Assembly (NCBI RefSeq): GCF_001602375.1
Contig: NZ_BCNY01000011.1
Location: 1-64,000 of the forward strand
DNA: 64,000 bases
Direction: 5' to 3'
DNA from: Methanoculleus horonobensis
GTDB lineage: Archaea; Halobacteriota; Methanomicrobia; Methanomicrobiales; Methanoculleaceae
In this document: positions 1 through 64,000 of the stretch, in pieces
Numbering within the stretch: the first letter of the stretch is position 1
How the letters are laid out: the number at the start of each line of letters is the position of its first letter
Notes under the pieces: model-generated
Seen by the model: the letters and a program-made list of their open reading frames with translations, nothing else
Told to the model about the DNA's origin: nothing
Databases searched by the model: none
Made by a program: the position numbers and the translations under genes

Positions 1-545
1 AGGAACAGAGCTCGAGCACCGCAAGGTGCGAGTGGCGACGTTCCGAAGGAACAGAGCTCGAGCACCGCAAGGTGCGAGTGGCGACGTTCCGAAGGAACAG
101 AGCTCGAGCACCGCAAGGTGCGAGTGGAGACGTTCCGAAGGAACAGAGCTCGAGCACCGCAAGGTGCGAGTGGAGACGTTCCGAAGGAACAGAGCTCGAG
201 CACCGCAAGGTGCGAGTGGAGACGTTCCGAAGGAACAGAGCTCGAGCACCGCAAGGTGCGAGTGGAGACGTTCCGAAGGAACAGAGCTCGAGCACCGCAA
301 GGTGCGAGTGGAGACGTTCCGAAGGAACAGAGCTCGAGCACCGCAAGGTGCGAGTGGAGACGTTCCGAAGGAACAGAGCTCGAGCACCGCAAGGTGCGAG
401 TGGAGACGTTCCGAAGGAACAGAGCTCGAGCACCGCAAGGTGCGAGTGGAGACGTTCCGAAGGAACAGAGCTCGAGCACCGCAAGGTGCGAGTGGCGACG
501 TTCCGAAGGAACGGAGCCGGAACACCTCAGGTGCGAGTGGCGACG
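1..545. repeat. 46-bp tandem repeat array (11 full units plus one degenerate), continuing beyond the window
   Basis: Units begin at 1, 47, 93 and so on every 46 bases to 461; a diverged twelfth unit starts at 507. Each unit holds two inverted repeats: GTTCC-GAA-GGAAC, and GCACC-GCAA-GGTGC, which has a GNRA-type loop and is flanked by CTC/GAG. Units 1, 2 and 11 read GTGGCGAC and units 3-10 read GTGGAGAC; otherwise they look identical, which suggests recent amplification. Because 46 is not a multiple of 3, the array is open in all three plus-strand frames, so the apparent Arg/Glu-rich proteins are artefacts. The array lies just 3' of the methyltransferase gene. Single copies of the same architecture occur near 38.15, 50.53 and 52.44 kb. 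Confidence 0.97.
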
Positions 546-568
546 GGCGCGAGCACCCCAAATCCGGG

Positions 569-1366
569 TCAGGGCTCCGGGTCTCTGACCGCCTCCACCT
601 CCAGGCGCACCATGGGGACGTGGATCCGGCCGTCGGCCGAGGGGAACCGCTCCACGTATCGGCTCACCACCTCTTCGATGAACGCCGGCCGGAGATCTTC
701 AGGCAGCGGCTTCAGGTAGAGGTGCCAGATGGTCCGAACCCACCCCGCAAGGCCGTCAGGGAGATCGAACGCCATGTCTTTCCCGATCAACTCGGCCCGC
801 AGGGGCGTGAGCCCTGCCGCTTCCAGCAGTTCACGCTCCTCCTCGGGGCCGTAGAAGGCGTAACTCGGGGCCAGGCCGGCGAAGAGTTTCCTCCACGGAT
901 CATCTGCGAGCATCTCGTTCGCGATCGCCATGATCGGCGCGGCGTTGCCTCTCCCGCCCATCTGGAGAAGGATCCTTCCCCCCGGCCGGAGAGCGTGAGC
1001 GATACCGGAAAAGACCCTGCCGTGGTCGGGAACCCAGTGCAGGGCGGCATTCGAGAAGACGACGTCGAACTCCTCATCGAACGGCAGGTCGAGCATGTCG
1101 CCCTCGATGAACCGGAGGTTCGGATACTGCTCTGAGGGGAAGCGTTCCCGGGCGAAGGCGATCATATCGCAGGAGAGATCGAGGCCGAGCGCCGAGCCGG
1201 AGGGGAGGCAGGCCGCGATCTCCGCGGTCACCTTCCCCTCGCCGCACCCGAGGTCGAGCACCCGCTCGTCGCCGGCAAGCGCGAGTTTTGCAATCAGTTC
1301 ATGCGCCCAGGCCTGCTGCGCGGCGGAGTGCTGCCCATAGTCCTTTGGATTCCACGCGTGCGTGAT
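569..1366 (-). CDS. class I SAM-dependent methyltransferase, trans-aconitate methyltransferase-like
   Basis: Rossmann-fold methyltransferase. Motif I reads LDLGCGEGKVT, followed by an acidic strand end (LGLDLS), a GDMLDLPF motif and the FDVVFSNAALHWV motif typical of the Tam/UbiE group that methylates small molecules; the substrate is unknown. The first ATG/GTG/TTG would start inside motif I and remove the helix before it. The frame stays open upstream with convincing sequence (THAWNPKDYGQHSAAQQAW), and a GGAGGG Shine-Dalgarno at 1373-1378 precedes an ATC codon by six bases. I therefore place the start at that ATC; either it is a rare non-AUG start or the ATG has been lost. The 3' end abuts the tandem repeat array. 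Confidence 0.8.
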   Translation of the reverse strand: MTHAWNPKDYGQHSAAQQAWAHELIAKLALAGDERVLDLGCGEGKVTAEIAACLPSGSALGLDLSCDMIAFARERFPSEQYPNLRFIEGDMLDLPFDEEFDVVFSNAALHWVPDHGRVFSGIAHALRPGGRILLQMGGRGNAAPIMAIANEMLADDPWRKLFAGLAPSYAFYGPEEERELLEAAGLTPLRAELIGKDMAFDLPDGLAGWVRTIWHLYLKPLPEDLRPAFIEEVVSRYVERFPSADGRIHVPMVRLEVEAVRDPEP

Positions 1367-1546
1367 GATACTCCCTCCGTGCGAGTTCCCCGCCGGAACA
1401 GCGGCCAGGCTCTCACAGATGAGAGGTATCGCCGCTACAAGGCATCAAGTTACCTGCAACGGGTCGTGACGGCAGGTGCTTGAGACATCCGGATTCTCAG
1501 CCGTCAGCGAAGCACCCCGGCCGGAGACTCCGTGCGGGGTTGATCG

Positions 1547-1573
1547 AAAAAATGGTTGCCGGAGATTCTCCGG
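1547..1573 (-). terminator. hairpin plus T-run terminator of the MATE gene
   Basis: The perfect inverted repeat CCGGAG-ATT-CTCCGG at 1559-1573 is followed, reading on the minus strand, by CAACCA and a run of six T. It starts just after the MATE stop codon. Confidence 0.7.
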
Positions 1574-1574
1574 A

Positions 1575-2969
1575 TCAATTCTCTCCGCCGAGATTCAGTT
1601 TCTTTGTCTTCCAGGCCCCCTGCCTGTAAAAGAACAGATCGCACAGGAACACCACCACGGTGCCGCAGACCACCGCGAACCAGATGGCCTGCAGCGGCAT
1701 CTGCATCGCCACAAAGACCGCAGCAACTCCCACCTGCACGATCAACTGCCCTGCGATCGCCGCATACATGCCGGGTCTCGTCATCCCCGCACCGTTCATC
1801 GCAAACCCCATCGTCATCGCCATAGCGATCACGAAGTAGGACGTCGGGATTATCTGCATGAACAGGACGCCGTCTGCAAGCGACTCGCCCGTCGCGCCGA
1901 AGAACGCCAGGAGATGCTTCGCGGAGAGCAGGTAGAAGACGCCCACGATCGCCATGAACGATGCGTTCACGATCATTGCGAGCCGGACCGCTTTCTCCGC
2001 TCTCTCCACTTTTCCCGCTCCCAGGTTCTGCCCGACCATCACCGCGACTCCTGTGCAGAGCCCCATCACGAAGACCAGACCCAGCATATCCAGACGCTGG
2101 CAGATGCCGTATGCCGCCACCGCCGCCGTGCCGTATAGCGCAACGATCGCTGTCATCCCCAGGAACGCAAAACTCCGGACTCCGCTCTGCACCGCCGAAG
2201 GTATCGTGACCTTCACGACGTCCTTGATCAGTTGTGGTTCGAGCGTCCATTTCTCTGGAAACCTGACCGGTCCGTTCTTTCTCGACGGCAGATACATCAC
2301 CCCGATCAGAAGCAGCACGCCGATCGCGCGCGAGGCAAGGGACGCATACGCAGATCCGGCTATTCCAAACGCCGGGAGTCCGCCAAGACCCATGATCAGC
2401 GTCGGGTTCAGAACAATGTTCACGATGTTCACTGCGATCATCACGTACATCGGTGTTCTTGAATCTCCCGTGCTCTGGAACACGGTCGTCAGGATCATCA
2501 GCGTGACGAACGCAAACATTCCCATCAGCATCGGGGAGAGGAAGCGTGCTCCCTCCGCTGCAACCCCGGGATCGGCTCCGAGAAGCAGGAGGAGATCCTG
2601 TGACCAGAACATACCGATGACCATAAGGATCGCCGAGAAGGCGAGTGCCAGATAAAGCGAATGCGAAAGGATCACCGGGATGCGTTCATACCGCTCTGAC
2701 CCGTAGGCTCGCGAGACGAATGCAGCCGTTGCCGTTACGGTCCCAAAGATCACTGTTGTAAGCACTATTATGATGGATATGCTCATCGCTCCGCCGGCGA
2801 TCGAGACGTCGCCAAGTTTGCCGATGAAATACATATCCGCCACCTCCAGAACGCTCGCGAGGAGATTACTGATGATGATCGGAAGAGCCACGACCAAAAG
2901 ACCTTTTCCGACCGGTCCCTCGGTGAGGAGATTATTGGAGTATTTTATCGTCAAGGTATTACCTATCAT
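1575..2969 (-). CDS. MATE family multidrug/cation antiporter
   Basis: Polytopic membrane protein of 464 residues, the usual MATE size, with about 12 predicted hydrophobic segments in two homologous halves. Recognisable MATE features are the N-terminal EGPVGKGLLVVALPIIISN segment, EVADMYFIGKLGD in helix 2, the QSTGDSRTP loop, and the second-half VMVGQNLGAGK motif. Family members exchange organic cations or drugs for Na+ or H+ at the cytoplasmic membrane; the substrate cannot be read here. I prefer the ATG at 2969 (MIGNTLTIKY) to one ten codons upstream, because an AT-rich TATA-like stretch (TTTAATGTAT on the minus strand) lies about 30 bases upstream. It appears monocistronic. Confidence 0.93.
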   Translation of the reverse strand: MIGNTLTIKYSNNLLTEGPVGKGLLVVALPIIISNLLASVLEVADMYFIGKLGDVSIAGGAMSISIIIVLTTVIFGTVTATAAFVSRAYGSERYERIPVILSHSLYLALAFSAILMVIGMFWSQDLLLLLGADPGVAAEGARFLSPMLMGMFAFVTLMILTTVFQSTGDSRTPMYVMIAVNIVNIVLNPTLIMGLGGLPAFGIAGSAYASLASRAIGVLLLIGVMYLPSRKNGPVRFPEKWTLEPQLIKDVVKVTIPSAVQSGVRSFAFLGMTAIVALYGTAAVAAYGICQRLDMLGLVFVMGLCTGVAVMVGQNLGAGKVERAEKAVRLAMIVNASFMAIVGVFYLLSAKHLLAFFGATGESLADGVLFMQIIPTSYFVIAMAMTMGFAMNGAGMTRPGMYAAIAGQLIVQVGVAAVFVAMQMPLQAIWFAVVCGTVVVFLCDLFFYRQGAWKTKKLNLGGEN

Positions 2970-3431
2970 ATGAGTTGAAGAAGAATAAAGATTGACCAAT
3001 ACATTAAACTATAATTTTCCCCAGAATCTAGAAAAAGGGGCGAATACAGGATTCAATCAGGCCATTAGAAGCACTCGAACGAGGGGTGTTTTTAGCAGAG
3101 AATCATCGCCCGGCACTTCGCAAAAAATCCTGCGGAAACTCCGGGGAAGGTCAAACCGCCGAGGAAATGCCGCATAACGGCGAATACCGACCCGGTTTCC
3201 ACGTTCCGGCCGAAACCGGACTTGGGAGGGCATCAACAGGCTCTATACCTTCGGCAACGGGCCGCCCGGCAGTCCTGCAGGCCATCACGCTCCGCCCCCT
3301 CACTCTTGAACCATCCTGGACTTAAAAAGCCGATAACCAGCAAAATTGACCAGGATTCTCGCGCTTCGGCACGTATCGCACACAGGAACACTTCAATACG
3401 ATTTTATCCTCCTCTGTCGGAAGAAAAAGTA
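2970..3431. other. intergenic region between divergent MATE and lipoprotein genes
   Basis: I see no convincing gene here; the short open frames have no recognisable sequence. The left end carries the minus-strand MATE promoter (AT-rich, about 2990-3020). The right end carries a TATA-like GATTTTATCC at about 3397-3406, roughly 27 bases before the lipoprotein ATG, which would give an almost leaderless transcript. Confidence 0.6.
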
Positions 3432-5243
3432 ATGAACCAGGTACCAGAGCGCCTCCTGCGCGTTTGCCTGCCCGCGTGCATCCTCGGCGTGGCGATCCTT
3501 CTCATCGCCGCTGCAGGCTGCACGAACACCGCCTCGACCGGTGGAAATTCCATCTCCGGGAGTGTGATGGGGGATTACGCGGGAGGAACAATCTACGTCG
3601 CGGCGATCGACGCCGCGGCGTATACGGCATCGGATATCAGGGTTATGGAGACCGGGGAGCATCCCGAGCGCTCGCAGTACGTCAGCGGCTTTGCCGCGCT
3701 CGATGCGCCGGGCGATTACGTCATCTCCAAACTTCCCCCGGGCAACTACACCGTCTACGCCTGGGCGGATACGGATGATGACAACCGGATCGACCACCTC
3801 GATTACCGCGACCCGACCGGGTGGTACTGCACGCCGTCGCACCTTACCCCCGTCGGAGTCGCCGTTACGCCCGGAAGTGCCGCGACCGGCATCGATGTAA
3901 CCCTCGTCGCCCCGACGCCCTACCCCGACGACGATCGGGAGATCGCCGTCGGCAACGGCGGCGGAAGGCTCACTGTCCAGAAAGGCTGCCACGTCCTCCA
4001 GGTATGGGGAACGCCGGAGGAACGGGCGTATGCCTACGGCTACCTCTGCGGCCCGCAGATCCGGGACTGGATCGACTACGTCCTGATCGAGTCGTTCATG
4101 CAGTCGCCCGCCGACTACGAGGAACTCTTCGTCCCCTACATCAGGGAACATATGGCACCGGCAAACCCGGGATACATGGCCGAGCTCGACGCCATGCTCG
4201 CCGGGATGGCCGCGAGCGGCACTGACCTCTACCTTCCCTCGGTCTCGCGGAACATCACCCGCTACGACCTCCTTGCCGAGAACACCTACGACTTCATGCT
4301 CTACTACAAACTCTACGGCCTTTACATGGGAGACCTCGGCATCAACCGCACCGTGACCGGTGACGCCGGCGTCTCGCCGCATCTCTGCACGAGCGCGATC
4401 GCCTGGGGCAACCTGACGGAGAACGACGAGCTTGCCGGCGGGTTGATCCACGGCAAGAACATGGACGGTGAGAACGACCTGCGGAAGGTCACGGTGAACA
4501 GCCTGCTCGTCATCGCGACCGACCCGGGTCCGGGCGCGAAACGCACGGTCGGGATAGACTGGCCCGGGTTCATCGGGACGTTCAACGGCATGAACGAGGA
4601 CGGCCTGGTGCTCGTGCCCCACTCGTCGCCGTCGATCCCGGACTGGAACGCGACCGATCTCATGCCCACCACCTTCCTCTACAGGAATACGCTCCAGAGC
4701 GAGAACGACGTTGCCGGGGCATGGGCCTACTGGGAGAAGGCCAACGGAACCAGGACCGGCGGGAACAACGCAGGGGTCTCGGCTCCCTACGGGAACGGGA
4801 CGGGAAGCGTCCCGGCGGCCTTCGAGACGGACTCCTACGGCGGCGCGGTGCGAGGACCGGGCGTCGTCGAACCGGGCGACTGCCTGCTTATCGCGAACAA
4901 CTACTACCTCTACCGGGGCGCCTATCCCTCCGCCGTCGAGCGGGTGGACGGCTATCACGCCGAAGTCAGGCCCGAGGACTACCGCTACCAGAACATGCTC
5001 GCCCTCCTCGACAGTTACCAAAAGAGAACCATCGGCACGCCGGAGATGATCGCGCTCATGCAGTCGGCGTCCGTCTCGGAGGAGTACCGGGGCACCACCG
5101 AGTACACCTTCATCGCGTACCCGGACGCGGGTGCGTTCGCCGTTGCAAAAGAGGACCTCGCGAAGGGGATTTTAGATGCACCGTTCGCGGAGTTCGCGCA
5201 CTTCACCTTCGACGAGGTGTTCGAGAGGCCCTCGACGGTGTGA
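3432..5243 (+). CDS. exported lipoprotein with a prealbumin/CNA-B-like domain and a C45/phospholipase-B-like Ntn-hydrolase domain
   Basis: 603 residues. The N-terminus is a lipoprotein signal: basic residues, a hydrophobic stretch and the lipobox IAAAGC near residue 30. A beta-rich module follows (about 40-170), with the pattern DYVISKLPPGNYTVYAWAD-TDDDN typical of carboxypeptidase-regulatory/CNA-B-like folds. The C-terminal region contains HLCTSAIAWGNLT (Cys319) and, a little later, GGLIHGKNMD, the signature of N-terminal-nucleophile hydrolases of the acyl-CoA:6-APA acyltransferase (C45)/phospholipase B-like group. Members normally self-cleave before this Cys and cut amide or ester bonds. 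The substrate is unknown; anchoring outside the membrane is inferred from the lipobox. No operon partner is evident. Confidence 0.75.
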   Translation: MNQVPERLLRVCLPACILGVAILLIAAAGCTNTASTGGNSISGSVMGDYAGGTIYVAAIDAAAYTASDIRVMETGEHPERSQYVSGFAALDAPGDYVISKLPPGNYTVYAWADTDDDNRIDHLDYRDPTGWYCTPSHLTPVGVAVTPGSAATGIDVTLVAPTPYPDDDREIAVGNGGGRLTVQKGCHVLQVWGTPEERAYAYGYLCGPQIRDWIDYVLIESFMQSPADYEELFVPYIREHMAPANPGYMAELDAMLAGMAASGTDLYLPSVSRNITRYDLLAENTYDFMLYYKLYGLYMGDLGINRTVTGDAGVSPHLCTSAIAWGNLTENDELAGGLIHGKNMDGENDLRKVTVNSLLVIATDPGPGAKRTVGIDWPGFIGTFNGMNEDGLVLVPHSSPSIPDWNATDLMPTTFLYRNTLQSENDVAGAWAYWEKANGTRTGGNNAGVSAPYGNGTGSVPAAFETDSYGGAVRGPGVVEPGDCLLIANNYYLYRGAYPSAVERVDGYHAEVRPEDYRYQNMLALLDSYQKRTIGTPEMIALMQSASVSEEYRGTTEYTFIAYPDAGAFAVAKEDLAKGILDAPFAEFAHFTFDEVFERPSTV

Positions 5244-5378
5244 CCGGAAGGACTCGCCACTCTTTTTTCCATCAAAACACGCAAGAAAACCGCAGATGCT
5301 GTTTTGCGGATTATTTTCCGGCCGAAAATCCAGACAACAGGCGACGCCGTGCGAGACTCGAACCTGCTACCCGGAACA

Positions 5379-5945
5379 TCACGCCCCCATCCGGCAGAGG
5401 TCCCGTATCGCCCGGAGGACGTAGAGCCGCTCCCCCTCGAGCGGTTCCTCGTCGACGACGAACGAGACGAACCCCTGGCGGGCGAAGAGTTCCCGGACTT
5501 CACCCGGCCCGGTCAGCGACGAGACCAGGAGCAGGATGCGCCCATAGAGCGAAAGCACCCGCCCGGCCTCCGCAACGAACCGCTCGATCGTCGCCCGCCC
5601 CGTCGGCCCACCGTCGAGAGCATACTCCAGCCAGTCGCCGATACGCTCATCGGGAGCCGTCGGGAGGTAAGGCGGGTTGAAGAGGATGAGATCGAAGGGG
5701 CCGGAGAGCCCCGCGACAAGGTCGGTTCTGACCGTCGCCACCCCACGGGCGCGGGCGCACGCCACCGCGTGGGGGTTGATATCGGTCGCGGCCACGCTCG
5801 CCGCCCGGCCGAGAAGCCCGGCAGCAACGTAGCCGCTCCCGGTCCCGACCTCGAGCACCCGATCAGTCGCCCGGACCTCCCGCTCTGCCGCCCGGAGGAG
5901 GAGAAACGAGTCTTCGGCGGGAGGATAAACCTGATCGGGGAGCAT
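5379..5945 (-). CDS. HemK2/Mtq2-type protein-glutamine N5-methyltransferase
   Basis: 188 residues, the size of the short archaeal/eukaryotic HemK2 group lacking the N-terminal domain of bacterial PrmC. It starts QVYPPAEDSFLLL, has SAM motif I LEVGTGSGYVAAGL, acidic TDINPHAV, and the diagnostic NPPY tetrapeptide (FNPPYLP) that holds the target glutamine. The family methylates the GGQ glutamine of release factor aRF1/eRF1, usually with a Trm112-like partner, which is not in this window. It is the last gene of the long minus-strand translation cluster, starting two bases after the ksgA stop codon. Confidence 0.9.
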   Translation of the reverse strand: MLPDQVYPPAEDSFLLLRAAEREVRATDRVLEVGTGSGYVAAGLLGRAASVAATDINPHAVACARARGVATVRTDLVAGLSGPFDLILFNPPYLPTAPDERIGDWLEYALDGGPTGRATIERFVAEAGRVLSLYGRILLLVSSLTGPGEVRELFARQGFVSFVVDEEPLEGERLYVLRAIRDLCRMGA

Positions 5946-5947
5946 CC

Positions 5948-6721
5948 CTAACCCCCGCTCATCTTGTTCGCGATCAGGGCGAACTCCTCGAGCGTCAGGT
6001 CTTCGGGGCGGCGCTGCAGGAGGTCATCGGGAAGACTCGCAATCGTCCGCCCGATCGCCTCCGGCGAAAACGCATCCTTCCCGCTCCGGAGACCCTTCCG
6101 GACGGTCTTACGCCGGTGGGAGAAGAGCACCCGGACGATGTCCGCGTAGACCTGCCTGTCCGCGATCGGGTGCGGCGGCTCGTGCGGCGTGATTCTGACC
6201 ACCCAGGAACGAACCGCGGGCCTCGGGCGGAACGAACCTGGCCCGAGGTCGAGGAGCGGTTTTACCGAGGCGTAGGTCTGCACCATCACCGAGAGACGGC
6301 CCACATTCGGCGTCCCCGGCGGCGCGACCATCCGCTGGGCGAACTCCTTCTGATACATCAGGACAGCGACCTCAAAGCCGATCTCAAGCAGCCGGAACGT
6401 GATCTTCGAAGAAACGGAGTAGGGGAGGTTTGCGACGACGATATCGAACGGCGGGATATCCACCTTCTTCGCGTCGCCCAGGATGATCTCGAGACGCCCC
6501 TCCTCGATCTCGCCGGCGAACGTGATCTCGAGCTCCTCCACGAGAGCCGGATCGATCTCTACGGCGATGACGGTTGCGCCCCGGTCGAGGAGAGCGCGAG
6601 TGAGGATCCCTTCACCGGGCCCGATCTCAAGCACCCTCCTCCCGGAGACGTCGACAAAACCGGCAATCTTCTCGACGGCCCTTTTGTCGACGAGAAAATG
6701 CTGGTCTCTCGGAGCGCTCAT
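5948..6721 (-). CDS. ksgA: 16S rRNA (adenine-N6,N6)-dimethyltransferase KsgA/Dim1
   Basis: 257 residues. It dimethylates two adjacent adenines in the 3' terminal hairpin of 16S rRNA, a late step in small-subunit assembly. Visible motifs are N-terminal DQHFLVDKRAV, SAM motif I EIGPGEGILTRALL, acidic AVEIDPALVEEL, and the NLPYSVS catalytic motif, then the C-terminal helical domain ending in a basic ALxxRPEDLTLEEFALIANKM segment. The start is the ATG that overlaps the DUF655 stop in an ATGA; a longer open frame upstream is shadow sequence. Coupling to DUF655 and the HemK2-like gene is conserved in euryarchaea as I recall it. Confidence 0.97.
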   Translation of the reverse strand: MSAPRDQHFLVDKRAVEKIAGFVDVSGRRVLEIGPGEGILTRALLDRGATVIAVEIDPALVEELEITFAGEIEEGRLEIILGDAKKVDIPPFDIVVANLPYSVSSKITFRLLEIGFEVAVLMYQKEFAQRMVAPPGTPNVGRLSVMVQTYASVKPLLDLGPGSFRPRPAVRSWVVRITPHEPPHPIADRQVYADIVRVLFSHRRKTVRKGLRSGKDAFSPEAIGRTIASLPDDLLQRRPEDLTLEEFALIANKMSGG

Positions 6722-7281
6722 CTCGAGGTAAAGACGTGGTATTTCTCGTCCGGATCCTCGATCTCGCGCAGGATCCTGCTGACGATCATCCTGTCCGGAT
6801 GCGGGAGCGACTTGATCCGCCCGGAGATCTCGGCGAAACTCTCGAACGGCTTCTTTCCGCGCTGTTCGAGGATCTCCCACATCAACTTCTTCCCGATACC
6901 GGGGAGCAGGTGCAGCATGTGGAACTTCGGCGTGATAGGCACGGACTTGTTGAAGAAGTCGACGAACCGCGATTCGTTCTCGCGGACGATCTGCTCGACC
7001 ACGAACGGTAACTCGAGTTTCGCCGTCGCCGTCAGGTCGTCGAAGCTGATCCGCCGCTTGACGCGCTCGATCTTCTCCCGTTCCGCATCGCCGATATAGA
7101 CGCGATCGTAGAGCTGGATATCCGCACCCTGCTTCGGGATGAGTTCGAGCAGTTTGAATTGATCCACGCCGACCGCCTGAACAACCGGCTCGCGCTTGTA
7201 GACCGGGCGCTGCTCGCTCACGTACCCCATGGGGAGGACATCGATAACTACCGCGTTCTCCTCTTTCCTTTCGGTCTTCAT
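6718..7281 (-). CDS. DUF655 family putative RNA-binding protein
   Basis: 187 residues. N-terminal part (about 10-75) is an OB-like region (VIDVLPMGYVSEQRP), and the C-terminal half carries a helix-hairpin-helix-like HMLHLLPGIGKKLMWEILEQRG segment. DUF655 proteins are archaeal and are predicted to bind nucleic acid; the exact role is unknown. It lies between RpoF and KsgA, which points to RNA metabolism or ribosome assembly. I chose the ATG at 7281 (MKTERKEE) over a GTG three codons upstream because a GGGGTGGTG purine-rich stretch sits just before it. Its stop overlaps the ksgA ATG. Confidence 0.85.
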   Translation of the reverse strand: MKTERKEENAVVIDVLPMGYVSEQRPVYKREPVVQAVGVDQFKLLELIPKQGADIQLYDRVYIGDAEREKIERVKRRISFDDLTATAKLELPFVVEQIVRENESRFVDFFNKSVPITPKFHMLHLLPGIGKKLMWEILEQRGKKPFESFAEISGRIKSLPHPDRMIVSRILREIEDPDEKYHVFTSR

Positions 7282-7298
7282 CGGCACCACCCCTTCAA

Positions 7299-7649
7299 TC
7301 AGAAGTGGGTCATTACCAGGTCGAGGATCTCGTCCAGCTCTTCCGTTGTAAGGTTGAACCGTTCTTTGGCGTAGATTGCCCGCAGTTCGTCACGGGTTCG
7401 CGGCATCAGGTTCGCGATGCGGTAGGCGATATCCTCCTTCATCTTCTCGAGTTTCACGAGCTCCTCGACAAGGGCGTGAGCCTTCTCGGAAGATGTTTTT
7501 GAAAGCTGGTTGGCATGCTCGATGCTCTTACGAAGTTCGTAGGACATCTCCTCTCCGGACTCGAGCCGGACTGCCTCCACCGTAAGAAGAGTGTCCCGCA
7601 ACTCGGGAAGCAGCATCCGCTCTTCGCTTACAATTCGTTTTACCTTCAT
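7299..7649 (-). CDS. rpoF: DNA-directed RNA polymerase subunit F (Rpo4/Rpb4 homologue)
   Basis: 116 residues. Rpo4 pairs with Rpo7 (subunit E) to make the stalk of archaeal RNA polymerase. The sequence has the family layout: N-terminal VKRIVSEERMLLPELRDTL, then a long charged helix and the HRDC-like end MPRTRDELRAIYAKERFNLTTEELDEILDLV. I chose the ATG (MKVKR) over a GTG three codons upstream. It lies between L21e and DUF655, the usual euryarchaeal order. The partner rpoE is not in the window. Confidence 0.95.
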   Translation of the reverse strand: MKVKRIVSEERMLLPELRDTLLTVEAVRLESGEEMSYELRKSIEHANQLSKTSSEKAHALVEELVKLEKMKEDIAYRIANLMPRTRDELRAIYAKERFNLTTEELDEILDLVMTHF

Positions 7650-7670
7650 GCCAACCACTACTGTTGAGGA

Positions 7671-7964
7671 TTATACTTTCTGCGCTTTTAGATGTTGCGG
7701 TCTCGCAATCACCTGTTTTACCGAATCTCCATCCCTGACTTCGAGCACCCATGCGCGTCCGCGCTGTCCGATGACCGTTCCGGTCTTCCCGTGGAATCTC
7801 CGGTGGGGCATGCCCTTCTGGACACTCGGCTCGACCACGACGTGCACTCTCTGCCCGATCTCGAAGTTCTGGATCACCGAGGTGACCGGCGGAATACCGC
7901 GCTTTCTGAGGTCCTTCTTGAACTTATACCGCGTCTTCTTGCGTGGTCCATTGTGATGTGCCAT
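7671..7964 (-). CDS. rpl21e: 50S ribosomal protein L21e
   Basis: 97 residues, full length. Recognised from the basic N-terminus GPRKKTRYKFKKDLRKRG and the SH3-like beta-barrel core with PHRRFHGKTGTVIGQRGRAW. L21e is an archaeal/eukaryotic large-subunit protein. It begins two bases after the Pus10 stop codon, so the two are almost certainly co-transcribed. Confidence 0.97.
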   Translation of the reverse strand: MAHHNGPRKKTRYKFKKDLRKRGIPPVTSVIQNFEIGQRVHVVVEPSVQKGMPHRRFHGKTGTVIGQRGRAWVLEVRDGDSVKQVIARPQHLKAQKV

Positions 7965-7966
7965 GA

Positions 7967-9205
7967 TTACTCACCATACTCGTTTGCTGTTTTGACCAGC
8001 ACCACATCGAGGCTGACAACACTTGCGGTGCGCCCCAGGATCTGGGCAAGGCCGGGCTGGGTTCTGCCGCTGTCACCCGATATCAGTTCTTTGATGTAGA
8101 GGCCCGCTTCGCCGACGACTTCAACCCAGTATCTGCCGTCGACGCTACCCGTACATTCGATATCGAGGACACGCCGTTCCCGAACTTTATCTGCCCGTCG
8201 GTGTGACACCCGTAAAGGGGTGCGCTGTCGTATCGTTACACCTTTTAACTGATCGAGGGCCGCTCTGAACTCATCTGGGGTTACAGAACCGTCGATCTCG
8301 ACCAGGATCCTGTATTTTTTATGCGCTTTGTCGGATTTAAGGCTTTGCACCTTCTTCCGGTCCGCCCATCCGTCAAGGTGAACCGCCACCCGGCCTTCGG
8401 CCGTACGGTTGATCTCCACTTCAAGTGCCGCAAGATCCACCGAACGCTTCCGCGGCGCCTCAATCTCCATCACGAAGGGGCGGCCCGACCCGAGCATCCG
8501 GGCGTCGATATCCTCTCTTCCGGCACCGTGCAGGACGGCGTTCTCGCCGTCGAATGCCTCAATCGCCGGCCGGCCGATCAGTTCCTCGACGGAGTCGGCA
8601 TACTGCTTGCCGGTGAAGTTGCACTTCTCGCACCCCGCACCCCGGCACGCACGGCAGTCCCAGTGGGTCTGGGGGATCCCGCGCTCGTACTTCAGGTAGC
8701 GGCCGACGAAGAAGACGGGGTTCACCTGCACCTCGACAGTGCCGTCCGCAAGGTCGAGGAGCGCGACGATGTCGGGCTTCTTCAAGTCGGCCGTCTTTCC
8801 CGAGAGAGCCGAGACGGCTTTCCCGACCTCCCGGTTCATCTCGGCCTTCAGCGGTTCGGGGTCGCGGAGCGAGAGATCGCTCCAGACCATCTCCTCGCTC
8901 TCCGCGACGAGCGGCGGCACCTTCGTCCCGATAAGGAAGGTCTCGAACTCGATGCCGTCCACTGCCTCGACGACTCTCTTTGCCCAGTCTTCGGCGCGGG
9001 AGAGCTCGCCGGCGCATATCCAGCAAGAATCCGGGTCCGGTTCGCGGTGCGGCTCGTTCGCCGCAAGCTCGTGGGTGACTCTGAGAGCCCTGCCCCGCTC
9101 CTCGTTCGTAAGTCCGAACGACCGCTTGCCGAAGAAACGCCCGAGGCAGTGGTTGCAGGTATCGCCGTATCCAAGAATTGCTTCTACCTCTTGTATGATA
9201 TCCAT
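7967..9205 (-). CDS. pus10: tRNA pseudouridine(54/55) synthase Pus10
   Basis: 412 residues. Pus10 makes pseudouridine at positions 54 and 55 of archaeal tRNAs. The N-terminal THUMP-like part carries zinc-binding cysteines (CNHCLGRFFGKR near 17-28 and CWIC). The middle has WDCRACRGAGCEKCNFTGK with more cysteines. The catalytic motif is IDARMLGSGRPFVMEI, where the Asp of the RxxD-like segment is the expected nucleophile, and the C-terminus is a thumb region with FVxEI-like and YIKELISGD strands. The start is the ATG sharing its first base with the TrmY stop; an upstream extension in the same frame is shadow of trmY. Confidence 0.96.
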   Translation of the reverse strand: MDIIQEVEAILGYGDTCNHCLGRFFGKRSFGLTNEERGRALRVTHELAANEPHREPDPDSCWICAGELSRAEDWAKRVVEAVDGIEFETFLIGTKVPPLVAESEEMVWSDLSLRDPEPLKAEMNREVGKAVSALSGKTADLKKPDIVALLDLADGTVEVQVNPVFFVGRYLKYERGIPQTHWDCRACRGAGCEKCNFTGKQYADSVEELIGRPAIEAFDGENAVLHGAGREDIDARMLGSGRPFVMEIEAPRKRSVDLAALEVEINRTAEGRVAVHLDGWADRKKVQSLKSDKAHKKYRILVEIDGSVTPDEFRAALDQLKGVTIRQRTPLRVSHRRADKVRERRVLDIECTGSVDGRYWVEVVGEAGLYIKELISGDSGRTQPGLAQILGRTASVVSLDVVLVKTANEYGE

Positions 9206-9774
9206 CAGGATTCCCTCCGGTCCATCTCGTTTAAGAGGACGGTGATCGTGTGATCGGCGTGCAGCGACCGCGGGCCGACCGAGTAGCGGGGGTAGCCCGC
9301 GATCGAAGCCTCCTCCTCCCCGGTGAAGTTGTGGTGATCCGAGAGGAGATAGTTCTCCGGGAGGTCCGGAACCTCCCTGACGTCCTCGCCCGCCTCGTCG
9401 AGCACCGCGAACGGGATCTCGGCAAGCAGCCGGGAGAGCCCGCCGCGGCGGACGTAGACGCCCGGAGTCGACTCCCGGAACTCGTCTCCGCAGGGGATCG
9501 AGAGCGCCTTCTTGATCAGGGCGGCGCTGCTCCGCTCGTCGGGCGAGAGGTGCCGGACTTCGTTCCCCCGGAAGAGGACGGTCTTCTCGGGGCCGGGCTC
9601 CCCGCAGAGAACGAGGTAGCACTCGACGTCGCGGCGCAGATCGTGAGAAAGGAAGAACGCGGAGTTGACGGAGCGGCAGAGGACGTCCATCCTCCCGCCG
9701 CTCCCGGGGAGATCGTTGAGGCTGAAGGTGCCGCTCGTCACGGCAAGGTGCCCCACGACGGCAAACCGCTTCAT
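9205..9774 (-). CDS. trmY: tRNA (pseudouridine(54)-N1)-methyltransferase TrmY
   Basis: 189 residues, SPOUT-class knotted methyltransferase. TrmY methylates pseudouridine 54 to N1-methylpseudouridine, the archaeal substitute for ribothymidine. Recognisable features are the N-terminal [30 protein letters not shown]-type segment, the SPOUT strand [11 protein letters not shown], and the C-terminal knot region [12 protein letters not shown] and [20 protein letters not shown]. It directly precedes pus10, whose product is its substrate nucleotide, and its start overlaps the SRP54 stop in an ATGA. Confidence 0.95.
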
Positions 9775-11102
9775 CTACTGGGTCCGCCGAACTTCTTCAT
9801 CATGCGCTGCATGTTGAACTTGCCGCCGCCCATGCCCCGCATGCCCTTTAAGGCACGCTGCATGATCTTGTAGTACTTGATGAGGTCGCGGACGTCGTCG
9901 GGCGTCACGCCGGCGCCCCGGGCGATGCGCTGGATCCGGGAACTCCCGATCATCGACGGGTCGTCGAGTTCCGGGGGCGTCATCGAGTCCATGATCACCT
10001 TGTAGCGCTGCATCTTCGTGCTGGTGATGTCGTAGGCGTCGTCCGGGATCTGCATGCCGCCGAGGGGGAGCATGCTCATGATCTGCCGTAACGGCCCCAT
10101 CTTGTTCAGGGCCTCGAGCTGCTTGTACATGTCCCGGAGCGTGAACTTGCCCTTGAGCATCGCGTTGACGTCGAGATCCTCGCCCGAGACGGCTTCCTCC
10201 GCCCGCTCGACGAGCGCTTTCAAGTCGCCCATCCCGAGCAGCCGGGAGATGAACCCGTCCGGGTCGAACCGCTCGAGGTCGTCGATCGTCTCGCCGCTCC
10301 CGATGAAGACGATGCCGCTCTGCGTCTCGGCAACCGCCGAGAGCGCACCGCCGCCTTTCGCCGTGCCGTCCATCTTCGTGACGAGGACGCCGTCGATCCC
10401 GATCGCCTCGTGGAACCGGCGGGCCTGCTCGCTCGCCTGCTGGCCGAGCGCCGCATCGATCACGAGCCACCGGTGCTCGGCGTGTGAGATCTCGTTGATG
10501 TTGACGATCTCCTCGATCAGGTTCTCCTCAAGGGCGTGCCGCCCCTGGGTATCGATGATGATGACCTCGTAGAGCTTGCGGTACTTCGGGAGGCCTTCGC
10601 GGACGATCTTGAGTGCATCGGCCTCCTTCGGGTCCCCGAAGCACGGGACGCTGATCCGGTCGCAGAGCGTCTTCAACTGCTCGTAGGCACCCGGCCGGAA
10701 TGTGTCGGCGCAGATCACCCCGACCCGCAGCCCTTTGCGCTGGAAGTAGCGGGCGAGTTTCGCCGTCGTCGTGGTCTTCCCGCTCCCCTGCAGTCCCGCC
10801 ATCAGGATCGTCTGGGGCTCGAGCGCCACCTCGCCGGGCGATCCCATCATCCGGACGAGTTCCTGATAGACGATCCGCAGAACGTGCTCGCGGACGCCCA
10901 TCCCCTTCGGGGGTTCCTCCTCGAGGGCGCGCTGCTTGATCGCCTGGGAGAGGTGCATCACGAGTTTGACGTTGACGTCGGCGGAGAGGAGCGCCCGCTG
11001 CAGGTCGCGCACCAGTTCGTCGACCGCCGCCCGGTCGATCACCGTCTTGCCGGCGAGTTTCTTGACGGCGTCCTTTAAGGACGTGCCGAGGTTATCGAGC
11101 AT
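9771..11102 (-). CDS. srp54: signal recognition particle protein SRP54
   Basis: 443 residues: N domain (about 1-90), Ras-like G domain (about 95-295) and Met-rich M domain to the end. G1 is GLQGSGKT (103-110), G4 is TKMDG, and the M domain closes with [18 protein letters not shown]. It binds 7S RNA and signal peptides and docks with FtsY, the adjacent upstream gene, to target proteins to the membrane. The G3 motif reads DTQGR where SRP GTPases usually have DTAGR. FtsY stop and SRP54 start share bases, so translation is probably coupled. Confidence 0.98.
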
Positions 11103-12187
11103 CAGGATTCATCTCCCAGAAGTTCGCTCACCACCGCCCCGGGTTCGAACGCCATGATGTCGTCGTAGCCCTGGCCGGTGCCGAGGAAGAGGATCGGTTT
11201 TCCCACGGTGTGGGCGACCGATATGGCCGCGCCCCCCTTCGGGTCCATGTCCGCCTTCGTCAGGACGACCGCGTCGGTGCCGACGGCCTTGTTGAACTCG
11301 TCGGCACGGATGACCGCATCGTTCCCCGCAACCGCCTCGTCGACGTAGACGACGAGATCGGGCTTCATGACCCGCCGGATCTTCTCGAGCTGGTTCATGA
11401 GGTTCGCCCGGTTGTGGAACCGGCCGGCCGTATCGGCGAGGACGACGTCGATATCGTGCGCTTTTGCGTACTGGACGGCGTCGAAGAGAACCGCGGAGGG
11501 GTCGGCGCCCGCCTGGTGCTGGATCGTCTTGATCCCGAGGCGGTCGGCGTGGGTCCGTATCTGCTCGATCGCACCCGCACGGAAGGTGTCCCCTGCACCG
11601 ATCACGACCGTAAAGCCGTTCTTCTGCAGGTACTGCCCGACCTTCGCGACGGTCGTCGTCTTGCCGGTCCCGTTCACGCCGGTGAAGAGGATCTTCACCG
11701 GGCGCTCGTGCTCACGGATGTAGCGCGAGAGGTCGAGCCCCTCCCCGAGCACCCCGCAGAGCGCGGAGCGCAGGGTCGATACGACCAGGTCGTCGACCGA
11801 GGCGCCGATCTTACGGTGCCTGCCCACGAGGTCGCGGCGCATCCGGGCGATGATCTCGTCCGTGACCGGGAGCGCGACATCGTTTTCGAGAAGCACCATC
11901 TCGAGTTCCAGGAGTGACTCCTCGAGGTCTTTCTCCTGGAGGAGAACTTCCCTGTCCCGGACAAGAACCTTCACCTTCTCAAAAAACGTAGGCTTCTCCC
12001 GGGCCTCCTGCACCGCCTCCTCCGCGATGGAAGGTTCGGGCTGTACGGCGGGGACGGGTTCTTGAGTCCCCGCTCCCTCCGGGAGTTCTGCAACCTGCGG
12101 CTCCGGTTCGGCCGCGGCAGCCTCCTCGATATTCGAGGCGAATTTTGTCCTGATATTCTGAAGTTTTTTCTTTAAGGAATCAAACAT
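11102..12187 (-). CDS. ftsY: signal recognition particle receptor FtsY (SR alpha homologue)
   Basis: 361 residues. After a short basic amphipathic start ([16 protein letters not shown]) comes an acidic Pro/Glu/Ala-rich linker (about 20-65), then the N domain and the GTPase. Motifs: [41 protein letters not shown] and the closing GTGQGYDDI. FtsY receives the SRP-ribosome complex at the membrane. It follows the prefoldin alpha gene with a one-base overlap and precedes srp54, so both SRP GTPases are made from one transcript. Confidence 0.97.
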
Positions 12188-12645
12188 TATGAACTTCCGC
12201 CCTGGCCTGCCTGAGCCTGCCGGGCCCCCCGATACGCCGCCTCGAGGCGCCGGGAGATCTCCGTTGCCTGGCCCTGAAGTTGTTCGACCGAACCCGCGAC
12301 CTTCTTCGCGAGCGCCTCAAGTTCGGTTATCCGATCCTCCAGATACTCCACCGCATCCGCGGTGGCCCTCTCGACGGAGACGTCCGCCCCGATGTTCACG
12401 AGAACGTTGCCGGCATCGAGCACCTTCACCCGGAGGTAGGCACCTCCACCGATGGGGAGCAGGACGGCACCGTCCGCGTTCTCCTGGATGGCGCGAAGAG
12501 TCTCGATGGCGGCGGTGCCCTCAAGGCGCTGCTGCTCGATCATCGAGAGTTGCTGCGTCATGAGTTCGATCTGCTGCCCGTACTCGTTCAAGTACATCTG
12601 GAGGGTCTGTATCTCGCGAGGATCTGCCTGATTCACGTTATTCAC
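12187..12645 (-). CDS. pfdA: prefoldin alpha subunit
   Basis: 152 residues. Two long heptad-like coiled-coil helices (about 10-50 and 100-145) flank a beta-hairpin region with the family pattern VLLPIGGGAYLRVKVLDAG-NVLVNIGADV. The archaeal prefoldin hexamer (two alpha, four beta subunits) holds unfolded proteins for the thermosome; the beta subunit is not in this window. It overlaps the end of the L18a gene by eight bases and the start of ftsY by one. Confidence 0.96.
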   Translation of the reverse strand: MNNVNQADPREIQTLQMYLNEYGQQIELMTQQLSMIEQQRLEGTAAIETLRAIQENADGAVLLPIGGGAYLRVKVLDAGNVLVNIGADVSVERATADAVEYLEDRITELEALAKKVAGSVEQLQGQATEISRRLEAAYRGARQAQAGQGGSS

Positions 12646-12829
12646 CAGCTACTACGTTAACCGATTCGATAGAGATATAACTTCTCTTCAGGCGGTGTTT
12701 GCTCCCGATATCGGCAAGAACCCTTTCTTTTGCCTGGTTCTCGTTCGGGGCGCCGACGACCTTGCGGTACGGTTTCCACTCGTTGTTGATCTTGCACGCG
12801 CCTACAACTTCAAACATCTGGTTCTCCAT
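12638..12829 (-). CDS. rplX: 50S ribosomal protein L18a (LX, eL20)
   Basis: 63 residues, full length for this small archaeal protein. It starts MENQMFEVVGAC and contains WKPYRKVVGAPNENQAKERVL and SKHRLKRSYISIESV, the RNA-binding fold of L20a/LX. The chosen ATG is the second in frame; the first adds eight residues that do not resemble the family. It sits seven bases after the aIF6 stop and overlaps the prefoldin alpha start, an order typical of euryarchaea. Confidence 0.95.
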   Translation of the reverse strand: MENQMFEVVGACKINNEWKPYRKVVGAPNENQAKERVLADIGSKHRLKRSYISIESVNVVAGE

Positions 12830-12836
12830 GCTTGTA

Positions 12837-13499
12837 TCACTCCAAAAACCCAAAGACTTCTTCTATTCGTCCCAGCTCAAACCCGGTCGTGACGGATCCT
12901 GCGACGTATCCCCTGCTGTTTGCAAGGAGCCCGGTACCCACGAGACCGCTGCCCATGTTGACCGACCCAAGCCCAATCGGAAGATCGACCACCCGCTCGA
13001 GGTTCGCGATCTCCGTATCGTTGGCTCTTGGGTGGACAAGGATACCCTTGTTCGTCGCGAACCCGGCCATGCCGACGGTCTTGATACCGCCGAGCGATAA
13101 CCGGACCACCGGCACCCCGAGGAACGACCCGATCTCTTCGGCAACATCGAACGGCATCTCGGGGTGGACGGCGGCAACGTAATCGTTTGCGAGAATAACG
13201 TTGCCGGCCGCGTTCATGGCCCCCTCGAGCAGGAATATATCCCGGTACTCGCTCAGGACCGCCAGTTCCTCGTCGGTGGCAAGGCCGCTGACGACCAGGC
13301 CCTGGCTGTTTCCGGAGACAAGCGAACCGATGATGCTGCTACCCTGGATGAAGGTGCTCACGATCTCGAGATCGAGTTCCCGTACGAGGGTCTCGGTGAA
13401 CTCCGCAGGCGCCCCGGGGTATACGATCGCTATATCCTCAAACACCCGGGCATAAACGCCGATGTTCGGATCGCCGGCGAGATCGATCGTCCCCGTCAT
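12837..13499 (-). CDS. eif6: translation initiation factor aIF6 (ribosome anti-association factor)
   Basis: 220 residues forming the five-fold repeated alpha/beta pentein typical of IF6. Recognisable segments are [48 protein letters not shown] and [23 protein letters not shown]. aIF6 binds the large subunit and blocks premature subunit joining. It lies directly after L31e, one base from its stop codon. Confidence 0.97.
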
Positions 13500-13500
13500 T

Positions 13501-13764
13501 TCACTCCTCGGCGAGTTCGGCCTGAACCTGCCCGTCCTCGAACTTCATCGCGCGAACGCGAATCTTGCGGGGCGGTTTGGAACTGCCGTTCTCCCAGACC
13601 TTCTCGTTGATGCTCTTATCGAGTTTGATGTCCTCGCTCTTCATGTGCCGCACAAGAAATGCCCTGATGTCCTTGATTGCGGTGTTGCCCCGCTTCCACC
13701 GGGGTGAACGCTTCACCTCGCGGAGGGGTATGATATAGATATGCTCCTTCAATGCTTCTGCCAT
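13501..13764 (-). CDS. rpl31e: 50S ribosomal protein L31e
   Basis: 87 residues. It contains the family pattern [46 protein letters not shown] and [15 protein letters not shown]. The archaeal/eukaryotic L31e sits near the exit tunnel of the 50S subunit, as does L39e, its upstream neighbour by four bases. Confidence 0.97.
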
Positions 13765-13768
13765 AGCC

Positions 13769-13921
13769 TTACACCTTCAGGGAACTCCGTCTCCAGTTGC
13801 GGCGCCTCGGATGCGACGCAACCGCACGGTTGGTCTTGATCATCACCCATGCAGGCACGCGGCGGTTCTGCTCGCATGCCTTTGCCAGCCGGATCTTCCG
13901 GCCCTTCATTAATTTACTCAT
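13769..13921 (-). CDS. rpl39e: 50S ribosomal protein L39e
   Basis: 50 residues, the normal size for this tiny exit-tunnel protein, and easily missed. The translation begins [20 protein letters not shown], continues through [20 protein letters not shown] and ends NWRRSSLKV. The high Arg/Lys content and the RxxPxWV and NWRRxxL motifs are diagnostic. It is followed by L31e and preceded by the PP-loop ATPase gene. Confidence 0.97.
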
Positions 13922-13942
13922 GATTGTTCACTCTCGTAATAT

Positions 13943-14533
13943 TCAGGTCTCTCTCCTCGCGACCACCAGCGACTGCAGGTGGCTGGAGGGGAAGAGCGAC
14001 GCCGGGTCGATGCCGCGGGCGCAAAGGGCGCTCCTTATCTCTCCTTCGTAGTCGCCGTTCCCGATGCTGCCGGTCTCCCCGTACCGCACCACGAGCAATC
14101 GCTTACAGAGCCGCTCCACCTCGGTTTTCCCGTAGCCGAGGAGCGGCCGGACGTAGGAGCAGCCGGTGGTCATCTCCAGGTGCTGGACCTCGGGGCGTTC
14201 GAGCCGGGGGACCCGGTCCTCACGGCGGGTGCCGTCGCCGACCACCGCATACTCGGCCGCGAGGGTCTCGACAGCCGTCCGGTGAACCATATCGATCGCG
14301 TCGTTCGGGTATCCGCACGAGAGAAGCAGGTCGACGGCTTCAGAGAGCAGGTCTCTTCCAAGCACTCTCTTACGGAAGGGGAGGCCCAGGGCGGCCGCTG
14401 CGGCCTGCACCCCGGGAACCTCGCGGTCGGGATCGAATACACAGGTATTCAGTTCCACGCCGTAATCGCGCGCGAGCATTATCGCCGCGAGCGCGCTGTC
14501 TTTTCCACCCGAGAAGAGCACACCTGCTTCCAT
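13943..14533 (-). CDS. PP-loop superfamily ATPase of unknown substrate
   Basis: 196 residues. The N-terminus is the PP-loop pyrophosphatase signature LFSGGKDSALAAIML, which binds ATP and activates a substrate by adenylation in tRNA-thiolating and amide-forming enzymes. Conserved later segments are VGDGTRREDRVPRL and CSYVRPLLGYGKTEVERL. Archaea often carry this protein beside L39e/L31e, but it lacks the CxxC zinc motifs and THUMP domain of known thiolases, so I infer only an RNA- or small-molecule-modifying ATPase. Its start overlaps the PDCD5 stop by one base. Confidence 0.8.
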   Translation of the reverse strand: MEAGVLFSGGKDSALAAIMLARDYGVELNTCVFDPDREVPGVQAAAAALGLPFRKRVLGRDLLSEAVDLLLSCGYPNDAIDMVHRTAVETLAAEYAVVGDGTRREDRVPRLERPEVQHLEMTTGCSYVRPLLGYGKTEVERLCKRLLVVRYGETGSIGNGDYEGEIRSALCARGIDPASLFPSSHLQSLVVARRET

Positions 14534-14871
14534 TATTTCCGCGTAATCCTGAAATCTCTCTTCGTCGGCGTCAGCTGGCCAAGCAGGGCTTTCAGCTGCT
14601 CGTCGGTGATCCGCTGACGGACCCTGCCGCTCTGGGCCAGCATTACCAGCTGCTGCTCGACCGCTTTCGCAAACTCCGGTCGGGTCAACTTGATGGTGTT
14701 GAGTCTCTCCCTCGCTTCAGGTTCGAGGATCTCCATGAGCGCGGCACGGACCTGTGCATCGATCTGCTGCTGGCGTGCGGCCTCTTCCTCCATACCCTGC
14801 TGATCCATCGCCTGCCGCTGCATCTGTTCCATTCTGCGGCGGCGCAGTTCGGCGAGTTCGTCGTCTACCAT
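14533..14871 (-). CDS. PDCD5/TFAR19 family DNA-binding protein
   Basis: 112 residues. The long charged N-terminal helix (LAELRRRRMEQMQRQAM, Gln-rich) is followed by the conserved three-helix core ILEPEARERLNTIKLTRPEFAKAVEQQL and the tail ITDEQLKALLGQLTPTKRDFRITRK. Archaeal members bind nucleic acid in vitro; a ribosome-linked role is inferred from its constant position between S19e and L39e. Confidence 0.94.
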   Translation of the reverse strand: MVDDELAELRRRRMEQMQRQAMDQQGMEEEAARQQQIDAQVRAALMEILEPEARERLNTIKLTRPEFAKAVEQQLVMLAQSGRVRQRITDEQLKALLGQLTPTKRDFRITRK

Positions 14872-14890
14872 CAGTCATACCTCCTGTCGA

Positions 14891-15340
14891 TCAGTACTTC
14901 GCAAGACCCGGGGCGGTTGCGGCGGCCTCGGATTTCAGGCCGTTCGCAACGTTGTCGAGGAAGGACCTGCCCGCCGGGGTCACCGTGCGCCCCCCACTAC
15001 CGTGGGCGACGTATCCGGCCGCTTCGAGCTGCTGGAAGATCTTCCGAACGATCGACCCGCTCCCCCGCTTGAACCGGTTCGGAGCCGAGCCGCGGTTCAG
15101 TGCTCCACCGTAAGCGGAGCGCATCCTCTGGATGCCAACAGGGCCGTCGGTGTAGATTCGACGGAAGACCGCCGCCGCACGCACGTACCACCAGTCGTCA
15201 TTCTCGGGGGGCATCTCTTTGTGTACCCCCGTCTTTGCAAAAGCTGCCCAGTCTGGGGGCTGAATCTGCGAATTTTTCTTGAATTCTTCTGCCACCTGCC
15301 GGATGAGCATATCGGCAGGGATGTCATATACAGTCGTCAT
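14891..15340 (-). CDS. rps19e: 30S ribosomal protein S19e
   Basis: 149 residues with the S19e winged-helix fold. Seen are TVYDIPADMLIRQVAEEFKK, the WAAFAKTGVHKEMPPENDDWWYVRAAAVFRRIY block, GGALNRGSAPNRFKRGSGSIVRKIFQQLEAAG and GRTVTPAGRSFLD. It is first in the long translation cluster. A TATA box about 50 bases upstream of its ATG would give a short leader. Confidence 0.97.
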   Translation of the reverse strand: MTTVYDIPADMLIRQVAEEFKKNSQIQPPDWAAFAKTGVHKEMPPENDDWWYVRAAAVFRRIYTDGPVGIQRMRSAYGGALNRGSAPNRFKRGSGSIVRKIFQQLEAAGYVAHGSGGRTVTPAGRSFLDNVANGLKSEAAATAPGLAKY

Positions 15341-15388
15341 AGATGAACCTCACTCTCGCTAACAGTCTTTACATATTCGTCCAGTGAT

Positions 15389-15400
15389 GTTTTATATATT
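15389..15400 (-). promoter_or_regulatory. TATA box for the S19e translation cluster
   Basis: On the minus strand the stretch reads AATATATAAAAC, a good archaeal TATA box. Its centre is about 55 bases before the S19e ATG, so transcription would start near 15368. It overlaps the last codons and stop of the CRM-domain gene upstream. Confidence 0.65.
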
Positions 15401-15652
15401 TCGAGGATTGTGCCCGGGCGATCGGTTTCGCCGCTCCGTAAGGACGAGCGTCCGCCCCCGGACTTCGGCCAGGACCGCGCCGGCCGATGCTGCTATCTCC
15501 TCGGGATTGACCTCGGTGTTTCTGAGCCACCTCACTTTGACGACCTTCCGGTCCTTGAGCTGCCGCCGGATCTCGTCGATCATGACGTTCGTAATGCCGC
15601 GCTTCCCGATCCAGATGGTGGGTTTGATATCCTGGAATGATTCTCTACTCAT
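15392..15652 (-). CDS. YhbY/CRM-domain RNA-binding protein
   Basis: 86 residues, a single stand-alone CRM domain. It shows the KPTIWIGKRGITNVMIDEI segment (the GxxG-type RNA-binding loop is GKRG), KVVKVRWLRN and the C-terminal VRGRTLVLTERR. Bacterial YhbY associates with pre-50S particles; an archaeal role in rRNA maturation is inferred. The ATG overlaps the RNase P gene stop by four bases. A longer in-frame extension upstream is shadow. Confidence 0.92.
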   Translation of the reverse strand: MSRESFQDIKPTIWIGKRGITNVMIDEIRRQLKDRKVVKVRWLRNTEVNPEEIAASAGAVLAEVRGRTLVLTERRNRSPGHNPRNI

Positions 15653-15966
15653 TGTCGAGGCCTCCCGACCGGGAACCGCGACCGGTGCCCGCAGGCAAGA
15701 CAGGTGACGACCACGCGCCCCCGGTGAACCCGGACCCGGGCGTTCGAACCCGGGACAAGGTAGGTGTAGCACCGGCGGCAGAAACGACGTTTCAGCGGCC
15801 GCTCTATCCGAACCCGATGACGCATGCCGATTCTGCGGGCCAGTTCCACGCACCGGTTGCTCCAGCCGGGGTTTTCGGGGTAGAACTCCGCGGCACGCGC
15901 AAAGAGAATAGCGATCCTCTCGCGGGCGAGTCTCCGGGAGCCTGATTTTCGTGTTTTGTCTGCCAT
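15649..15966 (-). CDS. rnp4: ribonuclease P protein component 4 (Rpp21)
   Basis: 105 residues. Rpp21 pairs with Rpp29 and binds the specificity domain of RNase P RNA for tRNA 5' processing. Two N-terminal basic helices (RRLARERIAILFARAAEFY, then ELARRIGMRHRVRI) precede a zinc ribbon with the four ligands in CRRCYTYLVPGSN and VTCLACGHR. It forms a two-gene unit with the CRM-domain gene, behind a TATA box. Confidence 0.96.
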   Translation of the reverse strand: MADKTRKSGSRRLARERIAILFARAAEFYPENPGWSNRCVELARRIGMRHRVRIERPLKRRFCRRCYTYLVPGSNARVRVHRGRVVVTCLACGHRSRFPVGRPRQ

Positions 15967-16009
15967 GGTGCGATCCGTCTCAGTGGTGGGTCATGAGGTT
16001 GGAGGCGGG

Positions 16010-16021
16010 AGAATATATAAG
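16010..16021 (-). promoter_or_regulatory. TATA box upstream of rnp4
   Basis: The minus strand reads CTTATATATTCT about 50 bases before the rnp4 ATG, in a short gap after purN. It is a good match to archaeal box A and would serve rnp4 and the CRM-domain gene. Confidence 0.6.
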
Positions 16022-16037
16022 AGGTTGATTGCCGCGG

Positions 16038-16673
16038 TCAGCGAACCCGCACGCGCCGACCGTCGACCTCCAGGCGATCCTCGCAGAAGAGTTTCACCGC
16101 GAGCGGGAGGGCTTTGTGCTCTTCTGCGAGGATCCGGTCGGCAAGTATCGTCTCGTCGTCGTCCGGGAGAACCGGCACGCATCGCTGAACGATGATGGAA
16201 CCGGTATCCATCCCTTCGTCGACCAGGTGGACGGTGCAGCCCGCGACCTTCACCCCGTACTCGATCGCCTGCCGCTGTGCGTGCAGCCCGGAGAACGCCG
16301 GGAGCAGGGCGGGATGGATGTTCATCATCCGGCCCGAGAACTCGCGGACGATCCCGGCCCCGAGGATCCGCATGTAGCCGGCGAGGACGAAGAGGTCGGC
16401 CCGGCAGCCCCGCATCGCGGATAAAAGCGCTTCCTCGTAGGCTGCTTTCGTCGGAAAACGCGCGTAGTCGACGACCGTCACCGGGATGCCGGCGCTCTTT
16501 GCCCGCTCTATCGCGTACGCTTTCGGGTTGTCGGTGACGAGCCCGACGCAGATCCCGGGGATATCCCCGGCAGCGACGGCGTCGATCACCGCCTGAAAGT
16601 TCGATCCTCGCCCCGAGGCGAGGAACGCAAGCCGTTTCTTATCAACAGGCAACTCTCTACGCATACGTATCAT
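16038..16673 (-). CDS. purN: phosphoribosylglycinamide formyltransferase PurN
   Basis: 211 residues. PurN transfers a formyl group from 10-formyl-THF to GAR in purine synthesis. Seen are the phosphate-binding LASGRGSNFQAVIDA, the folate-site segment LAGYMRILG, and the catalytic Asn and His in MNIHPALLPAFSGLHA, with the Asp in HLVDEGMDTGSI. The first ATG has an AAGGAAT stretch eight bases upstream; an ATG three codons later is also possible with GGAG ten bases before it. It follows the CNNM/CorC-type gene by 12 bases. Confidence 0.96.
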   Translation of the reverse strand: MIRMRRELPVDKKRLAFLASGRGSNFQAVIDAVAAGDIPGICVGLVTDNPKAYAIERAKSAGIPVTVVDYARFPTKAAYEEALLSAMRGCRADLFVLAGYMRILGAGIVREFSGRMMNIHPALLPAFSGLHAQRQAIEYGVKVAGCTVHLVDEGMDTGSIIVQRCVPVLPDDDETILADRILAEEHKALPLAVKLFCEDRLEVDGRRVRVR

Positions 16674-16685
16674 TCTCCGAATTCC

Positions 16686-17966
16686 TTAGCGGGCCTCGTC
16701 CGGCCCGTTCTGAGAGGCGATGATCAGTTTCACCTTGACGATCCGCCGACCCCGCATCTGCATCACCACCAGCGTGATGTTGCTCTCCTCGATCTTGACC
16801 ACTTCGCCGCGGCGGGGGATGTGGCCCAGCCGGTCGATGACGAGGCCGCCGATGCTCTCGTAGGCATCCGTCAGCGGAAGGAATAACCCCAGGTCCTCGT
16901 TGAGGTGCTCCACCCACGCCCGCGCATCGACCAGGTAGACACCCTCCTCGACCTGCTGAACCTCGGGCTCCTCCTCGTCGAACTCGTCCATGATCTCGCC
17001 GACCAGTTCTTCGAGCATGTCTTCGACGGTCACGATCCCGGCAAACGACCCGTACTCGTCGAGGACGACCGCCATGTGCTGCTTCTTCACCTGGAGCTCC
17101 TTCAAGAGCTCGTCGATCTTCTTGCTCTCCGGGACGAAGTAGGGCTCGTACATCAGGTTTCCGATCGTCGCGCTCGTCTGCTGCCGGAAGACCGCCGAGA
17201 AGACGTCTTTCACGTTTAAGAGCCCGACGACGTTGTCGATCTGCTCGTGGTAAGCCGGGATCCGGGAGAACCCCGTCTCGTTGAAGATGGCGAGGGCGTT
17301 CTCGAGCGTGGACACATCCTCGATCATGATGACATCTATTCGCGGCGTCATCACCTCGCGAACCGTCGTGTCTCCAAAGCGCAGCACCGAGTAGAGCATG
17401 TCCCGCTCCTCCTCCTCGATGGTGCCCTCCTCCTCGCCGACGTCGATCCACTCCTTGATCTCCTCCTCGGTGACGACCGGTTCGGTCACGCCGGGCCTGA
17501 AGGCGAACTGCCGCTTGATGCGATCCGCGACCCAGAGCACCGGGTAGAGCACTCTCGAGAGGTAGAGGACCGGCAGGGCGACACGGAGCGCGAGTGCCTC
17601 GGTGTGCCGGGAAGCGTACATCTTCGGCCCGATCTCACCAAAGATCAGCATCAGGATGACCGTGACCCCGGTCGCTATCCCGATACCGACGTCGCCGTAG
17701 ATGGCGATCGCGATCGCGGTCGCGAGCGATGCCGCGGCCACGTTGACGATGTTGTTCCCGATCAGGATGGTGATCAGGAGGCCGTCGGTCGATCGTTTCA
17801 GCGTATCGAGTGCTTTCGCTCCTTTTCTACCCTGATTTAGGAGGGCGCGGACTTTCGCCCGGGTTATCGATATGAGGGCGACTTCCGAACTCGAGAAGAA
17901 GCCCGAAAGGAGCAGACAAACAATGAATAAAATGATCTCTATAGTTAGAAGGTCTACGACTACCAT
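16686..17966 (-). CDS. CNNM/CorC (hemolysin C) family transporter-related protein
   Basis: 426 residues. The N-terminal CNNM/DUF21 membrane domain (about 1-190) has FFSSSEVALISITRAK and GNNIVNVAAASLATAIA, with GEIGPKMYA at its end. A cytosolic CBS pair follows (about 200-325, VMTPRIDVIMIED and VVLDEYGSFAGIVTVEDMLEELVGEI), then a CorC_HlyC domain. Bacterial and archaeal CorC proteins export Mg2+ in exchange for Na+; that role here is by family. I prefer the ATG at 17966 to a GTG three codons upstream. Confidence 0.93.
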   Translation of the reverse strand: MVVVDLLTIEIILFIVCLLLSGFFSSSEVALISITRAKVRALLNQGRKGAKALDTLKRSTDGLLITILIGNNIVNVAAASLATAIAIAIYGDVGIGIATGVTVILMLIFGEIGPKMYASRHTEALALRVALPVLYLSRVLYPVLWVADRIKRQFAFRPGVTEPVVTEEEIKEWIDVGEEEGTIEEEERDMLYSVLRFGDTTVREVMTPRIDVIMIEDVSTLENALAIFNETGFSRIPAYHEQIDNVVGLLNVKDVFSAVFRQQTSATIGNLMYEPYFVPESKKIDELLKELQVKKQHMAVVLDEYGSFAGIVTVEDMLEELVGEIMDEFDEEEPEVQQVEEGVYLVDARAWVEHLNEDLGLFLPLTDAYESIGGLVIDRLGHIPRRGEVVKIEESNITLVVMQMRGRRIVKVKLIIASQNGPDEAR

Positions 17967-18061
17967 TGACTCCACGCCGCATCAAGCGGCAGCATCCGGT
18001 ATTGATTGATTCCCGGCATTTTATGAATTATGTCGTGCGCAGATGATATAAAACCAGCGCT

Positions 18062-18886
18062 TCAGGAGAATACCTCTCGTAACGCCTCCGATTCCCGCGA
18101 GAGAAGCACGACCTTCTCCTCGGACGAGAGCGCTCCGGGAAAGACCATATCTTCGAGTTCCAGCGTGAGGTATCCGCCGTAGCCCCGGTCGGCAAGTTCC
18201 GTAAGCACCCGCAATGCCTTCGGGTCGTCGTGGATGGGGTGGTGGGGCCGCCCGTTCCCGCCGAGCGCGCTGACGTGGACATTGACCATCCGCTCGATGC
18301 AGAGATCGATGAACCGGATCGTCTCTTCGCAGGACGTCATCATGGCGTGCCCCATATCCAGCGTGAACCAGAGCCAGGGTTCCCGCTCGAGCACCTCGGC
18401 GGCATCCTCCGCCGTGGAGAGGAGAGCGTTGACCCGGGGCTCCAGGTTCTCGATCGCCACCTTCACCCGCGTTCCCTCCGCCACCTCCCGGAGCCGGGCG
18501 ATGTAACTCTCGAACCGCCGGTAGTCGTAGGCGCTCGGGTGCCGTTTCGCCGTCCGCTTCCCGGGGTGGACGGTGACCACGGCGGCGCCCACCCGCTCCG
18601 CCATCCGGACGGCCTCGACGGCGTAGTCGACCGAGATATCGGCGACCCGGGGGTTGATGGAACAGGGGTTCAGGTCCAGCGACGGGGCATGGACGGTGAT
18701 CGGCGCGAGTTCCGGGTGACCCGCGATGCAGCCGGAGAGTTCGTCTTCAGGGCGGTCGCGAAGCCAGAAATGCGGCGTCTCGACCCAGAATTCAAGCGAA
18801 TCAAGGCCGGATTCGGCGACGTAGTCGAAGATATGGTCGCAGGGATACTCGTGGAAGAACATGGTCGAGACGGCGAAACGGCCCAT
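18062..18886 (-). CDS. sugar phosphate isomerase/epimerase-type TIM barrel (AP endonuclease 2 family)
   Basis: 274 residues of the xylose-isomerase-like TIM barrel fold. The order of strands is seen in FAVSTMFFHEYPCDHIFDYVAE, LDSLEFWVETPHFW, ITVHAPSLDLNP, VVTVHPGKRT, VKVAIENLEPRVNALL and WFTLDMGHAMM, giving the His/Glu/Asp metal ligands of the superfamily. The substrate is unknown. The methanogen group uses many such proteins, so I do not call it endonuclease IV, which has a different metal signature. It diverges from xseA across a 39-bp gap. Confidence 0.85.
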   Translation of the reverse strand: MGRFAVSTMFFHEYPCDHIFDYVAESGLDSLEFWVETPHFWLRDRPEDELSGCIAGHPELAPITVHAPSLDLNPCSINPRVADISVDYAVEAVRMAERVGAAVVTVHPGKRTAKRHPSAYDYRRFESYIARLREVAEGTRVKVAIENLEPRVNALLSTAEDAAEVLEREPWLWFTLDMGHAMMTSCEETIRFIDLCIERMVNVHVSALGGNGRPHHPIHDDPKALRVLTELADRGYGGYLTLELEDMVFPGALSSEEKVVLLSRESEALREVFS

Positions 18887-18895
18887 AACACTACT

Positions 18896-18905
18896 TGATA
18901 TAAAC
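18896..18905 (+). promoter_or_regulatory. TATA box in the divergent promoter of xseA and the TIM-barrel gene
   Basis: TGATATAAAC on the plus strand is centred about 26 bases before the ATG at 18926, which predicts a leaderless xseA mRNA. The complementary TTTATATCA could also serve the minus-strand gene. Confidence 0.55.
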
Positions 18906-18925
18906 CATCGGTCTAATAGATTGTG

Positions 18926-20173
18926 ATGATGCTCGGCGGTCATTCCACCGGCCCGGAGCGGTTCGGAACCCCCATCTTCGGGGTCTCGGAGGTCTCGGGG
19001 CTCATCTGCGACCTCCTCGACGACGCACGCCTGCACCAGATCTGGGTGCGGGGGGAGGTGACCAACTACAAGAACCACGGCTCAGGCCACCGCTACTTCT
19101 CGCTCTCGGAGAGGAGCGGGAGGAACCCCGCGGTGATCAACTGCGTCATGTGGCGCACCGCCGCGGCAGCGCTCGCGTTCACGCCGAAAGACGGCATGGA
19201 CGTCCTCGCCTGGGGATCTGTTGAGGTCTACGAGCCTCACGGCAGGTATCAGTTCATCGTCCGCGAGATGCTCCCGGCGGGCCTCGGCGAACGCCACCTC
19301 ATGGTCGAGCGCTGGAAGCAGGAACTCGACGCCGAAGGGCTCTTCGATCCCGGGCGGAAACGCTCTCTGCCTCTCTTCCCGCAACGGATCGGCGTGGTCA
19401 CCTCGCCGACCGGCGCGGCGCTCGCGGATATCCTCTCGATCATCTCCCGCCGCTACCCGGCGGAAGTTCTCCTCTCCCCGACGGCCGTCCAGGGGGATGG
19501 GGCGCACGTCGAGATCGCGGAGGCGATCCGGCGGATCGACGGGCTCGTGGACGTTATCATCGTCGGGCGCGGGGGAGGGAGTTTCGAGGATCTCTTCCCC
19601 TTCAACCACCCCGACGTCGTGCGGGCAATCGCAGCGTGCAGGACGCCCGTGATCAGCGCCGTCGGGCACGAGGTGGATACCGCCCTCTGCGACTTTGCCG
19701 CGGATCTCCGGGCGCCGACGCCGTCCGCGGCGGCAGAACGGGCGGTGCCGGAACGCCGTGAGGTGCTCAGGGAACTTGCCGGGTTCGAGGAGAGGATCGG
19801 AGCGCTCCTCCTCCACCGCCTCGCCGCTTCACAGAGCGAGGTCGAGGAACTCCGGGAGCGCATGCACCCCCGGCGGCTCGCGCGCCGCATCAACGAACGG
19901 ATGCAGCGCCTCGCCGAGCACGAGGAACTGCTCAGGCGGGCGGCGACCGTCCGGGTGCAGCGGGAACGCGCGGCCCTCGCGGAGGTTCGGGCTATCCTCG
20001 AAGGAAAGAGCCCGCTCGCGATCCTTGAGCGGGGATACTGCATCGTCGAGACGGGCGGCAGGGTCGCGAGAAGCGCCGCGAGCCTTGAGCCGGGCGGGCG
20101 CGTAACGATCAGGATGGTGGACGGCCGGGCAGTCGCCGTCGTGGAGGAGAGAACATATGACGAAGACCTTTGA
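18926..20173 (+). CDS. xseA: exodeoxyribonuclease VII large subunit
   Basis: 415 residues. N-terminal OB-fold (VSGLICDLLDDARLHQIWVRGEVTNYK, then GHRYFSLSE), followed by the catalytic domain with the strongly conserved PLFPQRIGVVTSPTGAALADIL, VDVIIVGRGGGSFEDLFPFN and VISAVGHEVDTALCDFAADLRAPTPSAAAE. The C-terminal part is coiled coil. ExoVII degrades single-stranded DNA to oligonucleotides. It is a bacterial enzyme with patchy spread in archaea, so lateral origin is likely. I prefer the ATG that fits the TATA spacing; a GTG one codon upstream is open. It overlaps xseB by 17 bases. Confidence 0.95.
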   Translation: MMLGGHSTGPERFGTPIFGVSEVSGLICDLLDDARLHQIWVRGEVTNYKNHGSGHRYFSLSERSGRNPAVINCVMWRTAAAALAFTPKDGMDVLAWGSVEVYEPHGRYQFIVREMLPAGLGERHLMVERWKQELDAEGLFDPGRKRSLPLFPQRIGVVTSPTGAALADILSIISRRYPAEVLLSPTAVQGDGAHVEIAEAIRRIDGLVDVIIVGRGGGSFEDLFPFNHPDVVRAIAACRTPVISAVGHEVDTALCDFAADLRAPTPSAAAERAVPERREVLRELAGFEERIGALLLHRLAASQSEVEELRERMHPRRLARRINERMQRLAEHEELLRRAATVRVQRERAALAEVRAILEGKSPLAILERGYCIVETGGRVARSAASLEPGGRVTIRMVDGRAVAVVEERTYDEDL

Positions 20174-20342
20174 AGAGAAACTGGAAGAACTCCGGGGGAT
20201 TGTCCGGAAACTCGAAGACGGCGAGACGAGCCTTGAGGAGAGCATCGCCATCTACGAACGGGGCGCGCTCCTCGTTAAACAGTGCGAAGACCTCCTCGGC
20301 ACGGCCGAGATGAAACTCACCGAGCTTGGTCGCGACCGGTGA
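20157..20342 (+). CDS. xseB: exodeoxyribonuclease VII small subunit
   Basis: 61 residues. It has the XseB pattern FEEKLEELRGIVRKLEDGETSLEESIAIYERG and LLVKQCEDLLGTAEMKL, two helices that wrap the XseA coiled coil in the XseA-XseB holoenzyme. It overlaps xseA, as in bacteria. Its last 26 bases also overlap the 3' end of the convergent histidine kinase gene, so the two genes share coding DNA at their ends. Confidence 0.94.
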   Translation: MTKTFEEKLEELRGIVRKLEDGETSLEESIAIYERGALLVKQCEDLLGTAEMKLTELGRDR

Positions 20343-22272
20343 AGCGGTAGAATCCCGGCGGGACGGCGATCTCGAATCGCGCACCCTTCCCGGGCTCGCC
20401 GGTCTCCCGTATGGAGAGATCGGTGATGCCGAGGATCTCCCGGGAGAGGAAGAGTCCGAACCCGGTCTGCCGCCCGAACCCACGCTCGAAGAGGTTCTTT
20501 TTTTCTTCATAAGGAATGCCGATGCCGTCGTCCTCGTAGACAAGGCTGATCCCCCCATCAGACTCCTCGGGATAGATTCGTATCCGGGTAACCTGTCCGC
20601 CGTGGCGGAACGAGTTGTCGATGAGGTTTGCAAAGACCCTGACGATGAGCGGGTCGGCATACACCTCGAGATCGCCCGTCCGCACCTCGATGGCGATATT
20701 GCCCGGGTTGAGCCCCACCACCGCTTCGCGGACGATCCGCCGGAGTTCCTGCCAGGCGGGGGCGGCCACGCCGACGTCCCGGTACTCCGCGGTGAAGGCC
20801 ATATAGTGCTGGATCTCCCGGATGGCCTCTTCCTCTTTCTGGAGGTACACGAGCAACTCCGGGTCGCTCACCTGCTCCCGGAAGATCTCGAGGTAGCCGG
20901 TGAGCACGGTGAGCCGGTTCAAGATGTCGTGCCGGGTCACGTCGGAGAGGAGGTTGAGTTTCCGGTTTGCGAGGAGGAGCGCTTCCCGGGCCATCCGCGC
21001 ATCGGTGATGTCCCGGCCCACCGACTGGTGCTCGACGACAGAGCCTCGTTCGTCGAAGGACGCCGTGTTTGTCCACTGCTGCCACCGGACGCTGCCGTCC
21101 GGCATGATCACCCGGTGCTCGACCGTCGATACGGGGCGGTCGGGAGTGAGGGAGGCGAGGCTCTCCTGGATCCGGGCCTGGTCGTCTGCCGGGACGGTGA
21201 GGGCGTACCGCCGCCCGACGAGGTCGCCGCACGGGATGCCGATGTAACGGCAGTAGGCATCGTTCGCGAAGGTGATGGTGCCGTCGGGGAGCCTGCGGGA
21301 GATCAACTCGGTCTGGCTTTCCACGACCATCCGGCACCGCTCCTCGCTCCGCAGGAGGGCACCTTCAGCCTCACGGCGGGCCGTAATGTCCCGGATGTAG
21401 ATGGAGACGCCCGCACGGGTGGGAACGGCACGCACCTCGAAGGCATGCTCCCGCCCGCGGAGATGAAACCTGCATTCTTTCACGCCGGGTCGGCCGGTCG
21501 TGACGATCTCCCTGAAAAACTCGACGACCTCATCGTTCCGGAGCTCCGGGAAGAGGTCGTAGATGCTCTTGCCAACCGCTTCCTCCATCGGGCGGCCCGA
21601 GAGGCGGGCGGCCGTCCGGTTCCAGGAGATGACGCGGCCGTCCCTGTCCAGGGCGAGGAACGCGTCGCTGACATTCTCGGTCAGTTCACGGTACCGGTCT
21701 TCACTCTCCCGGAGGGTTTCTTCGAGTTGCTTCTCTCCTGAGATGTCGCGGAAGACCCAGAGGAACTCGGTTGCACGGCCGCCGGGCCCGTAAGAGGCCG
21801 ATACTCCCACGGCTGCCGGAATGATGCCGCCGTCGGCGCGGACGAGCAGGAACTCCTGTGCCGGTAGACCCTCCCCCCGGCCGAGCGCTGCAACAGCCGA
21901 CCGGAACGCCGGGATGCTCTCCGGGTGGAGGTGCGCATCGAGGGGCAGACCCTGGAGCCGGTCGGGAGCGAGCCCGAGCAGGAGGGCCGTCGCCCGGTTC
22001 GCCTCCAGGATGACGCCGTCCGCGCCCGTGCTGAGGCAAACGGCCGGGAGATTGAGGAACCGGTCGCGGTATCGTTGGTATGCGGCGTCGATGCTCCGGA
22101 TCCCGGCGATCAGTGTATCTACCTGATCGTAGATCTCGGCAAGAGCGGGTTTGAGCAGGAGCAGGTTCCCCACGGGAGCCGCACCCTCGCCGGCCCTGAG
22201 CGGGCGGAGGCGGCGGTCGAGATCCTCCAGGTGTTCGAGAAGGTCCTCGATCGCCGGGGTGAGCGGTTGCAT
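20317..22272 (-). CDS. multi-PAS sensor histidine kinase
   Basis: 651 residues with no obvious membrane segment. A coiled N-terminus (about 1-60) is followed by three PAS domains (about 65-185, 195-310 and 315-430, each ending in a VFRDIS/YIRDIT/VGRDIT motif). The kinase has an H-box DVTRHDILNRLTVL with His448, an N-box NLIDNSFRHGG and a G1 box YEDDGIGIP. The RHDILN type is common in Methanomicrobiales cytosolic kinases. No response regulator gene lies nearby. I prefer the ATG with GGTGAG upstream; an ATG eleven codons earlier overlaps a TATA-like stretch. Confidence 0.93.
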   Translation of the reverse strand: MQPLTPAIEDLLEHLEDLDRRLRPLRAGEGAAPVGNLLLLKPALAEIYDQVDTLIAGIRSIDAAYQRYRDRFLNLPAVCLSTGADGVILEANRATALLLGLAPDRLQGLPLDAHLHPESIPAFRSAVAALGRGEGLPAQEFLLVRADGGIIPAAVGVSASYGPGGRATEFLWVFRDISGEKQLEETLRESEDRYRELTENVSDAFLALDRDGRVISWNRTAARLSGRPMEEAVGKSIYDLFPELRNDEVVEFFREIVTTGRPGVKECRFHLRGREHAFEVRAVPTRAGVSIYIRDITARREAEGALLRSEERCRMVVESQTELISRRLPDGTITFANDAYCRYIGIPCGDLVGRRYALTVPADDQARIQESLASLTPDRPVSTVEHRVIMPDGSVRWQQWTNTASFDERGSVVEHQSVGRDITDARMAREALLLANRKLNLLSDVTRHDILNRLTVLTGYLEIFREQVSDPELLVYLQKEEEAIREIQHYMAFTAEYRDVGVAAPAWQELRRIVREAVVGLNPGNIAIEVRTGDLEVYADPLIVRVFANLIDNSFRHGGQVTRIRIYPEESDGGISLVYEDDGIGIPYEEKKNLFERGFGRQTGFGLFLSREILGITDLSIRETGEPGKGARFEIAVPPGFYRFTGRDQAR

Positions 22273-22412
22273 AATCTCACCCGTTTCCCCGCACCTTGAG
22301 TGCATAAATCTATCCCTGGCGGCATCGCGGGGGGCATCCGCGTTCGGGAACCGGCCGTGATCGCGGAACTCCTTTCAAAGCGTACATCGCACAGAGCGGC
22401 GCACCATGCATC

Positions 22413-22601
22413 ATGGTAGACGGGAAGGCGTGGGCGGTCATGATGGTCTTTGCCGTGGGCGCCGTCGCGATCCTGGATCTCCTGGGCGGTCCCCCGGCGG
22501 GAGTGGTCATGATCGTCGGGCTCTTCGCGGCGGTTCTGCTCCTCGGGATCAGCGTACTGGTGCTCGGCGATATCCGGGACGGGATGCGGGACGCCCGGTG
22601 A
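22413..22601 (+). CDS. small two-helix membrane protein, unknown
   Basis: 62 residues, not recognised. It is almost entirely two hydrophobic helices (about 8-25, WAVMMVFAVGAVAILDLL, and 30-50, VVMIVGLFAAVLLLGISVLVL) joined by GGPPAG, with a charged tail GDIRDGMRDAR. Codon use is like that of its neighbours, which supports it being real. It diverges from the histidine kinase and converges on the DUF371 gene. Confidence 0.6.
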   Translation: MVDGKAWAVMMVFAVGAVAILDLLGGPPAGVVMIVGLFAAVLLLGISVLVLGDIRDGMRDAR

Positions 22602-22619
22602 CAGGTCCCGTTCAGAACC

Positions 22620-23045
22620 CTAGGGGATCTCCACCTCGAGTTCGACGACGAGTTCCTCCTCGCGCCGGAGCGCCTCGATGAACTCCCGGGGGAGGGTCGC
22701 CGCGACCCGGTCGGAGCGGATGCCCACCGTCCGGTCGGAGACGAAATCGCTCCGCCGCCAGACGAGGTCGGCGGGGTGATCCAGGCTGAACGCCGCGTTG
22801 CCCCGCGACGTCACCTCGACGGTCTCTCCCCCCGCGGTAAGCCGTGTCGTGAGCACCGCCCGTTCGTCGCGAAGGAGCGCTTTGAAGCCGGGATCGAGGT
22901 CGGCGGCGCCCTTGTCGGCGGCGACGCCGATGATGCAGTCACCGGTCTCGGTCAGCGTATCGTCCTTTGTCACCTCGAATGTCGTCCGATGAGTTCCCCT
23001 GACCAGCGGGTGCCCCCGTGCCCGCACGATATCCCTCGCCTTCAT
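22620..23045 (-). CDS. DUF371 family protein
   Basis: 141 residues. DUF371 is a small archaeal family of unknown function. The recognisable parts are the start IVRARGHPLVRGTHRTTFEVTKD, TGDCIIGVAADKGAADL and FIEALRREEELVVELEV. The fold is predicted to be beta-rich. It is transcribed away from the zinc-ribbon gene across 32 bases. Confidence 0.85.
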   Translation of the reverse strand: MKARDIVRARGHPLVRGTHRTTFEVTKDDTLTETGDCIIGVAADKGAADLDPGFKALLRDERAVLTTRLTAGGETVEVTSRGNAAFSLDHPADLVWRRSDFVSDRTVGIRSDRVAATLPREFIEALRREEELVVELEVEIP

Positions 23046-23077
23046 GCTTATTAGGAGAGGGATGCTATTGCTAATGA

Positions 23078-23668
23078 ATGATTAGCATCGTCTGCCCCGT
23101 CTGTAAAGAGGAGTGCGAACACCAGATTCTCCGGGAAGCCGCCGATCTGGTGGTGCAGTGCTGCGAGTGCGGCCAGGTTCACCGGGTGCCGAAGCCCCCC
23201 GAGCCCGAGATCCTCACCATCAAGGCCATCGTGAGCCAGGAGACCGAATCGATGGTCTGCAGCATCGAGATGCTCGAGGACGAGGGCGTCTCCCTCGGCG
23301 ACCGCATCGTCGCGGAGTGCGGCGACGAGGTCTTCGGGGTCGAGGTCACCGGCATCGAGGTCGGAGCAAAGAGGGTTCGCCGGGCTGCGGCCCGCGAGGT
23401 GACGACCATCTGGACGCGGGGGATCGAGCAGGTCGTGGTGAAGGCGTCGATCCATACCGGACGCACGACCCTCCCGCTCTACCAGACCGCCGACGGCGAG
23501 GACGAGTTCGTCGTCGGGGAGACCTACACCTTCGGCGGCCGTCGGATCCGGATCTCGCACATCAAACTCCGTGAAGGCCCGGTTATACGAAAAGAGGGAT
23601 GGAAGACATTTGCCCGCAGGGTGAAGCGGATCTACGGGTATCTCGAGGGACGCTACCAGGGGCGCTGA
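23078..23668 (+). CDS. archaeal HVO_0476-type zinc-ribbon protein
   Basis: 196 residues. The N-terminus is a zinc ribbon with CPVCKEECEH and CCECGQVHRV, followed by a beta-rich domain (VSLGDRIVAECGDEVFGVEVTGIEV, ARRV KRIYG near the end). The family is conserved in euryarchaea and has no proven role; nucleic acid binding is inferred from the ribbon and basic tail. The ATG lies within AT-rich DNA without a Shine-Dalgarno site, which fits a leaderless mRNA. Confidence 0.83.
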   Translation: MISIVCPVCKEECEHQILREAADLVVQCCECGQVHRVPKPPEPEILTIKAIVSQETESMVCSIEMLEDEGVSLGDRIVAECGDEVFGVEVTGIEVGAKRVRRAAAREVTTIWTRGIEQVVVKASIHTGRTTLPLYQTADGEDEFVVGETYTFGGRRIRISHIKLREGPVIRKEGWKTFARRVKRIYGYLEGRYQGR

Positions 23669-23671
23669 CCC

Positions 23672-23950
23672 TCACCGGGGCAGGGGCTCGGTGAGATGGC
23701 GCCGGACCGCGGCTTCGAGGTCTTCACGGTGGACGAGCCCCTCCATCCGCTCGCTGACCTCGTCACCATCGAGAACGATGGTCGTCGGCGTCACCCGGAG
23801 GTTATACTTCTGGATGTACTCCGGGTTCTTCACGGCATCGATCTCCTCTATCCTGATTCCAAGGTTCTTCTCGGCCTCGCGAAGGATCGGGGTCTGCTCC
23901 TCGCACCCCATGCATCCTTCCTGGTAGAAACTGATCACCTTTACCGCCAT
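23672..23950 (-). CDS. thioredoxin-like protein
   Basis: 92 residues, a minimal thioredoxin fold. The active site is CMGC in FYQEGCMGCEEQTPIL, the cis-proline is in RVTPTTIVLDGDEV, and the end is GLVHREDLEAAVRRHL. It resembles small archaeal thiol-disulphide oxidoreductases, but the CMGC pair is unlike the CGPC of true thioredoxin, so the partner is unknown. It converges on the zinc-ribbon gene with three bases between stops. Confidence 0.88.
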   Translation of the reverse strand: MAVKVISFYQEGCMGCEEQTPILREAEKNLGIRIEEIDAVKNPEYIQKYNLRVTPTTIVLDGDEVSERMEGLVHREDLEAAVRRHLTEPLPR

Positions 23951-23997
23951 GTACGGCAGGTCGCGGGGAGATTATAAAAAACTGTGGGGGGGTGCCG

Positions 23998-24696
23998 TCA
24001 CCCGGTTATACCGCCGAGCGTGACCCGGGCGCTGCCGTAGCGGTGCGCGATGGTCATCGAGTCAGGGTTCTTGGCGGTGACCTTGCCAAAGCGCAGCGCA
24101 GGGCTCTCGTTGGTCTCGTTGCCGAGGTTGATATCCGGCGTCGTCGTCAGCCCGAGCGGAACGAGTTCGCCCACTTCCGTCTCGGTAAAGTTGAGGCCGA
24201 TGCCGTCTGCATCCTCTTCACTCAGGTTCATGGCGAGGTCGTTTTCCCCGTAGGAGAAACTGATCGTCTTCGTCTCGCCGGCTCGCATCCCGACGAGCCC
24301 CACGGAGATTGCGTTGGTCTCAAAGCCGAGCAGGCCGAATCCCGAGAAGCCGTTGATCTCCGGGTATACGACAGGGATAACGGCAATGTTCTCGCCCGAG
24401 ACCTGCCCGCCGACAGGCATCTCCAGACGCTGGGTCAGGAGGACGACGTTCCCTTTCTTGTATTCGCTCTCGAGGAGGTTCTGGTCGGTCGTGATGAGGG
24501 GGCGCCCGTCCTCGGCAAGAACCGTATAGTCGATCACCGCCATGTTGCCTACCTGGGCGGCCGGTTTCTTCTCGAACATCGGGGCGAGGTAGGTGCCCAC
24601 CATGGCAACCGCAACCAGCAGGGCGATGCCCACGTAGGCCCATTTCATCCACGGGGCGTTGTCGTCCTTCGAGGTCTTCTGCTGTGTCTTTTTCAT
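23998..24696 (-). CDS. membrane-anchored FKBP-like (SlyD-type) protein
   Basis: 232 residues. A basic N-terminus and a single transmembrane helix (about 17-38, WAYVGIALLVAVAMVGTYLA) place the rest outside the membrane. The exported part begins VGNMAVIDYTVLAEDGRPLITT and later has VGMRAGETKTISFSYGEN, the strands that frame an FKBP fold with a large insert, as in archaeal FKBP-type prolyl isomerases. Catalytic residues are not clear, so isomerase activity is inferred. The chosen ATG excludes a hydrophobic leader in the same frame that runs through the promoter of the gene. Confidence 0.65.
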   Translation of the reverse strand: MKKTQQKTSKDDNAPWMKWAYVGIALLVAVAMVGTYLAPMFEKKPAAQVGNMAVIDYTVLAEDGRPLITTDQNLLESEYKKGNVVLLTQRLEMPVGGQVSGENIAVIPVVYPEINGFSGFGLLGFETNAISVGLVGMRAGETKTISFSYGENDLAMNLSEEDADGIGLNFTETEVGELVPLGLTTTPDINLGNETNESPALRFGKVTAKNPDSMTIAHRYGSARVTLGGITG

Positions 24697-24764
24697 TATG
24701 AGTACAATCGCCGTTTGGTGAAATAAAATGATATCGTTCTGGAGAGGAGCGGAGATGCCAGAGA

Positions 24765-24780
24765 TAAATTTATATTTTAT
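24765..24780 (+). promoter_or_regulatory. TATA box for the Hsp20 gene
   Basis: AAATTTATATTTTATC is a strong archaeal box A in otherwise GC-rich DNA. It lies about 80 bases before the Hsp20 ATG, leaving a leader of about 50 bases. I see no clear heat-shock operator. Confidence 0.6.
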
Positions 24781-24852
24781 CGCCACTACCTAAAGGTTAG
24801 CCTCGGACGGCCAGCTCGTCCGGGGCGATCCGAGTCAACAGGAGTGATTACC

Positions 24853-25323
24853 ATGGCAAGAATCGAACGAGGGCCGTACCGGACGATCTGGCAGGACTTC
24901 GACGACCTTATGGCCGAGATGGAGAGCAGGTTCCAGTCCATGCTCGGGGGAATCGGCGCGCGGGGAGAAGAGGTTCGGGGCCGGGTCGTCCCGGCCGTCC
25001 GCGACTTCCGCGTGGATGTCCGCGACCACGAGGACGAGGTGATCGTCGTTGCCGATCTGCCCGGCATCGAGAAGGAGAACGTCGCCGTCCGGCTCATCGA
25101 TCCCCAGCACCTGGAGATCTCCAGCAGGCGGACGGGAGAGACCGAAGAGGAGAGCCGCGATTTCTTCGTGCGGGAGCGCGTCTACGGCCAGATGAGCCGC
25201 ACGGTGCTGCTTCCGGCGGAAGTGACCGAGGATAACTCCGCTGCATCGTTCAAGAACGGGGTTCTCGAGGTCCGGCTGAAGAAGGCGCCGACCGAGACCG
25301 GGACCACGATCCCCATTGAATAA
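24853..25323 (+). CDS. small heat shock protein Hsp20 (alpha-crystallin domain)
   Basis: 156 residues. The alpha-crystallin domain (about 50-140) has FRVDVRDHEDEVIVVADLPG, ISSRRTGETE, FFVRERVYGQMSRTVLLPAEV and the closing SFKNGVLEVRLKK with its G-V-L motif; a C-terminal IPIE supplies the I-x-I tail used in oligomer formation. It is an ATP-independent holdase. The ATG follows GGAGTGA by five bases. A T-run (CCATTTTTTGG) just after the stop probably ends transcription. Confidence 0.95.
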   Translation: MARIERGPYRTIWQDFDDLMAEMESRFQSMLGGIGARGEEVRGRVVPAVRDFRVDVRDHEDEVIVVADLPGIEKENVAVRLIDPQHLEISSRRTGETEEESRDFFVRERVYGQMSRTVLLPAEVTEDNSAASFKNGVLEVRLKKAPTETGTTIPIE

Positions 25324-25386
25324 CCATTTTTTGGGACTTTGCCGGGTTTGACCGAACATTTCATGTCGGGCCAGCGTGACACTATC

Positions 25387-26178
25387 ATGATGGATAAGAA
25401 GAAGGTCAAGGATTACATGACCTACGACGTCGTCACCGTCAACGCCCACGGGACGGTCAGGGACGTCATCGAGACAATAAAGAAGACGCACCATGACGGC
25501 TTTCCGGTCGTGGAGAACTCAAAAGAGGTGGTGGGCTACATATCGGCACGGGACCTCCTCTTTGCCCATCCGTCGACGCCGGTGGAGCAGGTGATGTCCC
25601 GTCATCTCATCGTCGCCGATCCGGACATGAGCGTGAACGACGCCGCCCGGGTCATCTTCCGCTCCGGCATCCAGAAACTCCCGGTCGTCAACGAGAAGAA
25701 CGAGCTCATCGGGATCATGTCGAACGCCGACGTCATCAGGTCCCAGATCGAGCACGTCTCGCCGGAGAAGGTCTTCAAGTTCATCGAGACCCTCAAAAAA
25801 CTCTACGGGGTCGAGCCGGCCTTACGAAGGGGTTCGGTTCCGATCAACGACCTCCTGCCCACCCAGTCGAAGATCTACGAGGACGAACTCGAAGGGCGGA
25901 TGTACGAGATCCAGAAGGGGCTTGCCGAACCCCTGATCGTGGTCAGGCGGCCGGGCCGCTGGATCCTGGTCGACGGGCACCACCGGGCGATCGCGGCGAA
26001 GAGGCTCGGGATCACGAACCTCGACGCCTACATCATCGAGGTCCGGGAGAACATCGAGCTCGGGATGGAGCGGACGGCCCGGACGCTGAACTTAAAGACG
26101 CTCGACGACATCAAAGTGCTCGATTACGCCCGCCATCCCCTCGTCGCGCTGACCCACCGGCTTGTCAGGCACGGGTGA
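25387..26178 (+). CDS. CBS-pair protein fused to a ParB-like domain
   Basis: 263 residues. Two CBS motifs (about 5-60 and 65-120: VKDYMTYDVVTVNAHGTVRDVI, then VMSRHLIVADPDMSVNDAARVI) form an adenosine-nucleotide-sensing pair. The C-terminal part (about 140-245) is a ParB/sulfiredoxin-like module with LAEPLIVVRRPGRWILVDGHHRAIAAKRLG, the GHHR being the core nucleotide-binding motif. It resembles archaeal CBS-ParB proteins of unknown role, without the DNA-binding HTH of chromosome ParB. Two adjacent ATGs are possible starts. Confidence 0.88.
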   Translation: MMDKKKVKDYMTYDVVTVNAHGTVRDVIETIKKTHHDGFPVVENSKEVVGYISARDLLFAHPSTPVEQVMSRHLIVADPDMSVNDAARVIFRSGIQKLPVVNEKNELIGIMSNADVIRSQIEHVSPEKVFKFIETLKKLYGVEPALRRGSVPINDLLPTQSKIYEDELEGRMYEIQKGLAEPLIVVRRPGRWILVDGHHRAIAAKRLGITNLDAYIIEVRENIELGMERTARTLNLKTLDDIKVLDYARHPLVALTHRLVRHG

Positions 26179-26244
26179 CAGGCACCCCTCCCGTCGGGGG
26201 CACCCCGGGGTTTTCAGCCCGGAGGCTGCGAGCCCGGCCTCCGG

Positions 26245-26760
26245 TTAATATCGAGGATAGGAAGGCCTAGAAGCCATCCCAAACAAAGGTTCTGCAATAG
26301 CCTCGACGGCCGTGCGCCGGAACTCAATCTTCGCGGACACTTTGGCAGCATTTTCCGCCGAGTATTCGGCCATTCCCTTCCCGATCTTCGAGATGTACCG
26401 TGCTCCGTCACCGCCCGTGGGAACCAGCCCGGCGAGGCAGACGAGCGCCATCTGCCTGTCCCCCTGGGAGATGTACACCCCGGCGTCCCGGATGTCGCCG
26501 ACAAAGACGATCCCGCTCAGCGACGAGCCGATCAGGTAGTAGACGTTGTCGTGGTTCTCCTCGGCGTAGGCGCCCAGGGTGAAGCCGAGGACCAGTTCGG
26601 CCGCTGCGCGCCCGGCGCTGTACTCGTATGTGTCGGCATCGCCAGGTTCGCCGTCTTTGCCGTCGATCCAGCCGGAGCCACGCTGCGCGAGGTCATGGTA
26701 AGCAGGGCGTAGCTGCTCTTGAGGATGTCGACCCGGTGAAAGCCGACGGGGATGCCCAAA
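26245..26760 (-). pseudogene. truncated duplicate of the pre-toxin module of the adjacent toxin-like gene
   Basis: From about 26680 down to 26299 this strand is nearly identical to 28240-27859 in the toxin-like gene. It encodes the same GDADTYEYSAGRAAAELVLGF, VYYLIGSSLSGIVFVGDIRDA and EYSAENAAKVSAKIEFRRTAVEAI, with a few substitutions. After VEAI the sequence leaves homology and stops after AEPLFGMASRPSYPRY. Upstream the homology breaks at GSGWIDGK and joins unrelated sequence in another frame, so no complete gene can be drawn. It looks like an orphan module left by recombination of a polymorphic toxin tail. Confidence 0.8.
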
Positions 26761-26840
26761 AAGGTCTCTGAGAGTCAGCAGTTCCTGCTGGATACAAGTT
26801 ATGATGAAAATCGTACAAAAAAGAAATACCGGGGTAAAGT

Positions 26841-27338
26841 CTACTCAATTCCCCGGAGGTCTACACGGCCGTAAGCGTGAACGTAGTCTCCTACATCGAG
26901 TTGGAGGTAGGAATTTTTTTTATCAATGTCAATTAGCATCCTTCCAGCTTCAAAATCGACGATGGCACCGTGCCATCGTTCAGCTCTTTTAGGGTCATCT
27001 GGAATGATGATCTCTTCTATGCAGCCATTGATGTCGAGGTCAGGTCCGGCGTAATCTCCTTGAAGGTCTAATGGTGCATCTACACTTTTCTCAGCGGCCT
27101 CCATTTTTTCCAGAGATGATACTAACATGGCCAAGATGACTTCTCTAATCCCCCCAATCATATCAGGGGTACAGAGCATATGACCTTCGAAGGCACCATC
27201 AAAGACGTATGCCTTTTGCCCGCTAGCAAATTCGATAAGAACAAGCTGTGTGTAGACGCTATCTAGATATACAGCATCAGGTACCGTACCCCGAATAAAA
27301 GTTGGAAATTTGAGTTTTTCCTTCAACTCATCCATCAT
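26841..27338 (-). CDS. putative immunity protein for the upstream toxin
   Basis: 165 residues, unlike any family I recognise. It starts MMDELKEKLKFPTFIRGTV, is acidic (many Asp/Glu, few basic residues), and ends DVGDYVHAYGRVDLRGIE. The gene begins within two bases of the toxin-like gene's stop and is AT-rich compared with its surroundings, as is the toxin tail. A small acidic protein directly behind a polymorphic toxin tail is the usual immunity arrangement, so the role is inferred from position and composition, not from homology. Confidence 0.6.
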   Translation of the reverse strand: MMDELKEKLKFPTFIRGTVPDAVYLDSVYTQLVLIEFASGQKAYVFDGAFEGHMLCTPDMIGGIREVILAMLVSSLEKMEAAEKSVDAPLDLQGDYAGPDLDINGCIEEIIIPDDPKRAERWHGAIVDFEAGRMLIDIDKKNSYLQLDVGDYVHAYGRVDLRGIE

Positions 27339-27339
27339 G

Positions 27340-28764
27340 TTAGTTCATCCTCAAGGGGTGTGCCGTTACAATATAGCCATTACTTCCAATAATCAACAAC
27401 AATATTTCCCCAGAATTCGGCTCCACGTAGTGGTAGACTCCGTTATCATTAATCTTTTGCCCATTCTTCGCCCCATCCAGGATAAGATTCTTTATTGCAT
27501 CCTGATCCTCATACACAGGGCCGAAGACATCTCTAAACTGGTTGGTACCATGATAGTAGATGTGATTATTCTGGATATGAACCCATCCGGATCCACCATT
27601 GTCATATACGGTTCCCAGAACCTCACCACCAGCCGAGTCAAGTGTACCTTCCTCCAGCCAGACAGCAGTTCCGTCCCCACGTTTGGTCACTCGCAGCATC
27701 TCGGTTGGCGTGAGTTTCTTTGTCTCATCGCCAACGAGATCAAGCACGTCATCGGCAGTAACACCATCCGCTGCTCTGACAACTCTTGTCCCCAGCCCCA
27801 GGAACGCTTCGTCGAGCAAGGCGACTTTCTCCACCTCACCCGCACCGCTCTTCTGGATGGCCTCAACGGCCGTGCGCCGGAACTCAATCTTCGCGGACAC
27901 TTTGGCAGCATTTTCCGCCGAGTATTCGGCCATTTCTTTCCCGATCTTCGAGATGTACCGTGCTCCATCACCACCCGTGGGAACCAGCCCGACGAGGCAG
28001 ACGAGCGCCATCTGCTTGTCCCCCTGGGAGATGTACACCCCGGCGTCCCGGATGTCGCCGACAAAGACGATTCCGCTCAATGAGGAGCCGATCAGGTAGT
28101 AGACGTTGTCGTGGTTCTCCTCGGCGTAGGCGCCCAGGGTGAACCCGAGGACCAGTTCGGCCGCTGCGCGCCCGGCGCTGTACTCGTGCGTGTCGGCATC
28201 GCCAGGTTCGCCGTCTTTGCCGTCGACCCAGCCGTCGCCGTCGGAATCGGGATTATTGGGATTGGTACCGTTGTCCAGCTCGTAGGCATCGGTCAGGCCG
28301 TCGTGATCCGAGTCGCGCGCCAGCGGGTCGGTACCGAACTCGTCCAGTTCGAGTGCGTCGCTGATCCCGTCCCCATCCCCGTCGACGCTGTTCGGGTCGC
28401 TCACGAGGATGAAGTAGATCTTCCCGTTGACCAGGACCATCTGTCCGGCCTCCTCGCCGTCGGTCAGGCCGTCGCCGTCGGAATCAGCGCTGTACGGGTC
28501 GGTGAAGTACCGGTTCCCGAAGCCGTCCCACCAGCCGGCCACTTCGAGCCAGTCGGGGATGCCGTCGCCGTCGGTATCGATATCCTGGTAGAACCGCAGG
28601 GTATAGGTCACATCGCCGTCGTTGTCGCTCAGGATACCCGAATCATGGTTCCACATCCCGATCTGGCCGCCCGCGTGAGTGAACTGAAGGACCGGGGCGG
28701 AGACCACCAGATCGCTGACCATGGAGTCGCAAGAGCCGCCCGAGTCGTAGTAGCGAACGGTCAT
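27340..28764 (-). CDS. polymorphic-toxin-like protein: calcium-binding repeats, pre-toxin module and C-terminal nuclease-like domain
   Basis: 474 residues from the first ATG. About 85-225 hold five thrombospondin-3-type DxDxDG repeats (DTDGDGIPDW, DSDGDGLTDGEE, DGDGDGISDALE, DSDHDGLTDAYE, DSDGDGWVDGKD). A hydrophobic module (about 240-320) has the VGDIRDA...GLVPTGGDGARY pattern seen in pre-toxin linkers. The AT-rich tail (about 390-474) reads W-V-H-I with H, NQF, YED, IKNLI and finally GSNGYIVTAHP, resembling small RNase toxin tails of the BECR type. The frame is open upstream to a TAG near 28838 with protein-like sequence but no start codon, so the 5' end, including any signal peptide, may be missing. 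Toxin activity is inferred. Confidence 0.65.
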   Translation of the reverse strand: MTVRYYDSGGSCDSMVSDLVVSAPVLQFTHAGGQIGMWNHDSGILSDNDGDVTYTLRFYQDIDTDGDGIPDWLEVAGWWDGFGNRYFTDPYSADSDGDGLTDGEEAGQMVLVNGKIYFILVSDPNSVDGDGDGISDALELDEFGTDPLARDSDHDGLTDAYELDNGTNPNNPDSDGDGWVDGKDGEPGDADTHEYSAGRAAAELVLGFTLGAYAEENHDNVYYLIGSSLSGIVFVGDIRDAGVYISQGDKQMALVCLVGLVPTGGDGARYISKIGKEMAEYSAENAAKVSAKIEFRRTAVEAIQKSGAGEVEKVALLDEAFLGLGTRVVRAADGVTADDVLDLVGDETKKLTPTEMLRVTKRGDGTAVWLEEGTLDSAGGEVLGTVYDNGGSGWVHIQNNHIYYHGTNQFRDVFGPVYEDQDAIKNLILDGAKNGQKINDNGVYHYVEPNSGEILLLIIGSNGYIVTAHPLRMN

Positions 28765-29035
28765 GCCGAGGTTGCCGTAGTCGTCCCAGGCGGATTTCGC
28801 CCCGGTGCGCCGGTGACAGGCGTCAAATTCGCATAAGGTCTACTTAACCTGCTTGAATATATCAGAAAGTATATGTAACATTAAATAGCATTTCGAACAA
28901 CCAGAAACGGCCGCTCTTGATTCAGGGGGCCAGTGGACCTCAAATGCTCTGAAGGCACCTCAAGAAGACCGTTTCGCAGCCGACATGCCTATTCGCGGAC
29001 GAGAAGGGGCATGGAGGCCTGAACGGGGCGTCGAG

Positions 29036-31042
29036 ATGAGAGGAATACGAGAAACCATCACCCGCTGGACAAGAAACTACCTCAGGGAACAGCCGCCGCA
29101 CCCGGCGGCGATCGCCGAACTCTACCTGCTCTGCATCTCGCTCCTCTGGTTCCTCCCGGGCTTTCTCGCGCCGGAACTCTTCGGCGGGGGCAACGCTTAC
29201 CCGTTCATCATCTTCGAATACGGCGGCGTATACCTGTTCGCGGCCGTCCTCTTCGGGTGCTCCGCGGCACTCCTCCTCGCACTGGTGAGGAGGAAGACCG
29301 GAGCGGGCGGGCGGGTAATCGCCCTGGCCGTCGCGCTCTTCCTGCTCTACCTGGTTCCCGCCTATCTTGCAGGATCGATGCAGATGATACTGCCGTTTTA
29401 CGTCCCCGGGTGGGTGTATTTCGGCCTATCGCCCGCCGTCGACGTCCTGATGAGCGCCGCCATCTCCCTTTCGGGCATCGCCCTCCTCGCTCTCGCGACG
29501 ATCGCGCCCATCCTCCTCATCGACCGGTACGTCCCGATGAAGCGGCCATATGCCGCCGCGCTGGCGCTCGGCATCCTCCTCTTTCCCTGTCTGGCGGCGG
29601 CGATCTTTATGGTCGATCCCGTGCCGTCCCTCATCCCCTGGCTCTCCCTCTCCCTCTCGACCCTCTCCGTCCTCTGCCTCGGGGTCGCCGGGGCGGCAGT
29701 GCTCTCCATCCCTCTGGTCGTCCGCCGTCTCCTGAAGGGGAGCGGCAATGCCCCGCGGCAGGCCCGGGTCTTCGGGTTGCTTCTCCTCTGTCTCCTCCTC
29801 GTCTGGTTCGTCCCGGGGTATCTCGAGCCCGGGTTGTTCCTTATGGGCCACGATTACCCTGATCCCGGGCTGAAGATGAAATGGTTTATCCCCTATGACT
29901 CCGGGGATCACGAATATTCGCGGTTCGCCGTCCCCACGATCGAAGGCAACTATCTCATCGATGAAGATCGCTTCCTGATCCGCCCTCCTGCTTCCCCTCT
30001 CTCCGGAACGGCCCTTCGCGCAGTATACACCCGTGAACATACGGGTGAACAGTACGTCGTCGATCAATGGTGGTACAATAACCAGAGAACCTTCAGAGAC
30101 GAGAAGATGAGGCTACTCGATTCACTGACCGGTTCCGGCGAGATCTCCGAGACGACACTCGATCTCGGCGACCACCTCCTTGCCGCCGGGTTCGAGCGCT
30201 CCGACGCGGAGCGGAAATATCCCGCCTGGCTCTTTGTCAACGAGACCGCGAGGGGCTACATCCTCACCTACGAGAGGCCGTTCGACGACGGAAGGAGCAA
30301 CGACTTCTTCATCGTCTACTACGGGACATTCAACACCGTGGGCCCCGACCCGGACAGGTCTCTCAAAGCGCTGATCGCACAGCGGCTCTCCCCGTCGGCG
30401 ATCCGGGCTCCCGGCGAGGGGCTCGACGAGGGAGAACACCTGAACCGGATGCCGGAGGCGAAACCGTTCCTCTACATCTCCGAGATGATCCGGTATGCCG
30501 GCATCCTCCTCCTGACGCCCTTCCTCTTCGGGTGCTCCGCCGCGCTCCTCTTTGCGGGTGCGCTGACCGAACTGGAGACCCAAAAAAGGCGACTCGCGGT
30601 TGCGATTCCGCTCCTCGCCGCCGTCCTCCTGTTCCTCTCCCTCATCTCCGGCTACCTGACCGGTTCGACATGGATGCCAATCCCGCCGTTTTACCTCCCC
30701 ACGAGCGAGCCTCTCGGCGTATCGACTCTTCTCGAGGTCCTTCTGAACCTCCTGATATTCCTGTCGGCCCTCACGCTCATCGGTCTCGGGGTGATCGCGC
30801 CGTACCTCCTTCTCAGGCGCCATCTTCCCCTGAAACGGCCTTTCCGGGCCGTCCTCGTCTCGGGCACCCTCGTCTTCGGCATCCTCATCTACCCGCTCAT
30901 GATGATGCATGCCGTCTGGCAGGGATTGCGTCCTGCCCCCTGGATCTCTCTTCTTGCCTGGATGGCCCTCGGGTTCTGCCTTGCCGCCGCGTGGGCGGTG
31001 GTGATCTACGCAGTCCAGGCAGCGGCGGGGCGGAAGGGGTGA
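29036..31042 (+). CDS. internally duplicated polytopic membrane protein with an inserted soluble domain, unknown
   Basis: 668 residues, family not recognised. Two homologous membrane halves are visible: LLWFLPGFLAPELFGGGNAYP (near 30) matches LLVWFVPGYLEPGLFLMGHDYP (near 250); YLFAAVLFGCSAALLLAL (near 65) matches LLTPFLFGCSAALLFAG (near 490); LATIAPILLIDRYVPMKRPY matches LGVIAPYLLLRRHLPLKRPF. A soluble segment of about 200 residues (270-480, with QWWYNNQRTFRDEKMRLLDSL and FFIVYYGTFNTV) interrupts the second copy. About 13 hydrophobic helices. I chose the second ATG, just before the hydrophilic MRGIRETITRW start. Confidence 0.8.
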   Translation: MRGIRETITRWTRNYLREQPPHPAAIAELYLLCISLLWFLPGFLAPELFGGGNAYPFIIFEYGGVYLFAAVLFGCSAALLLALVRRKTGAGGRVIALAVALFLLYLVPAYLAGSMQMILPFYVPGWVYFGLSPAVDVLMSAAISLSGIALLALATIAPILLIDRYVPMKRPYAAALALGILLFPCLAAAIFMVDPVPSLIPWLSLSLSTLSVLCLGVAGAAVLSIPLVVRRLLKGSGNAPRQARVFGLLLLCLLLVWFVPGYLEPGLFLMGHDYPDPGLKMKWFIPYDSGDHEYSRFAVPTIEGNYLIDEDRFLIRPPASPLSGTALRAVYTREHTGEQYVVDQWWYNNQRTFRDEKMRLLDSLTGSGEISETTLDLGDHLLAAGFERSDAERKYPAWLFVNETARGYILTYERPFDDGRSNDFFIVYYGTFNTVGPDPDRSLKALIAQRLSPSAIRAPGEGLDEGEHLNRMPEAKPFLYISEMIRYAGILLLTPFLFGCSAALLFAGALTELETQKRRLAVAIPLLAAVLLFLSLISGYLTGSTWMPIPPFYLPTSEPLGVSTLLEVLLNLLIFLSALTLIGLGVIAPYLLLRRHLPLKRPFRAVLVSGTLVFGILIYPLMMMHAVWQGLRPAPWISLLAWMALGFCLAAAWAVVIYAVQAAAGRKG

Positions 31043-31117
31043 ATCGCGTAATCCTCTGCGGGTGAATTCCGGAAAGGTAAAAGCAGCTATCGACAACCAT
31101 ACGCTCAGTGTAGATCC

Positions 31118-32086
31118 ATGACGTCCGACCGCCAGACGACCCTGCAGAACCTCAGACGCCTCCTCCCTGCCTCGCTCATCGCCGGCCTCGTCGGCGGCGG
31201 ACTGCTGGTGGTGCTCCCGACCTACGTCCATACATGGTGCTGGAGCGGTATCGCCTGCTACAACCACGGACTCTTCGACGGCATCGGCACGTTCCAGAAC
31301 CTGGTGCTCGGCATCCTCTCCCTCCTTCTCACCGGGATGCTCCCGGTCGCCCTTTCGCGGGAGGGCGGGATGAAGAGGGACTTTGCCGTCCTTGCGGGAG
31401 GGATCGCCGGGTTCACGGCCGTTATGGTCAACTACCTCTATTCCCAGGCCACATCGGTCTTCGGGCATGGATACGCTCCCGAACTCTCCGACGTCCTTTC
31501 TGCGATCATCTTTCCCTTCGCAAACCACGCACTTCCCCTCCTCGCCCTTGCCCTTGCTATGGCAGCCCTCACCGCCATCGGGGCCTTCGTCGTCTCGTTC
31601 TTCCGGGAGAGAGCGGCCGGGCCGAACGAGGGTGCCGCGGCATCGAGGCTCATCCTCTGCTCCACGGCCGCCGCTATCCTCGTCGTCGTGGTTCTCCCCC
31701 CGCTCGCCGCTCACGCGATGCTCGGTGCGGGGATGGTCAACGTGAACCCCGGAACGGCGCTGATGACGACCGCGGTCTCCGCCGAACGCACCGCTCCGGG
31801 GATCATCGTCATCACCGTCGAGGAGACGCCTCCCGCCTCCGTGCTCGACCCGGGGAAGCCGTTCTCGGTCTTCATGAACGGCGTCGATGTCTCGAACGCC
31901 TCCGCGTGCGCCGCAAGCGGTTTTGCCGCAACGGTCGAGCCGCCCGGAGGGCTTTCGCCCGCTAAAGGAGCAGATGCTGCCTGGACGGGAGCCGGGGTCT
32001 CGAACAACGGCACGCCGGTGGACGTCGTGGTCGTGGCCCGCGGAGCCGACGGCTCGGAGATCATCGTCCTGAGCCTCAGGGTCTAA
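31118..32086 (+). CDS. membrane protein with a C-terminal exported beta-rich domain, unknown
   Basis: 322 residues, not recognised. Hydrophobic helices near 18-35, 58-78, 90-110, 130-160 and 180-205 are followed by about 110 residues outside the helices (GIIVITVEETPPASVLDPGKPFSVFMNG) that look like an Ig/archaellin-type beta domain. A Cys pair in HTWCWSGIACYNHG could be exported. It follows the duplicated membrane protein by about 75 bases on the same strand and may be co-transcribed. Confidence 0.72.
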   Translation: MTSDRQTTLQNLRRLLPASLIAGLVGGGLLVVLPTYVHTWCWSGIACYNHGLFDGIGTFQNLVLGILSLLLTGMLPVALSREGGMKRDFAVLAGGIAGFTAVMVNYLYSQATSVFGHGYAPELSDVLSAIIFPFANHALPLLALALAMAALTAIGAFVVSFFRERAAGPNEGAAASRLILCSTAAAILVVVVLPPLAAHAMLGAGMVNVNPGTALMTTAVSAERTAPGIIVITVEETPPASVLDPGKPFSVFMNGVDVSNASACAASGFAATVEPPGGLSPAKGADAAWTGAGVSNNGTPVDVVVVARGADGSEIIVLSLRV

Positions 32087-32128
32087 AAAAGAGGAACGGA
32101 AAAATCCGATCCGGGAGTGCCCGGACGC

Positions 32129-33307
32129 TCAGGACCCTTCCGTCCGGGTATCGAAGTCCTCGTTCAGGACGTGCTCTTTGACGATCGTCCCCTCCGGGAT
32201 GATCACCTCCGGCCAGAGCCGGGTTCCCGAGTGGACGACCACGCTGCCTTTTAAGACCGCACGCGGACCGATGACCGTGTCGTGCTCGATGTTGCACCCG
32301 CTCCCGATGAGCGTATCGTTGTCGATGATGCTCCCGCTGACGGTGCTGTCGCTCCCGATCAGCACCCGGTTGTAGATGGACGAGGAGAAGACCTTGGCGT
32401 TCTTCTTGAGGATGCAGCCCTCCCCGATGCTCGTGTACGGCCCGATGATGACGTTCTCCTCGATGATCGTTCCGGCGCCGATCGAGACCGGCCCGATCAC
32501 CCGGGAGTTCGCCGCGATCGAGACGCAGCTTCCTATCTGCGCCGGGCCGAGGATCCGGGCGCCCTTGATGTAGAGGTCGCCGGAGATGTTCGTGAACCCG
32601 ATATCCTGCAGTTTCCACCGTTCCGCTTCACGGAGCGACCGGGGGCTACCCACGTCCGACCAGTTGCCGCGGGCGAGCCAGGCCTTCAGGGCGTAGCCCT
32701 TCTCCATCAGTTCGGGGAAGAGGTTCCGGGCGAAGTCGAACTTCTCCCCGGTCGGGATATGGTCGAAGATCTCCGGGTTGCAGACGTACATCCCGGTGCT
32801 CGCGAGGTTCGAGAAGATCTCCCCGGGGCTCGGCTTCTCCTTGAACCGTTTGATCTGGTAGTCTGCATCGATCTCGGCGATCCCGTACTCCGTCGGGTCG
32901 TCGATACTGATGAGCCCGATCGTGGTGATCGAGTCGTTGTTGAGGTGCTCGCGGTAGAACTCGAGCAGGTTCAGGCCCACCACGTGGTCGCCGCCGACGA
33001 CCAGAAACGGCTGTTCTTCGAGGTATTTCTGGGCGTTCTTGACGCTCCCCGCCGTCCCGAGTTTCGTCTTCTCGTGGACGTAGGTGACGTTGACCCCGAA
33101 GAGCGACCCGTCCCCGAGGGCCTCCTCGATGGACTCGCTCATGTACCCGAGCGTGATCACCACGTCGGTGAACCCGAGGTTCGCGAGGTGTGAGACCAGG
33201 TGCTGGATCGAGGGTTTGTTGACGATTGGAATACACGGCTTAGGACGCCCGAACGTGAGGGGGCGGAGCCGTGTGCCCTCCCCTCCGCACATAATGCACA
33301 CCTTCAT
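32129..33307 (-). CDS. NDP-sugar nucleotidyltransferase with left-handed beta-helix tail (mannose/glucose-1-phosphate type)
   Basis: 392 residues. The N-terminal nucleotidyltransferase domain (about 1-235) starts KVCIMCGGEGTRLRPLTFGRPKPCIPI with the GGxGTRLxPLT signature and the activating Lys, and continues LVVGGDHVVGLNLLEFY. The C-terminal part is a hexapeptide-repeat beta-helix (IGSCVSIAANSRVIGPVSIGAGTIIEENVIIG). It makes an NDP-sugar for glycans or glycosylation; the base and sugar cannot be told. The ATG chosen begins the conserved strand; an in-frame extension upstream lacks similarity. Confidence 0.9.
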   Translation of the reverse strand: MKVCIMCGGEGTRLRPLTFGRPKPCIPIVNKPSIQHLVSHLANLGFTDVVITLGYMSESIEEALGDGSLFGVNVTYVHEKTKLGTAGSVKNAQKYLEEQPFLVVGGDHVVGLNLLEFYREHLNNDSITTIGLISIDDPTEYGIAEIDADYQIKRFKEKPSPGEIFSNLASTGMYVCNPEIFDHIPTGEKFDFARNLFPELMEKGYALKAWLARGNWSDVGSPRSLREAERWKLQDIGFTNISGDLYIKGARILGPAQIGSCVSIAANSRVIGPVSIGAGTIIEENVIIGPYTSIGEGCILKKNAKVFSSSIYNRVLIGSDSTVSGSIIDNDTLIGSGCNIEHDTVIGPRAVLKGSVVVHSGTRLWPEVIIPEGTIVKEHVLNEDFDTRTEGS

Positions 33308-33403
33308 GCCACTCCATTGTATGCGTATCGATTTAACCCTATTGGGGCGGCAAAGCACTCCATTCGCGAACCTTTATCCATCGTTATGCAAAGAATCTAC
33401 AGG

Positions 33404-33901
33404 ATGACGGCGTTCGAATGTAACCTCTGCGGAAAGTGCTGCATGCAGGCAGGCGGCGCGCTCATCGAGGTCGATAAGAGGCTCACGAGCCGCGATTTCC
33501 TCTGCCGGCAGAAGGTCGTCGGCGGCACGTTCCGCGCCCGGGTCGAGGAGCGGTTCCTCGATGCCTTCAGGGAGACCTCCGAGAACGAGAGACACCCTTC
33601 CTGGTGCCCGTTCCTCCGGCCTCTCCCGGGGGAGAGGGGGAAGTACGTCTGCACCATCCACAACAGCCGGCCGCTGATCTGCCGCTCCTACATCTGCTGC
33701 ACCATGCGGATCTTCGATGCCGGCGAGCAGGAGGTCGGGAGGGTGAAAGGGCGGAGAAGCCTCGCCACCGAGGATGCTGCCCTCCGCCGGTGCTGGGAGG
33801 AGGGAGTCGCACCGCTCGCAATCGACGACGACATCGCCTGGAAGAGCGAGGTTGCCGCGATCCTCGGCCGGGCGGGATACCGGGTCGAAGCCTATGAGTG
33901 A
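33404..33901 (+). CDS. YkgJ-type cysteine-cluster protein
   Basis: 165 residues. The N-terminal CNLCGKCCMQAGG and the middle CPFLRP, CTIHNSRPLICRSY form the conserved cluster of the zinc/iron-chelating YkgJ (CxxCxxCC) family; many archaeal members occur near methyl-transfer or modification genes but function is not known. I chose the second ATG: a TATA-like CCTTTATCC at 33371-33379 is about 27 bases upstream, giving a leaderless mRNA. An ATG six codons earlier remains possible. The gene overlaps the next by eight bases. Confidence 0.8.
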   Translation: MTAFECNLCGKCCMQAGGALIEVDKRLTSRDFLCRQKVVGGTFRARVEERFLDAFRETSENERHPSWCPFLRPLPGERGKYVCTIHNSRPLICRSYICCTMRIFDAGEQEVGRVKGRRSLATEDAALRRCWEEGVAPLAIDDDIAWKSEVAAILGRAGYRVEAYE

Positions 33902-34154
33902 ACCCCGGCGCCTCCCGGTCGTCCGGGGCCGGGTCCGGTGCACGGAGAGAGAGAGCGTCCCCATCGATCAATGCCGGCTCTGCGTCCACTCCGCCCGCGT
34001 CGTGGTAAAAGGGATAGAACTGCCGTCGCCGGCACGGGCCTACTGCAGCCGGTGCCGCGATGCACCCGATATCGATATGGCGAAGGTCGAGGCGGTTCTC
34101 TGCGATGACCTCTCCGGCGAGGGGTTCCGCAGCATCGCAAACATCATCAGTTAA
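33894..34154 (+). CDS. small Cys-rich protein, unknown
   Basis: 86 residues, family not recognised. It has CxxC pairs in QCRLCVHS and YCSRCRDAPD plus two further cysteines, which suggests a zinc or iron-sulphur site. The ATG overlaps the stop region of the YkgJ-type gene in a coupled arrangement, so the two may act together. It converges on the RHH-domain gene with five bases between. Confidence 0.7.
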   Translation: MSEPRRLPVVRGRVRCTERESVPIDQCRLCVHSARVVVKGIELPSPARAYCSRCRDAPDIDMAKVEAVLCDDLSGEGFRSIANIIS

Positions 34155-34159
34155 TCGGA

Positions 34160-34495
34160 CTACTTCCGCCAGAACTCCCAGGGGTGTTTCGTCTGGAACG
34201 GAACACCCTTCGCCTCGTCGTTCCAGTCGGTCTCGATCGTGTGGTGGACCAGCCGGACTTCGTTCCGGAGCTCGGTAAGGACTCCTTTGACATCCTCAAG
34301 TTCCTGCAGGAGCCGGCTCAACTCCTCAAACGTTCGCGGCTGCCGGGTCGTCGGCGTCCCCGCCTCCTTGCAGGCAAGGCCGGCCTCGATCAACTCGAGA
34401 ATCGCCTCGTTTCTGTCGAACGCGTGATCCCTGGCAAACTGATCGATCTGCTCCATCAGGTCGGGATCGAGCGCAAACGAACATCTCATCACCAT
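34160..34495 (-). CDS. ribbon-helix-helix regulator-like protein
   Basis: 111 residues. The N-terminus (about 1-45) reads MRCSFALDPDLMEQIDQFARDHAFDRNEAILELIEAGL, the strand-helix-helix pattern of CopG/MetJ-type DNA-binding proteins, with strand RCSFAL. A second half (about 50-90) is a charged coiled-coil helix. It may be a lone regulator; no antitoxin partner is next to it. The target is unknown. Confidence 0.78.
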   Translation of the reverse strand: MVMRCSFALDPDLMEQIDQFARDHAFDRNEAILELIEAGLACKEAGTPTTRQPRTFEELSRLLQELEDVKGVLTELRNEVRLVHHTIETDWNDEAKGVPFQTKHPWEFWRK

Positions 34496-34627
34496 AGGTC
34501 GTCCACTCCCTGTATTGTAATACCTATCTGCTGATTATAGTGTCTGCCGCCCGGAAATGAGTCGCCCTCCTGGGTGCAGCGTCTTCGCAAAAAAAAGTGC
34601 CCGGGTCCTCTATCGAGGACGGCCCGG

Positions 34628-34933
34628 TCAACTGATATTTTCCATGTTGTATCCTTTCTGGGCGAGCAGGTCTTTCACTCGCTCGCGATGGTTGCCCTGC
34701 AGCTCGATCGAGGAGTCTTTGACCGTGCCGCCACAGGCCAGTTTCGCTTTCAGGAACTTGGAGAGGTCTTCGAGATCGATGTCGTAGGGGTCGAGGCCCT
34801 CGATGACCGTGACTTCCTTTCCATACCGACGCCTGTTTATCTTTACGCTGATTCTCTGCTGTTCTTTGGCTACTTCTTCACAGATACACAGTTCTTTTGG
34901 CAGTCCGCAGGTCGGACATATCCCACCGTTCAT
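34628..34933 (-). CDS. translation initiation factor aIF1 (SUI1)
   Basis: 101 residues, full length. The short zinc-binding-like N-terminus [13 protein letters not shown] is typical of archaeal SUI1 proteins, followed by the core [39 protein letters not shown] and [19 protein letters not shown]. aIF1 promotes start-site fidelity on the 30S subunit. It lies alone on this strand, followed by nothing obvious. Confidence 0.95.
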
Positions 34934-34976
34934 TGCATTGTACCTTTCAGCTCTCGTTATATATTATTTGGCATGG

Positions 34977-36623
34977 TCATCCGTCAATCAGGCAGACATC
35001 GCACCCTAGCGAGAATATCTGGTCGGGTCTGCTTCGGTAGCGGTAGACGGTAGTGCCCTTGCATCCGAGGTCGTGGGCAAGGGAGAAGACACGGGCGATC
35101 TCGTCGACGGTTGCACTCTGTGGCAGGTTCACGGTCTTCGAGACGGCGTTGTCCACGTGCTTCTGGAATGCCGCCTGCATCCGGACATGGTGCTCCGGTG
35201 CGATCTCGGTGGCCGTCCTGAAGAGGTCGCGGGCATGGTCGTCGAGGGGGAGGCCGGCGACCGTGCCGTGGCGGCGGATGTGCCCGGCCACGTCCTTCCC
35301 TCCGGCTGTCCGGGGCAGGAACTCGGCGGCGAGGCCGCTCGCGATGCTGACCGGCCGGCCGTCGATCGTCCGGTCGTAGGCTAAGGAGAAGAGCGGCTCG
35401 ATGCCGCTTGTGGTTCCGGCGATGAGGTGGATCGAGCCTGTGGGGGCGATGGTGGTGACGGTGGCGTTCCGCATCTCACCTGAAAAGACCGAGCCCTCGA
35501 TCGCCGGAAACGACCCGAGCTCCTTTCCGAGCTCCTCCGACCGCTCCCGGGCCATCTCCTCCATATGTTCCATCAGGCTCCCGGCAAACCGGAGTGCCTC
35601 CTCCGACTCATAGGGTATTCCGAGGCGTATGAGCGCCTCGGCGAACCCCATGACCCCGAGGCCGATCTTCCGGGTCGACTGGGTCTTCTCCCGGATCTCG
35701 GGGAGGGGGAATCGGTTCACATCGATGACCGCATCCAGGAAGTCGACGCCGCACCGGATGACCTTCGCGAGCAGGTCTTCGTCGAGGTCGTGCTTTCGTA
35801 TGCACCGGGCGAGGTTGACGCTTCCGAGGTTGCAGCTCTCGTAGGGGTAGAGCGGCTGCTCGCCGCAGGGGTTGGTCGCCTCGATGCGGCCGAGGTGCGG
35901 GGTGGTGCTCCGGCGGTTGATCTCGTCGAGGAAGAGCACCCCGGGCTCGCCGGAGGCACTGGCGGATGCGGCGATGAGGCGCCAGAGCGATCGGGCGTCG
36001 ATGCTCTTCCAGATCGTGCCGTCGCGGGGGTTAACGAGGTCGTAATCCTTCCCCGTCGCGAGGCACGAAAAGAACCGCTCGTCGACACCGACCGAGATGT
36101 TGAAGTTCGAGAGCCCCCCGTCCTGCTTCGCGGTGACGAACTCCTCGATGTCGGGGTGGGAAGCCGCGAGCACCCCCATGTTCGCCCCTCGCCGCCGGCC
36201 GCCCTGCCTGACCGCCCCGGTCGCCGCATCGAAGACCCGCATGAACGAGACCGGCCCGGTTGCGGCGCCCTTAACCCCGTTGACGGCGTCGCCCCGGGGC
36301 CGCAGACGGGAGAACGAGAATCCGGTTCCTCCCCCGGACTGGTGGATGAGTGCCATATGGCCGAGTGTCCCGAATATCCCTTCGAGCGTATCCTCCACGG
36401 GAAGGACGAAGCAGGCCGAGAGTTGCCCGGCGGAAGTGCCCGCGTTCATCAGGGTCGGGGAGTTCGGGAGGAAGAGGAGGGCTGAGAGGAGCGAGAAGAA
36501 CTCGCGGGCCCGTGCCGTCCCGCCCACGGCGTCCGCGACCCGGGAGAAGAGGGCGTCCGGCGTCTCGCCCGGGAGGAGGTAGCGGCTCTCCAGGAGGAGG
36601 CGGGCTTGCGGGGAGAACTCCAT
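34977..36623 (-). CDS. nrdJ: adenosylcobalamin-dependent (class II) ribonucleotide reductase
   Basis: 548 residues, shorter than enzymes with an ATP-cone, which is absent. It reduces ribonucleotides to deoxyribonucleotides with a B12-derived thiyl radical. Seen are LPNSPTLMNAGT, GQLSACFVLP (Cys71, one of the redox pair), the radical-site NPCGEQPLYPYESCNLGSVNL (251-271) and the phosphate-binding IAPTGSIHLIAGTTSGIEP. The C-terminus GCDVC carries the mobile thiol pair. It is divergent from cobQ, 59 bases away. Confidence 0.96.
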   Translation of the reverse strand: MEFSPQARLLLESRYLLPGETPDALFSRVADAVGGTARAREFFSLLSALLFLPNSPTLMNAGTSAGQLSACFVLPVEDTLEGIFGTLGHMALIHQSGGGTGFSFSRLRPRGDAVNGVKGAATGPVSFMRVFDAATGAVRQGGRRRGANMGVLAASHPDIEEFVTAKQDGGLSNFNISVGVDERFFSCLATGKDYDLVNPRDGTIWKSIDARSLWRLIAASASASGEPGVLFLDEINRRSTTPHLGRIEATNPCGEQPLYPYESCNLGSVNLARCIRKHDLDEDLLAKVIRCGVDFLDAVIDVNRFPLPEIREKTQSTRKIGLGVMGFAEALIRLGIPYESEEALRFAGSLMEHMEEMARERSEELGKELGSFPAIEGSVFSGEMRNATVTTIAPTGSIHLIAGTTSGIEPLFSLAYDRTIDGRPVSIASGLAAEFLPRTAGGKDVAGHIRRHGTVAGLPLDDHARDLFRTATEIAPEHHVRMQAAFQKHVDNAVSKTVNLPQSATVDEIARVFSLAHDLGCKGTTVYRYRSRPDQIFSLGCDVCLIDG

Positions 36624-36682
36624 AGGATCCCTGATGGAACCCCGCCCTTAATAACCCGTCGTGCCCAACTCTTCTGCCGGCA

Positions 36683-38176
36683 ATGTCTCTCATCGTGCTC
36701 GGAACTGCATCCCACGTGGGCAAGAGTATGACCGTTGCGGCGCTCTGCCGTGCGCTCTACCGCCGCGGGATCCCGGTTGCGCCGTTCAAATCCCAGAACA
36801 TGAGTCTCAACTCCTACGTCACGGCCGACGGGAGCGAGATCGGGATCGCCCAGGCCGTCCAGGCCTTCGCGGCCGGGATCGAGCCGGAGGCCGAAATGAA
36901 CCCGATCCTCCTCAAACCCAAGGGGGATTCGGTCTCGCAGGTGGTTCTGCTCGGCCGCCCATATAAGGATGTGCAGATCCGGGACTATTACAGAGAGACC
37001 GATACGCTTCTTGCCGAGGCCGTCGCTGCGTTCGAACGGCTCCGGAACCGGTTCGGGAACGTGGTGATCGAAGGTGCCGGAGGAGCGGCGGAGGTGAACC
37101 TCTACGACCGCGACATCGCGAACATACGGCTCGCCCGCTCGCTCCGCCTCCCCATCGTCCTGGTCGCCGATATCGAGCGGGGCGGGGTCTTCGCCCAGGT
37201 ATACGGAACGCTCGCCCTCCTCCCGGAGGATGTCAGGCCCCTCGTCGTCGGGGTCATCGTCAACAAGTTCCGGGGAGACCCGGAACTCTTCGCCCCGGGC
37301 GTCGAGAAACTCGAGGAACTCACGGGCGTTCCGGTGCTCGGAGTGGTTCCTTTCGCCGATATCCCCCTCCCGAGCGAGGATTCGCTCTCGATCGCCGATA
37401 AAGGACAGAGGGCGGCCGCCTGCCCGGTCAGGATCGCCGTCCTCCGCCTACCGCGGATCTCAAACTTCACCGACTTCGAGCTCCTCGAAGAGCACGCCAC
37501 GGTGGACTACGTCCCGCCCGGCGGATCGCTCTCCGGTTACGACTGCATCATCCTCCCCGGGACGAAGAACACCGTCGAAGACCTCACCGTGCTGAATCGC
37601 CACGGTGTGGGGGAAGAACTCCGGCTCGCCCGCGAACGGGGCGTCCCGATCATCGGGATCTGCGGCGGCTACCAGATGCTCGGGAACCGGATCGTTGATT
37701 CCGGCATCGAGTCGGAGAACCCCGCGGATTACCCGGGGTTCGGGCTCCTGGACGTCGTCACCGCCTTTACCGGCTACCACAAGACGACGGTGCAGGTCCG
37801 GCGCCGGGCAACCGGCCCCGGCCCCATCCTCACCGCAATGGGGGTGGTGGAGGGCTACGAGATCCACATGGGCGAGACGGAGCATGGAGAACTGCCCGAG
37901 GCGTTCGCCGGCGAAGGGGCCGCAACCCCCGACGGCCTGGTCTTCGGGACATACATGCACGGCCTCTTCCAGAACCCCGGCGCCGTAAACGCCCTCCTCG
38001 CCCACCTCGCAGGGCGGCGGGGCGTGGCCTTCGAGCCGGTGGCGGAAGCCGGCGGAGGCGCCCTCGGGGCCGCGGCATCCTACGACGACCTGGCACGGCA
38101 CTTCGAGGAGCACGTGGATATGGAGGCTATTTTAGCGTACTTCACGGATGCGACGGTTCGCAGAACCGGAGCATGA
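36683..38176 (+). CDS. cobQ: cobyric acid synthase CobQ
   Basis: 497 residues. It amidates four side-chain carboxylates of adenosylcobyrinic acid diamide in B12 synthesis, using glutamine. N-terminal synthetase domain: [37 protein letters not shown] and [14 protein letters not shown]-terminal class I amidotransferase domain: [13 protein letters not shown] with nucleophile Cys327 and HGLFQNP with the catalytic His region. The last residues, RRTGA and the stop, are encoded inside a copy of the dispersed double-hairpin repeat. No other cob genes are in this window. Confidence 0.97.
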
Positions 38177-38202
38177 GAAAACGCGAAGCGTTTTCGAACG
38201 GC
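38145..38202 (+). repeat. dispersed double-hairpin repeat overlapping the cobQ 3' end
   Basis: It starts with GCGACG, then hairpin GGTTC-GCA-GAACC, linker GGAGC, then hairpin AAAACGC-GAA-GCGTTTT, and ends CGAACGGCGACGG. The order and linker match the 46-bp array unit at the start of the window. The cobQ stop (TGA) lies inside the linker. Confidence 0.75.
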
Positions 38203-38281
38203 GACGGATGGCACGTCCGGAGCTTGAGGGGAGTCCGTCTGGAGCCATACTATTATGGATTGCCGGCCCAGGTGATAGAAG

Positions 38282-38866
38282 ATGAGCGAAAGGCAGACAG
38301 ATCCGTCGGACGCAACCGTTCTCGATTACATACACGTCCGCGTCGTCGAGTATGATCCTGCCTGGCCGGAACTCTTTCGGACGGAAGCCCGCCTGATAGA
38401 GGATATCCTGAAAGAGAACCTTGTAGAGATCTTTCACATCGGCAGCACGTCCGTGCCGGGCCTCCGGGCAAAACCGATCATCGATATCATGCCGGCTGTC
38501 CTTGATATCGAGCAGGTTGATGAGAGATCCGAACGGTTCGAGGCTATCGGCTATGAAACCATGGGTGAACTCGGCATACCCGGCAGAAGATACTTCCGCA
38601 AAGGCGGGGAGAACCGCACCCACCAGATACATGCCTTCCAGTTCGATAACGTCCAGAATATCACAAGGCACCTGGCCTTTCGGGATTACCTGAGGTGCCG
38701 TCCCGAGATCAGCCGTGCGTATGCCGCTCTCAAGTCGGAACTTGCCGCCCGGTATCCGCGAGATATAGGGCAATACTGTGACGGCAAAGACGGTTTTATC
38801 AAACGCGTGGAACGTGACGCGTTACAATGGTACTGGAAACAATACGGGGCAACCGGCCGGTGTTAG
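38282..38866 (+). CDS. GrpB family (UPF0157) nucleotidyltransferase-like protein
   Basis: 194 residues. GrpB-family proteins have a nucleotidyltransferase-type fold. Seen are the conserved VVEYDPAWPELFRTEARLI, IFHIGSTSVPGLRAKPIIDIMPAV with its GST and DI motifs, and HQIHAFQFDN, FRDYLRCRP. Biological substrates are mostly unknown. The ATG follows AGGTGAT by five bases, a good Shine-Dalgarno spacing. It converges on the pilus locus; the T-rich CTTTTTTTG on the minus strand may end that transcript. Confidence 0.88.
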   Translation: MSERQTDPSDATVLDYIHVRVVEYDPAWPELFRTEARLIEDILKENLVEIFHIGSTSVPGLRAKPIIDIMPAVLDIEQVDERSERFEAIGYETMGELGIPGRRYFRKGGENRTHQIHAFQFDNVQNITRHLAFRDYLRCRPEISRAYAALKSELAARYPRDIGQYCDGKDGFIKRVERDALQWYWKQYGATGRC

Positions 38867-38899
38867 ACTTTCAAAAAAAGAAACGCTGTCCCGGCTCTT

Positions 38900-39949
38900 T
38901 CAGATGATGAACCGGAACGCTATCCAGGCGATAAGCACCATCAGCGCCGAATACTTCAGCCCCGCGACCATCCGGCCTTCGCCCATGATGCCCGCCGCCA
39001 GCCCCGAGAAGAATCCCTGAATCAGCGCGGAGTGGCAGAAGAGCCGGTTGTAGAGGAAGAGGTCCACGTTGCCCATGAACGACTGGGCCGAACTTGAACC
39101 CGACGCAGCGACCGCTTCGCCCGCCTCCGCCATCGTGGTGAGGAAAGTACTCGAGAGCACCCCGATGACGAAGAGGAAGACGAAGAACGACATCACGATG
39201 ATGATCATGTAGATCATCATCCCGTTTTTGCGCTCCGACTGCAGGTTGAAGAACTCGTATGCGTCGTGTGCCGCCGCCCGCAGCACCTCGCTCACGTCGC
39301 CGCCGGCGGAACTCGCGTGGGCGATCAGGTCGACGCTCCGCTCCGCAAGAGGAGTCTTCACGGTCTTTCCGAACCGGCGGATCGCCTCCACGAACGGAAC
39401 GCCCCAGGACATCTCGGTATCGAGTTTGCGGATGTGCGGTGTGAGCGCCCCGTACTCACCCTCCGAGACGATATGGATGGCATGCGGGAGCGTCATGCCC
39501 GAATCGTTCATCCCGGCCACGTCACGGAAGAAGTTCGGGAGCGACGCCTCGACGCTCGATATGCGCCACGCCTCCTTGAAATCGAGGAGAGCAAGCGGCA
39601 CGATGGCGATGAGGAGCGCGAATACGAAGACGTCGTCGAGCATCGTCGTCGTGAAGATGGAATTGACGCCGTAAGACGTCACCATACTCACGAAACCGCC
39701 GATAAGGAGGAGGAGCGCGACCGGAACGGATATGAAGAGGACGGTGTAGGGCTCCTCCATCATCACCCTGATCGGGTGCCTGAGGAACCGGTAGAGCCCT
39801 TCCTGGTACTTCCGCCAGTTCTCAATCCTGCCGAAGATCTCCTGATCCTGCTCCACGAACAGCTCGGGCTCCAGGGCGTCATCCGGGACACTCTCCGGAG
39901 CCGAAGGATTCCTGTTCAGGAAATCATTGAAAATGTCTTTAAATCCCAT
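38900..39949 (-). CDS. type II/IV secretion TadC/GspF-family membrane protein (second copy)
   Basis: 349 residues. A cytosolic N-terminus (about 1-75) precedes two hydrophobic helices, the GspF core (MNDSGMTLPHAIHIVSEGEYG and SAGGDVSEVLRAAAHDAYEF), then further helices with MIYMIIIVMSFFVFLFVIGVL. It is the platform protein of an archaeal type IV pilus or archaellum-like machine and is paired with the next gene. The stop precedes the partner's start by one base. Confidence 0.88.
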   Translation of the reverse strand: MGFKDIFNDFLNRNPSAPESVPDDALEPELFVEQDQEIFGRIENWRKYQEGLYRFLRHPIRVMMEEPYTVLFISVPVALLLLIGGFVSMVTSYGVNSIFTTTMLDDVFVFALLIAIVPLALLDFKEAWRISSVEASLPNFFRDVAGMNDSGMTLPHAIHIVSEGEYGALTPHIRKLDTEMSWGVPFVEAIRRFGKTVKTPLAERSVDLIAHASSAGGDVSEVLRAAAHDAYEFFNLQSERKNGMMIYMIIIVMSFFVFLFVIGVLSSTFLTTMAEAGEAVAASGSSSAQSFMGNVDLFLYNRLFCHSALIQGFFSGLAAGIMGEGRMVAGLKYSALMVLIAWIAFRFII

Positions 39950-39950
39950 A

Positions 39951-40874
39951 TCACACCTCCGGAGTCATAGAACTGATCAGGACGACGAACATCATACTCC
40001 CGAACGGCACAATCATGTAGATGATGATGTAGAGGAAGAACGGGTTCGAGTCGCCCGAGAGGATCGTCATCACCGACTGCAGGATGATCAGAAAGAGCAT
40101 GCCTGCGACCATCGCGGTGACGTAGGACTCCGCGATCAGTCCGAGTGTCTCTAAAAACGTCTTCTGCTGCTGGTTATTCTCGAGCGTATACTGGTGGGCC
40201 TTGGTGCGGAAGTACTCCGTGAGGTTGCTCCCGCTGGAGATGCTCGCAACGGACCCCTGCAGGAACTCCCGCATCCGTTCGCTCGGCGTCGCCTGCGAGA
40301 CCGTCCGCAGGGCCTCAAGGAGATCTTTTCCGAAGAAATCGGTCTCCCGGGAGATAAAGCGCGCTTCGACCGCGCTTTCGCCATAGATCGTGCTCTGACC
40401 GAGCAGCCGGAAGACCTCGTCGGGAGTGATCCCGGCCGAAGACATGGCGGTGACGTAGTTGATGGCGTACGGGAGAGTGGCATCGATGTTCCGGCGGCGC
40501 TCTCCGGCCCTGATACCGGGATAGAGGAGGAAGATCAGGTAGGTCAGCCCGCCGAAGACCAGGAGAGAGATGACCGTGATGGCGACGGTTCCAAGCAGCA
40601 TCTTGTAATCGTTCAACACGTACAGGACTTCCGGAACCGCTCCGCGATAGACGATCATATCGGGAACCCGCAGGAGGTAGGTCAGAAGCCCGATCAGCGC
40701 GGCGGCGGCCAGTCCCACGGCGACCGAGCAGACGTAAGCGGTCGCAAGATACGCCTCGAACGGCGTAGTCATCCGGGCACCCATCAGGTCGTTTCTAAGG
40801 CTGATGTAGTCTCCCCGCTTCGCCTTCAGCCCGTGCCCGATCAGGTTGAAGCAGATCCGCTCGAGACTGTTCAT
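39951..40874 (-). CDS. type II/IV secretion TadC/GspF-family membrane protein (first copy)
   Basis: 307 residues. It has helices near 40-65 and 95-120, then a GspF core SSAGITPDEVFRLLGQ and GSVASISSGSNLTEYFRTKAHQYT, and C-terminal helices. Two different GspF-like proteins side by side are typical of archaeal pilus loci. The start overlaps the ATPase stop by four bases, so expression is coupled. Confidence 0.88.
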   Translation of the reverse strand: MNSLERICFNLIGHGLKAKRGDYISLRNDLMGARMTTPFEAYLATAYVCSVAVGLAAAALIGLLTYLLRVPDMIVYRGAVPEVLYVLNDYKMLLGTVAITVISLLVFGGLTYLIFLLYPGIRAGERRRNIDATLPYAINYVTAMSSAGITPDEVFRLLGQSTIYGESAVEARFISRETDFFGKDLLEALRTVSQATPSERMREFLQGSVASISSGSNLTEYFRTKAHQYTLENNQQQKTFLETLGLIAESYVTAMVAGMLFLIILQSVMTILSGDSNPFFLYIIIYMIVPFGSMMFVVLISSMTPEV

Positions 40875-43378
40875 GCGGAACCACCCTCCCCGTAGAGGTC
40901 GGCACGCACCCGCTGGACAACCGTCTCCGGATCACGGAAGTAGGAGACCAGGATCTTGCTCACGTCCTTGAAGTAGCGGATCTTCTTGATACGCATCCAT
41001 TCAAGGACTTCCTGCCGGCGTTTCAACTCTTCGCGCATCCGCTCCTCGCTCCAGCCCCGGTCTTCCATGATCTGTTCGAGGATGTAGGATTTACCGGAAT
41101 ACCGGATCTCGTCGGTTGCCGGATGCCACCGGAAGACCTCGTTCGTGATCAGTTCGTTCGTCCGGGGATCGATATCCAGGATCTCGATGAGCTGCTTGTT
41201 CCGCCGGATCCGCTGACCGCCGATACGGGCCTGCACCTGGATGGACATCAGGTTCAGTGCGGAGAGCATGTTTCTCGGCACGTCGATCGGCGGGTTCTCC
41301 AGACGGTGGACGGCGCTCGCCACCGAGTCGGCGTGCATCGTCGCGTAGGTGACGTGGCCGGTGCTCATCGCCTGGAAGAGGGTCAGGGCCTCCTTGCCAC
41401 GGACCTCACCGACCAGGATGTACTCCGGACGCTGCCGGAGTGCGGCACGCAGGAGTTCGTACATATCGATCTCGCCCCGCCCGTCCTGCGAGAACGAGTC
41501 GCGGGTGATGCTCGGGATCCAGTTCGGGTGAGGCAGTTTCAGCTCCCGGGTATCCTCGAGGGTGACGATCTTTGCGAGCGGCGGGATGAAGAGCGATATG
41601 GCATTTAAGGTCGTCGTCTTTCCGGACGCCGTCCCGCCGGCAAAGATGCAGGACTTGGCGTTCTCGACCGCGAGCCAGATGAACGCGATCCCGAGCGGCG
41701 AGAAGGTATGCCACTCGATCAGGTCCGTCGGCGTGATCGGCTCCTCACGGAACTTACGGATCGTGAACGTCGAGCCGTGTGCGGTCACCTCCGCCCCGAG
41801 CGTCATCTGGATACGCGATCCGTCGCTCATCGTGGCGTCCAGCATCGGCTCGGCGATGGAGATGTATTTCCCGGCCCGCTGTGCAAGTTTCGTGACGAAC
41901 GAGTCGAGCGCCACGTGATCGTGATAGACGAGGCTCGTCTTCATCGATTCATACGTCGTGTGATAGACGAATATGGCACTGCCCACACCGTCGCAGGAGA
42001 TATCCTCGATGTACTTGTCGTGCATCACCGGGTCGATCAGCCCGTCGCCGAGGAACTCCTTCTCGACGTGATAGAGAATCTTCTCGCGCCCGAGTGGGTC
42101 GAGGCGGATCCCATAGTCGGCGATGATCGTGTTTGCCGCACCGCGGAGCGCTATCCTTGCTTCATCGCGGGTGAGGTCACGGGACGCGATGCTGAGCGTC
42201 TCAAAGAGCCGTTCTTTGATCTCCAGGAAGAGTTCGTGCTCTCCGGGGGTGAGCACGGGCTCGATGACGTTATAGGTGTAATCATGCGTCGTGCTGTCGT
42301 AGGTCACCCGGACATAGGCATACGGTTCGTTCACCGGGTAGAGTTCGATCTCCTCCACCCCCGGTGACGGCCGCATCGCGAGATCGACAAGGGGACCGTG
42401 GAGCGTGGAGTTGTACTCTTCGACAACGGCGCCGACTTTCGGCACCTGGAGTTTTTTGAGGAACCCAAACCGGGACTGCGGAACCTCTTCGGCCGGGGTC
42501 ACCACCTGTGCGGCGGCCGCAGCAAGCGAAGCGGAGGAGAAAGACTGGGAGAAGATATCGTCGAACTCCGATACGACCCGGGCGTTGTCGACGAAGTCAA
42601 AAGAATGATCGCTGCGGTTGATGCTCAGTTCATCGATCGTGAACGTCGCGCTCTTCGGAAGGATGAGATCCGCCAGGTTCCCGAGTTCCTCCACCGTCAC
42701 CACGCCGTCGGGGATCGCTTCTCCGGGATCGTCGATCACCTCTACAACGCGGGGTTTCGGTTCGGGGGTGCCTGATTCCTCTACTTCCTCCACAACGGGA
42801 GGTTCCGGCATGGTGGATCCGGATCCCTCGGCGTCACGCCACTCCTTCACCCGGTCGAGGATTCCCGCAGGGATATGGCGCCCGTGGGAAGAAGCCGGCG
42901 CGTCCGGCTTCTCCACGAACTCCTCAACCCCGGCCGGCGGATCAGCCGGCAACTCCGGTTCTGCATGGAGATCCTGCATCTCTACCGCCGGGGCGGGCTC
43001 CCTCTCTTCGCCGCCGTCCGACCCGTTCCGACCTATCCGGTCGAGAAGCGCCCGGACGGGATCCCTGGCGACGGTTACACGCGGTTCGGCGTGGTCGCCC
43101 GACCTCGCCACCGTGTCGATGAGCGAACGGATCTCCGCGTTCTGCTGTGCCTCCATCGGAGACGGCTCCGGGTGCTCGTCCTCGTCATCGGTAACGTGCC
43201 CGGCAACCGCCGGACCCGTCCCTTCCTGCACACCTCCGTCGGGGGACGAAAAGAGCAAATCTGTATCGACGCTCTCCGTCGTGGTTTCTCCATTGCCGGC
43301 ACCCTGCTTTCCGGGCTGCGTGAGAAGGCCCCTGACCGCTGCTATCAATTCACGTTCTTCATCTTCTCCTGAACTCAT
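40871..43378 (-). CDS. type II/IV secretion ATPase (GspE/ArlI-like) with a long acidic N-terminal extension
   Basis: 835 residues. The C-terminal part is a GspE-type ATPase: Walker A FAGGTASGKTTTLNAI (Lys587), the VTLEDTREL box, Walker B-like YILVGEVRGKEAL and the HADS motif of the hexameric secretion ATPases. It powers pilin assembly. The first 250 or so residues are low-complexity, rich in Glu, Pro, Ser and Asp, and not part of the usual domain. I prefer the ATG at 43378; a TTG seven codons upstream has a GGAG site. It overlaps the previous gene. Confidence 0.9.
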   Translation of the reverse strand: MSSGEDEERELIAAVRGLLTQPGKQGAGNGETTTESVDTDLLFSSPDGGVQEGTGPAVAGHVTDDEDEHPEPSPMEAQQNAEIRSLIDTVARSGDHAEPRVTVARDPVRALLDRIGRNGSDGGEEREPAPAVEMQDLHAEPELPADPPAGVEEFVEKPDAPASSHGRHIPAGILDRVKEWRDAEGSGSTMPEPPVVEEVEESGTPEPKPRVVEVIDDPGEAIPDGVVTVEELGNLADLILPKSATFTIDELSINRSDHSFDFVDNARVVSEFDDIFSQSFSSASLAAAAAQVVTPAEEVPQSRFGFLKKLQVPKVGAVVEEYNSTLHGPLVDLAMRPSPGVEEIELYPVNEPYAYVRVTYDSTTHDYTYNVIEPVLTPGEHELFLEIKERLFETLSIASRDLTRDEARIALRGAANTIIADYGIRLDPLGREKILYHVEKEFLGDGLIDPVMHDKYIEDISCDGVGSAIFVYHTTYESMKTSLVYHDHVALDSFVTKLAQRAGKYISIAEPMLDATMSDGSRIQMTLGAEVTAHGSTFTIRKFREEPITPTDLIEWHTFSPLGIAFIWLAVENAKSCIFAGGTASGKTTTLNAISLFIPPLAKIVTLEDTRELKLPHPNWIPSITRDSFSQDGRGEIDMYELLRAALRQRPEYILVGEVRGKEALTLFQAMSTGHVTYATMHADSVASAVHRLENPPIDVPRNMLSALNLMSIQVQARIGGQRIRRNKQLIEILDIDPRTNELITNEVFRWHPATDEIRYSGKSYILEQIMEDRGWSEERMREELKRRQEVLEWMRIKKIRYFKDVSKILVSYFRDPETVVQRVRADLYGEGGSA

Positions 43379-44003
43379 CCTCTGTGCCCCCAATCTCAAT
43401 GTACTCCACTACCTGAGGTTTATGAAACTCAACGATGCGCCGTGCCCGCTCTCCGATCCGATCCGAGACCACGCACATGTAGCGCCCATTGAGCAGGCGA
43501 AAACTGACCTTTCCAGCAGAATCCGTCACATCACTCGTCATAACGAGTTTTCCTTTCCGGATCGCGACGTGGGCCCCGGCAAGAGGCATCCGGCCGTCGC
43601 GCACGATCAGGCTGAGCACCCCAATCCGTTGCCGGGCAGAAGTGTCGACGGTCGGGATGTCGAGGCGACCGTTCTTCTTCAGGTGGCTCTTGTCAAAGAC
43701 CCTGCACCGTGAAACCAGCGCGTCGACGATCGACGGCGCTACCAGGAAGAGTTCGAACTCTTCCTCCCCGGTCAGGCGCAGGGCGGCCGAGTCACCAAAG
43801 AGTGTCCCCATCGAATCGACATACATGGCGCCGTCCGGCTCGCCCCCGGCAAGAAACAGGAAGAACGTCTGTTCTTGTGCCTTTGAAACCCCAATTCCGG
43901 TCAGGGGATTGCTGCGGCTGTAGTGGAGCAGCTCGTCAAGAGTGAAATGTCCCTCGCTCGTCGACTGTCGAAGGATCTCGCCCATAAGGTCGTTTATTTC
44001 CAT
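43359..44003 (-). CDS. pilus-locus accessory protein with a C-terminal Ig-like module, unknown
   Basis: 214 residues, family not recognised. The first 110 residues look like an alpha/beta domain (INDLMGEILRQSTSEGHFTLDELL, FFLFLAGGEPDGAMYVDS). The C-terminal part (about 130-205, LIVRDGRMPLAGAHVAIRKGKLVMTSDVTDSAGKVSFRLLNGRYMCVVSD) is a carboxypeptidase-regulatory-like beta module. Without a signal peptide it is probably cytosolic. It overlaps the ATPase start and should be first in the operon. Confidence 0.72.
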   Translation of the reverse strand: MEINDLMGEILRQSTSEGHFTLDELLHYSRSNPLTGIGVSKAQEQTFFLFLAGGEPDGAMYVDSMGTLFGDSAALRLTGEEEFELFLVAPSIVDALVSRCRVFDKSHLKKNGRLDIPTVDTSARQRIGVLSLIVRDGRMPLAGAHVAIRKGKLVMTSDVTDSAGKVSFRLLNGRYMCVVSDRIGERARRIVEFHKPQVVEYIEIGGTEDEFRRR

Positions 44004-44375
44004 GCAGATCTTCAGGTACGGTATTTTGTAGTTTTTATGCCGGAAAGGGGGTTTTTACCCCCTACCACAATATATCACATCAGTATGCTATTATTAATAC
44101 CTTGTGATAATGGAATCGGGATTCTAACAAATATTATTGAGAAAGAGGCGTATCCGTGAGTATAGAGGAGACCGTTTACGCTCAGCCGGCTCCGATGGGT
44201 TTCTGCCCATGGCGGTAGGTGCGACCGAAGATCCGGGACGTTCAGGCCGCCCCGGCAGGCGAGGGGGGCCCGAATCGTCCCGGATCCATCCAGGAAATGC
44301 ATCCAAACGGCAGCGATCCCCTGCGAAGAATGATCGCCAGAAATAAGAGATAACAGGTGAATAAAGTACCCGCCC
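44004..44375. other. intergenic region between the pilus locus and the prepilin peptidase gene
   Basis: No gene is evident. The left part holds promoter-like A+T-rich DNA for both directions (GCATAAAAACTAC on the minus strand; GCTATTATTAATACC near 44086-44100 on the plus strand). The rest includes the stem-loop described separately. If the plus-strand TATA is used, the prepilin peptidase mRNA would have a structured leader of about 250 bases. Confidence 0.55.
44230..44286 (+). ncRNA. candidate structured RNA element (extended stem-loop)
   Basis: An 11-base perfect inverted repeat, GATCCGGGACG and CGTCCCGGATC, encloses a second one, GGCC-G-CCCC with GGGG-GG-CC, around the loop GGCAGGCGA. A further hairpin, ATGGG-TTTCTG-CCCAT, lies near 44198-44213. 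The strand is assigned from the direction of the downstream gene. It may be a leader element or separate RNA; I do not recognise a known family and no motif of SRP or RNase P RNA is visible. Confidence 0.4.
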
Positions 44376-45179
44376 ATGATTCTTCCGCCCGTGGTAACTG
44401 TTCCCCTCATGATTGCAGCGGTTGCAATAGGGGTCACACTCATATATGCGTCCATCCTGGATGCGAAGGAGCGGCGGGTGCCTCACAAAACCTGGCGCCC
44501 CGCACTCGCGTTGGCGATTCCGGCGGCCGTCTGGGTATACGGACTGACCATCCTCGCGGACTGGCAGGCAGCGGCGGCGTATCTCATCCTGGTCGCGGTC
44601 TTCTGCGGATTTTTTTACCTCTTCCAGGCCGTAAACCTCTTCGGGGGGGCGGATGCGTACGCTCTCATCATCATAACCGCATGCATCCCGTTCTACCCGC
44701 TCGAACCGCTCTTCGGTGCATCGCCCCTCGGATTCTTCCCGTTCAGCGTGCTGACGAACGCCGTGCTCTTCAATATCGCGGCACCCGTCGCAATCCTTGC
44801 GAAGAACATCCTGGAGGGGAACCGGGCGCCGCTGCCCTGTCTCCTGCTCGGCTTTCCCGTCGACGGGAAAACGATCCAGAACGAGTTCGGTTTCGTGATG
44901 GAAGATATCGAGGAGGAAGACGGCAGACTGGTCAGGCGGTTCGTCGGATTTGCGGAATCGCTCGGGCGCATCGTGCGGGGGGAGCGGCGGCTATACACAA
45001 AAGATCTCAGGCTGCACCCCGAAGACTACCGAAGGGAACTTTCCCTCTACAGGAAGGCCGGCAAGGTCTGGATATCCTACGGCATTCCATTCATCATACC
45101 AATCACAGCGGGATTCCTGACCGCACTGTTCATGGGAGATATCCTCTTTGTAATCATGAAGACAATCGCAGGAATGTGA
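44376..45179 (+). CDS. A24-family prepilin peptidase
   Basis: 267 residues with about six hydrophobic helices. The two catalytic aspartates of GxGD-type peptidases are Asp29 (ASILDAKERRVP) and Asp93 (NLFGGADAY). It cleaves the class III signal of archaeal pilins or archaellins at the cytoplasmic face. A cytosolic loop (about 150-230) is acidic and basic in turn. It sits next to the pilus genes on the opposite strand, so a link to that machine is likely. The next gene, hisI, follows by six bases. Confidence 0.92.
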   Translation: MILPPVVTVPLMIAAVAIGVTLIYASILDAKERRVPHKTWRPALALAIPAAVWVYGLTILADWQAAAAYLILVAVFCGFFYLFQAVNLFGGADAYALIIITACIPFYPLEPLFGASPLGFFPFSVLTNAVLFNIAAPVAILAKNILEGNRAPLPCLLLGFPVDGKTIQNEFGFVMEDIEEEDGRLVRRFVGFAESLGRIVRGERRLYTKDLRLHPEDYRRELSLYRKAGKVWISYGIPFIIPITAGFLTALFMGDILFVIMKTIAGM

Positions 45180-45185
45180 ATAGAT

Positions 45186-45551
45186 ATGACGATACAGTTC
45201 AAGGACGGATTGGTGCCTGTTATCGTGCAGGAAAGACGGACTCGTGATGTCCTGATGCTCGCCTACGCAGACGCGGAGGCACTGGAACTCACGAGGACCA
45301 CCGGATACGCACACTATTACAGCAGGAGCAGGCAGAAACTCTGGAAGAAAGGGGAGGAGAGCGGACACGTCCAGCGGGTCTGCCGCATCCTGGTCGACTG
45401 CGACGAGGATGCCGTCCTCTACGAGGTGGAACAGACCGGTGCCGCCTGCCATACCGGCCACGCCTCGTGCTTCTACCGGACGGCAGATGGAGAAGAGATC
45501 GCCGGATTGGTCTTCGATCCGGAGAAGGTATACGCTAATAAGGGTGAATGA
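45186..45551 (+). CDS. hisI: phosphoribosyl-AMP cyclohydrolase HisI
   Basis: 121 residues. HisI opens the purine ring of phosphoribosyl-AMP in step three of histidine synthesis. The pattern is [38 protein letters not shown], the Zn/Mg site [30 protein letters not shown]. It is monofunctional, with no HisE domain. Its companion his genes are not nearby. A purine-rich AGGAATGTGA precedes the ATG. Confidence 0.97.
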
Positions 45552-45574
45552 CTTCATTACTATGGTGATTTTTT

Positions 45575-47473
45575 ATGAAAATTGTACCCGATACAAGCGT
45601 CGTAATAGACGGACGCATAACATCGCTGATAAAAACCGGAGAATATAAGGGCGCAACAATAATCATACCGGAAGCCGTCGTCGCCGAGCTGGAGGCCCAG
45701 GCGAATCAGGGGCGGGAGATAGGGTTTTCCGGTCTGAACGAACTCCAGGAACTCTTCCGGATGTCGGAGGAGAACGTCATCGAACTCCGGTTTGCCGGAG
45801 AACGCCCGAGCCTCGATCAGGTGAAACTCTCCAGCGGTGGCGAGATCGATGCCCTGATCCGGAACGTCGCGATCGACCACGATGCACGGTTCATCACGAG
45901 CGATCTCGTGCAGGCGGAGGTGGCGAAGGCAAAAGGGCTCGACGTCACCTACCTGCGGCCGCAGATCGGCGACTTCTCGCCGCTCTCGATCGACCAGTAT
46001 CTCGACGAGGAGACGATCGCGATCACGCTCAAGGAGCGGGCCCGGCCGGTTGCAAAGATCGGGAAACTCCGGGATACCCGCCTGGTAACCCTCCGGGATG
46101 CGCCGATGACCGAGTACGAACTCAAGGGCATGGCGCAGGAACTCCTCGAGCGGGCGAAACGCGATCCGGACGGCTTCATCGAACTCGAGAAGCGTGGGAT
46201 CACGGTCGTCCAGATCGGGTCGCTCCGGATCTCGATTGCCCGGCGACCGTTCTCGGACGGGATGGAGATCACGGTCGTTCGGCCGCTTGTCGACCTCTCG
46301 CTCGATGACTACGACATGGCACCGGAGATCAAGCAGCGGATCCTCGGGAACCGCCGCGGTGTCCTGATTGCGGGCCCGCCGGGGGCGGGGAAGACCACCC
46401 TCGCCCAGAGCCTTGCGACGTTCCTCGCCGACAACAACTTCGTCGTGAAGACGATGGAGGCCCCGCGGGACCTGCAGGTGCCCGACCACATCACCCAGTA
46501 CACGGCGCTCGAGGGAAGCATGGCGAATACCGCCGAAGCCCTTCTGCTCGTCCGGCCCGACTACGTGATCTTCGATGAACTCCGCAAAAACGAGGACTTC
46601 ACCGTCTACGCGGATATGCGCCTCGCCGGGATGGGCATGGTCAGCGTGGTCCACGCCATGGAGGTGCACGACTGCCTCCGGCGGTTCTGCGACCGCGTGG
46701 ACTACAGCATCCTGCCGCAGATCATCAACACCGTCATCTACGTCGTCCAGGGTGCTATCGCGAAGATCTACGACCTCGAACTGACGATCAAGGCACCGGA
46801 GGGCATGCCCGGCGACGTGCATATCCGCCCGGTGATCGTCGTCCGCGAACACGCCCGGCGGGAACCCGAGATCGAGATCTTCCGCTATGAAGGGGAGACC
46901 CTGGTGATGCCGCTCGCCCGGAAGAAGAACGCCGCAGGACCTGCCGCCGCACCGGCGGAGCCGCCGGTCGTCGCGGCACCGGCAGCAGCGGAGCCCGAGG
47001 AGAACGTCACCTGGAAGGTCGCCGAGAAGGAGGTTCAGCGCGAGATCGGGCGCTACACGAGCGGCCCGGTCGAGGTCCGGATCATCAGCGACAACAAGGC
47101 CGTCGTCTATATCGAGGACAAGGACGTCCCGGCGGCGATCGGGAAGGGCGGCAAGAACGTCTCGGCGATCGTGAATAAACTGGGCATCGGGATCGACATC
47201 CGGCCGAGGAGCGAACTCGAAGCGCAGAAACCCGTCGAGGAGGAGATGCACCTTGCCGGCGGCATCAAGATCCGAATCGACAAGAAACAGCTGACGATCG
47301 TATCTCCCGAGAACAGGGGCAAGATCGTGGACGTCTTCGCCGGGAAGGAGTATCTCTTCACGGCAACGGTGAACGAGGAGGGAGACATCCTCCTCGCCAA
47401 GAACAGCACGATCGCCCAGGAGATGATCAAGCGCTACAACGAGGGCGAGACGATCCGGCTGCGGCCGGTATGA
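45575..47473 (+). CDS. PINA-type protein: PIN domain, AAA+ secretion-type ATPase and KH domain
   Basis: 632 residues. The PIN domain (about 1-130) has VPDTSVVIDGR with the first acidic residue and later acidic residues in GGEIDALIRN and ITSDLVQAEV. The ATPase (about 235-440) has GPPGAGKTTLAQSL (267 onward) and the VIFDELRKNEDF box. The KH-like part (about 510-570) has AAIGKGGKNVSAIVNKLGIGI, followed by an OB/TRAM-like end. In Sulfolobus, PINA interacts with Hjc and promotes Holliday-junction migration; the role here is inferred. The gene lies between hisI and leuS. Confidence 0.9.
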   Translation: MKIVPDTSVVIDGRITSLIKTGEYKGATIIIPEAVVAELEAQANQGREIGFSGLNELQELFRMSEENVIELRFAGERPSLDQVKLSSGGEIDALIRNVAIDHDARFITSDLVQAEVAKAKGLDVTYLRPQIGDFSPLSIDQYLDEETIAITLKERARPVAKIGKLRDTRLVTLRDAPMTEYELKGMAQELLERAKRDPDGFIELEKRGITVVQIGSLRISIARRPFSDGMEITVVRPLVDLSLDDYDMAPEIKQRILGNRRGVLIAGPPGAGKTTLAQSLATFLADNNFVVKTMEAPRDLQVPDHITQYTALEGSMANTAEALLLVRPDYVIFDELRKNEDFTVYADMRLAGMGMVSVVHAMEVHDCLRRFCDRVDYSILPQIINTVIYVVQGAIAKIYDLELTIKAPEGMPGDVHIRPVIVVREHARREPEIEIFRYEGETLVMPLARKKNAAGPAAAPAEPPVVAAPAAAEPEENVTWKVAEKEVQREIGRYTSGPVEVRIISDNKAVVYIEDKDVPAAIGKGGKNVSAIVNKLGIGIDIRPRSELEAQKPVEEEMHLAGGIKIRIDKKQLTIVSPENRGKIVDVFAGKEYLFTATVNEEGDILLAKNSTIAQEMIKRYNEGETIRLRPV

Positions 47474-47508
47474 TATAGTTATGAGGAACCAGAATCTGGA
47501 GGCTTAGA

Positions 47509-50286
47509 GTGAGCGGATTAGATATGCAGGGCAACGAACGGGAGTGCATCGCCCGGTGGGAGCACGCGTTCGAGGCCGATCCGGCAGAGAAGGAGAAGTA
47601 CTACCTGACCGTGGCGTACCCGTATCCAAGCGGGGCGATGCACGTCGGGCACGGACGGACGTATATCGTCCCGGACGTCCTCGCCCGGTACCAGCGGATG
47701 AGGGGGAGACAGGTTCTCTTCCCGATGGCGTTCCACGTCACCGGAACCCCGGTCATCGGGATCTCGAAGAGGATTGCAAACGGCGACGCGAAGACGATCG
47801 GGCTCTACCGCGACCTCTACCGGGTGCCGCAGGACATCCTCGACCGGTTCATCGACCCGATGGAGATCGTCCGGCACTTCTCGGAGGAGTACCGGCGCGT
47901 GATGCAGAAGTGCGGGCTCTCGATCGACTGGCGGCGCCGGTTCATCACCGTCGACCCGCAGTACAGCAAGTTCATCGAATGGCAGTACAAGCACCTGCAC
48001 GAGGAGGAGCACGTCGTCAGGGGCGCCCACCCGGTCAAGTACTGTCCCCAGTGCGAGAACCCGGTCGGCGATCACGACCTCCTCGAGGGGGAGAAGGCCG
48101 AGATCATCAAGTTCACCCTGGTGCTCTTCTCCTGGGACGGCGCCAGGATACCCTGCGCAACCCTCCGGCCCGAGACGGTCTACGGCGTGACGAACCTCTG
48201 GGTGAACCCGGACGTCACCTATGTGCGGGTGACGCTTGACGGCGATGAGTGGATCCTGAGTCGGGAAGCCGCGGCAAAACTCGCCCTGCAGGATCACGAC
48301 GTCCGCGTGGGAGAGGAGATCCCCGGGACGGCGCTCGTCGATCAGACGGTCTCCCACCCACTCTCCGGCGACGTCCCCGTCCTCCCGGCGGCGTTCGTCG
48401 ACCCGGACATGGGAACCGGGCTCGTGATGAGCGTCCCCGCCCATGCACCCTTCGACTACATCGCGCTCCGCGACCTGCAGCAGCAGGGGAAGTACACGTC
48501 CATCCAGCCGATCCCGCTCATCTCCGTCGAGGGCTACGGCGAGGTTCCGGCAAAGGACGCGGTCGAGCGGGCGGGCATCCGCGACCAGAACGACCCGGGG
48601 ATGGAGGCGCTCACCCAGGAGGTCTACAGCGCGGAGTTCTCCCGCGGGAAGGTCTTCGAGAAGTACGGCGGAAAGCCGGTTCGCGAGGCCCGGGACGACG
48701 TGGCGGCCGTGATGATGGAGCGCTACGGCTCCATCGCGATGCACGAGTTCGACAACCGGCAGGTGATCTGCCGGTGCGGCGGAAGGGTCTTCGTGAAGAT
48801 CCTGCACGACCAGTGGTTCCTGGAATACAGCGACCCGTGCTGGAAGGAGCAAGTGAAGACCCAGCTCGAGCGGATGGCGCTCGTCCCGCCCGAGGTCAGG
48901 ACGGAGTTCGACCGGACGGTCGACTGGCTGAAGGACTGGGCCTGCACCCGCCGGGTGGGGCTCGGGACGAAACTGCCCTGGGATCCGACCTGGATCATCG
49001 AGCCGCTCTCCGACTCGACGATCTACATGGCCTACTACACGATCGCCCATCACCTGAAGGCCATCCCGCCGGAGAACCTGACGCCCGAGGTCTTTGAGTA
49101 CATCTTCAAGGGCGAGGGGGACCCGACCACGGTCGACCGCGGGACTCTCGATACGATCCGGAGCGAGTTCCTCTACTGGTATCCCTACGATTACCGGTTC
49201 TCGGCAAAGGATCTCATCTCGAACCATCTCACCTTCCAGCTCTTCCACCACCGGGCGATCTTCCCGCAGGAACTGCAGCCGCAGGGCATGGTGGTCTTCG
49301 GGATGGGCCTTCTGAACGGGGCGAAGATGTCCTCGAGCAAGGGCAACGTCTTCCTGCTCGAGGATGCCGTGGAGGAGTTCGGCGCCGATACCGTCCGGAT
49401 GTTCCTCGTCGGAAGCGCCGAGCCCTGGCAGGACTTCGACTGGAGGAACGAACTCGTCTCGTCGACGAGGAGGCAGATCGAGCGGTTCTGGAACACGGTC
49501 GAGGAGGCGAAAGGGGCGACCGGCGCCTACGACATCGATGCCTGGCTCGCGAGCAGGCTCCAGCGGCGCATCGAGAACGCCACCACTGCGCTCGAGGGGT
49601 TCCAGACCCGGCAGGCGCTGCAGGAGGCGTTCTTCGGCGTGGAGGCCGACCTGAAGTGGTACCGCCGCCGCCTGCCCGAGGGCGCAACCGGCGGAGCGGT
49701 GATGCAGGACCTCTGCCGCACCTGGGTGCGGCTGCTCGCTCCATTCATCCCGTTCACCTGCGAGGCGCTCTGGAAGAGCGTCGGCGGGGAGGGCATGATC
49801 TCCTTCGCTCCATGGCCGGAGGTCGACGAAGCACGGGTCAGCCCGGAGATCGAACTCGCCGAGGAACTCCTCGACCGGACGGTCGAGGATATCGAGTCGA
49901 TCAGAAGACTCATCCCGATGGAGCCCACATCCATCAGCCTCTTCGTAGCCCCGGCCTGGAAGCACGAGGCGTTCCGGATCATCGCGGTCTCGGCCGACAA
50001 GACGAGAGTGATGCGGGAGATCATGCAGAACGAGGAGATGCGCAAGCGCGGCCGCGAGGCGACCGATGCCGCGAAGCAGATCACGAAACTCGTCCTGAAA
50101 CTGCCGCCCGAACTCGTGAAGCAACTCGAAGCGTCACCGCTCGACGAGCAGACCGTCCTCGAGGGCGCACGGGAGTTCCTGGAGCACGAGTTCGGCGTGC
50201 CGGTGAAGGTTCTCGACGCCGAAGCGAGCACGCACCCGAAGGCCTCGGGGGCGCTGCCGTTCAAGCCGGCGATCGTGATTGAGTAG
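47509..50286 (+). CDS. leuS: leucyl-tRNA synthetase (archaeal/eukaryotic type)
   Basis: 925 residues. Class I synthetase with HVGH (45-48, in PYPSGAMHVGHGRTY) and KMSSSKGN (606 onward). The CP1 editing domain carries PETVYGVTNLWVNP and GTGLVMSVPAHAPFDYIAL. Anticodon-binding and C-terminal domains complete it. I chose the GTG start because GGAGG lies six bases upstream; an ATG five codons later is also in frame. It ends before an unusual gap with repeats. Confidence 0.97.
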   Translation: MSGLDMQGNERECIARWEHAFEADPAEKEKYYLTVAYPYPSGAMHVGHGRTYIVPDVLARYQRMRGRQVLFPMAFHVTGTPVIGISKRIANGDAKTIGLYRDLYRVPQDILDRFIDPMEIVRHFSEEYRRVMQKCGLSIDWRRRFITVDPQYSKFIEWQYKHLHEEEHVVRGAHPVKYCPQCENPVGDHDLLEGEKAEIIKFTLVLFSWDGARIPCATLRPETVYGVTNLWVNPDVTYVRVTLDGDEWILSREAAAKLALQDHDVRVGEEIPGTALVDQTVSHPLSGDVPVLPAAFVDPDMGTGLVMSVPAHAPFDYIALRDLQQQGKYTSIQPIPLISVEGYGEVPAKDAVERAGIRDQNDPGMEALTQEVYSAEFSRGKVFEKYGGKPVREARDDVAAVMMERYGSIAMHEFDNRQVICRCGGRVFVKILHDQWFLEYSDPCWKEQVKTQLERMALVPPEVRTEFDRTVDWLKDWACTRRVGLGTKLPWDPTWIIEPLSDSTIYMAYYTIAHHLKAIPPENLTPEVFEYIFKGEGDPTTVDRGTLDTIRSEFLYWYPYDYRFSAKDLISNHLTFQLFHHRAIFPQELQPQGMVVFGMGLLNGAKMSSSKGNVFLLEDAVEEFGADTVRMFLVGSAEPWQDFDWRNELVSSTRRQIERFWNTVEEAKGATGAYDIDAWLASRLQRRIENATTALEGFQTRQALQEAFFGVEADLKWYRRRLPEGATGGAVMQDLCRTWVRLLAPFIPFTCEALWKSVGGEGMISFAPWPEVDEARVSPEIELAEELLDRTVEDIESIRRLIPMEPTSISLFVAPAWKHEAFRIIAVSADKTRVMREIMQNEEMRKRGREATDAAKQITKLVLKLPPELVKQLEASPLDEQTVLEGAREFLEHEFGVPVKVLDAEASTHPKASGALPFKPAIVIE

Positions 50287-50295
50287 GATACTCAC

Positions 50296-50316
50296 TTTTT
50301 TTTACGTTTGTTTTTC
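50296..50316 (+). terminator. T-run terminator after leuS
   Basis: A run of eight T, an ACG, and a second run of T (GTTTGTTTTT) begin within ten bases of the leuS stop. Archaeal RNA polymerase ends transcription at such T-runs without needing a hairpin. Confidence 0.7.
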
Positions 50317-50490
50317 GAGCACGGTTCTTTAAGCGTCCATCCCCCACGTCTCTCGTATCTCCATGGAGAGTCGGCGGTGGAGCCGGGGCAGAGGATCTGG
50401 TATGCGATAAGGATGAAGGCCATTGTCCGTCACATGCGTCTTGAACAACCAAAGCGAGGGAAGAGCCCGGTACGGTGGACCGTGGGGGTA

Positions 50491-50588
50491 TCGCCATTGG
50501 GGGTGGGGCCGACGGGGAGTGCGATGGTTCGTAGAACCGGAGCTCGACCACCGTCAGGTGGGAAGGGGGGTAACTCCCCCTCCCCTGT
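50491..50588 (+). repeat. composite dispersed repeat: GC-rich block split by a double-hairpin element
   Basis: TATCGCC...TTGGGGGTGGGG at 50491 resembles TATCGCC...TTGGGGGAGGG at 59932. Here the match is broken by a copy of the double-hairpin element: GCGATG, hairpin GGTTC-GTA-GAACC, linker GGAGC, hairpin CCACC-GTCA-GGTGG. The block then resumes with GGGGGG-TAACT-CCCCCTC, like GGAGGGGG-TGT-CCCCCTCC at 59960. The element looks inserted into the block. Confidence 0.55.
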
Positions 50589-50690
50589 CTCCACCTCATA
50601 CGAGGATAGTTGTAATCCCCACCCCTCCCGGCCTCCGGCCTCCTCATTCGCACCTACGGTGCTCATGCTCCGGCCCTACAGCCCGTCGTT

Positions 50691-50711
50691 CCCCGCCCCT
50701 GAGGGGCGGGG
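50691..50711. repeat. nine-pair hairpin with TGA loop
   Basis: CCCCGCCCC-TGA-GGGGCGGGG is a perfect inverted repeat. Similar GC-rich hairpins mark the right ends of archaeal IS200/IS605-type elements, but no transposase gene lies beside it, so an IS relic is only a guess. GGCGATAGCC, the reverse complement of the GGCTATCGCC at 59930, follows nine bases later. Confidence 0.5.
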
Positions 50712-50925
50712 GCAGTGCGTGGCGATAGCCAATGGAAAGCCGTGCATGGGTTTGTGTACCCAGCCATAAAACTGAAGCAGGAGATGACCTGCGTACAAGT
50801 GACAGGCAACGACATCAGAGCGGTAGGAGCACGCTACCTCGTTGCACCGAAAATCGGAATGAAGAATGCGGAGTAATAGCCCGCAAAAAAAGAAGAAACG
50901 CCCTGCCGGAGAGAGAAGAATCCGG

Positions 50926-51252
50926 TTATTCCTTTCCCTTCAGTGCCTGCTGTGCTTTCTTCGCCCGCTCTTTCGCCGTATATCCGGTCACCTGCTGGAG
51001 ATATGTCCTGAACCGGCGGTTGGTGTCGATGATCGCCTCGTCGTCGACATCCTTCTTCGCTTCGGTATCGACGATCAGCGTTTTTCCTCCTGCACCCAGC
51101 CAGACCTCAAGACGCAGGAGCGCTCCGTAGGAGATGGTATAGTGGCCGTCCTCCGCCGCACGGGGTTCGATCCCGAACTGGTCGCGGAGACCCTGAATCA
51201 TGGATTCTGCGAGTTGTTTCGTGTATCCGCGCTTGATCTGGTATTCCTGCAT
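50926..51252 (-). CDS. DUF5611-like small archaeal protein
   Basis: 108 residues from the ATG (MQEYQIKRGYTKQLAESM). It has a short alpha/beta domain with HYTISYGALLRLEVWLGAGGKTLIVDTEAKKD and a charged tail rich in Lys and Ala. I assign it tentatively to DUF5611, an archaeal family of unknown role. The second ATG is chosen because a TATA-like TAGTTTAAC near 51277-51285 would give a leaderless mRNA there. It diverges from the PAC2-like gene. Confidence 0.65.
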   Translation of the reverse strand: MQEYQIKRGYTKQLAESMIQGLRDQFGIEPRAAEDGHYTISYGALLRLEVWLGAGGKTLIVDTEAKKDVDDEAIIDTNRRFRTYLQQVTGYTAKERAKKAQQALKGKE

Positions 51253-51311
51253 AATATTTTTAAGGGACATCCAGCTATGTTAAACTAATCCAGGAGTGAG
51301 TGATTGATCCC

Positions 51312-52025
51312 ATGGACGATATAAAGGTCATATCCAGAGCGCTCAAGGGCGCCGAAAAAACAGTGTTGATCGGCTTTCCCGGGAGCGGGCTCGTCGGGAG
51401 TATTGCCCTGCAATATCTCGTCGAGCAGATGGAATTCGAGCAGATCGGGGCGATCACGAGCAAATACTTCCCGCCGGTCGCCCTTATGTCGAAGGGCGTG
51501 ATCAACGCCCCGGTACGCCTCTACGAGAAGGAACACCTCGTCGCGGTCGTCTCCGACGTTCCCGTTCACCCGGCGATCTGCTACGAGGTGGCGAACGGCA
51601 TCATGGACTGGTTCGTACAGTTCGACATCAAAGAGGTCGTCACGATCGCGGGGATCATCACGAACGAACCGGAAAAGAGAGTCTTCGGGGTCGCGACCAG
51701 CAGCGGAGTGCTGCAGCGGGTCGAAGAGAAGACGATCATCCTTCCGATGGGAAGCATCTCCGGCGTCGCGGCAAGCCTCCTCACGGAGTGCAAGACCCGG
51801 GGCATCCCGGGGATAGGGCTTCTCGGTGAGACGGTGAACACCCCTGACCCGCGGTCGTCCGCGGCCACGATCGAGGTCTTGAACCAGATCTACGGCCTCA
51901 ACCTGGACATCCAGCCACTGCTCGAACAGGCGGTGGAGATCGAGGCTGCAATGTCCCAGATCGCCGAGCAGGTGCAGAAGACCGAGGCCTCGCCCCGGAG
52001 AGAACAGCTGCCGATGTACGGGTGA
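51312..52025 (+). CDS. PAC2-family proteasome assembly chaperone-like protein
   Basis: 237 residues. The recognisable parts are VLIGFPGSGLVGSIALQYLVEQ, GVINAPVRLYE, VVSDVPVHPAICYEVANGIMDWF and LPMGSISGVAASLLTECKTRGIPGIGLLGET, as in PbaB-type archaeal proteins. They help assemble proteasome or related rings. The ATG is preceded by AGGAGTGAGTGAT; a GTG four codons upstream is also open. It runs into the DUF473 gene after six bases. Confidence 0.88.
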   Translation: MDDIKVISRALKGAEKTVLIGFPGSGLVGSIALQYLVEQMEFEQIGAITSKYFPPVALMSKGVINAPVRLYEKEHLVAVVSDVPVHPAICYEVANGIMDWFVQFDIKEVVTIAGIITNEPEKRVFGVATSSGVLQRVEEKTIILPMGSISGVAASLLTECKTRGIPGIGLLGETVNTPDPRSSAATIEVLNQIYGLNLDIQPLLEQAVEIEAAMSQIAEQVQKTEASPRREQLPMYG

Positions 52026-52031
52026 CGATCA

Positions 52032-52421
52032 ATGAAGTACGCAGCGTTAACCGGAATCTCGCCGTCGGTCATTGCCGAACTCAAGAGCGGCAAGGCCCGC
52101 ACCCTCGAGCTGAACAGCGCCCACAACATCATCACGCTGACCGAGACCGCCCCGGGAGAGTGTCTCTTCGTGACGTCGGTCAACGAGGAAGACCTCGCGC
52201 CCGGCGATCCCGGGATCATGGTCGACCTCCTCGCCCTCAACATCGGCATGAGGCGGCTCGAGGTCGCCAACTCGTTCTTCTACGAGGAACGGGAGCGGAT
52301 GTCCGCCCGGATCAAGGTTCAGTTCCGGGGGGTGACCCTCACGCGCGACGTGGAGGGGCGGAAGTGGGGAGACCCGACCAAGGTCGAGATCGTCCGTTCG
52401 GCATGTTACCGGGCCGGATGA
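52032..52421 (+). CDS. DUF473 family protein
   Basis: 129 residues. DUF473 is a methanogen-centred family of unknown function. The protein has MKYAALTGISPSVIAELKSGKARTLEL, IITLTETAPGECLFVTS, LRRLE-like GMRRLEVAN and WGDPTKVEIVRSACYRAG. It follows the PAC2-like gene by six bases, so co-expression is likely. A dispersed double-hairpin repeat starts about 20 bases after its stop. Confidence 0.85.
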   Translation: MKYAALTGISPSVIAELKSGKARTLELNSAHNIITLTETAPGECLFVTSVNEEDLAPGDPGIMVDLLALNIGMRRLEVANSFFYEERERMSARIKVQFRGVTLTRDVEGRKWGDPTKVEIVRSACYRAG

Positions 52422-52440
52422 TACCCTCCCTTTTCTATAT

Positions 52441-52485
52441 GCGGTGTCCCGAAGGGACGGAGCTTTGAGCACCCTCCTCAAAGGG
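52441..52485 (+). repeat. dispersed double-hairpin repeat after the DUF473 gene
   Basis: GCGGTG, hairpin GTCCC-GAA-GGGAC, linker GGAGC, then hairpin CTTTGAG...CTCAAAG with the loop CACCCTC. Same order and linker as the copies at 38.15 kb and in the array. It lies between the DUF473 stop and the tRNA-Arg promoter and could act as a terminator. Confidence 0.7.
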
Positions 52486-52526
52486 TTAATAACTCCACGC
52501 GACCAAAATGTATGGGAATACCACAG

Positions 52527-52601
52527 GGGTCTGTGGCTTAGCCAGGACATAGCGCCGGGCTTCTAACCCGGACGTCGGGGGTTCGAATCCCCCCAGGCCC
52601 G
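52527..52601 (+). tRNA. tRNA-Arg (anticodon UCU)
   Basis: Cloverleaf of 75 bases. The acceptor pairs GGGTCTG with CAGGCCC and ends in a G discriminator; the anticodon arm is CCGGG-CTTCTAA-CCCGG with TCT at 52562-52564; the T arm is GGGGG-TTCGAAT-CCCCC. CCA is not encoded. A TTAATA box about 30 bases upstream fits an archaeal promoter. No intron is seen. Confidence 0.97.
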
Positions 52602-52907
52602 TCTGTTTTTGAAGTTCAGTCATGAGTAACAGGTATAGGCGTCTCTCCGGTTTCCGGGCAAAGAAAGCCAGGGGGACTTCGGCACCTTCTTCAGATCGGG
52701 GATGAGAGGCACCCGACGTGCCACGCCACCCAACCGATAGTTAGTAAATAACCAACAGTTATATTACGATCAACGAGCATACTCCTCTGGCGAGACTCGC
52801 TCCGGGAACCATCCCTCTGAGGGGCGAGGAACCCGGTTGAGTCCTGAAGATTGGGCTCTGCAGGAAAAGAAGCGTCGAGTGAAGAGTTGAATGATGGAGT
52901 GTTTGCA
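52602..52907 (+). promoter_or_regulatory. promoter and structured leader of the flavodoxin-ferredoxin gene
   Basis: No gene is seen. A TATA box (AGTTATATTA) lies at 52758-52767. Downstream, an inverted repeat GACTC-GCT-CCGGG (52794-52806) and CCCGG-TT-GAGTC (52832-52843) encloses CCCT-CTG-AGGG. A leader of about 120 bases with this stem would precede the ATG. It may be a regulatory leader; no known riboswitch family is recognised. Confidence 0.45.
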
Positions 52908-53708
52908 ATGAAGATTGAGTCCGTGAAACTGGTTTGTTTTTCACCGACCGGGACGACGAAAGCGGTTGTCGAGGGTATTGCACGCGGATTAAAACCCGCC
53001 GGCGTGGAGATGCTCGACATCACCCGGCCGGATGCGAGAGTGGAACCCCTCCAAACATCGGAGAACGAGCTCCTCGTCATCGGTCTGCCGGTCTACATGG
53101 GAAGGATGCCGGCACTCCTGAACGAGTGGCTGCATGCGATCTCCGCTCAGAATACGCCTGCAGTATGCGTCGTCGTCTACGGCAACCGCGTGTATGACGA
53201 TGCACTCATCGAACTGAAGGATATCCTGACCGGGTGCGGGTGCAGGCCGATCGCGGGTGCGGCCTACATCGGGGAGCACTCGTTCTCCACCGAAGAGACC
53301 CCGACGGCGGGAGGGCGTCCGGATGCAGGCGACCTCTCCCACGCAGAGTCGTTCGGGCGAATGATACGGGAGAAACTCGCCGCCATCCCCTCCGCCGACC
53401 GGATCGCCGGGGTCGAGATCCCCTGCTGCCGTCCTTACCGGGGGGACTCGCGGCTGTGGACCGTCGATTTCATCGCGGTCAGCAACGCGTGTATCCAGTG
53501 CGGGATCTGTGCGGAGGGATGCCCCGTCGGCGCGATCGATCCGAGGGATAGTACCCGGGTCGACACGACAACGTGCATCACCTGCTGTGCGTGCATCAAG
53601 AACTGCCCGCAGCATGCCCGAACGATGAAACCCGGGTTGGTCAAAGACGCATCGGTGCGTCTTCATACACTGTACAGCGAGCGAAAGGAGCCGGAATACT
53701 TCCTGTAA
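52908..53708 (+). CDS. flavodoxin-like protein with two 4Fe-4S clusters (EFR1-type)
   Basis: 266 residues. The flavodoxin domain (about 1-150) has LVCFSPTGTTKAVVEGIARGL for FMN phosphate and VIGLPVYMGRMPALLNEWL. The C-terminal ferredoxin domain has CIQCGICAEGCPVGAID and CITCCACIKNCPQHA, two 4Fe-4S motifs. Such proteins pass electrons between FMN and clusters in anaerobes; the partner is not known. The ATG has GGAG eight bases upstream, after the structured leader. Confidence 0.92.
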   Translation: MKIESVKLVCFSPTGTTKAVVEGIARGLKPAGVEMLDITRPDARVEPLQTSENELLVIGLPVYMGRMPALLNEWLHAISAQNTPAVCVVVYGNRVYDDALIELKDILTGCGCRPIAGAAYIGEHSFSTEETPTAGGRPDAGDLSHAESFGRMIREKLAAIPSADRIAGVEIPCCRPYRGDSRLWTVDFIAVSNACIQCGICAEGCPVGAIDPRDSTRVDTTTCITCCACIKNCPQHARTMKPGLVKDASVRLHTLYSERKEPEYFL

Positions 53709-53767
53709 CGGGTAGATTCTGCCGCCAATCGGGAGATATTTCAGTGATACAGACCGAGATTATACGT

Positions 53768-54610
53768 ATGGAGCACCGTCCGTTCTACACAGTCCGCCCT
53801 CTCCTCCCCGTCTACCCGGAGCCGGAGGATACGCCGCCGGCACGGAGACGCTGGATACTGGTTCAGGGGAACTCCGTGCTCTTCACGGGCAACCCGGCAC
53901 CCGGCACCGCTCTCATGCAAGACCCGCTCCCCGCCGGTCTCGCGTGCGGCGCGCCGGTGTACCTCGGCACCCGCGGCGACGTCGTCTACTACGCCGCCGA
54001 GGTCGCTGCCGGAACCGCGCCGCCGGCCGGCTGGCAGCCGTCGCCGGTCAGGGAACTCTTCGGAGCGGTTCCGGACGACGACCTGGCCGTTGCCGCCTAC
54101 GCCGTTCGGATCCTCGACTTCGACCGGTCGACCGCCTTCTGCGGCAGGTGTGGTGCAACGACCCGCCCGCTCACGACCGAGCGGGCACGGATCTGCACGG
54201 CCTGCGACCGCGTCGTCTACCCCCGGATCTCCCCCGCCGTCATCGTGCTGATCAAGAAGGGGGAGGAGGTTCTGCTCGCCCGTTCCCCCCGCTTCCCGCC
54301 GGGGCTCTTCTCGGTCATCGCCGGCTTCAACGAGCCCGGTGAGAACCTCGAGCAGACCGTCCACCGCGAAGTCGGCGAGGAGGTCGGGATTACGGTGCAA
54401 AACCTCCGGTACTTCGGGAGCGAGCCCTGGCCGTTCCCCGACTCGCTCATGATCGGCTTCGTCGCGGAGCACGCCGGAGGGGAGATCCGGGTCGACAACC
54501 AGGAGATCGAAGCCGCCGGCTGGTTTGCCCGCGACGCCCTGCCTGCTGTCCCAACGGGAGCGAGCATCTCGCGGGCGCTGATCGAGGCCTGGCGCCGGCG
54601 GGAGATCTAA
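53768..54610 (+). CDS. nudC: NudC-type NAD(H) pyrophosphatase (Nudix hydrolase)
   Basis: 280 residues. The N-terminal domain (about 1-120) is followed by a zinc ribbon with CGRCGATT and CTACDR, and the Nudix box GFNEPGENLEQTVHREVGEEVGI. The NudC signature after the box reads SEPWPFPDSLMIGF, with E where Q is usual. It cleaves NADH or NAD-capped RNA in bacteria; that activity is by family. The ATG lies 59 bases after the flavodoxin gene stop in a compact series. Confidence 0.93.
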   Translation: MEHRPFYTVRPLLPVYPEPEDTPPARRRWILVQGNSVLFTGNPAPGTALMQDPLPAGLACGAPVYLGTRGDVVYYAAEVAAGTAPPAGWQPSPVRELFGAVPDDDLAVAAYAVRILDFDRSTAFCGRCGATTRPLTTERARICTACDRVVYPRISPAVIVLIKKGEEVLLARSPRFPPGLFSVIAGFNEPGENLEQTVHREVGEEVGITVQNLRYFGSEPWPFPDSLMIGFVAEHAGGEIRVDNQEIEAAGWFARDALPAVPTGASISRALIEAWRRREI

Positions 54611-54639
54611 GAATTTCGTAGTATAACCGGAGCATTGAG

Positions 54640-55323
54640 ATGGGAATCGCCGAGAGAAGACAGCGGGAGAAGGAACAGCGAAAGACCGAGATCGCCGATG
54701 CAGCCGAGCGCCTCTTCTTCTCCCGGAGTTATGAAGACGTCTCGATGGAGGATATCGCCCGCGAGGTCGAGCTGAACAAGGCTACCATCTATCTCTATTT
54801 CAAGAATAAGGAGGCGCTCTTCGCCACCATCGTTCTGCGGGGCATCGGGATTCTCGAGGCAAAATACCGGGAGTGCATGGAGAAGGAGGTTCCCGGCATC
54901 GCCAAGGTGACCCTGATGGGCCGGGCCTACTACCGGTTCTCGCAGGAGCACCCGGAGTACCTCCGGCTGATCCACTTCTACGGCTCCGAGCGGTTTTCCC
55001 GGGAGAACCCGTACACCGCAGAGATTGGAAAGGGATACGGCACCTGCCGCCGGATGCTCGCGGACGCGGTCAGGGAGGGCATCGACGACGGTACAATCCG
55101 GGCCGATCTCGATCCCTTCCTGACCTCGATGTATCTCATGACATCCTTCATGGGCATCCTCTCCATGGAACACAGATGGACGCTGGTGATCGAGGCGGAG
55201 GGGTTCAGTTACGACCGGTTTGCCGACGAGTTCTTCCGGTTCATCATGCCGGCAATCTCTTCCGGCGAGGGATCTCAGGATATCGGCGATCTCGCGGAGC
55301 CTGAAGAGAGGAAGAGATCGTAG
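54640..55323 (+). CDS. TetR/AcrR family transcriptional regulator
   Basis: 227 residues. The N-terminal HTH (about 10-60) is IADAAERLFFSRSYEDVSMEDIAREVELNKATIYLYFKNKEALF, a clear TetR pattern. The C-terminal ligand domain has ALL-helix features with FSQEHPEYLRLIHFYGSERF. The signal molecule and operator are not known; it is not directly beside an exporter. A CCGGAG site lies eight bases before the ATG. Confidence 0.92.
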   Translation: MGIAERRQREKEQRKTEIADAAERLFFSRSYEDVSMEDIAREVELNKATIYLYFKNKEALFATIVLRGIGILEAKYRECMEKEVPGIAKVTLMGRAYYRFSQEHPEYLRLIHFYGSERFSRENPYTAEIGKGYGTCRRMLADAVREGIDDGTIRADLDPFLTSMYLMTSFMGILSMEHRWTLVIEAEGFSYDRFADEFFRFIMPAISSGEGSQDIGDLAEPEERKRS

Positions 55324-55406
55324 TGCTGGGAAGATAACGCGTCCCCGGCCGTCGGGTTGCAAGAGACTCCTCCTGGCGCACTCCCCCACCCCAAACCGCG
55401 GGATTG

Positions 55407-55736
55407 ATGACGGCGGATGGCCCATTAGATCCCATGAAGCACGAAACGGTCAGACTGGCCGGAAAAGACGCCGACGGGTACGCCATACCCCTCGGCCCGG
55501 TGAACCTCGTGGCGGTGGTGACGGATGCGGGGATGGTCGGTTGCGGCGCGTTCGACATCGATGCGCTCGAAAAGTTCGGCTACCCCGCGGCGCGGGTCAA
55601 ACCCGCAGGAGGCGCATCCTCGATCGAGACCGTCGATGACCTCCTCCGCGGCAAGATCAAGGGGGCGAACCGGCATGCATCCGAGCGCGGGGTCGTCGTC
55701 GGGATGACGGGGAGAGAAGCGCTCGACTGTCTCTAG
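55407..55736 (+). CDS. DUF1805 family protein (YunC-like)
   Basis: 109 residues. The recognisable parts are VRLAGKDADGYAIPLGPVNLVAVVTDAGMVGCGAFDIDALEKFGYPAARVKP and the end DDLLRGKIKGANRHASERGVVVGMTGREAL. DUF1805 proteins are small and of unknown function, found in Bacillus and methanogens. The ATG at 55407 or the one nine codons later (MKHETVRL) may be the start; no good Shine-Dalgarno decides it. Confidence 0.84.
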   Translation: MTADGPLDPMKHETVRLAGKDADGYAIPLGPVNLVAVVTDAGMVGCGAFDIDALEKFGYPAARVKPAGGASSIETVDDLLRGKIKGANRHASERGVVVGMTGREALDCL

Positions 55737-55776
55737 GACGTCAGGAAAAAACAGGGTCGACCGGGTCTCCCCCCGG

Positions 55777-57771
55777 TCAACGCACCTTCGTCCCCGGCTT
55801 GACCGGGCGGAGGGGGACCAGAAGAGAGGCCTCGTCGCCGGCGGCGAGGATCATCCCACGGCTCTCGACGCCGAAGATCTTGGCCGGGGCGAGGTTTGCG
55901 ATCAGTGCCACGTCTTTCCCCACCAGCTCGTCGGGGGCGTAGAACTGTGCGATCCCGCTGACCACCTGGCGCTTCTCGCTTCCAAGGTCGACGACGAGTT
56001 TGTAGAGTTTCTTCGAGCCCTTGATCGGTTCGGCCGAGACGACCTTTGCTATCCTGATATCGAGGTTGCCGAACTCTTCGATCGAGACGGTGGGCATCTT
56101 CGGTGCGGCCGCCTCCTTCGCCTGCTCCACCCGCATATTGAGGGTCGCCTCGAGGGCGGCGACCTGCTCCTTCTCGACCTTCGTAAAGAGCGTGGTGGGT
56201 TTTTCGAGTGTGCGAGCTCCCACCGGCGCAGTGGCCTCGGCGATCGGGTGATCCGCGAGATTGTCCTCGTAGCCGAGCATCATCCAGGCCCGCTGCATCG
56301 CCTCAGGCATCAGCGGCTCGAAGACGAGGACGAGAGCTTTGACGATCTGGAGACAGTCGGCGATCACCTGTTCTGCCGCCGCCCGGTCTTCCTTGATCAC
56401 CTTCCAGGGGGCATTGTTCTGGATGTAGCCGTTCCCGTACGACGCGAGCGCCATCATCGTATCGACGGCGTTCTTGAAGTCGTAGTCCCGCATCTGGGCG
56501 TCGACGGCGGCAAGCGACCGCTCGATCTCCTCGATCACCTCCGGCCGCGGAGCGAGGTCGGGCACGCCGCCAAACTCCTTCTCGGCGAAGTACATCGCCC
56601 GGTAGATGAAGTTCCCGAGCGTCCCGACGATCTCGTTGTTCACCCGCTCGGCGTAGACCTTCCAGGAGAAGTCGAGCTCCTTCGTGTGGTTCGTGTAGGA
56701 GAGGAGGTAGTAGCGGAGGTAGTCCGCCGGGAGGCCCTGGTCCAGATAGTCGTCGTTCGTCCAGACGACGTAGCCGCGGGACTTCGAGAACTTCCTCCCC
56801 TCGATCGTGACCATGCCGCTCGCGACCACCGCGTGTGGGAGGCCGTAGCCCGCCCCCTTGAGGAGCGCCGGCCAGAAGATGCAGTGGTGGTAGATGATGT
56901 CGCCGCCGATGAAGTGCGTGACCCCTGTCTCGTCGCCGCACCAGTAATCCTTCCAGTCGGCGCCGGCCTTCTGTGCCCACTCCTTCGTGAACGAGATGTA
57001 GCCGATGGGCGCGTCGACCCAGACGTAGACGACGAGGTCGTCGCGCCCGGGGAACTTGACGCCCCAGTCGAGTGTCCGGGTGATGCACCAGTCGTGCAGG
57101 AGTTCCTTCACCCACCCGAGGGCGTAGTTCCGGGCGGTCGAGGTGCCCCGGAGGTCGGGGAGGTACTCGAGGAGGAACTCGCGGAACGCCGAGAGTCTGA
57201 AGAAGTAGTGCTCCTGCTCGCGGTACTCAGCCTTCCCGCCGCAGACCTTGCAGACCGCGTCCTTGATCTCGCCGGGCTCGAGATGCTGCCCGCATCCCTG
57301 GTCGCACTCGTCGCCCCGGGCAACCGCCCCGCAATGCGGGCAGATCCCCTCCACGTAGCGGTCGGGGAGGAACCGCTCGCACTGCGGACAGTAACTCTGG
57401 CTGACGGTCTCTGCGTAGACGTAGCCGTTCTCGATGAGCCGCTCGACGATCGAGCGGGTGGTCTCGTGGTTCATGGCATCGTCGGTCATCCCGAACCGGT
57501 CGAAGACGACCTCCATCCGCCGGAACGTCTCGTAGAAGTGCTCGTGATACCGCTCCGAGAGGGCGCGGGGTGTCGAGCCCTCCTGCTCGGCACTGATCAC
57601 GATCGGCGTCCCGTGGTTATCGGAACCGCATACAAAGACGACCTCTTCCCCGGACCGGCGCATATACCGGACGTAAAAATCCGCCGGTACGTAGGTCCGC
57701 AGGTGCCCGATATGGCAGGGACCGTTCGTGTACGGGAGCCCGCACGTTACCAGCAACGGCTTACCACTCAT
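55777..57771 (-). CDS. metG: methionyl-tRNA synthetase with C-terminal tRNA-binding (CsaA/Arc1-like) domain
   Basis: 664 residues. Class I synthetase with HIGH at 20-23 ([13 protein letters not shown]) and KFSKS at 327-331. Two zinc knuckles follow the pattern [23 protein letters not shown] and CKVCG (about 125-180). The C-terminal 110 residues (about 555-664, [31 protein letters not shown] and [20 protein letters not shown]) are the EMAP/CsaA-type tRNA-binding OB fold, here fused rather than separate. It diverges from the unknown gene at 57814. Confidence 0.97.
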
Positions 57772-57813
57772 CCTTATTTAATCTGGTTGCGATGCTAATA
57801 AAGATACCAGCGC

Positions 57814-58602
57814 ATGGCACGACTGATTAAAATCCCGGTGAGGTCATTCGGTTCCGAGGTCGGGACGCCCGCCGTTACGGAACTTGCGGGGTGGCTGAAG
57901 GGGAAGAGAGGGGTGGACGCGGATCTCACCACCTACCGGCTCGAGCAGTCGCTCGACGCACAGGAAGGGGTGGCGGTTCCCGCTGCCGGCGGCGTCTTCT
58001 ACGGCGAGCGGTTGAGCGGGGCATTCCTCGGCATGGAGGACGGGGTGCTCGTCGGCGAGCCGGGGATCGACCCGGCAGCCGTGGCCGACGATGCCCGGTT
58101 CGTCAGGGCAAGACGCAAAGATGCGTGGGTCGCCCTCCCCGCCCCCCACATGCTCGGGTTTCGCGATGCCTCCATCGGAGACGAGGAAGAGTTCTCCGAG
58201 ACGATAGCGGACCTCTACGCCCGCCTTGCGCGGGAGATGCGGGATGCAGGCGTACAGGGCCACGTTCTGGTCGCAGATGAGGCGGATGCGATCGAACTCG
58301 AGGTGCTTGCCGGGAGAAAAGTCCTCTTTTTCCCGAGAAACCCGAAGACCTTCGACCTGGAACTCCTGCTCGAGTACCAGGGAACTCTCGTCCTCCCGGC
58401 GGCCGCGCTCGACCGGGCACCGGACCTGATGGACAGGTTCCGCGTCCGGAAACTCGTCCTGCTCGATGCGGGGGGAGAGGATCTCGCAGCGGCCGCTGCC
58501 GAACTTGTCGACCCGGATATGCTCGAGGCGGGCGGCTACTGCGAGGAGTCCTGTCCGGACTACTGGAAGGGTCTCGTCGACCGGGCGTTCATTCCTCGAT
58601 AG
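57814..58602 (+). CDS. conserved archaeal-type protein, unknown
   Basis: 262 residues, not recognised. It begins ARLIKIPVRSFGSEVGTPAVTELAGWLKGKRG. The middle has PHMLGFRDASIGDEEEFSETIADL, followed by alpha/beta segments VLVADEADAIELEVLAGRKVLFFP and VRKLVLLDAGGEDLAAAAAELV, giving a Rossmann-like impression. Four cysteines include the late CEESCPDYW. It shares a divergent promoter region with metG and overlaps the DHH gene tail by 14 bases. Confidence 0.7.
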   Translation: MARLIKIPVRSFGSEVGTPAVTELAGWLKGKRGVDADLTTYRLEQSLDAQEGVAVPAAGGVFYGERLSGAFLGMEDGVLVGEPGIDPAAVADDARFVRARRKDAWVALPAPHMLGFRDASIGDEEEFSETIADLYARLAREMRDAGVQGHVLVADEADAIELEVLAGRKVLFFPRNPKTFDLELLLEYQGTLVLPAAALDRAPDLMDRFRVRKLVLLDAGGEDLAAAAAELVDPDMLEAGGYCEESCPDYWKGLVDRAFIPR

Positions 58603-59518
58603 ACTCCGCCTTCTCCGCCAGGCGGCGGTAGTGGCGGTTCCTCTTGATGAGCCAGAAGAGGAGCCGGTCGAGGAGAGTGAAGGGGAAGGTTCCCCCGGCC
58701 GCGTGGGGATGCCCGCCGCCGGAGAACTCCCGGGCGATGATGTGGCTGACGGGGGGGACGGAGCGGATGGAGATCCGGCCGTTTCTGGAGACGATCACCT
58801 CGATCTCGGTCTTGAGCTCGTCGCGGATGGCGTGAGCGGTCTCGCTCGGGTAGCCGTAGAGGGGCGCGAACGCGATCCGGTAGCGACCGTCCTCGATGAT
58901 GGTGGTGTGCCGGATGCTCTTTTTGATGTCCCGCTCCATCTCGCGGACGATCTCGTTGTACTCACTCTCGATCCTCGCGTCGACGATCGTTCCCCGGACA
59001 AGGTTGTCGCGGACGTACTCCCGGCAGCCCTTCCGCATCACCACCTGCCCGAGCATCTTCGACCGGGGGTCCTGGTGCTTCCAGAGGTCGTAGTCGCAGA
59101 CGACCCGGGCGATCTCTTCGACCACCGCGTCGCCGGGGGCGAGATCGCGGGCGACGATCCCGGTCGCGCAGGTGGAAACGTCGACGTGAAGGAGGCCGGT
59201 CTTCTTCTCGACGGCGCGGATCTCCTCGTCTTTCCAGCGGTGATGGTCTCGCCACTCGATCCGCCACCCGTTTGACCGGGCCTTCGCCAGCCGCTGCTCG
59301 ACACCCTGCTGGTAGCCGATATCCGATATGCTGAGGAGGTCGCCCCGGCCCGGAGAGCCGGCGACGGCGTCGAAAAGGGAGAGGAATTTGCCGACCGAAG
59401 CCCAGACGGTGAAGACCTCACCGTAGGTTCTCCGGTGAATGGCATCGCTCCCGACGGCGTCGAGGTCATTGTGCGTGAGGTGCACGACGTGCTCCGTCCT
59501 CCCGGAGAGCGCCTGCAT
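58589..59518 (-). CDS. DHH-family phosphoesterase
   Basis: 309 residues. The N-terminal DHH domain has HLTHNDLDAVGSDA (metal ligands) and later WRDHHRW with the DHH motif. The C-terminal DHHA1 domain closes with GGGHPHAAGG. Relatives are single-strand nucleases or cyclic-dinucleotide/nanoRNA phosphodiesterases; the substrate here cannot be told. An in-frame ATG 15 codons upstream overlaps the TATA box, so I chose the ATG at 59518 with AGGAG upstream. Its tail overlaps the convergent gene. Confidence 0.9.
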   Translation of the reverse strand: MQALSGRTEHVVHLTHNDLDAVGSDAIHRRTYGEVFTVWASVGKFLSLFDAVAGSPGRGDLLSISDIGYQQGVEQRLAKARSNGWRIEWRDHHRWKDEEIRAVEKKTGLLHVDVSTCATGIVARDLAPGDAVVEEIARVVCDYDLWKHQDPRSKMLGQVVMRKGCREYVRDNLVRGTIVDARIESEYNEIVREMERDIKKSIRHTTIIEDGRYRIAFAPLYGYPSETAHAIRDELKTEIEVIVSRNGRISIRSVPPVSHIIAREFSGGGHPHAAGGTFPFTLLDRLLFWLIKRNRHYRRLAEKAESIEE

Positions 59519-59570
59519 GAGGTTTCCGCTCCTGGTATCAGGCTTTCGATCGCTTCCGCCCATTGTTCTT

Positions 59571-59578
59571 TATATCGG
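59571..59578 (-). promoter_or_regulatory. TATA box for the DHH gene
   Basis: The minus strand reads GATATAAAG. Transcription would start about 25 bases on, near 59548, which excludes the upper ATG and supports the lower one. Confidence 0.55.
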
Positions 59579-59700
59579 CGTACGACGTGATAAACAGGCG
59601 GTTTGGGTCCGCTCCCGCCCCGTTGTCCCGGTGCCGGCGGGTTTGTGTCCCGGCAAACACAGTATTTATTAGGAACGACCGACAACATTGTAAGGCAGAA

Positions 59701-59774
59701 GCCCCTGTAGCTCAGACTGGGAGAGCGCCAGACTGAAGATCTGGTTGTCCCCGGTTCAAATCCGGGCGGGGGCA
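59701..59774 (+). tRNA. tRNA-Phe (anticodon GAA)
   Basis: Cloverleaf of 74 bases. The acceptor pairs GCCCCTG with CGGGGGC and ends in A; the anticodon arm is CCAGA-CTGAAGA-TCTGG with GAA at 59735-59737; the T arm is CCCGG-TTCAAAT-CCGGG. CCA is not encoded. The TATA-like GTATTTATTAGG lies about 30 bases upstream. Confidence 0.97.
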
Positions 59775-60101
59775 TTTCGAGCAACTTTTCTGACGTCTTT
59801 GTTCAAAAATGGGGTGAAGTCAGCCCAAGAAGATTCCGGGATTACAGAACCGCATTTCCCGGAATGCTCTTATGCGCTCGCAGATAATTAGATAATGTCC
59901 TTCCAGAACGCAGATCCGGCTTCCCATGGGCTATCGCCCCTTGGGGGAGGGATCGGGAGGGGGTGTCCCCCTCCCGGCAGAGGCTTTTGCGATGACCTCA
60001 ATATGGCCCTACGCAAAAGAGATACCCTTTCATGTTTGCCGTTGCGCCTTCGACGAAGATGACCACTGTTACACACCAACACCCGATTGTGTATAACTCT
60101 G
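59775..60101. other. non-coding region after tRNA-Phe with two inverted repeats
   Basis: No gene is seen. ATTCCGGGA at 59833-59841 and TCCCGGAAT at 59857-59865 form a perfect nine-base inverted repeat. From 59930, GGCTATCGCC and the block TTGGGGGAGGG lead to GGGAGGGGG-TGT-CCCCCTCCC, a strong hairpin related to the composite repeat at 50.5 kb. No clear copy of the tRNA 3' end is found beyond it. Confidence 0.55.
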
Positions 60102-61118
60102 CTAATGTGTAGCCGTAAAATCATCAACATGCCCTACAATATCCATATCTCCATTGACTTCAGCCTGTTTGGTAAAACTATCAGCAATGTCCCCTACCCA
60201 GTAGATGAAACTCTCTCCTATTGCTCTCCACTTGGGGATATCATACTGCATAAAATACAGGCTCGACAATACCGCAAAAACCCTAACAGTTAAAATAGCA
60301 GGATCCACCAGACCCCAATGACTCGGACCGTCGTAGAGTTCATCATCGTTTTCTCTGATGCCTACACCGTTGAATAGACCATAGGGAGATACGTGGACTA
60401 TTTTATGTGATAATAAATGCTCCTCGTATGTTACAAAGTCATGTGCAATTTCAACCTTTTCCAGGATATGTGAGAATTGAACCTTTTCCCGTTTTTTGAA
60501 GCAGCCTGCGGTTGTTGCCCATTCATATTTCTCCCTAGCGCTGTTACATGAATATAAGTAGGCCTTTGCTGTTTCCTCTCCATATTTCATGAGAAATTCG
60601 GACACAACCAATAGTTCAAAAAGCGAACGCCAGCGAGCAAATGCTCCATTAGCAAATCCATTTTTAAGAAGACAAAATATTTCAGCATATATCTGGCATG
60701 CCCTTGCGTAGTTAGCCATTAACGAATAGTGGAGAAAACTAGTTTCCTTTTTCACTTCATCAGAAAGGGTAGTTCTAAGGTCATTTTGGTACTCGTTATT
60801 GAGAAGAACTGCGTGTACGTGAAGGGCATCGCATGCAACGAAGCAATCGCCCCATATCTCTATATTCGCGCGAAGAAATTGGGCATCCGCGTCACATTTG
60901 AGGCGATGGTATTTGATAAAGTTCGCTTTGGATTCCTCATATTTCTGTCTTGCAATTTCAAGGTCTTTATCCTCAAGAAGAGCATCGAATAATTCTCCGT
61001 TTGCCAGTAAATCTATGGCCTCTTCTCTGGAGTACCCACGAGACAGGAGTTTACGGAAAATTGTCTGAAGATCGTCATTACCACAATCGATCCAAAACTC
61101 CCTATCTACTGGCTCCAT
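60102..61118 (-). CDS. DUF5677-like accessory protein
   Basis: 338 residues, AT-rich compared with its neighbours, hence probably acquired. It is largely helical. The part about 120-210 (SLMANYARACQIYAEIFCLLKNGFANGAFARWRSLFELLVVSEFLMKYG) matches my memory of DUF5677, a scattered accessory family without a proven function. Its C-terminal hydrophobic stretches (VFAVLSSLYFMQYDI) could be membrane-associated. A TATA box lies 33 bases upstream. It lies beside tRNA-Phe. Confidence 0.75.
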   Translation of the reverse strand: MEPVDREFWIDCGNDDLQTIFRKLLSRGYSREEAIDLLANGELFDALLEDKDLEIARQKYEESKANFIKYHRLKCDADAQFLRANIEIWGDCFVACDALHVHAVLLNNEYQNDLRTTLSDEVKKETSFLHYSLMANYARACQIYAEIFCLLKNGFANGAFARWRSLFELLVVSEFLMKYGEETAKAYLYSCNSAREKYEWATTAGCFKKREKVQFSHILEKVEIAHDFVTYEEHLLSHKIVHVSPYGLFNGVGIRENDDELYDGPSHWGLVDPAILTVRVFAVLSSLYFMQYDIPKWRAIGESFIYWVGDIADSFTKQAEVNGDMDIVGHVDDFTATH

Positions 61119-61420
61119 AAAGTTAACTTTCAGCTGTGGTGTAGTAAAGCGTTTTTATAATGATGCTAGGACGAGTCCGTTCCAAGGTGACCGCACCGGT
61201 TTCAGGTTAATTTCAGCACCCATGACCGTACCTGCTCCACAAGAGGCAATAGCCCGGCGCTCGCATGGGTAACCCAGAGAGCAATTGAGCCCGCCCAATA
61301 CACCAGCGAAGCCTTCCCGATGATCCATAAGCATATCCGGGTTCACGTATGCTCCCCTGTGTAGTCGCGACCTTTCGGGTATGCAGGTAGCCTATTTACT
61401 ATTAAGACAGAGATATCCCG
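61119..61420. other. intergenic region with a 63-codon minus-strand open frame
   Basis: The frame from a GTG at 61346 to a stop at 61155 (MNPDMLMDHREGFAGVLGG, ending EINLKPVRSPWNGLVLASL) is not recognised. It has no clear promoter of its own, and may be a gene remnant from the acquired segment. Near 61393 an A+T-rich TTTACTATTA precedes trpF by about 27 bases, so trpF is probably leaderless. Confidence 0.45.
61151..61160 (-). promoter_or_regulatory. TATA box for the DUF5677-like gene
   Basis: The minus strand reads TTATAAAAAC, about 35 bases before the ATG, giving a leader of about ten bases. Confidence 0.55.
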
Positions 61421-62080
61421 ATGCGTGTCAAATTCTGCGGAACGGCCAGCCTTGCGGATATGGAGTGCGCAGTCGATGCGGGCTGCGACGCCGTGGGGTT
61501 CATCATGGGCGTGACCCACAAGAGCAGCGACTTCGTAACTCCGGCAGAAGCCGCGAGAATGATACGCCGTCTCCCGCCGTTCATCGAACCGGTCGCGGTC
61601 ACCCACCTGCAGGAGACAAAAGACCTCATCGAGTTAGTAAAAGAGTCGCACTGCACGACGCTGCAGGTTCAGAACATCGTCGAACCGACCGAACTGGACG
61701 CCGTCCGCGATGCTCTCCCGTATGTCAGGATCGTGAAGGCCGTTCACGTGATGGACGTATCGGCCGTCGAGACGGCAAAACGCTACGAGCCCTACGCCGA
61801 CGCGCTCCTCCTCGACACTAGGACACCGGAGAAACTCGGGGGGACGGGGCTCACCCACGACTGGAACGTCAGCGCAACGATCGTCGCACACTCGGCGATC
61901 CCCGTCATTCTTGCAGGAGGGCTTACGCCGGAGAACGTCGGCACTGCGATACGGAAAGTCCGCCCCTACGGGGTCGACGTGCATACCGGCGTCAAGAAAG
62001 ACGGCGTCCGTAACAGGGAAAGGACGCTTGCTTTTGCCCGCGAAGCACGAAACGCTCTGCCCGGGGAGCCGGACAGATAG
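61421..62080 (+). CDS. trpF: phosphoribosylanthranilate isomerase TrpF
   Basis: 219 residues, TIM barrel. TrpF isomerises phosphoribosylanthranilate in tryptophan synthesis. Seen are VKFCGTASLADMECAVDAGCDAVGFIMG (the catalytic Cys is in KFCG), LDTRTPEKLGGTGLTHDW (catalytic Asp), VILAGGLTPENV and GVDVHTGVKKDGVRN. The usual second strand, often FxPxSPR, here reads VTHKSSDFVTP. It lies apart from other trp genes. Confidence 0.9.
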   Translation: MRVKFCGTASLADMECAVDAGCDAVGFIMGVTHKSSDFVTPAEAARMIRRLPPFIEPVAVTHLQETKDLIELVKESHCTTLQVQNIVEPTELDAVRDALPYVRIVKAVHVMDVSAVETAKRYEPYADALLLDTRTPEKLGGTGLTHDWNVSATIVAHSAIPVILAGGLTPENVGTAIRKVRPYGVDVHTGVKKDGVRNRERTLAFAREARNALPGEPDR

Positions 62081-62127
62081 AGTCCTCCCATTCAGCCGTC
62101 GTCCTGCACCCGGCAGGAGAGTTGCCC

Positions 62128-62159
62128 GGGCAGGCGGCCTGCCCGAAAAAAGTTTTTCT
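62128..62159. terminator. bidirectional hairpin terminator between trpF and the DUF5320-like gene
   Basis: GGGCAGG-CGG-CCTGCCC is a perfect seven-pair hairpin, followed by AAAAAAG and TTTTT. It lies between convergent genes and can end both transcripts. Confidence 0.75.
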
Positions 62160-62161
62160 CT

Positions 62162-62407
62162 TCACCAACGGCGCCCGCGCCCGCGTCCGCCGCCGAAGCC
62201 GCGCCCACGACCGCACCCATATGGGATTCCGCCTCTTCCGAGGCCATAAACCGGCTGCTGCTCAGCCGGTGCCTCCCGGGCGGTCTCGTTCGTCTCTCCG
62301 GCAGGGTTGCCCTCTGCCGGCTGTTGCGGCGGCAGGGCGCACCGGCCCATGCGCCGCCCGGTCATCGGCCCCATACCGCGGGGCCCGGTAGCATCGAATC
62401 CTGGCAT
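62162..62407 (-). CDS. DUF5320-like Gly/Arg-rich small protein
   Basis: 81 residues. The conserved start is MPGFDATGPRGMGPMTGRRMGRC, as in DUF5320 proteins that are often found near NifX/NifB-type Fe-Mo-Co metabolism genes. The middle is a Pro/Ala/Glu linker and the end is a Gly/Arg-rich tail with GCGRGRGFGGG. The function is unknown; no partner lies beside it. GAGGTGAAG lies just before the ATG. Confidence 0.85.
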   Translation of the reverse strand: MPGFDATGPRGMGPMTGRRMGRCALPPQQPAEGNPAGETNETAREAPAEQQPVYGLGRGGIPYGCGRGRGFGGGRGRGRRW

Positions 62408-62624
62408 TTCTCTTCACCTCGTTTGTAACATATTACTCATATGCGCTAAATACTATAAATCTATCCCATCACCGTGTGTGCCCACACCAGAACCAGACCA
62501 TAACATCTTCATGCACAACCGGCGATATCGGCCTGTACAGAACCGGCTCCTGCCGGATCATCGCATGCCAAAGTTTACTGCCGATTAAGTTCCACCCCGG
62601 ATACGCAGAACGGTCGAACGTACC

Positions 62625-64000
62625 ATGTCTTCCACACCCGTATCCAGTGAGCGGCTCATGCCACATGCCCCCATCGACGAACTCGAGGACGGCGTGCTCC
62701 TGCTCGACGCCGAGAGAAGAGTGATACGGGTCAACCGGGCCTTTCAAAGCCTTCTATCGCTGCCGGACACCAGGGACCTCACCGGGGCGGACGGAATGGC
62801 GCTCGTCCGCACCCATCTCGCACCGCTCATCGACGATGCCGGAACGGCCGGGCGGCTGCTCGCGGCGCTCCGGGACAGGGAACCGCTCTCCGGGCTGGAA
62901 TGCCGGATCGCTCCCGACCGATGGATGGCGTGCTCGGTCAGGGTTCCAGGCGACGGCGCGGTACTCCTCCTCGTCAGCGACATCGCCGCAAGGAAGGAGA
63001 GCGAGGAGAAGGGCCACCGTCTCGGGCAGGAGCACAGGTACTACCGGGAGACCTTCGACCTCGCCCCCGACGGCTACTTCGTCTGCGACCCGGAGGGAAC
63101 GATCCTCGACGTGAACCTGGCGGGAGCCGTCCTCCTCGCGAGAGACCGCCGGAACCTGATCGGGACGCTCAGCACCGATTACATCGCCCCCGAGGACGGG
63201 AAGGCCTGCCGTGACCTCGTCGCACAGTTCGAGGCCGGAGCCCCGGGCCCCCTGCGGGGGATCGAGGTCACGATACAGCCGGCGACCGGAGCGCCCGTCC
63301 CCGTCTCCCTCTCCGCCACGGCCGTCCGGGACGGCCGCGGCAGCCTCACGGAGATCCTGTGGCTCGCCCGGGACATCACCCGGAGGAAAAGGACGGATGC
63401 GGAACGGGAGCGGCTGCTCGCTGAGAACCAGTCGCTCGCGGCCGACCTCGCGGCAGAACGCGACATCCTCCGGACGGTCATGGAGTACACCGACGTCCAC
63501 CTCGCGTACCTCGATCCCCACTTCCGGTTCGTCCGCGTGAACACCGCCTACGCAGAAGGTTCGGGCTACAAAAAAGAGGAACTTCTCGGCCGCAACCATT
63601 TCGACCTCTTCCCGAACCCGGAAAACCAGGCGGTCTTTGAGCGGGTGCGGGATACCGGCGAGCCGTTTAGGATATACGCAAAACCGTTCACCTACGAGAA
63701 CCAGCCGGAACGAGGGACAACCTACTGGGACTGGAGCCTCGTGCCGGTGAAGGACGCACGGGGAGGCGTCCAGGGGCTGGTCTTCTCGCTTGCCGACGTC
63801 ACGGAGCGGGTACGCGCCGGGGAAGAGATCCTTATCAGGAACAAGAGGCTCGCCGTCTTAAACGCGGTCATCACCGCGTCGGCATCCGCATTCACCCTGG
63901 ACGAACTCCTCGACAATACGCTTGACGCCGTCCTCGACAACCTCGGATTCGATCTCGGGTCGATCTACATGCTGGAGGAGGGAGAGCGGATGCACGCCAT
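62625..64000 (+). CDS. multi-PAS sensor protein, truncated by the window end
   Basis: 458 codons are visible from MSSTPVSSERLM. Three PAS domains: about 15-130, 135-260 (FDLAPDGYFVCDPEGTILDVN, ending WLARDITRRK) and 280-400 (YTDVHLAYLDPHFRFVRVNTAYAEGSGYKKEELLGRNHFDLFP, ending FSLADVTERV). A GAF-like segment then begins (VLNAVITASASAFTLDELLDNTLDAVLDNLGFDLGSIYMLEEG). In Methanomicrobiales such proteins usually end in a histidine kinase, but that part is beyond the window. Cytosolic by sequence. Confidence 0.88.
   Translation, partial: MSSTPVSSERLMPHAPIDELEDGVLLLDAERRVIRVNRAFQSLLSLPDTRDLTGADGMALVRTHLAPLIDDAGTAGRLLAALRDREPLSGLECRIAPDRWMACSVRVPGDGAVLLLVSDIAARKESEEKGHRLGQEHRYYRETFDLAPDGYFVCDPEGTILDVNLAGAVLLARDRRNLIGTLSTDYIAPEDGKACRDLVAQFEAGAPGPLRGIEVTIQPATGAPVPVSLSATAVRDGRGSLTEILWLARDITRRKRTDAERERLLAENQSLAADLAAERDILRTVMEYTDVHLAYLDPHFRFVRVNTAYAEGSGYKKEELLGRNHFDLFPNPENQAVFERVRDTGEPFRIYAKPFTYENQPERGTTYWDWSLVPVKDARGGVQGLVFSLADVTERVRAGEEILIRNKRLAVLNAVITASASAFTLDELLDNTLDAVLDNLGFDLGSIYMLEEGERMHA

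Follow-up and report, generated by a model that had tools for sequence, protein, structure and literature searches.

A tandem array in Methanoculleus horonobensis as a probable local expansion of a REP-like DNA repeat dispersed between genes

The spread of bacterial REPs is thought to be driven by a Y1 transposase. REP/BIME sequences of the GTAG super-family with RAYT are short intergenic hairpins that reach high copy number between convergent or unidirectional genes, form dimers and clusters, carry compensatory stem variants and are gained and lost at the strain level (Di Nocera et al. 2013, PMC3733652). They are recognised by an unpaired GTAG tag and an associated Y1 (RAYT) gene. The CGTC REPs, which include Neisseria dRS3 and Rickettsia RPE-4/6, have no dedicated transposase, are described only in five bacterial phyla and occur mostly as head-to-head dimers (PMC3733652). 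Their stems of 8-9 bp start with A-T pairs, their loops measure 4-5 nucleotides, and they have a CCA tail.

Tandem arrays in Methanoculleus were not unknown before, as M. marisnigri is listed with 21 satellites and with families whose repeats measure 45 and 51 nt (Subirana and Messeguer 2019, PMC6749651). The entries of that list give the satellites by size only and describe no hairpins, dispersal, covariation or genus-wide family. In the literature searched, which lay mostly outside the subscription journals, no description of the module, its dispersal or its loop rule reported below was found beyond this list. A further point of comparison is the hyperstable DNA mini-hairpin d(GCGAAGC) (Hirao, Yoshizawa; cited in PMC4686876). 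DNA mini-hairpins whose GNA or GNNA loop is closed by two G-C pairs or more are extraordinarily stable and resist nucleases (PMC4686876). These are synthetic oligonucleotides, whereas the Methanoculleus module is a genomic repeat that resembles them in its loops and closing pairs.

Here we analyse a window of 64,000 nucleotides from M. horonobensis (genome G000), the left edge of which is the end of contig C11. The features at this end are as follows.

1..545, minus strand: tandem array of 46-bp units of two-hairpin modules, 11.9 copies (TRF; unit table; covariance-model matches on the minus strand)
40..52, no strand assigned: hairpin B of one unit, GTTCC-GAA-GGAAC, with a GNA loop on the plus strand (sequence; recurs each 46 bp)
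62..75, no strand assigned: hairpin A of one unit, GCACC-GCAA-GGTGC, with a GNNA loop on the plus strand (sequence; recurs each 46 bp)
500..545, minus strand: diverged edge unit adjoining the methyltransferase gene (unit table; covariance-model match 495-536)
569..1261, minus strand: class I SAM methyltransferase-like gene, the 3' end of which abuts the array (Pfam Methyltransf_25/11; ORF list)

TRF called one array in 1-545, with a period of 46, 11.9 copies and 98% matches. The sequence GTTCCGAAGGAAC is present 11 times at a spacing of exactly 46 bp, and the array consists of 11 perfectly spaced units and one partial unit. A preliminary description had reported a recently homogenised 46-bp array of near-identical units that runs off the left edge, 3' of a gene, and all of this stands. 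Its statement that only one base varies between units is true of the complete internal units, the sole difference being GCGAC or GAGAC arranged in blocks, but it left out the diverged edge unit. The open frames that run through the array in several frames are judged to be a by-product of the stop-free 46-bp unit. CRISPR was considered and rejected, since the units are near-identical throughout and there are no spacers; no gene lies between units, which argues against an integron attC array. The only other tandem repeat that TRF reported in the window is a 36-bp repeat at 32268-32338 (two copies, 82% matches).

Reading the flanking contig to count units, as the preliminary description had proposed, added about 3.2 units, all of the GCGAC type, at positions 1-156 of contig C7. 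Beyond them lie a short diverged module and then a gene containing MRIREKTLTILLVLSL. In several other Methanoculleus genomes this gene is the next one after the methyltransferase gene, from which a few hairpin modules separate it, and because the two genes adjoin in these relatives, C7 and C11 most likely meet inside the array. The array has at least 12 units, and some 15 provided that C7 and C11 share no part of it. The relatives retrieved with the methyltransferase protein are named Methanoculleus species; at the window locus several of them carry other modules and one (G063) an independent array of about 47 bp. That two contig ends fall in the array might suggest one or two units inflated by the assembler. 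However, the array has eleven units, an internal variant that comes in blocks and an edge unit that has diverged, and similar arrays lie inside G000 contigs and in the finished genome of M. marisnigri JR1, all of which makes such an artefact scarcely credible.

The array unit is one member of a dispersed family found across the genus by sequence searches. On the module strand, which is the minus strand in the window, a module reads TC, hairpin A, the linker TCNNNCTC, hairpin B and TCG. The arms of hairpin A are often GCACC/GGTGC or GAAGACC/GGTCTTC, and 25 different hairpin B stems were counted in G000; the linkers TCNNNCTC and TCG are conserved while the stems vary. Sites for a covariation test were picked by the GGTGC arm, the linker and spacing only, with the pairing of hairpin B not preselected. 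Hairpin B was 88.4% paired, against at most 60% when slid, and each of its 6 pairs shows changes on both sides, with a score of 0.619 versus 0.025-0.163 for the slid controls. Two-sided changes fill 85 cells and one-sided changes 10, many cells sharing ancestry and so not counting as independent events. G-U accounts for 11 of the 55 non-Watson-Crick cells, about the random-mismatch expectation and no enrichment. We infer that the excess of two-sided changes and the lack of G-U enrichment are better explained by DNA palindromes being exchanged or corrected wholesale than by an RNA evolving step by step.

The loops are constrained as well. A T..C loop on the module strand (GNA or GNNA on the opposite strand) is found in 100 of 138 distinct module hairpins with 3-4-base loops and in 5 of the 83 hairpins that served as background from elsewhere in the region; in 117 of the 138 the closing pair is C-G. 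Module loops are overwhelmingly GNA or GNNA within CC..GG on one strand. The preliminary description had spoken of a GNRA-type loop, which fits GCAA in the window, but the purine at loop position 3 that RNA GNRA loops require is not maintained across the module hairpins. The family rule matches the stable DNA mini-hairpins better, and the GAA and GCAA loops of the window fall in this hyperstable class.

With the array as query, BLAST found 24 places in G000, while a half-module pattern matched 97 times and its reversed control once. With a covariance model trained on 63 distinct modules, the same genome yielded at least 159 matches. Scans covered 199 genomes from the order and 232 from the class; the class-wide scan scored at most 27-32 candidates per genome and was used for presence or absence and rough richness only. 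The strong model signal is confined to Methanoculleus and to G104, which belongs to another genus of the same family; scattered matches only were found elsewhere. Some Methanoculleus are nearly free of modules. In some relatives the fragmentation of MAGs may account in part for low counts; better examples of low copy number are G004 (one contig, 5 matches) and G010. The fragmented assembly G132 has zero module matches and, with 19, the most Y1_Tnp matches among the Methanoculleus genomes.

The modules are intergenic. Convergent genes flank 23 of 52 distinct islands (background 18/94, p=0.002) and divergent genes 7 of 52 (background 31/94, p=0.01), with gene calls from a simple codon-usage script, approximate distances and contig C11 alone as the background. 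Avoidance of divergent promoters and preference for 3' flanks could be expected of an RNA element, in which hairpins in the 3' UTR stabilise or terminate the transcript of the upstream gene; the module strand is indeed the strand of the gene in the window, and RNA folding of three units beats shuffles (z -4.7 and -3.9). Yet the islands in unidirectional contexts show no sense bias (7 sense, 11 antisense, 4 mixed), and both orientations occur in 16 of 29 multi-module islands, so that the earlier suggestion of hairpins acting on RNA ends is unsupported across the family. The absence of G-U enrichment in hairpin B and a loop rule of GNNA instead of GNRA also speak against it, and a scan of window positions 1-1500 with Rfam yielded no family at threshold, only one chance match far under it. 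We regard the RNA element as quite improbable.

Like REPs in general, the family consists of many dispersed intergenic hairpins that are depleted at divergent promoters, and it resembles the bacterial REP/BIME sequences (PMC3733652) in its copy number, its position between convergent or unidirectional genes, its dimers and clusters, its compensatory stem variants and its strain-level gain and loss. It differs from the GTAG REPs (PMC3733652) in that it is archaeal, that no GTAG tag is seen (modules were recovered with TCNNNCTC and TCG as their termini and linkers) and that the genome has no Y1 transposase. Moreover, its module joins two different hairpins in a fixed head-to-tail order, with stems largely free and linkers fixed, and head-to-tail tandem arrays are common in it but rare or absent in most bacterial REP families (PMC3733652). 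The lack of a dedicated transposase is shared with the CGTC REPs, and many modules read CGTC at the end of hairpin B, although here the CG is part of the stem. The modules have GC-rich stems of 5-8 bp and loops of 3-4, and show neither an unpaired CGTC, nor 8-9 bp stems with A-T at positions 1-2, nor a CCA tail. The family works like bacterial REPs while falling outside the GTAG, RAYT and CGTC stem and tail definitions.

The general likeness to REPs (short intergenic hairpins, dimers, clusters) and the presence of Y1 transposases in some Methanoculleus genomes might point to non-autonomous elements mobilised in trans by a REP-associated tyrosine transposase (RAYT/Y1). However, Y1_Tnp (PF01797) has no match in G000 or in nearly all of the high-copy genomes; hits over threshold occur in 6 genomes, only one of which (G096) is module-rich, and the GTAG tag is missing. 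Mobilisation by a RAYT in trans is largely refuted and in our view highly improbable. A profile search of G000 for reverse transcriptase (PF00078) gave no match either, and both enzymes were ruled out as mobilisers in this genome.

Turnover of the modules was followed against G034 (one contig, 2,478,101 bases), which was treated as M. marisnigri JR1. C11 is syntenic with it at about 90% identity across 92 kb. An array of 5 x 86 bp and a seven-copy array of about 52 bp are present in JR1 only, the matching G000 sites being without modules. Two sites in the window differ as follows.

38131..38255, minus strand: inserted module sequence where a cobQ-like gene ends (3'), the site being about 111 bp longer than in G034 (empty-site comparison; model matches 38150-38186 and 38201-38238; CobQ domains)
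50521..50689, no strand assigned: island with two opposed modules (genome comparison; model matches)

The cobQ-like gene (window 36683-38176) ends in DATVRRTGA, its last codons altered by the inserted module, and JR1 is without the insertion. At the site near 50.6 kb, JR1 has three tandem units for a single unit in G000; the linkers are shared, and the hairpin B that they enclose differs. The synteny ends at G000:C11 92375 and G034 1945000+93940. About 0.3 kb further on, at C11:92.69 kb, lies an intergenic island that contains degenerate remnants of modules, a hint of rearrangement near repeats.

Arrays have also grown elsewhere. G000 contains at least 10 tandem arrays of differing sequence, with the following periods.

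46 bp: the window; C15:383.5k (8.6 copies, 100% matches); C4:45.4k (7.2 copies)
45 bp: C7, C14 and C15
Other periods in G000: 87, 94, 58 and 39 bp

In most arrays the growth unit is a whole module or a pair of modules. The finished JR1 genome has a 45-bp array of 9.2 copies with 100% matches, which fits by size alone the 45-nt repeat in the satellite list (PMC6749651; families there: Fam_48_45_4, Fam_102_51_3).

Several unrelated arrays have a 45/46-bp period in common, and modules keep TCNNNCTC and TCG while their stems vary, as might be expected if the modules were protein-binding sites for chromosome organisation, with the constant linkers as recognition sequence and the arrays as platforms. 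BIMEs in E. coli are bound by gyrase or IHF. A pattern of constant size and variable sequence in Bacillus repeats has been interpreted as protein binding (PMC8161180). Against this, sites are gained and lost between genomes that are about 90% identical, periods of 39, 58 and 86-94 also occur, and G004 manages with hardly any modules. We think such a role rather unlikely and, to our knowledge, there is no known binding protein for the module. Linker conservation could also reflect selection for protein binding, which would make the module more than neutral DNA.

The sequences show that modules are widely dispersed, that their stems covary and their loops are constrained, that sites have been gained and lost and that arrays have grown independently. 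We consider it very probable that the array at the contig end arose where a REP-like DNA repeat, dispersed between the genes of Methanoculleus, was multiplied locally in tandem. The loop statistics and the lack of G-U enrichment suggest that what is maintained in the module is a structure of the DNA. When its strand turns single-stranded, CC-GNA-GG and CC-GNNA-GG hairpins would fold. Polymerase slippage, or unequal recombination between identical linkers and stems, could then duplicate whole modules (45, 46, 58, 86-94 bp), and hairpins may be swapped between modules via the shared linkers. Reaching new sites 3' of genes would need an enzyme or a template-switching route. The module is probably neutral or selfish and has perhaps secondary effects on flanking transcripts. 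A more speculative possibility is a selfish archaeal DNA that spreads as ssDNA hairpins with DNA-hyperstable GNA/GNNA loops, would be recognised via linkers that stay constant as its stems change freely, and might be moved by a non-Y1 enzyme.

If the expansion of a REP-like repeat is the correct reading, archaea would gain a REP-like family that is well defined and has a clear structural grammar. The family is a place to ask what spreads such repeats without a RAYT, the same question that the CGTC REPs pose in bacteria. Arrays come and go between close species, which opens their mechanism of expansion to testing. Draft assemblies break at the repeats, which might be useful for strain typing. 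They seem to limit the G000 assembly, because six of its contig ends fall inside modules or no more than about 700 bp away from them (C7:1, C8:1, C11:1, C13:1, C14:1 and C15:888735).

Some modules are nested within larger composite islands, which have cores of about 100-360 bp and TIR-like bounds, GTGGACCGTGGGGA|TATCGCC and GGCGATA|TCCNNTGGAAANCCGTG (for example L015:1354-1711, L076:1889-2127 and L090:2104-2308). Compared with MITEs, which have terminal inverted repeats and target-site duplications, the family shows TIR-like ends on these larger islands only, and no target-site duplication was recognised by eye. The end pattern has 37 hits in G000 and is present in 33 of 35 Methanoculleus genomes; a strict pattern recovered few whole composite islands and a looser one nine. 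At L077:2150-2215, adjoining a 39-bp array, an 8-bp tandem repeat (CGGAGGTG x 8) has grown from a hairpin A arm.
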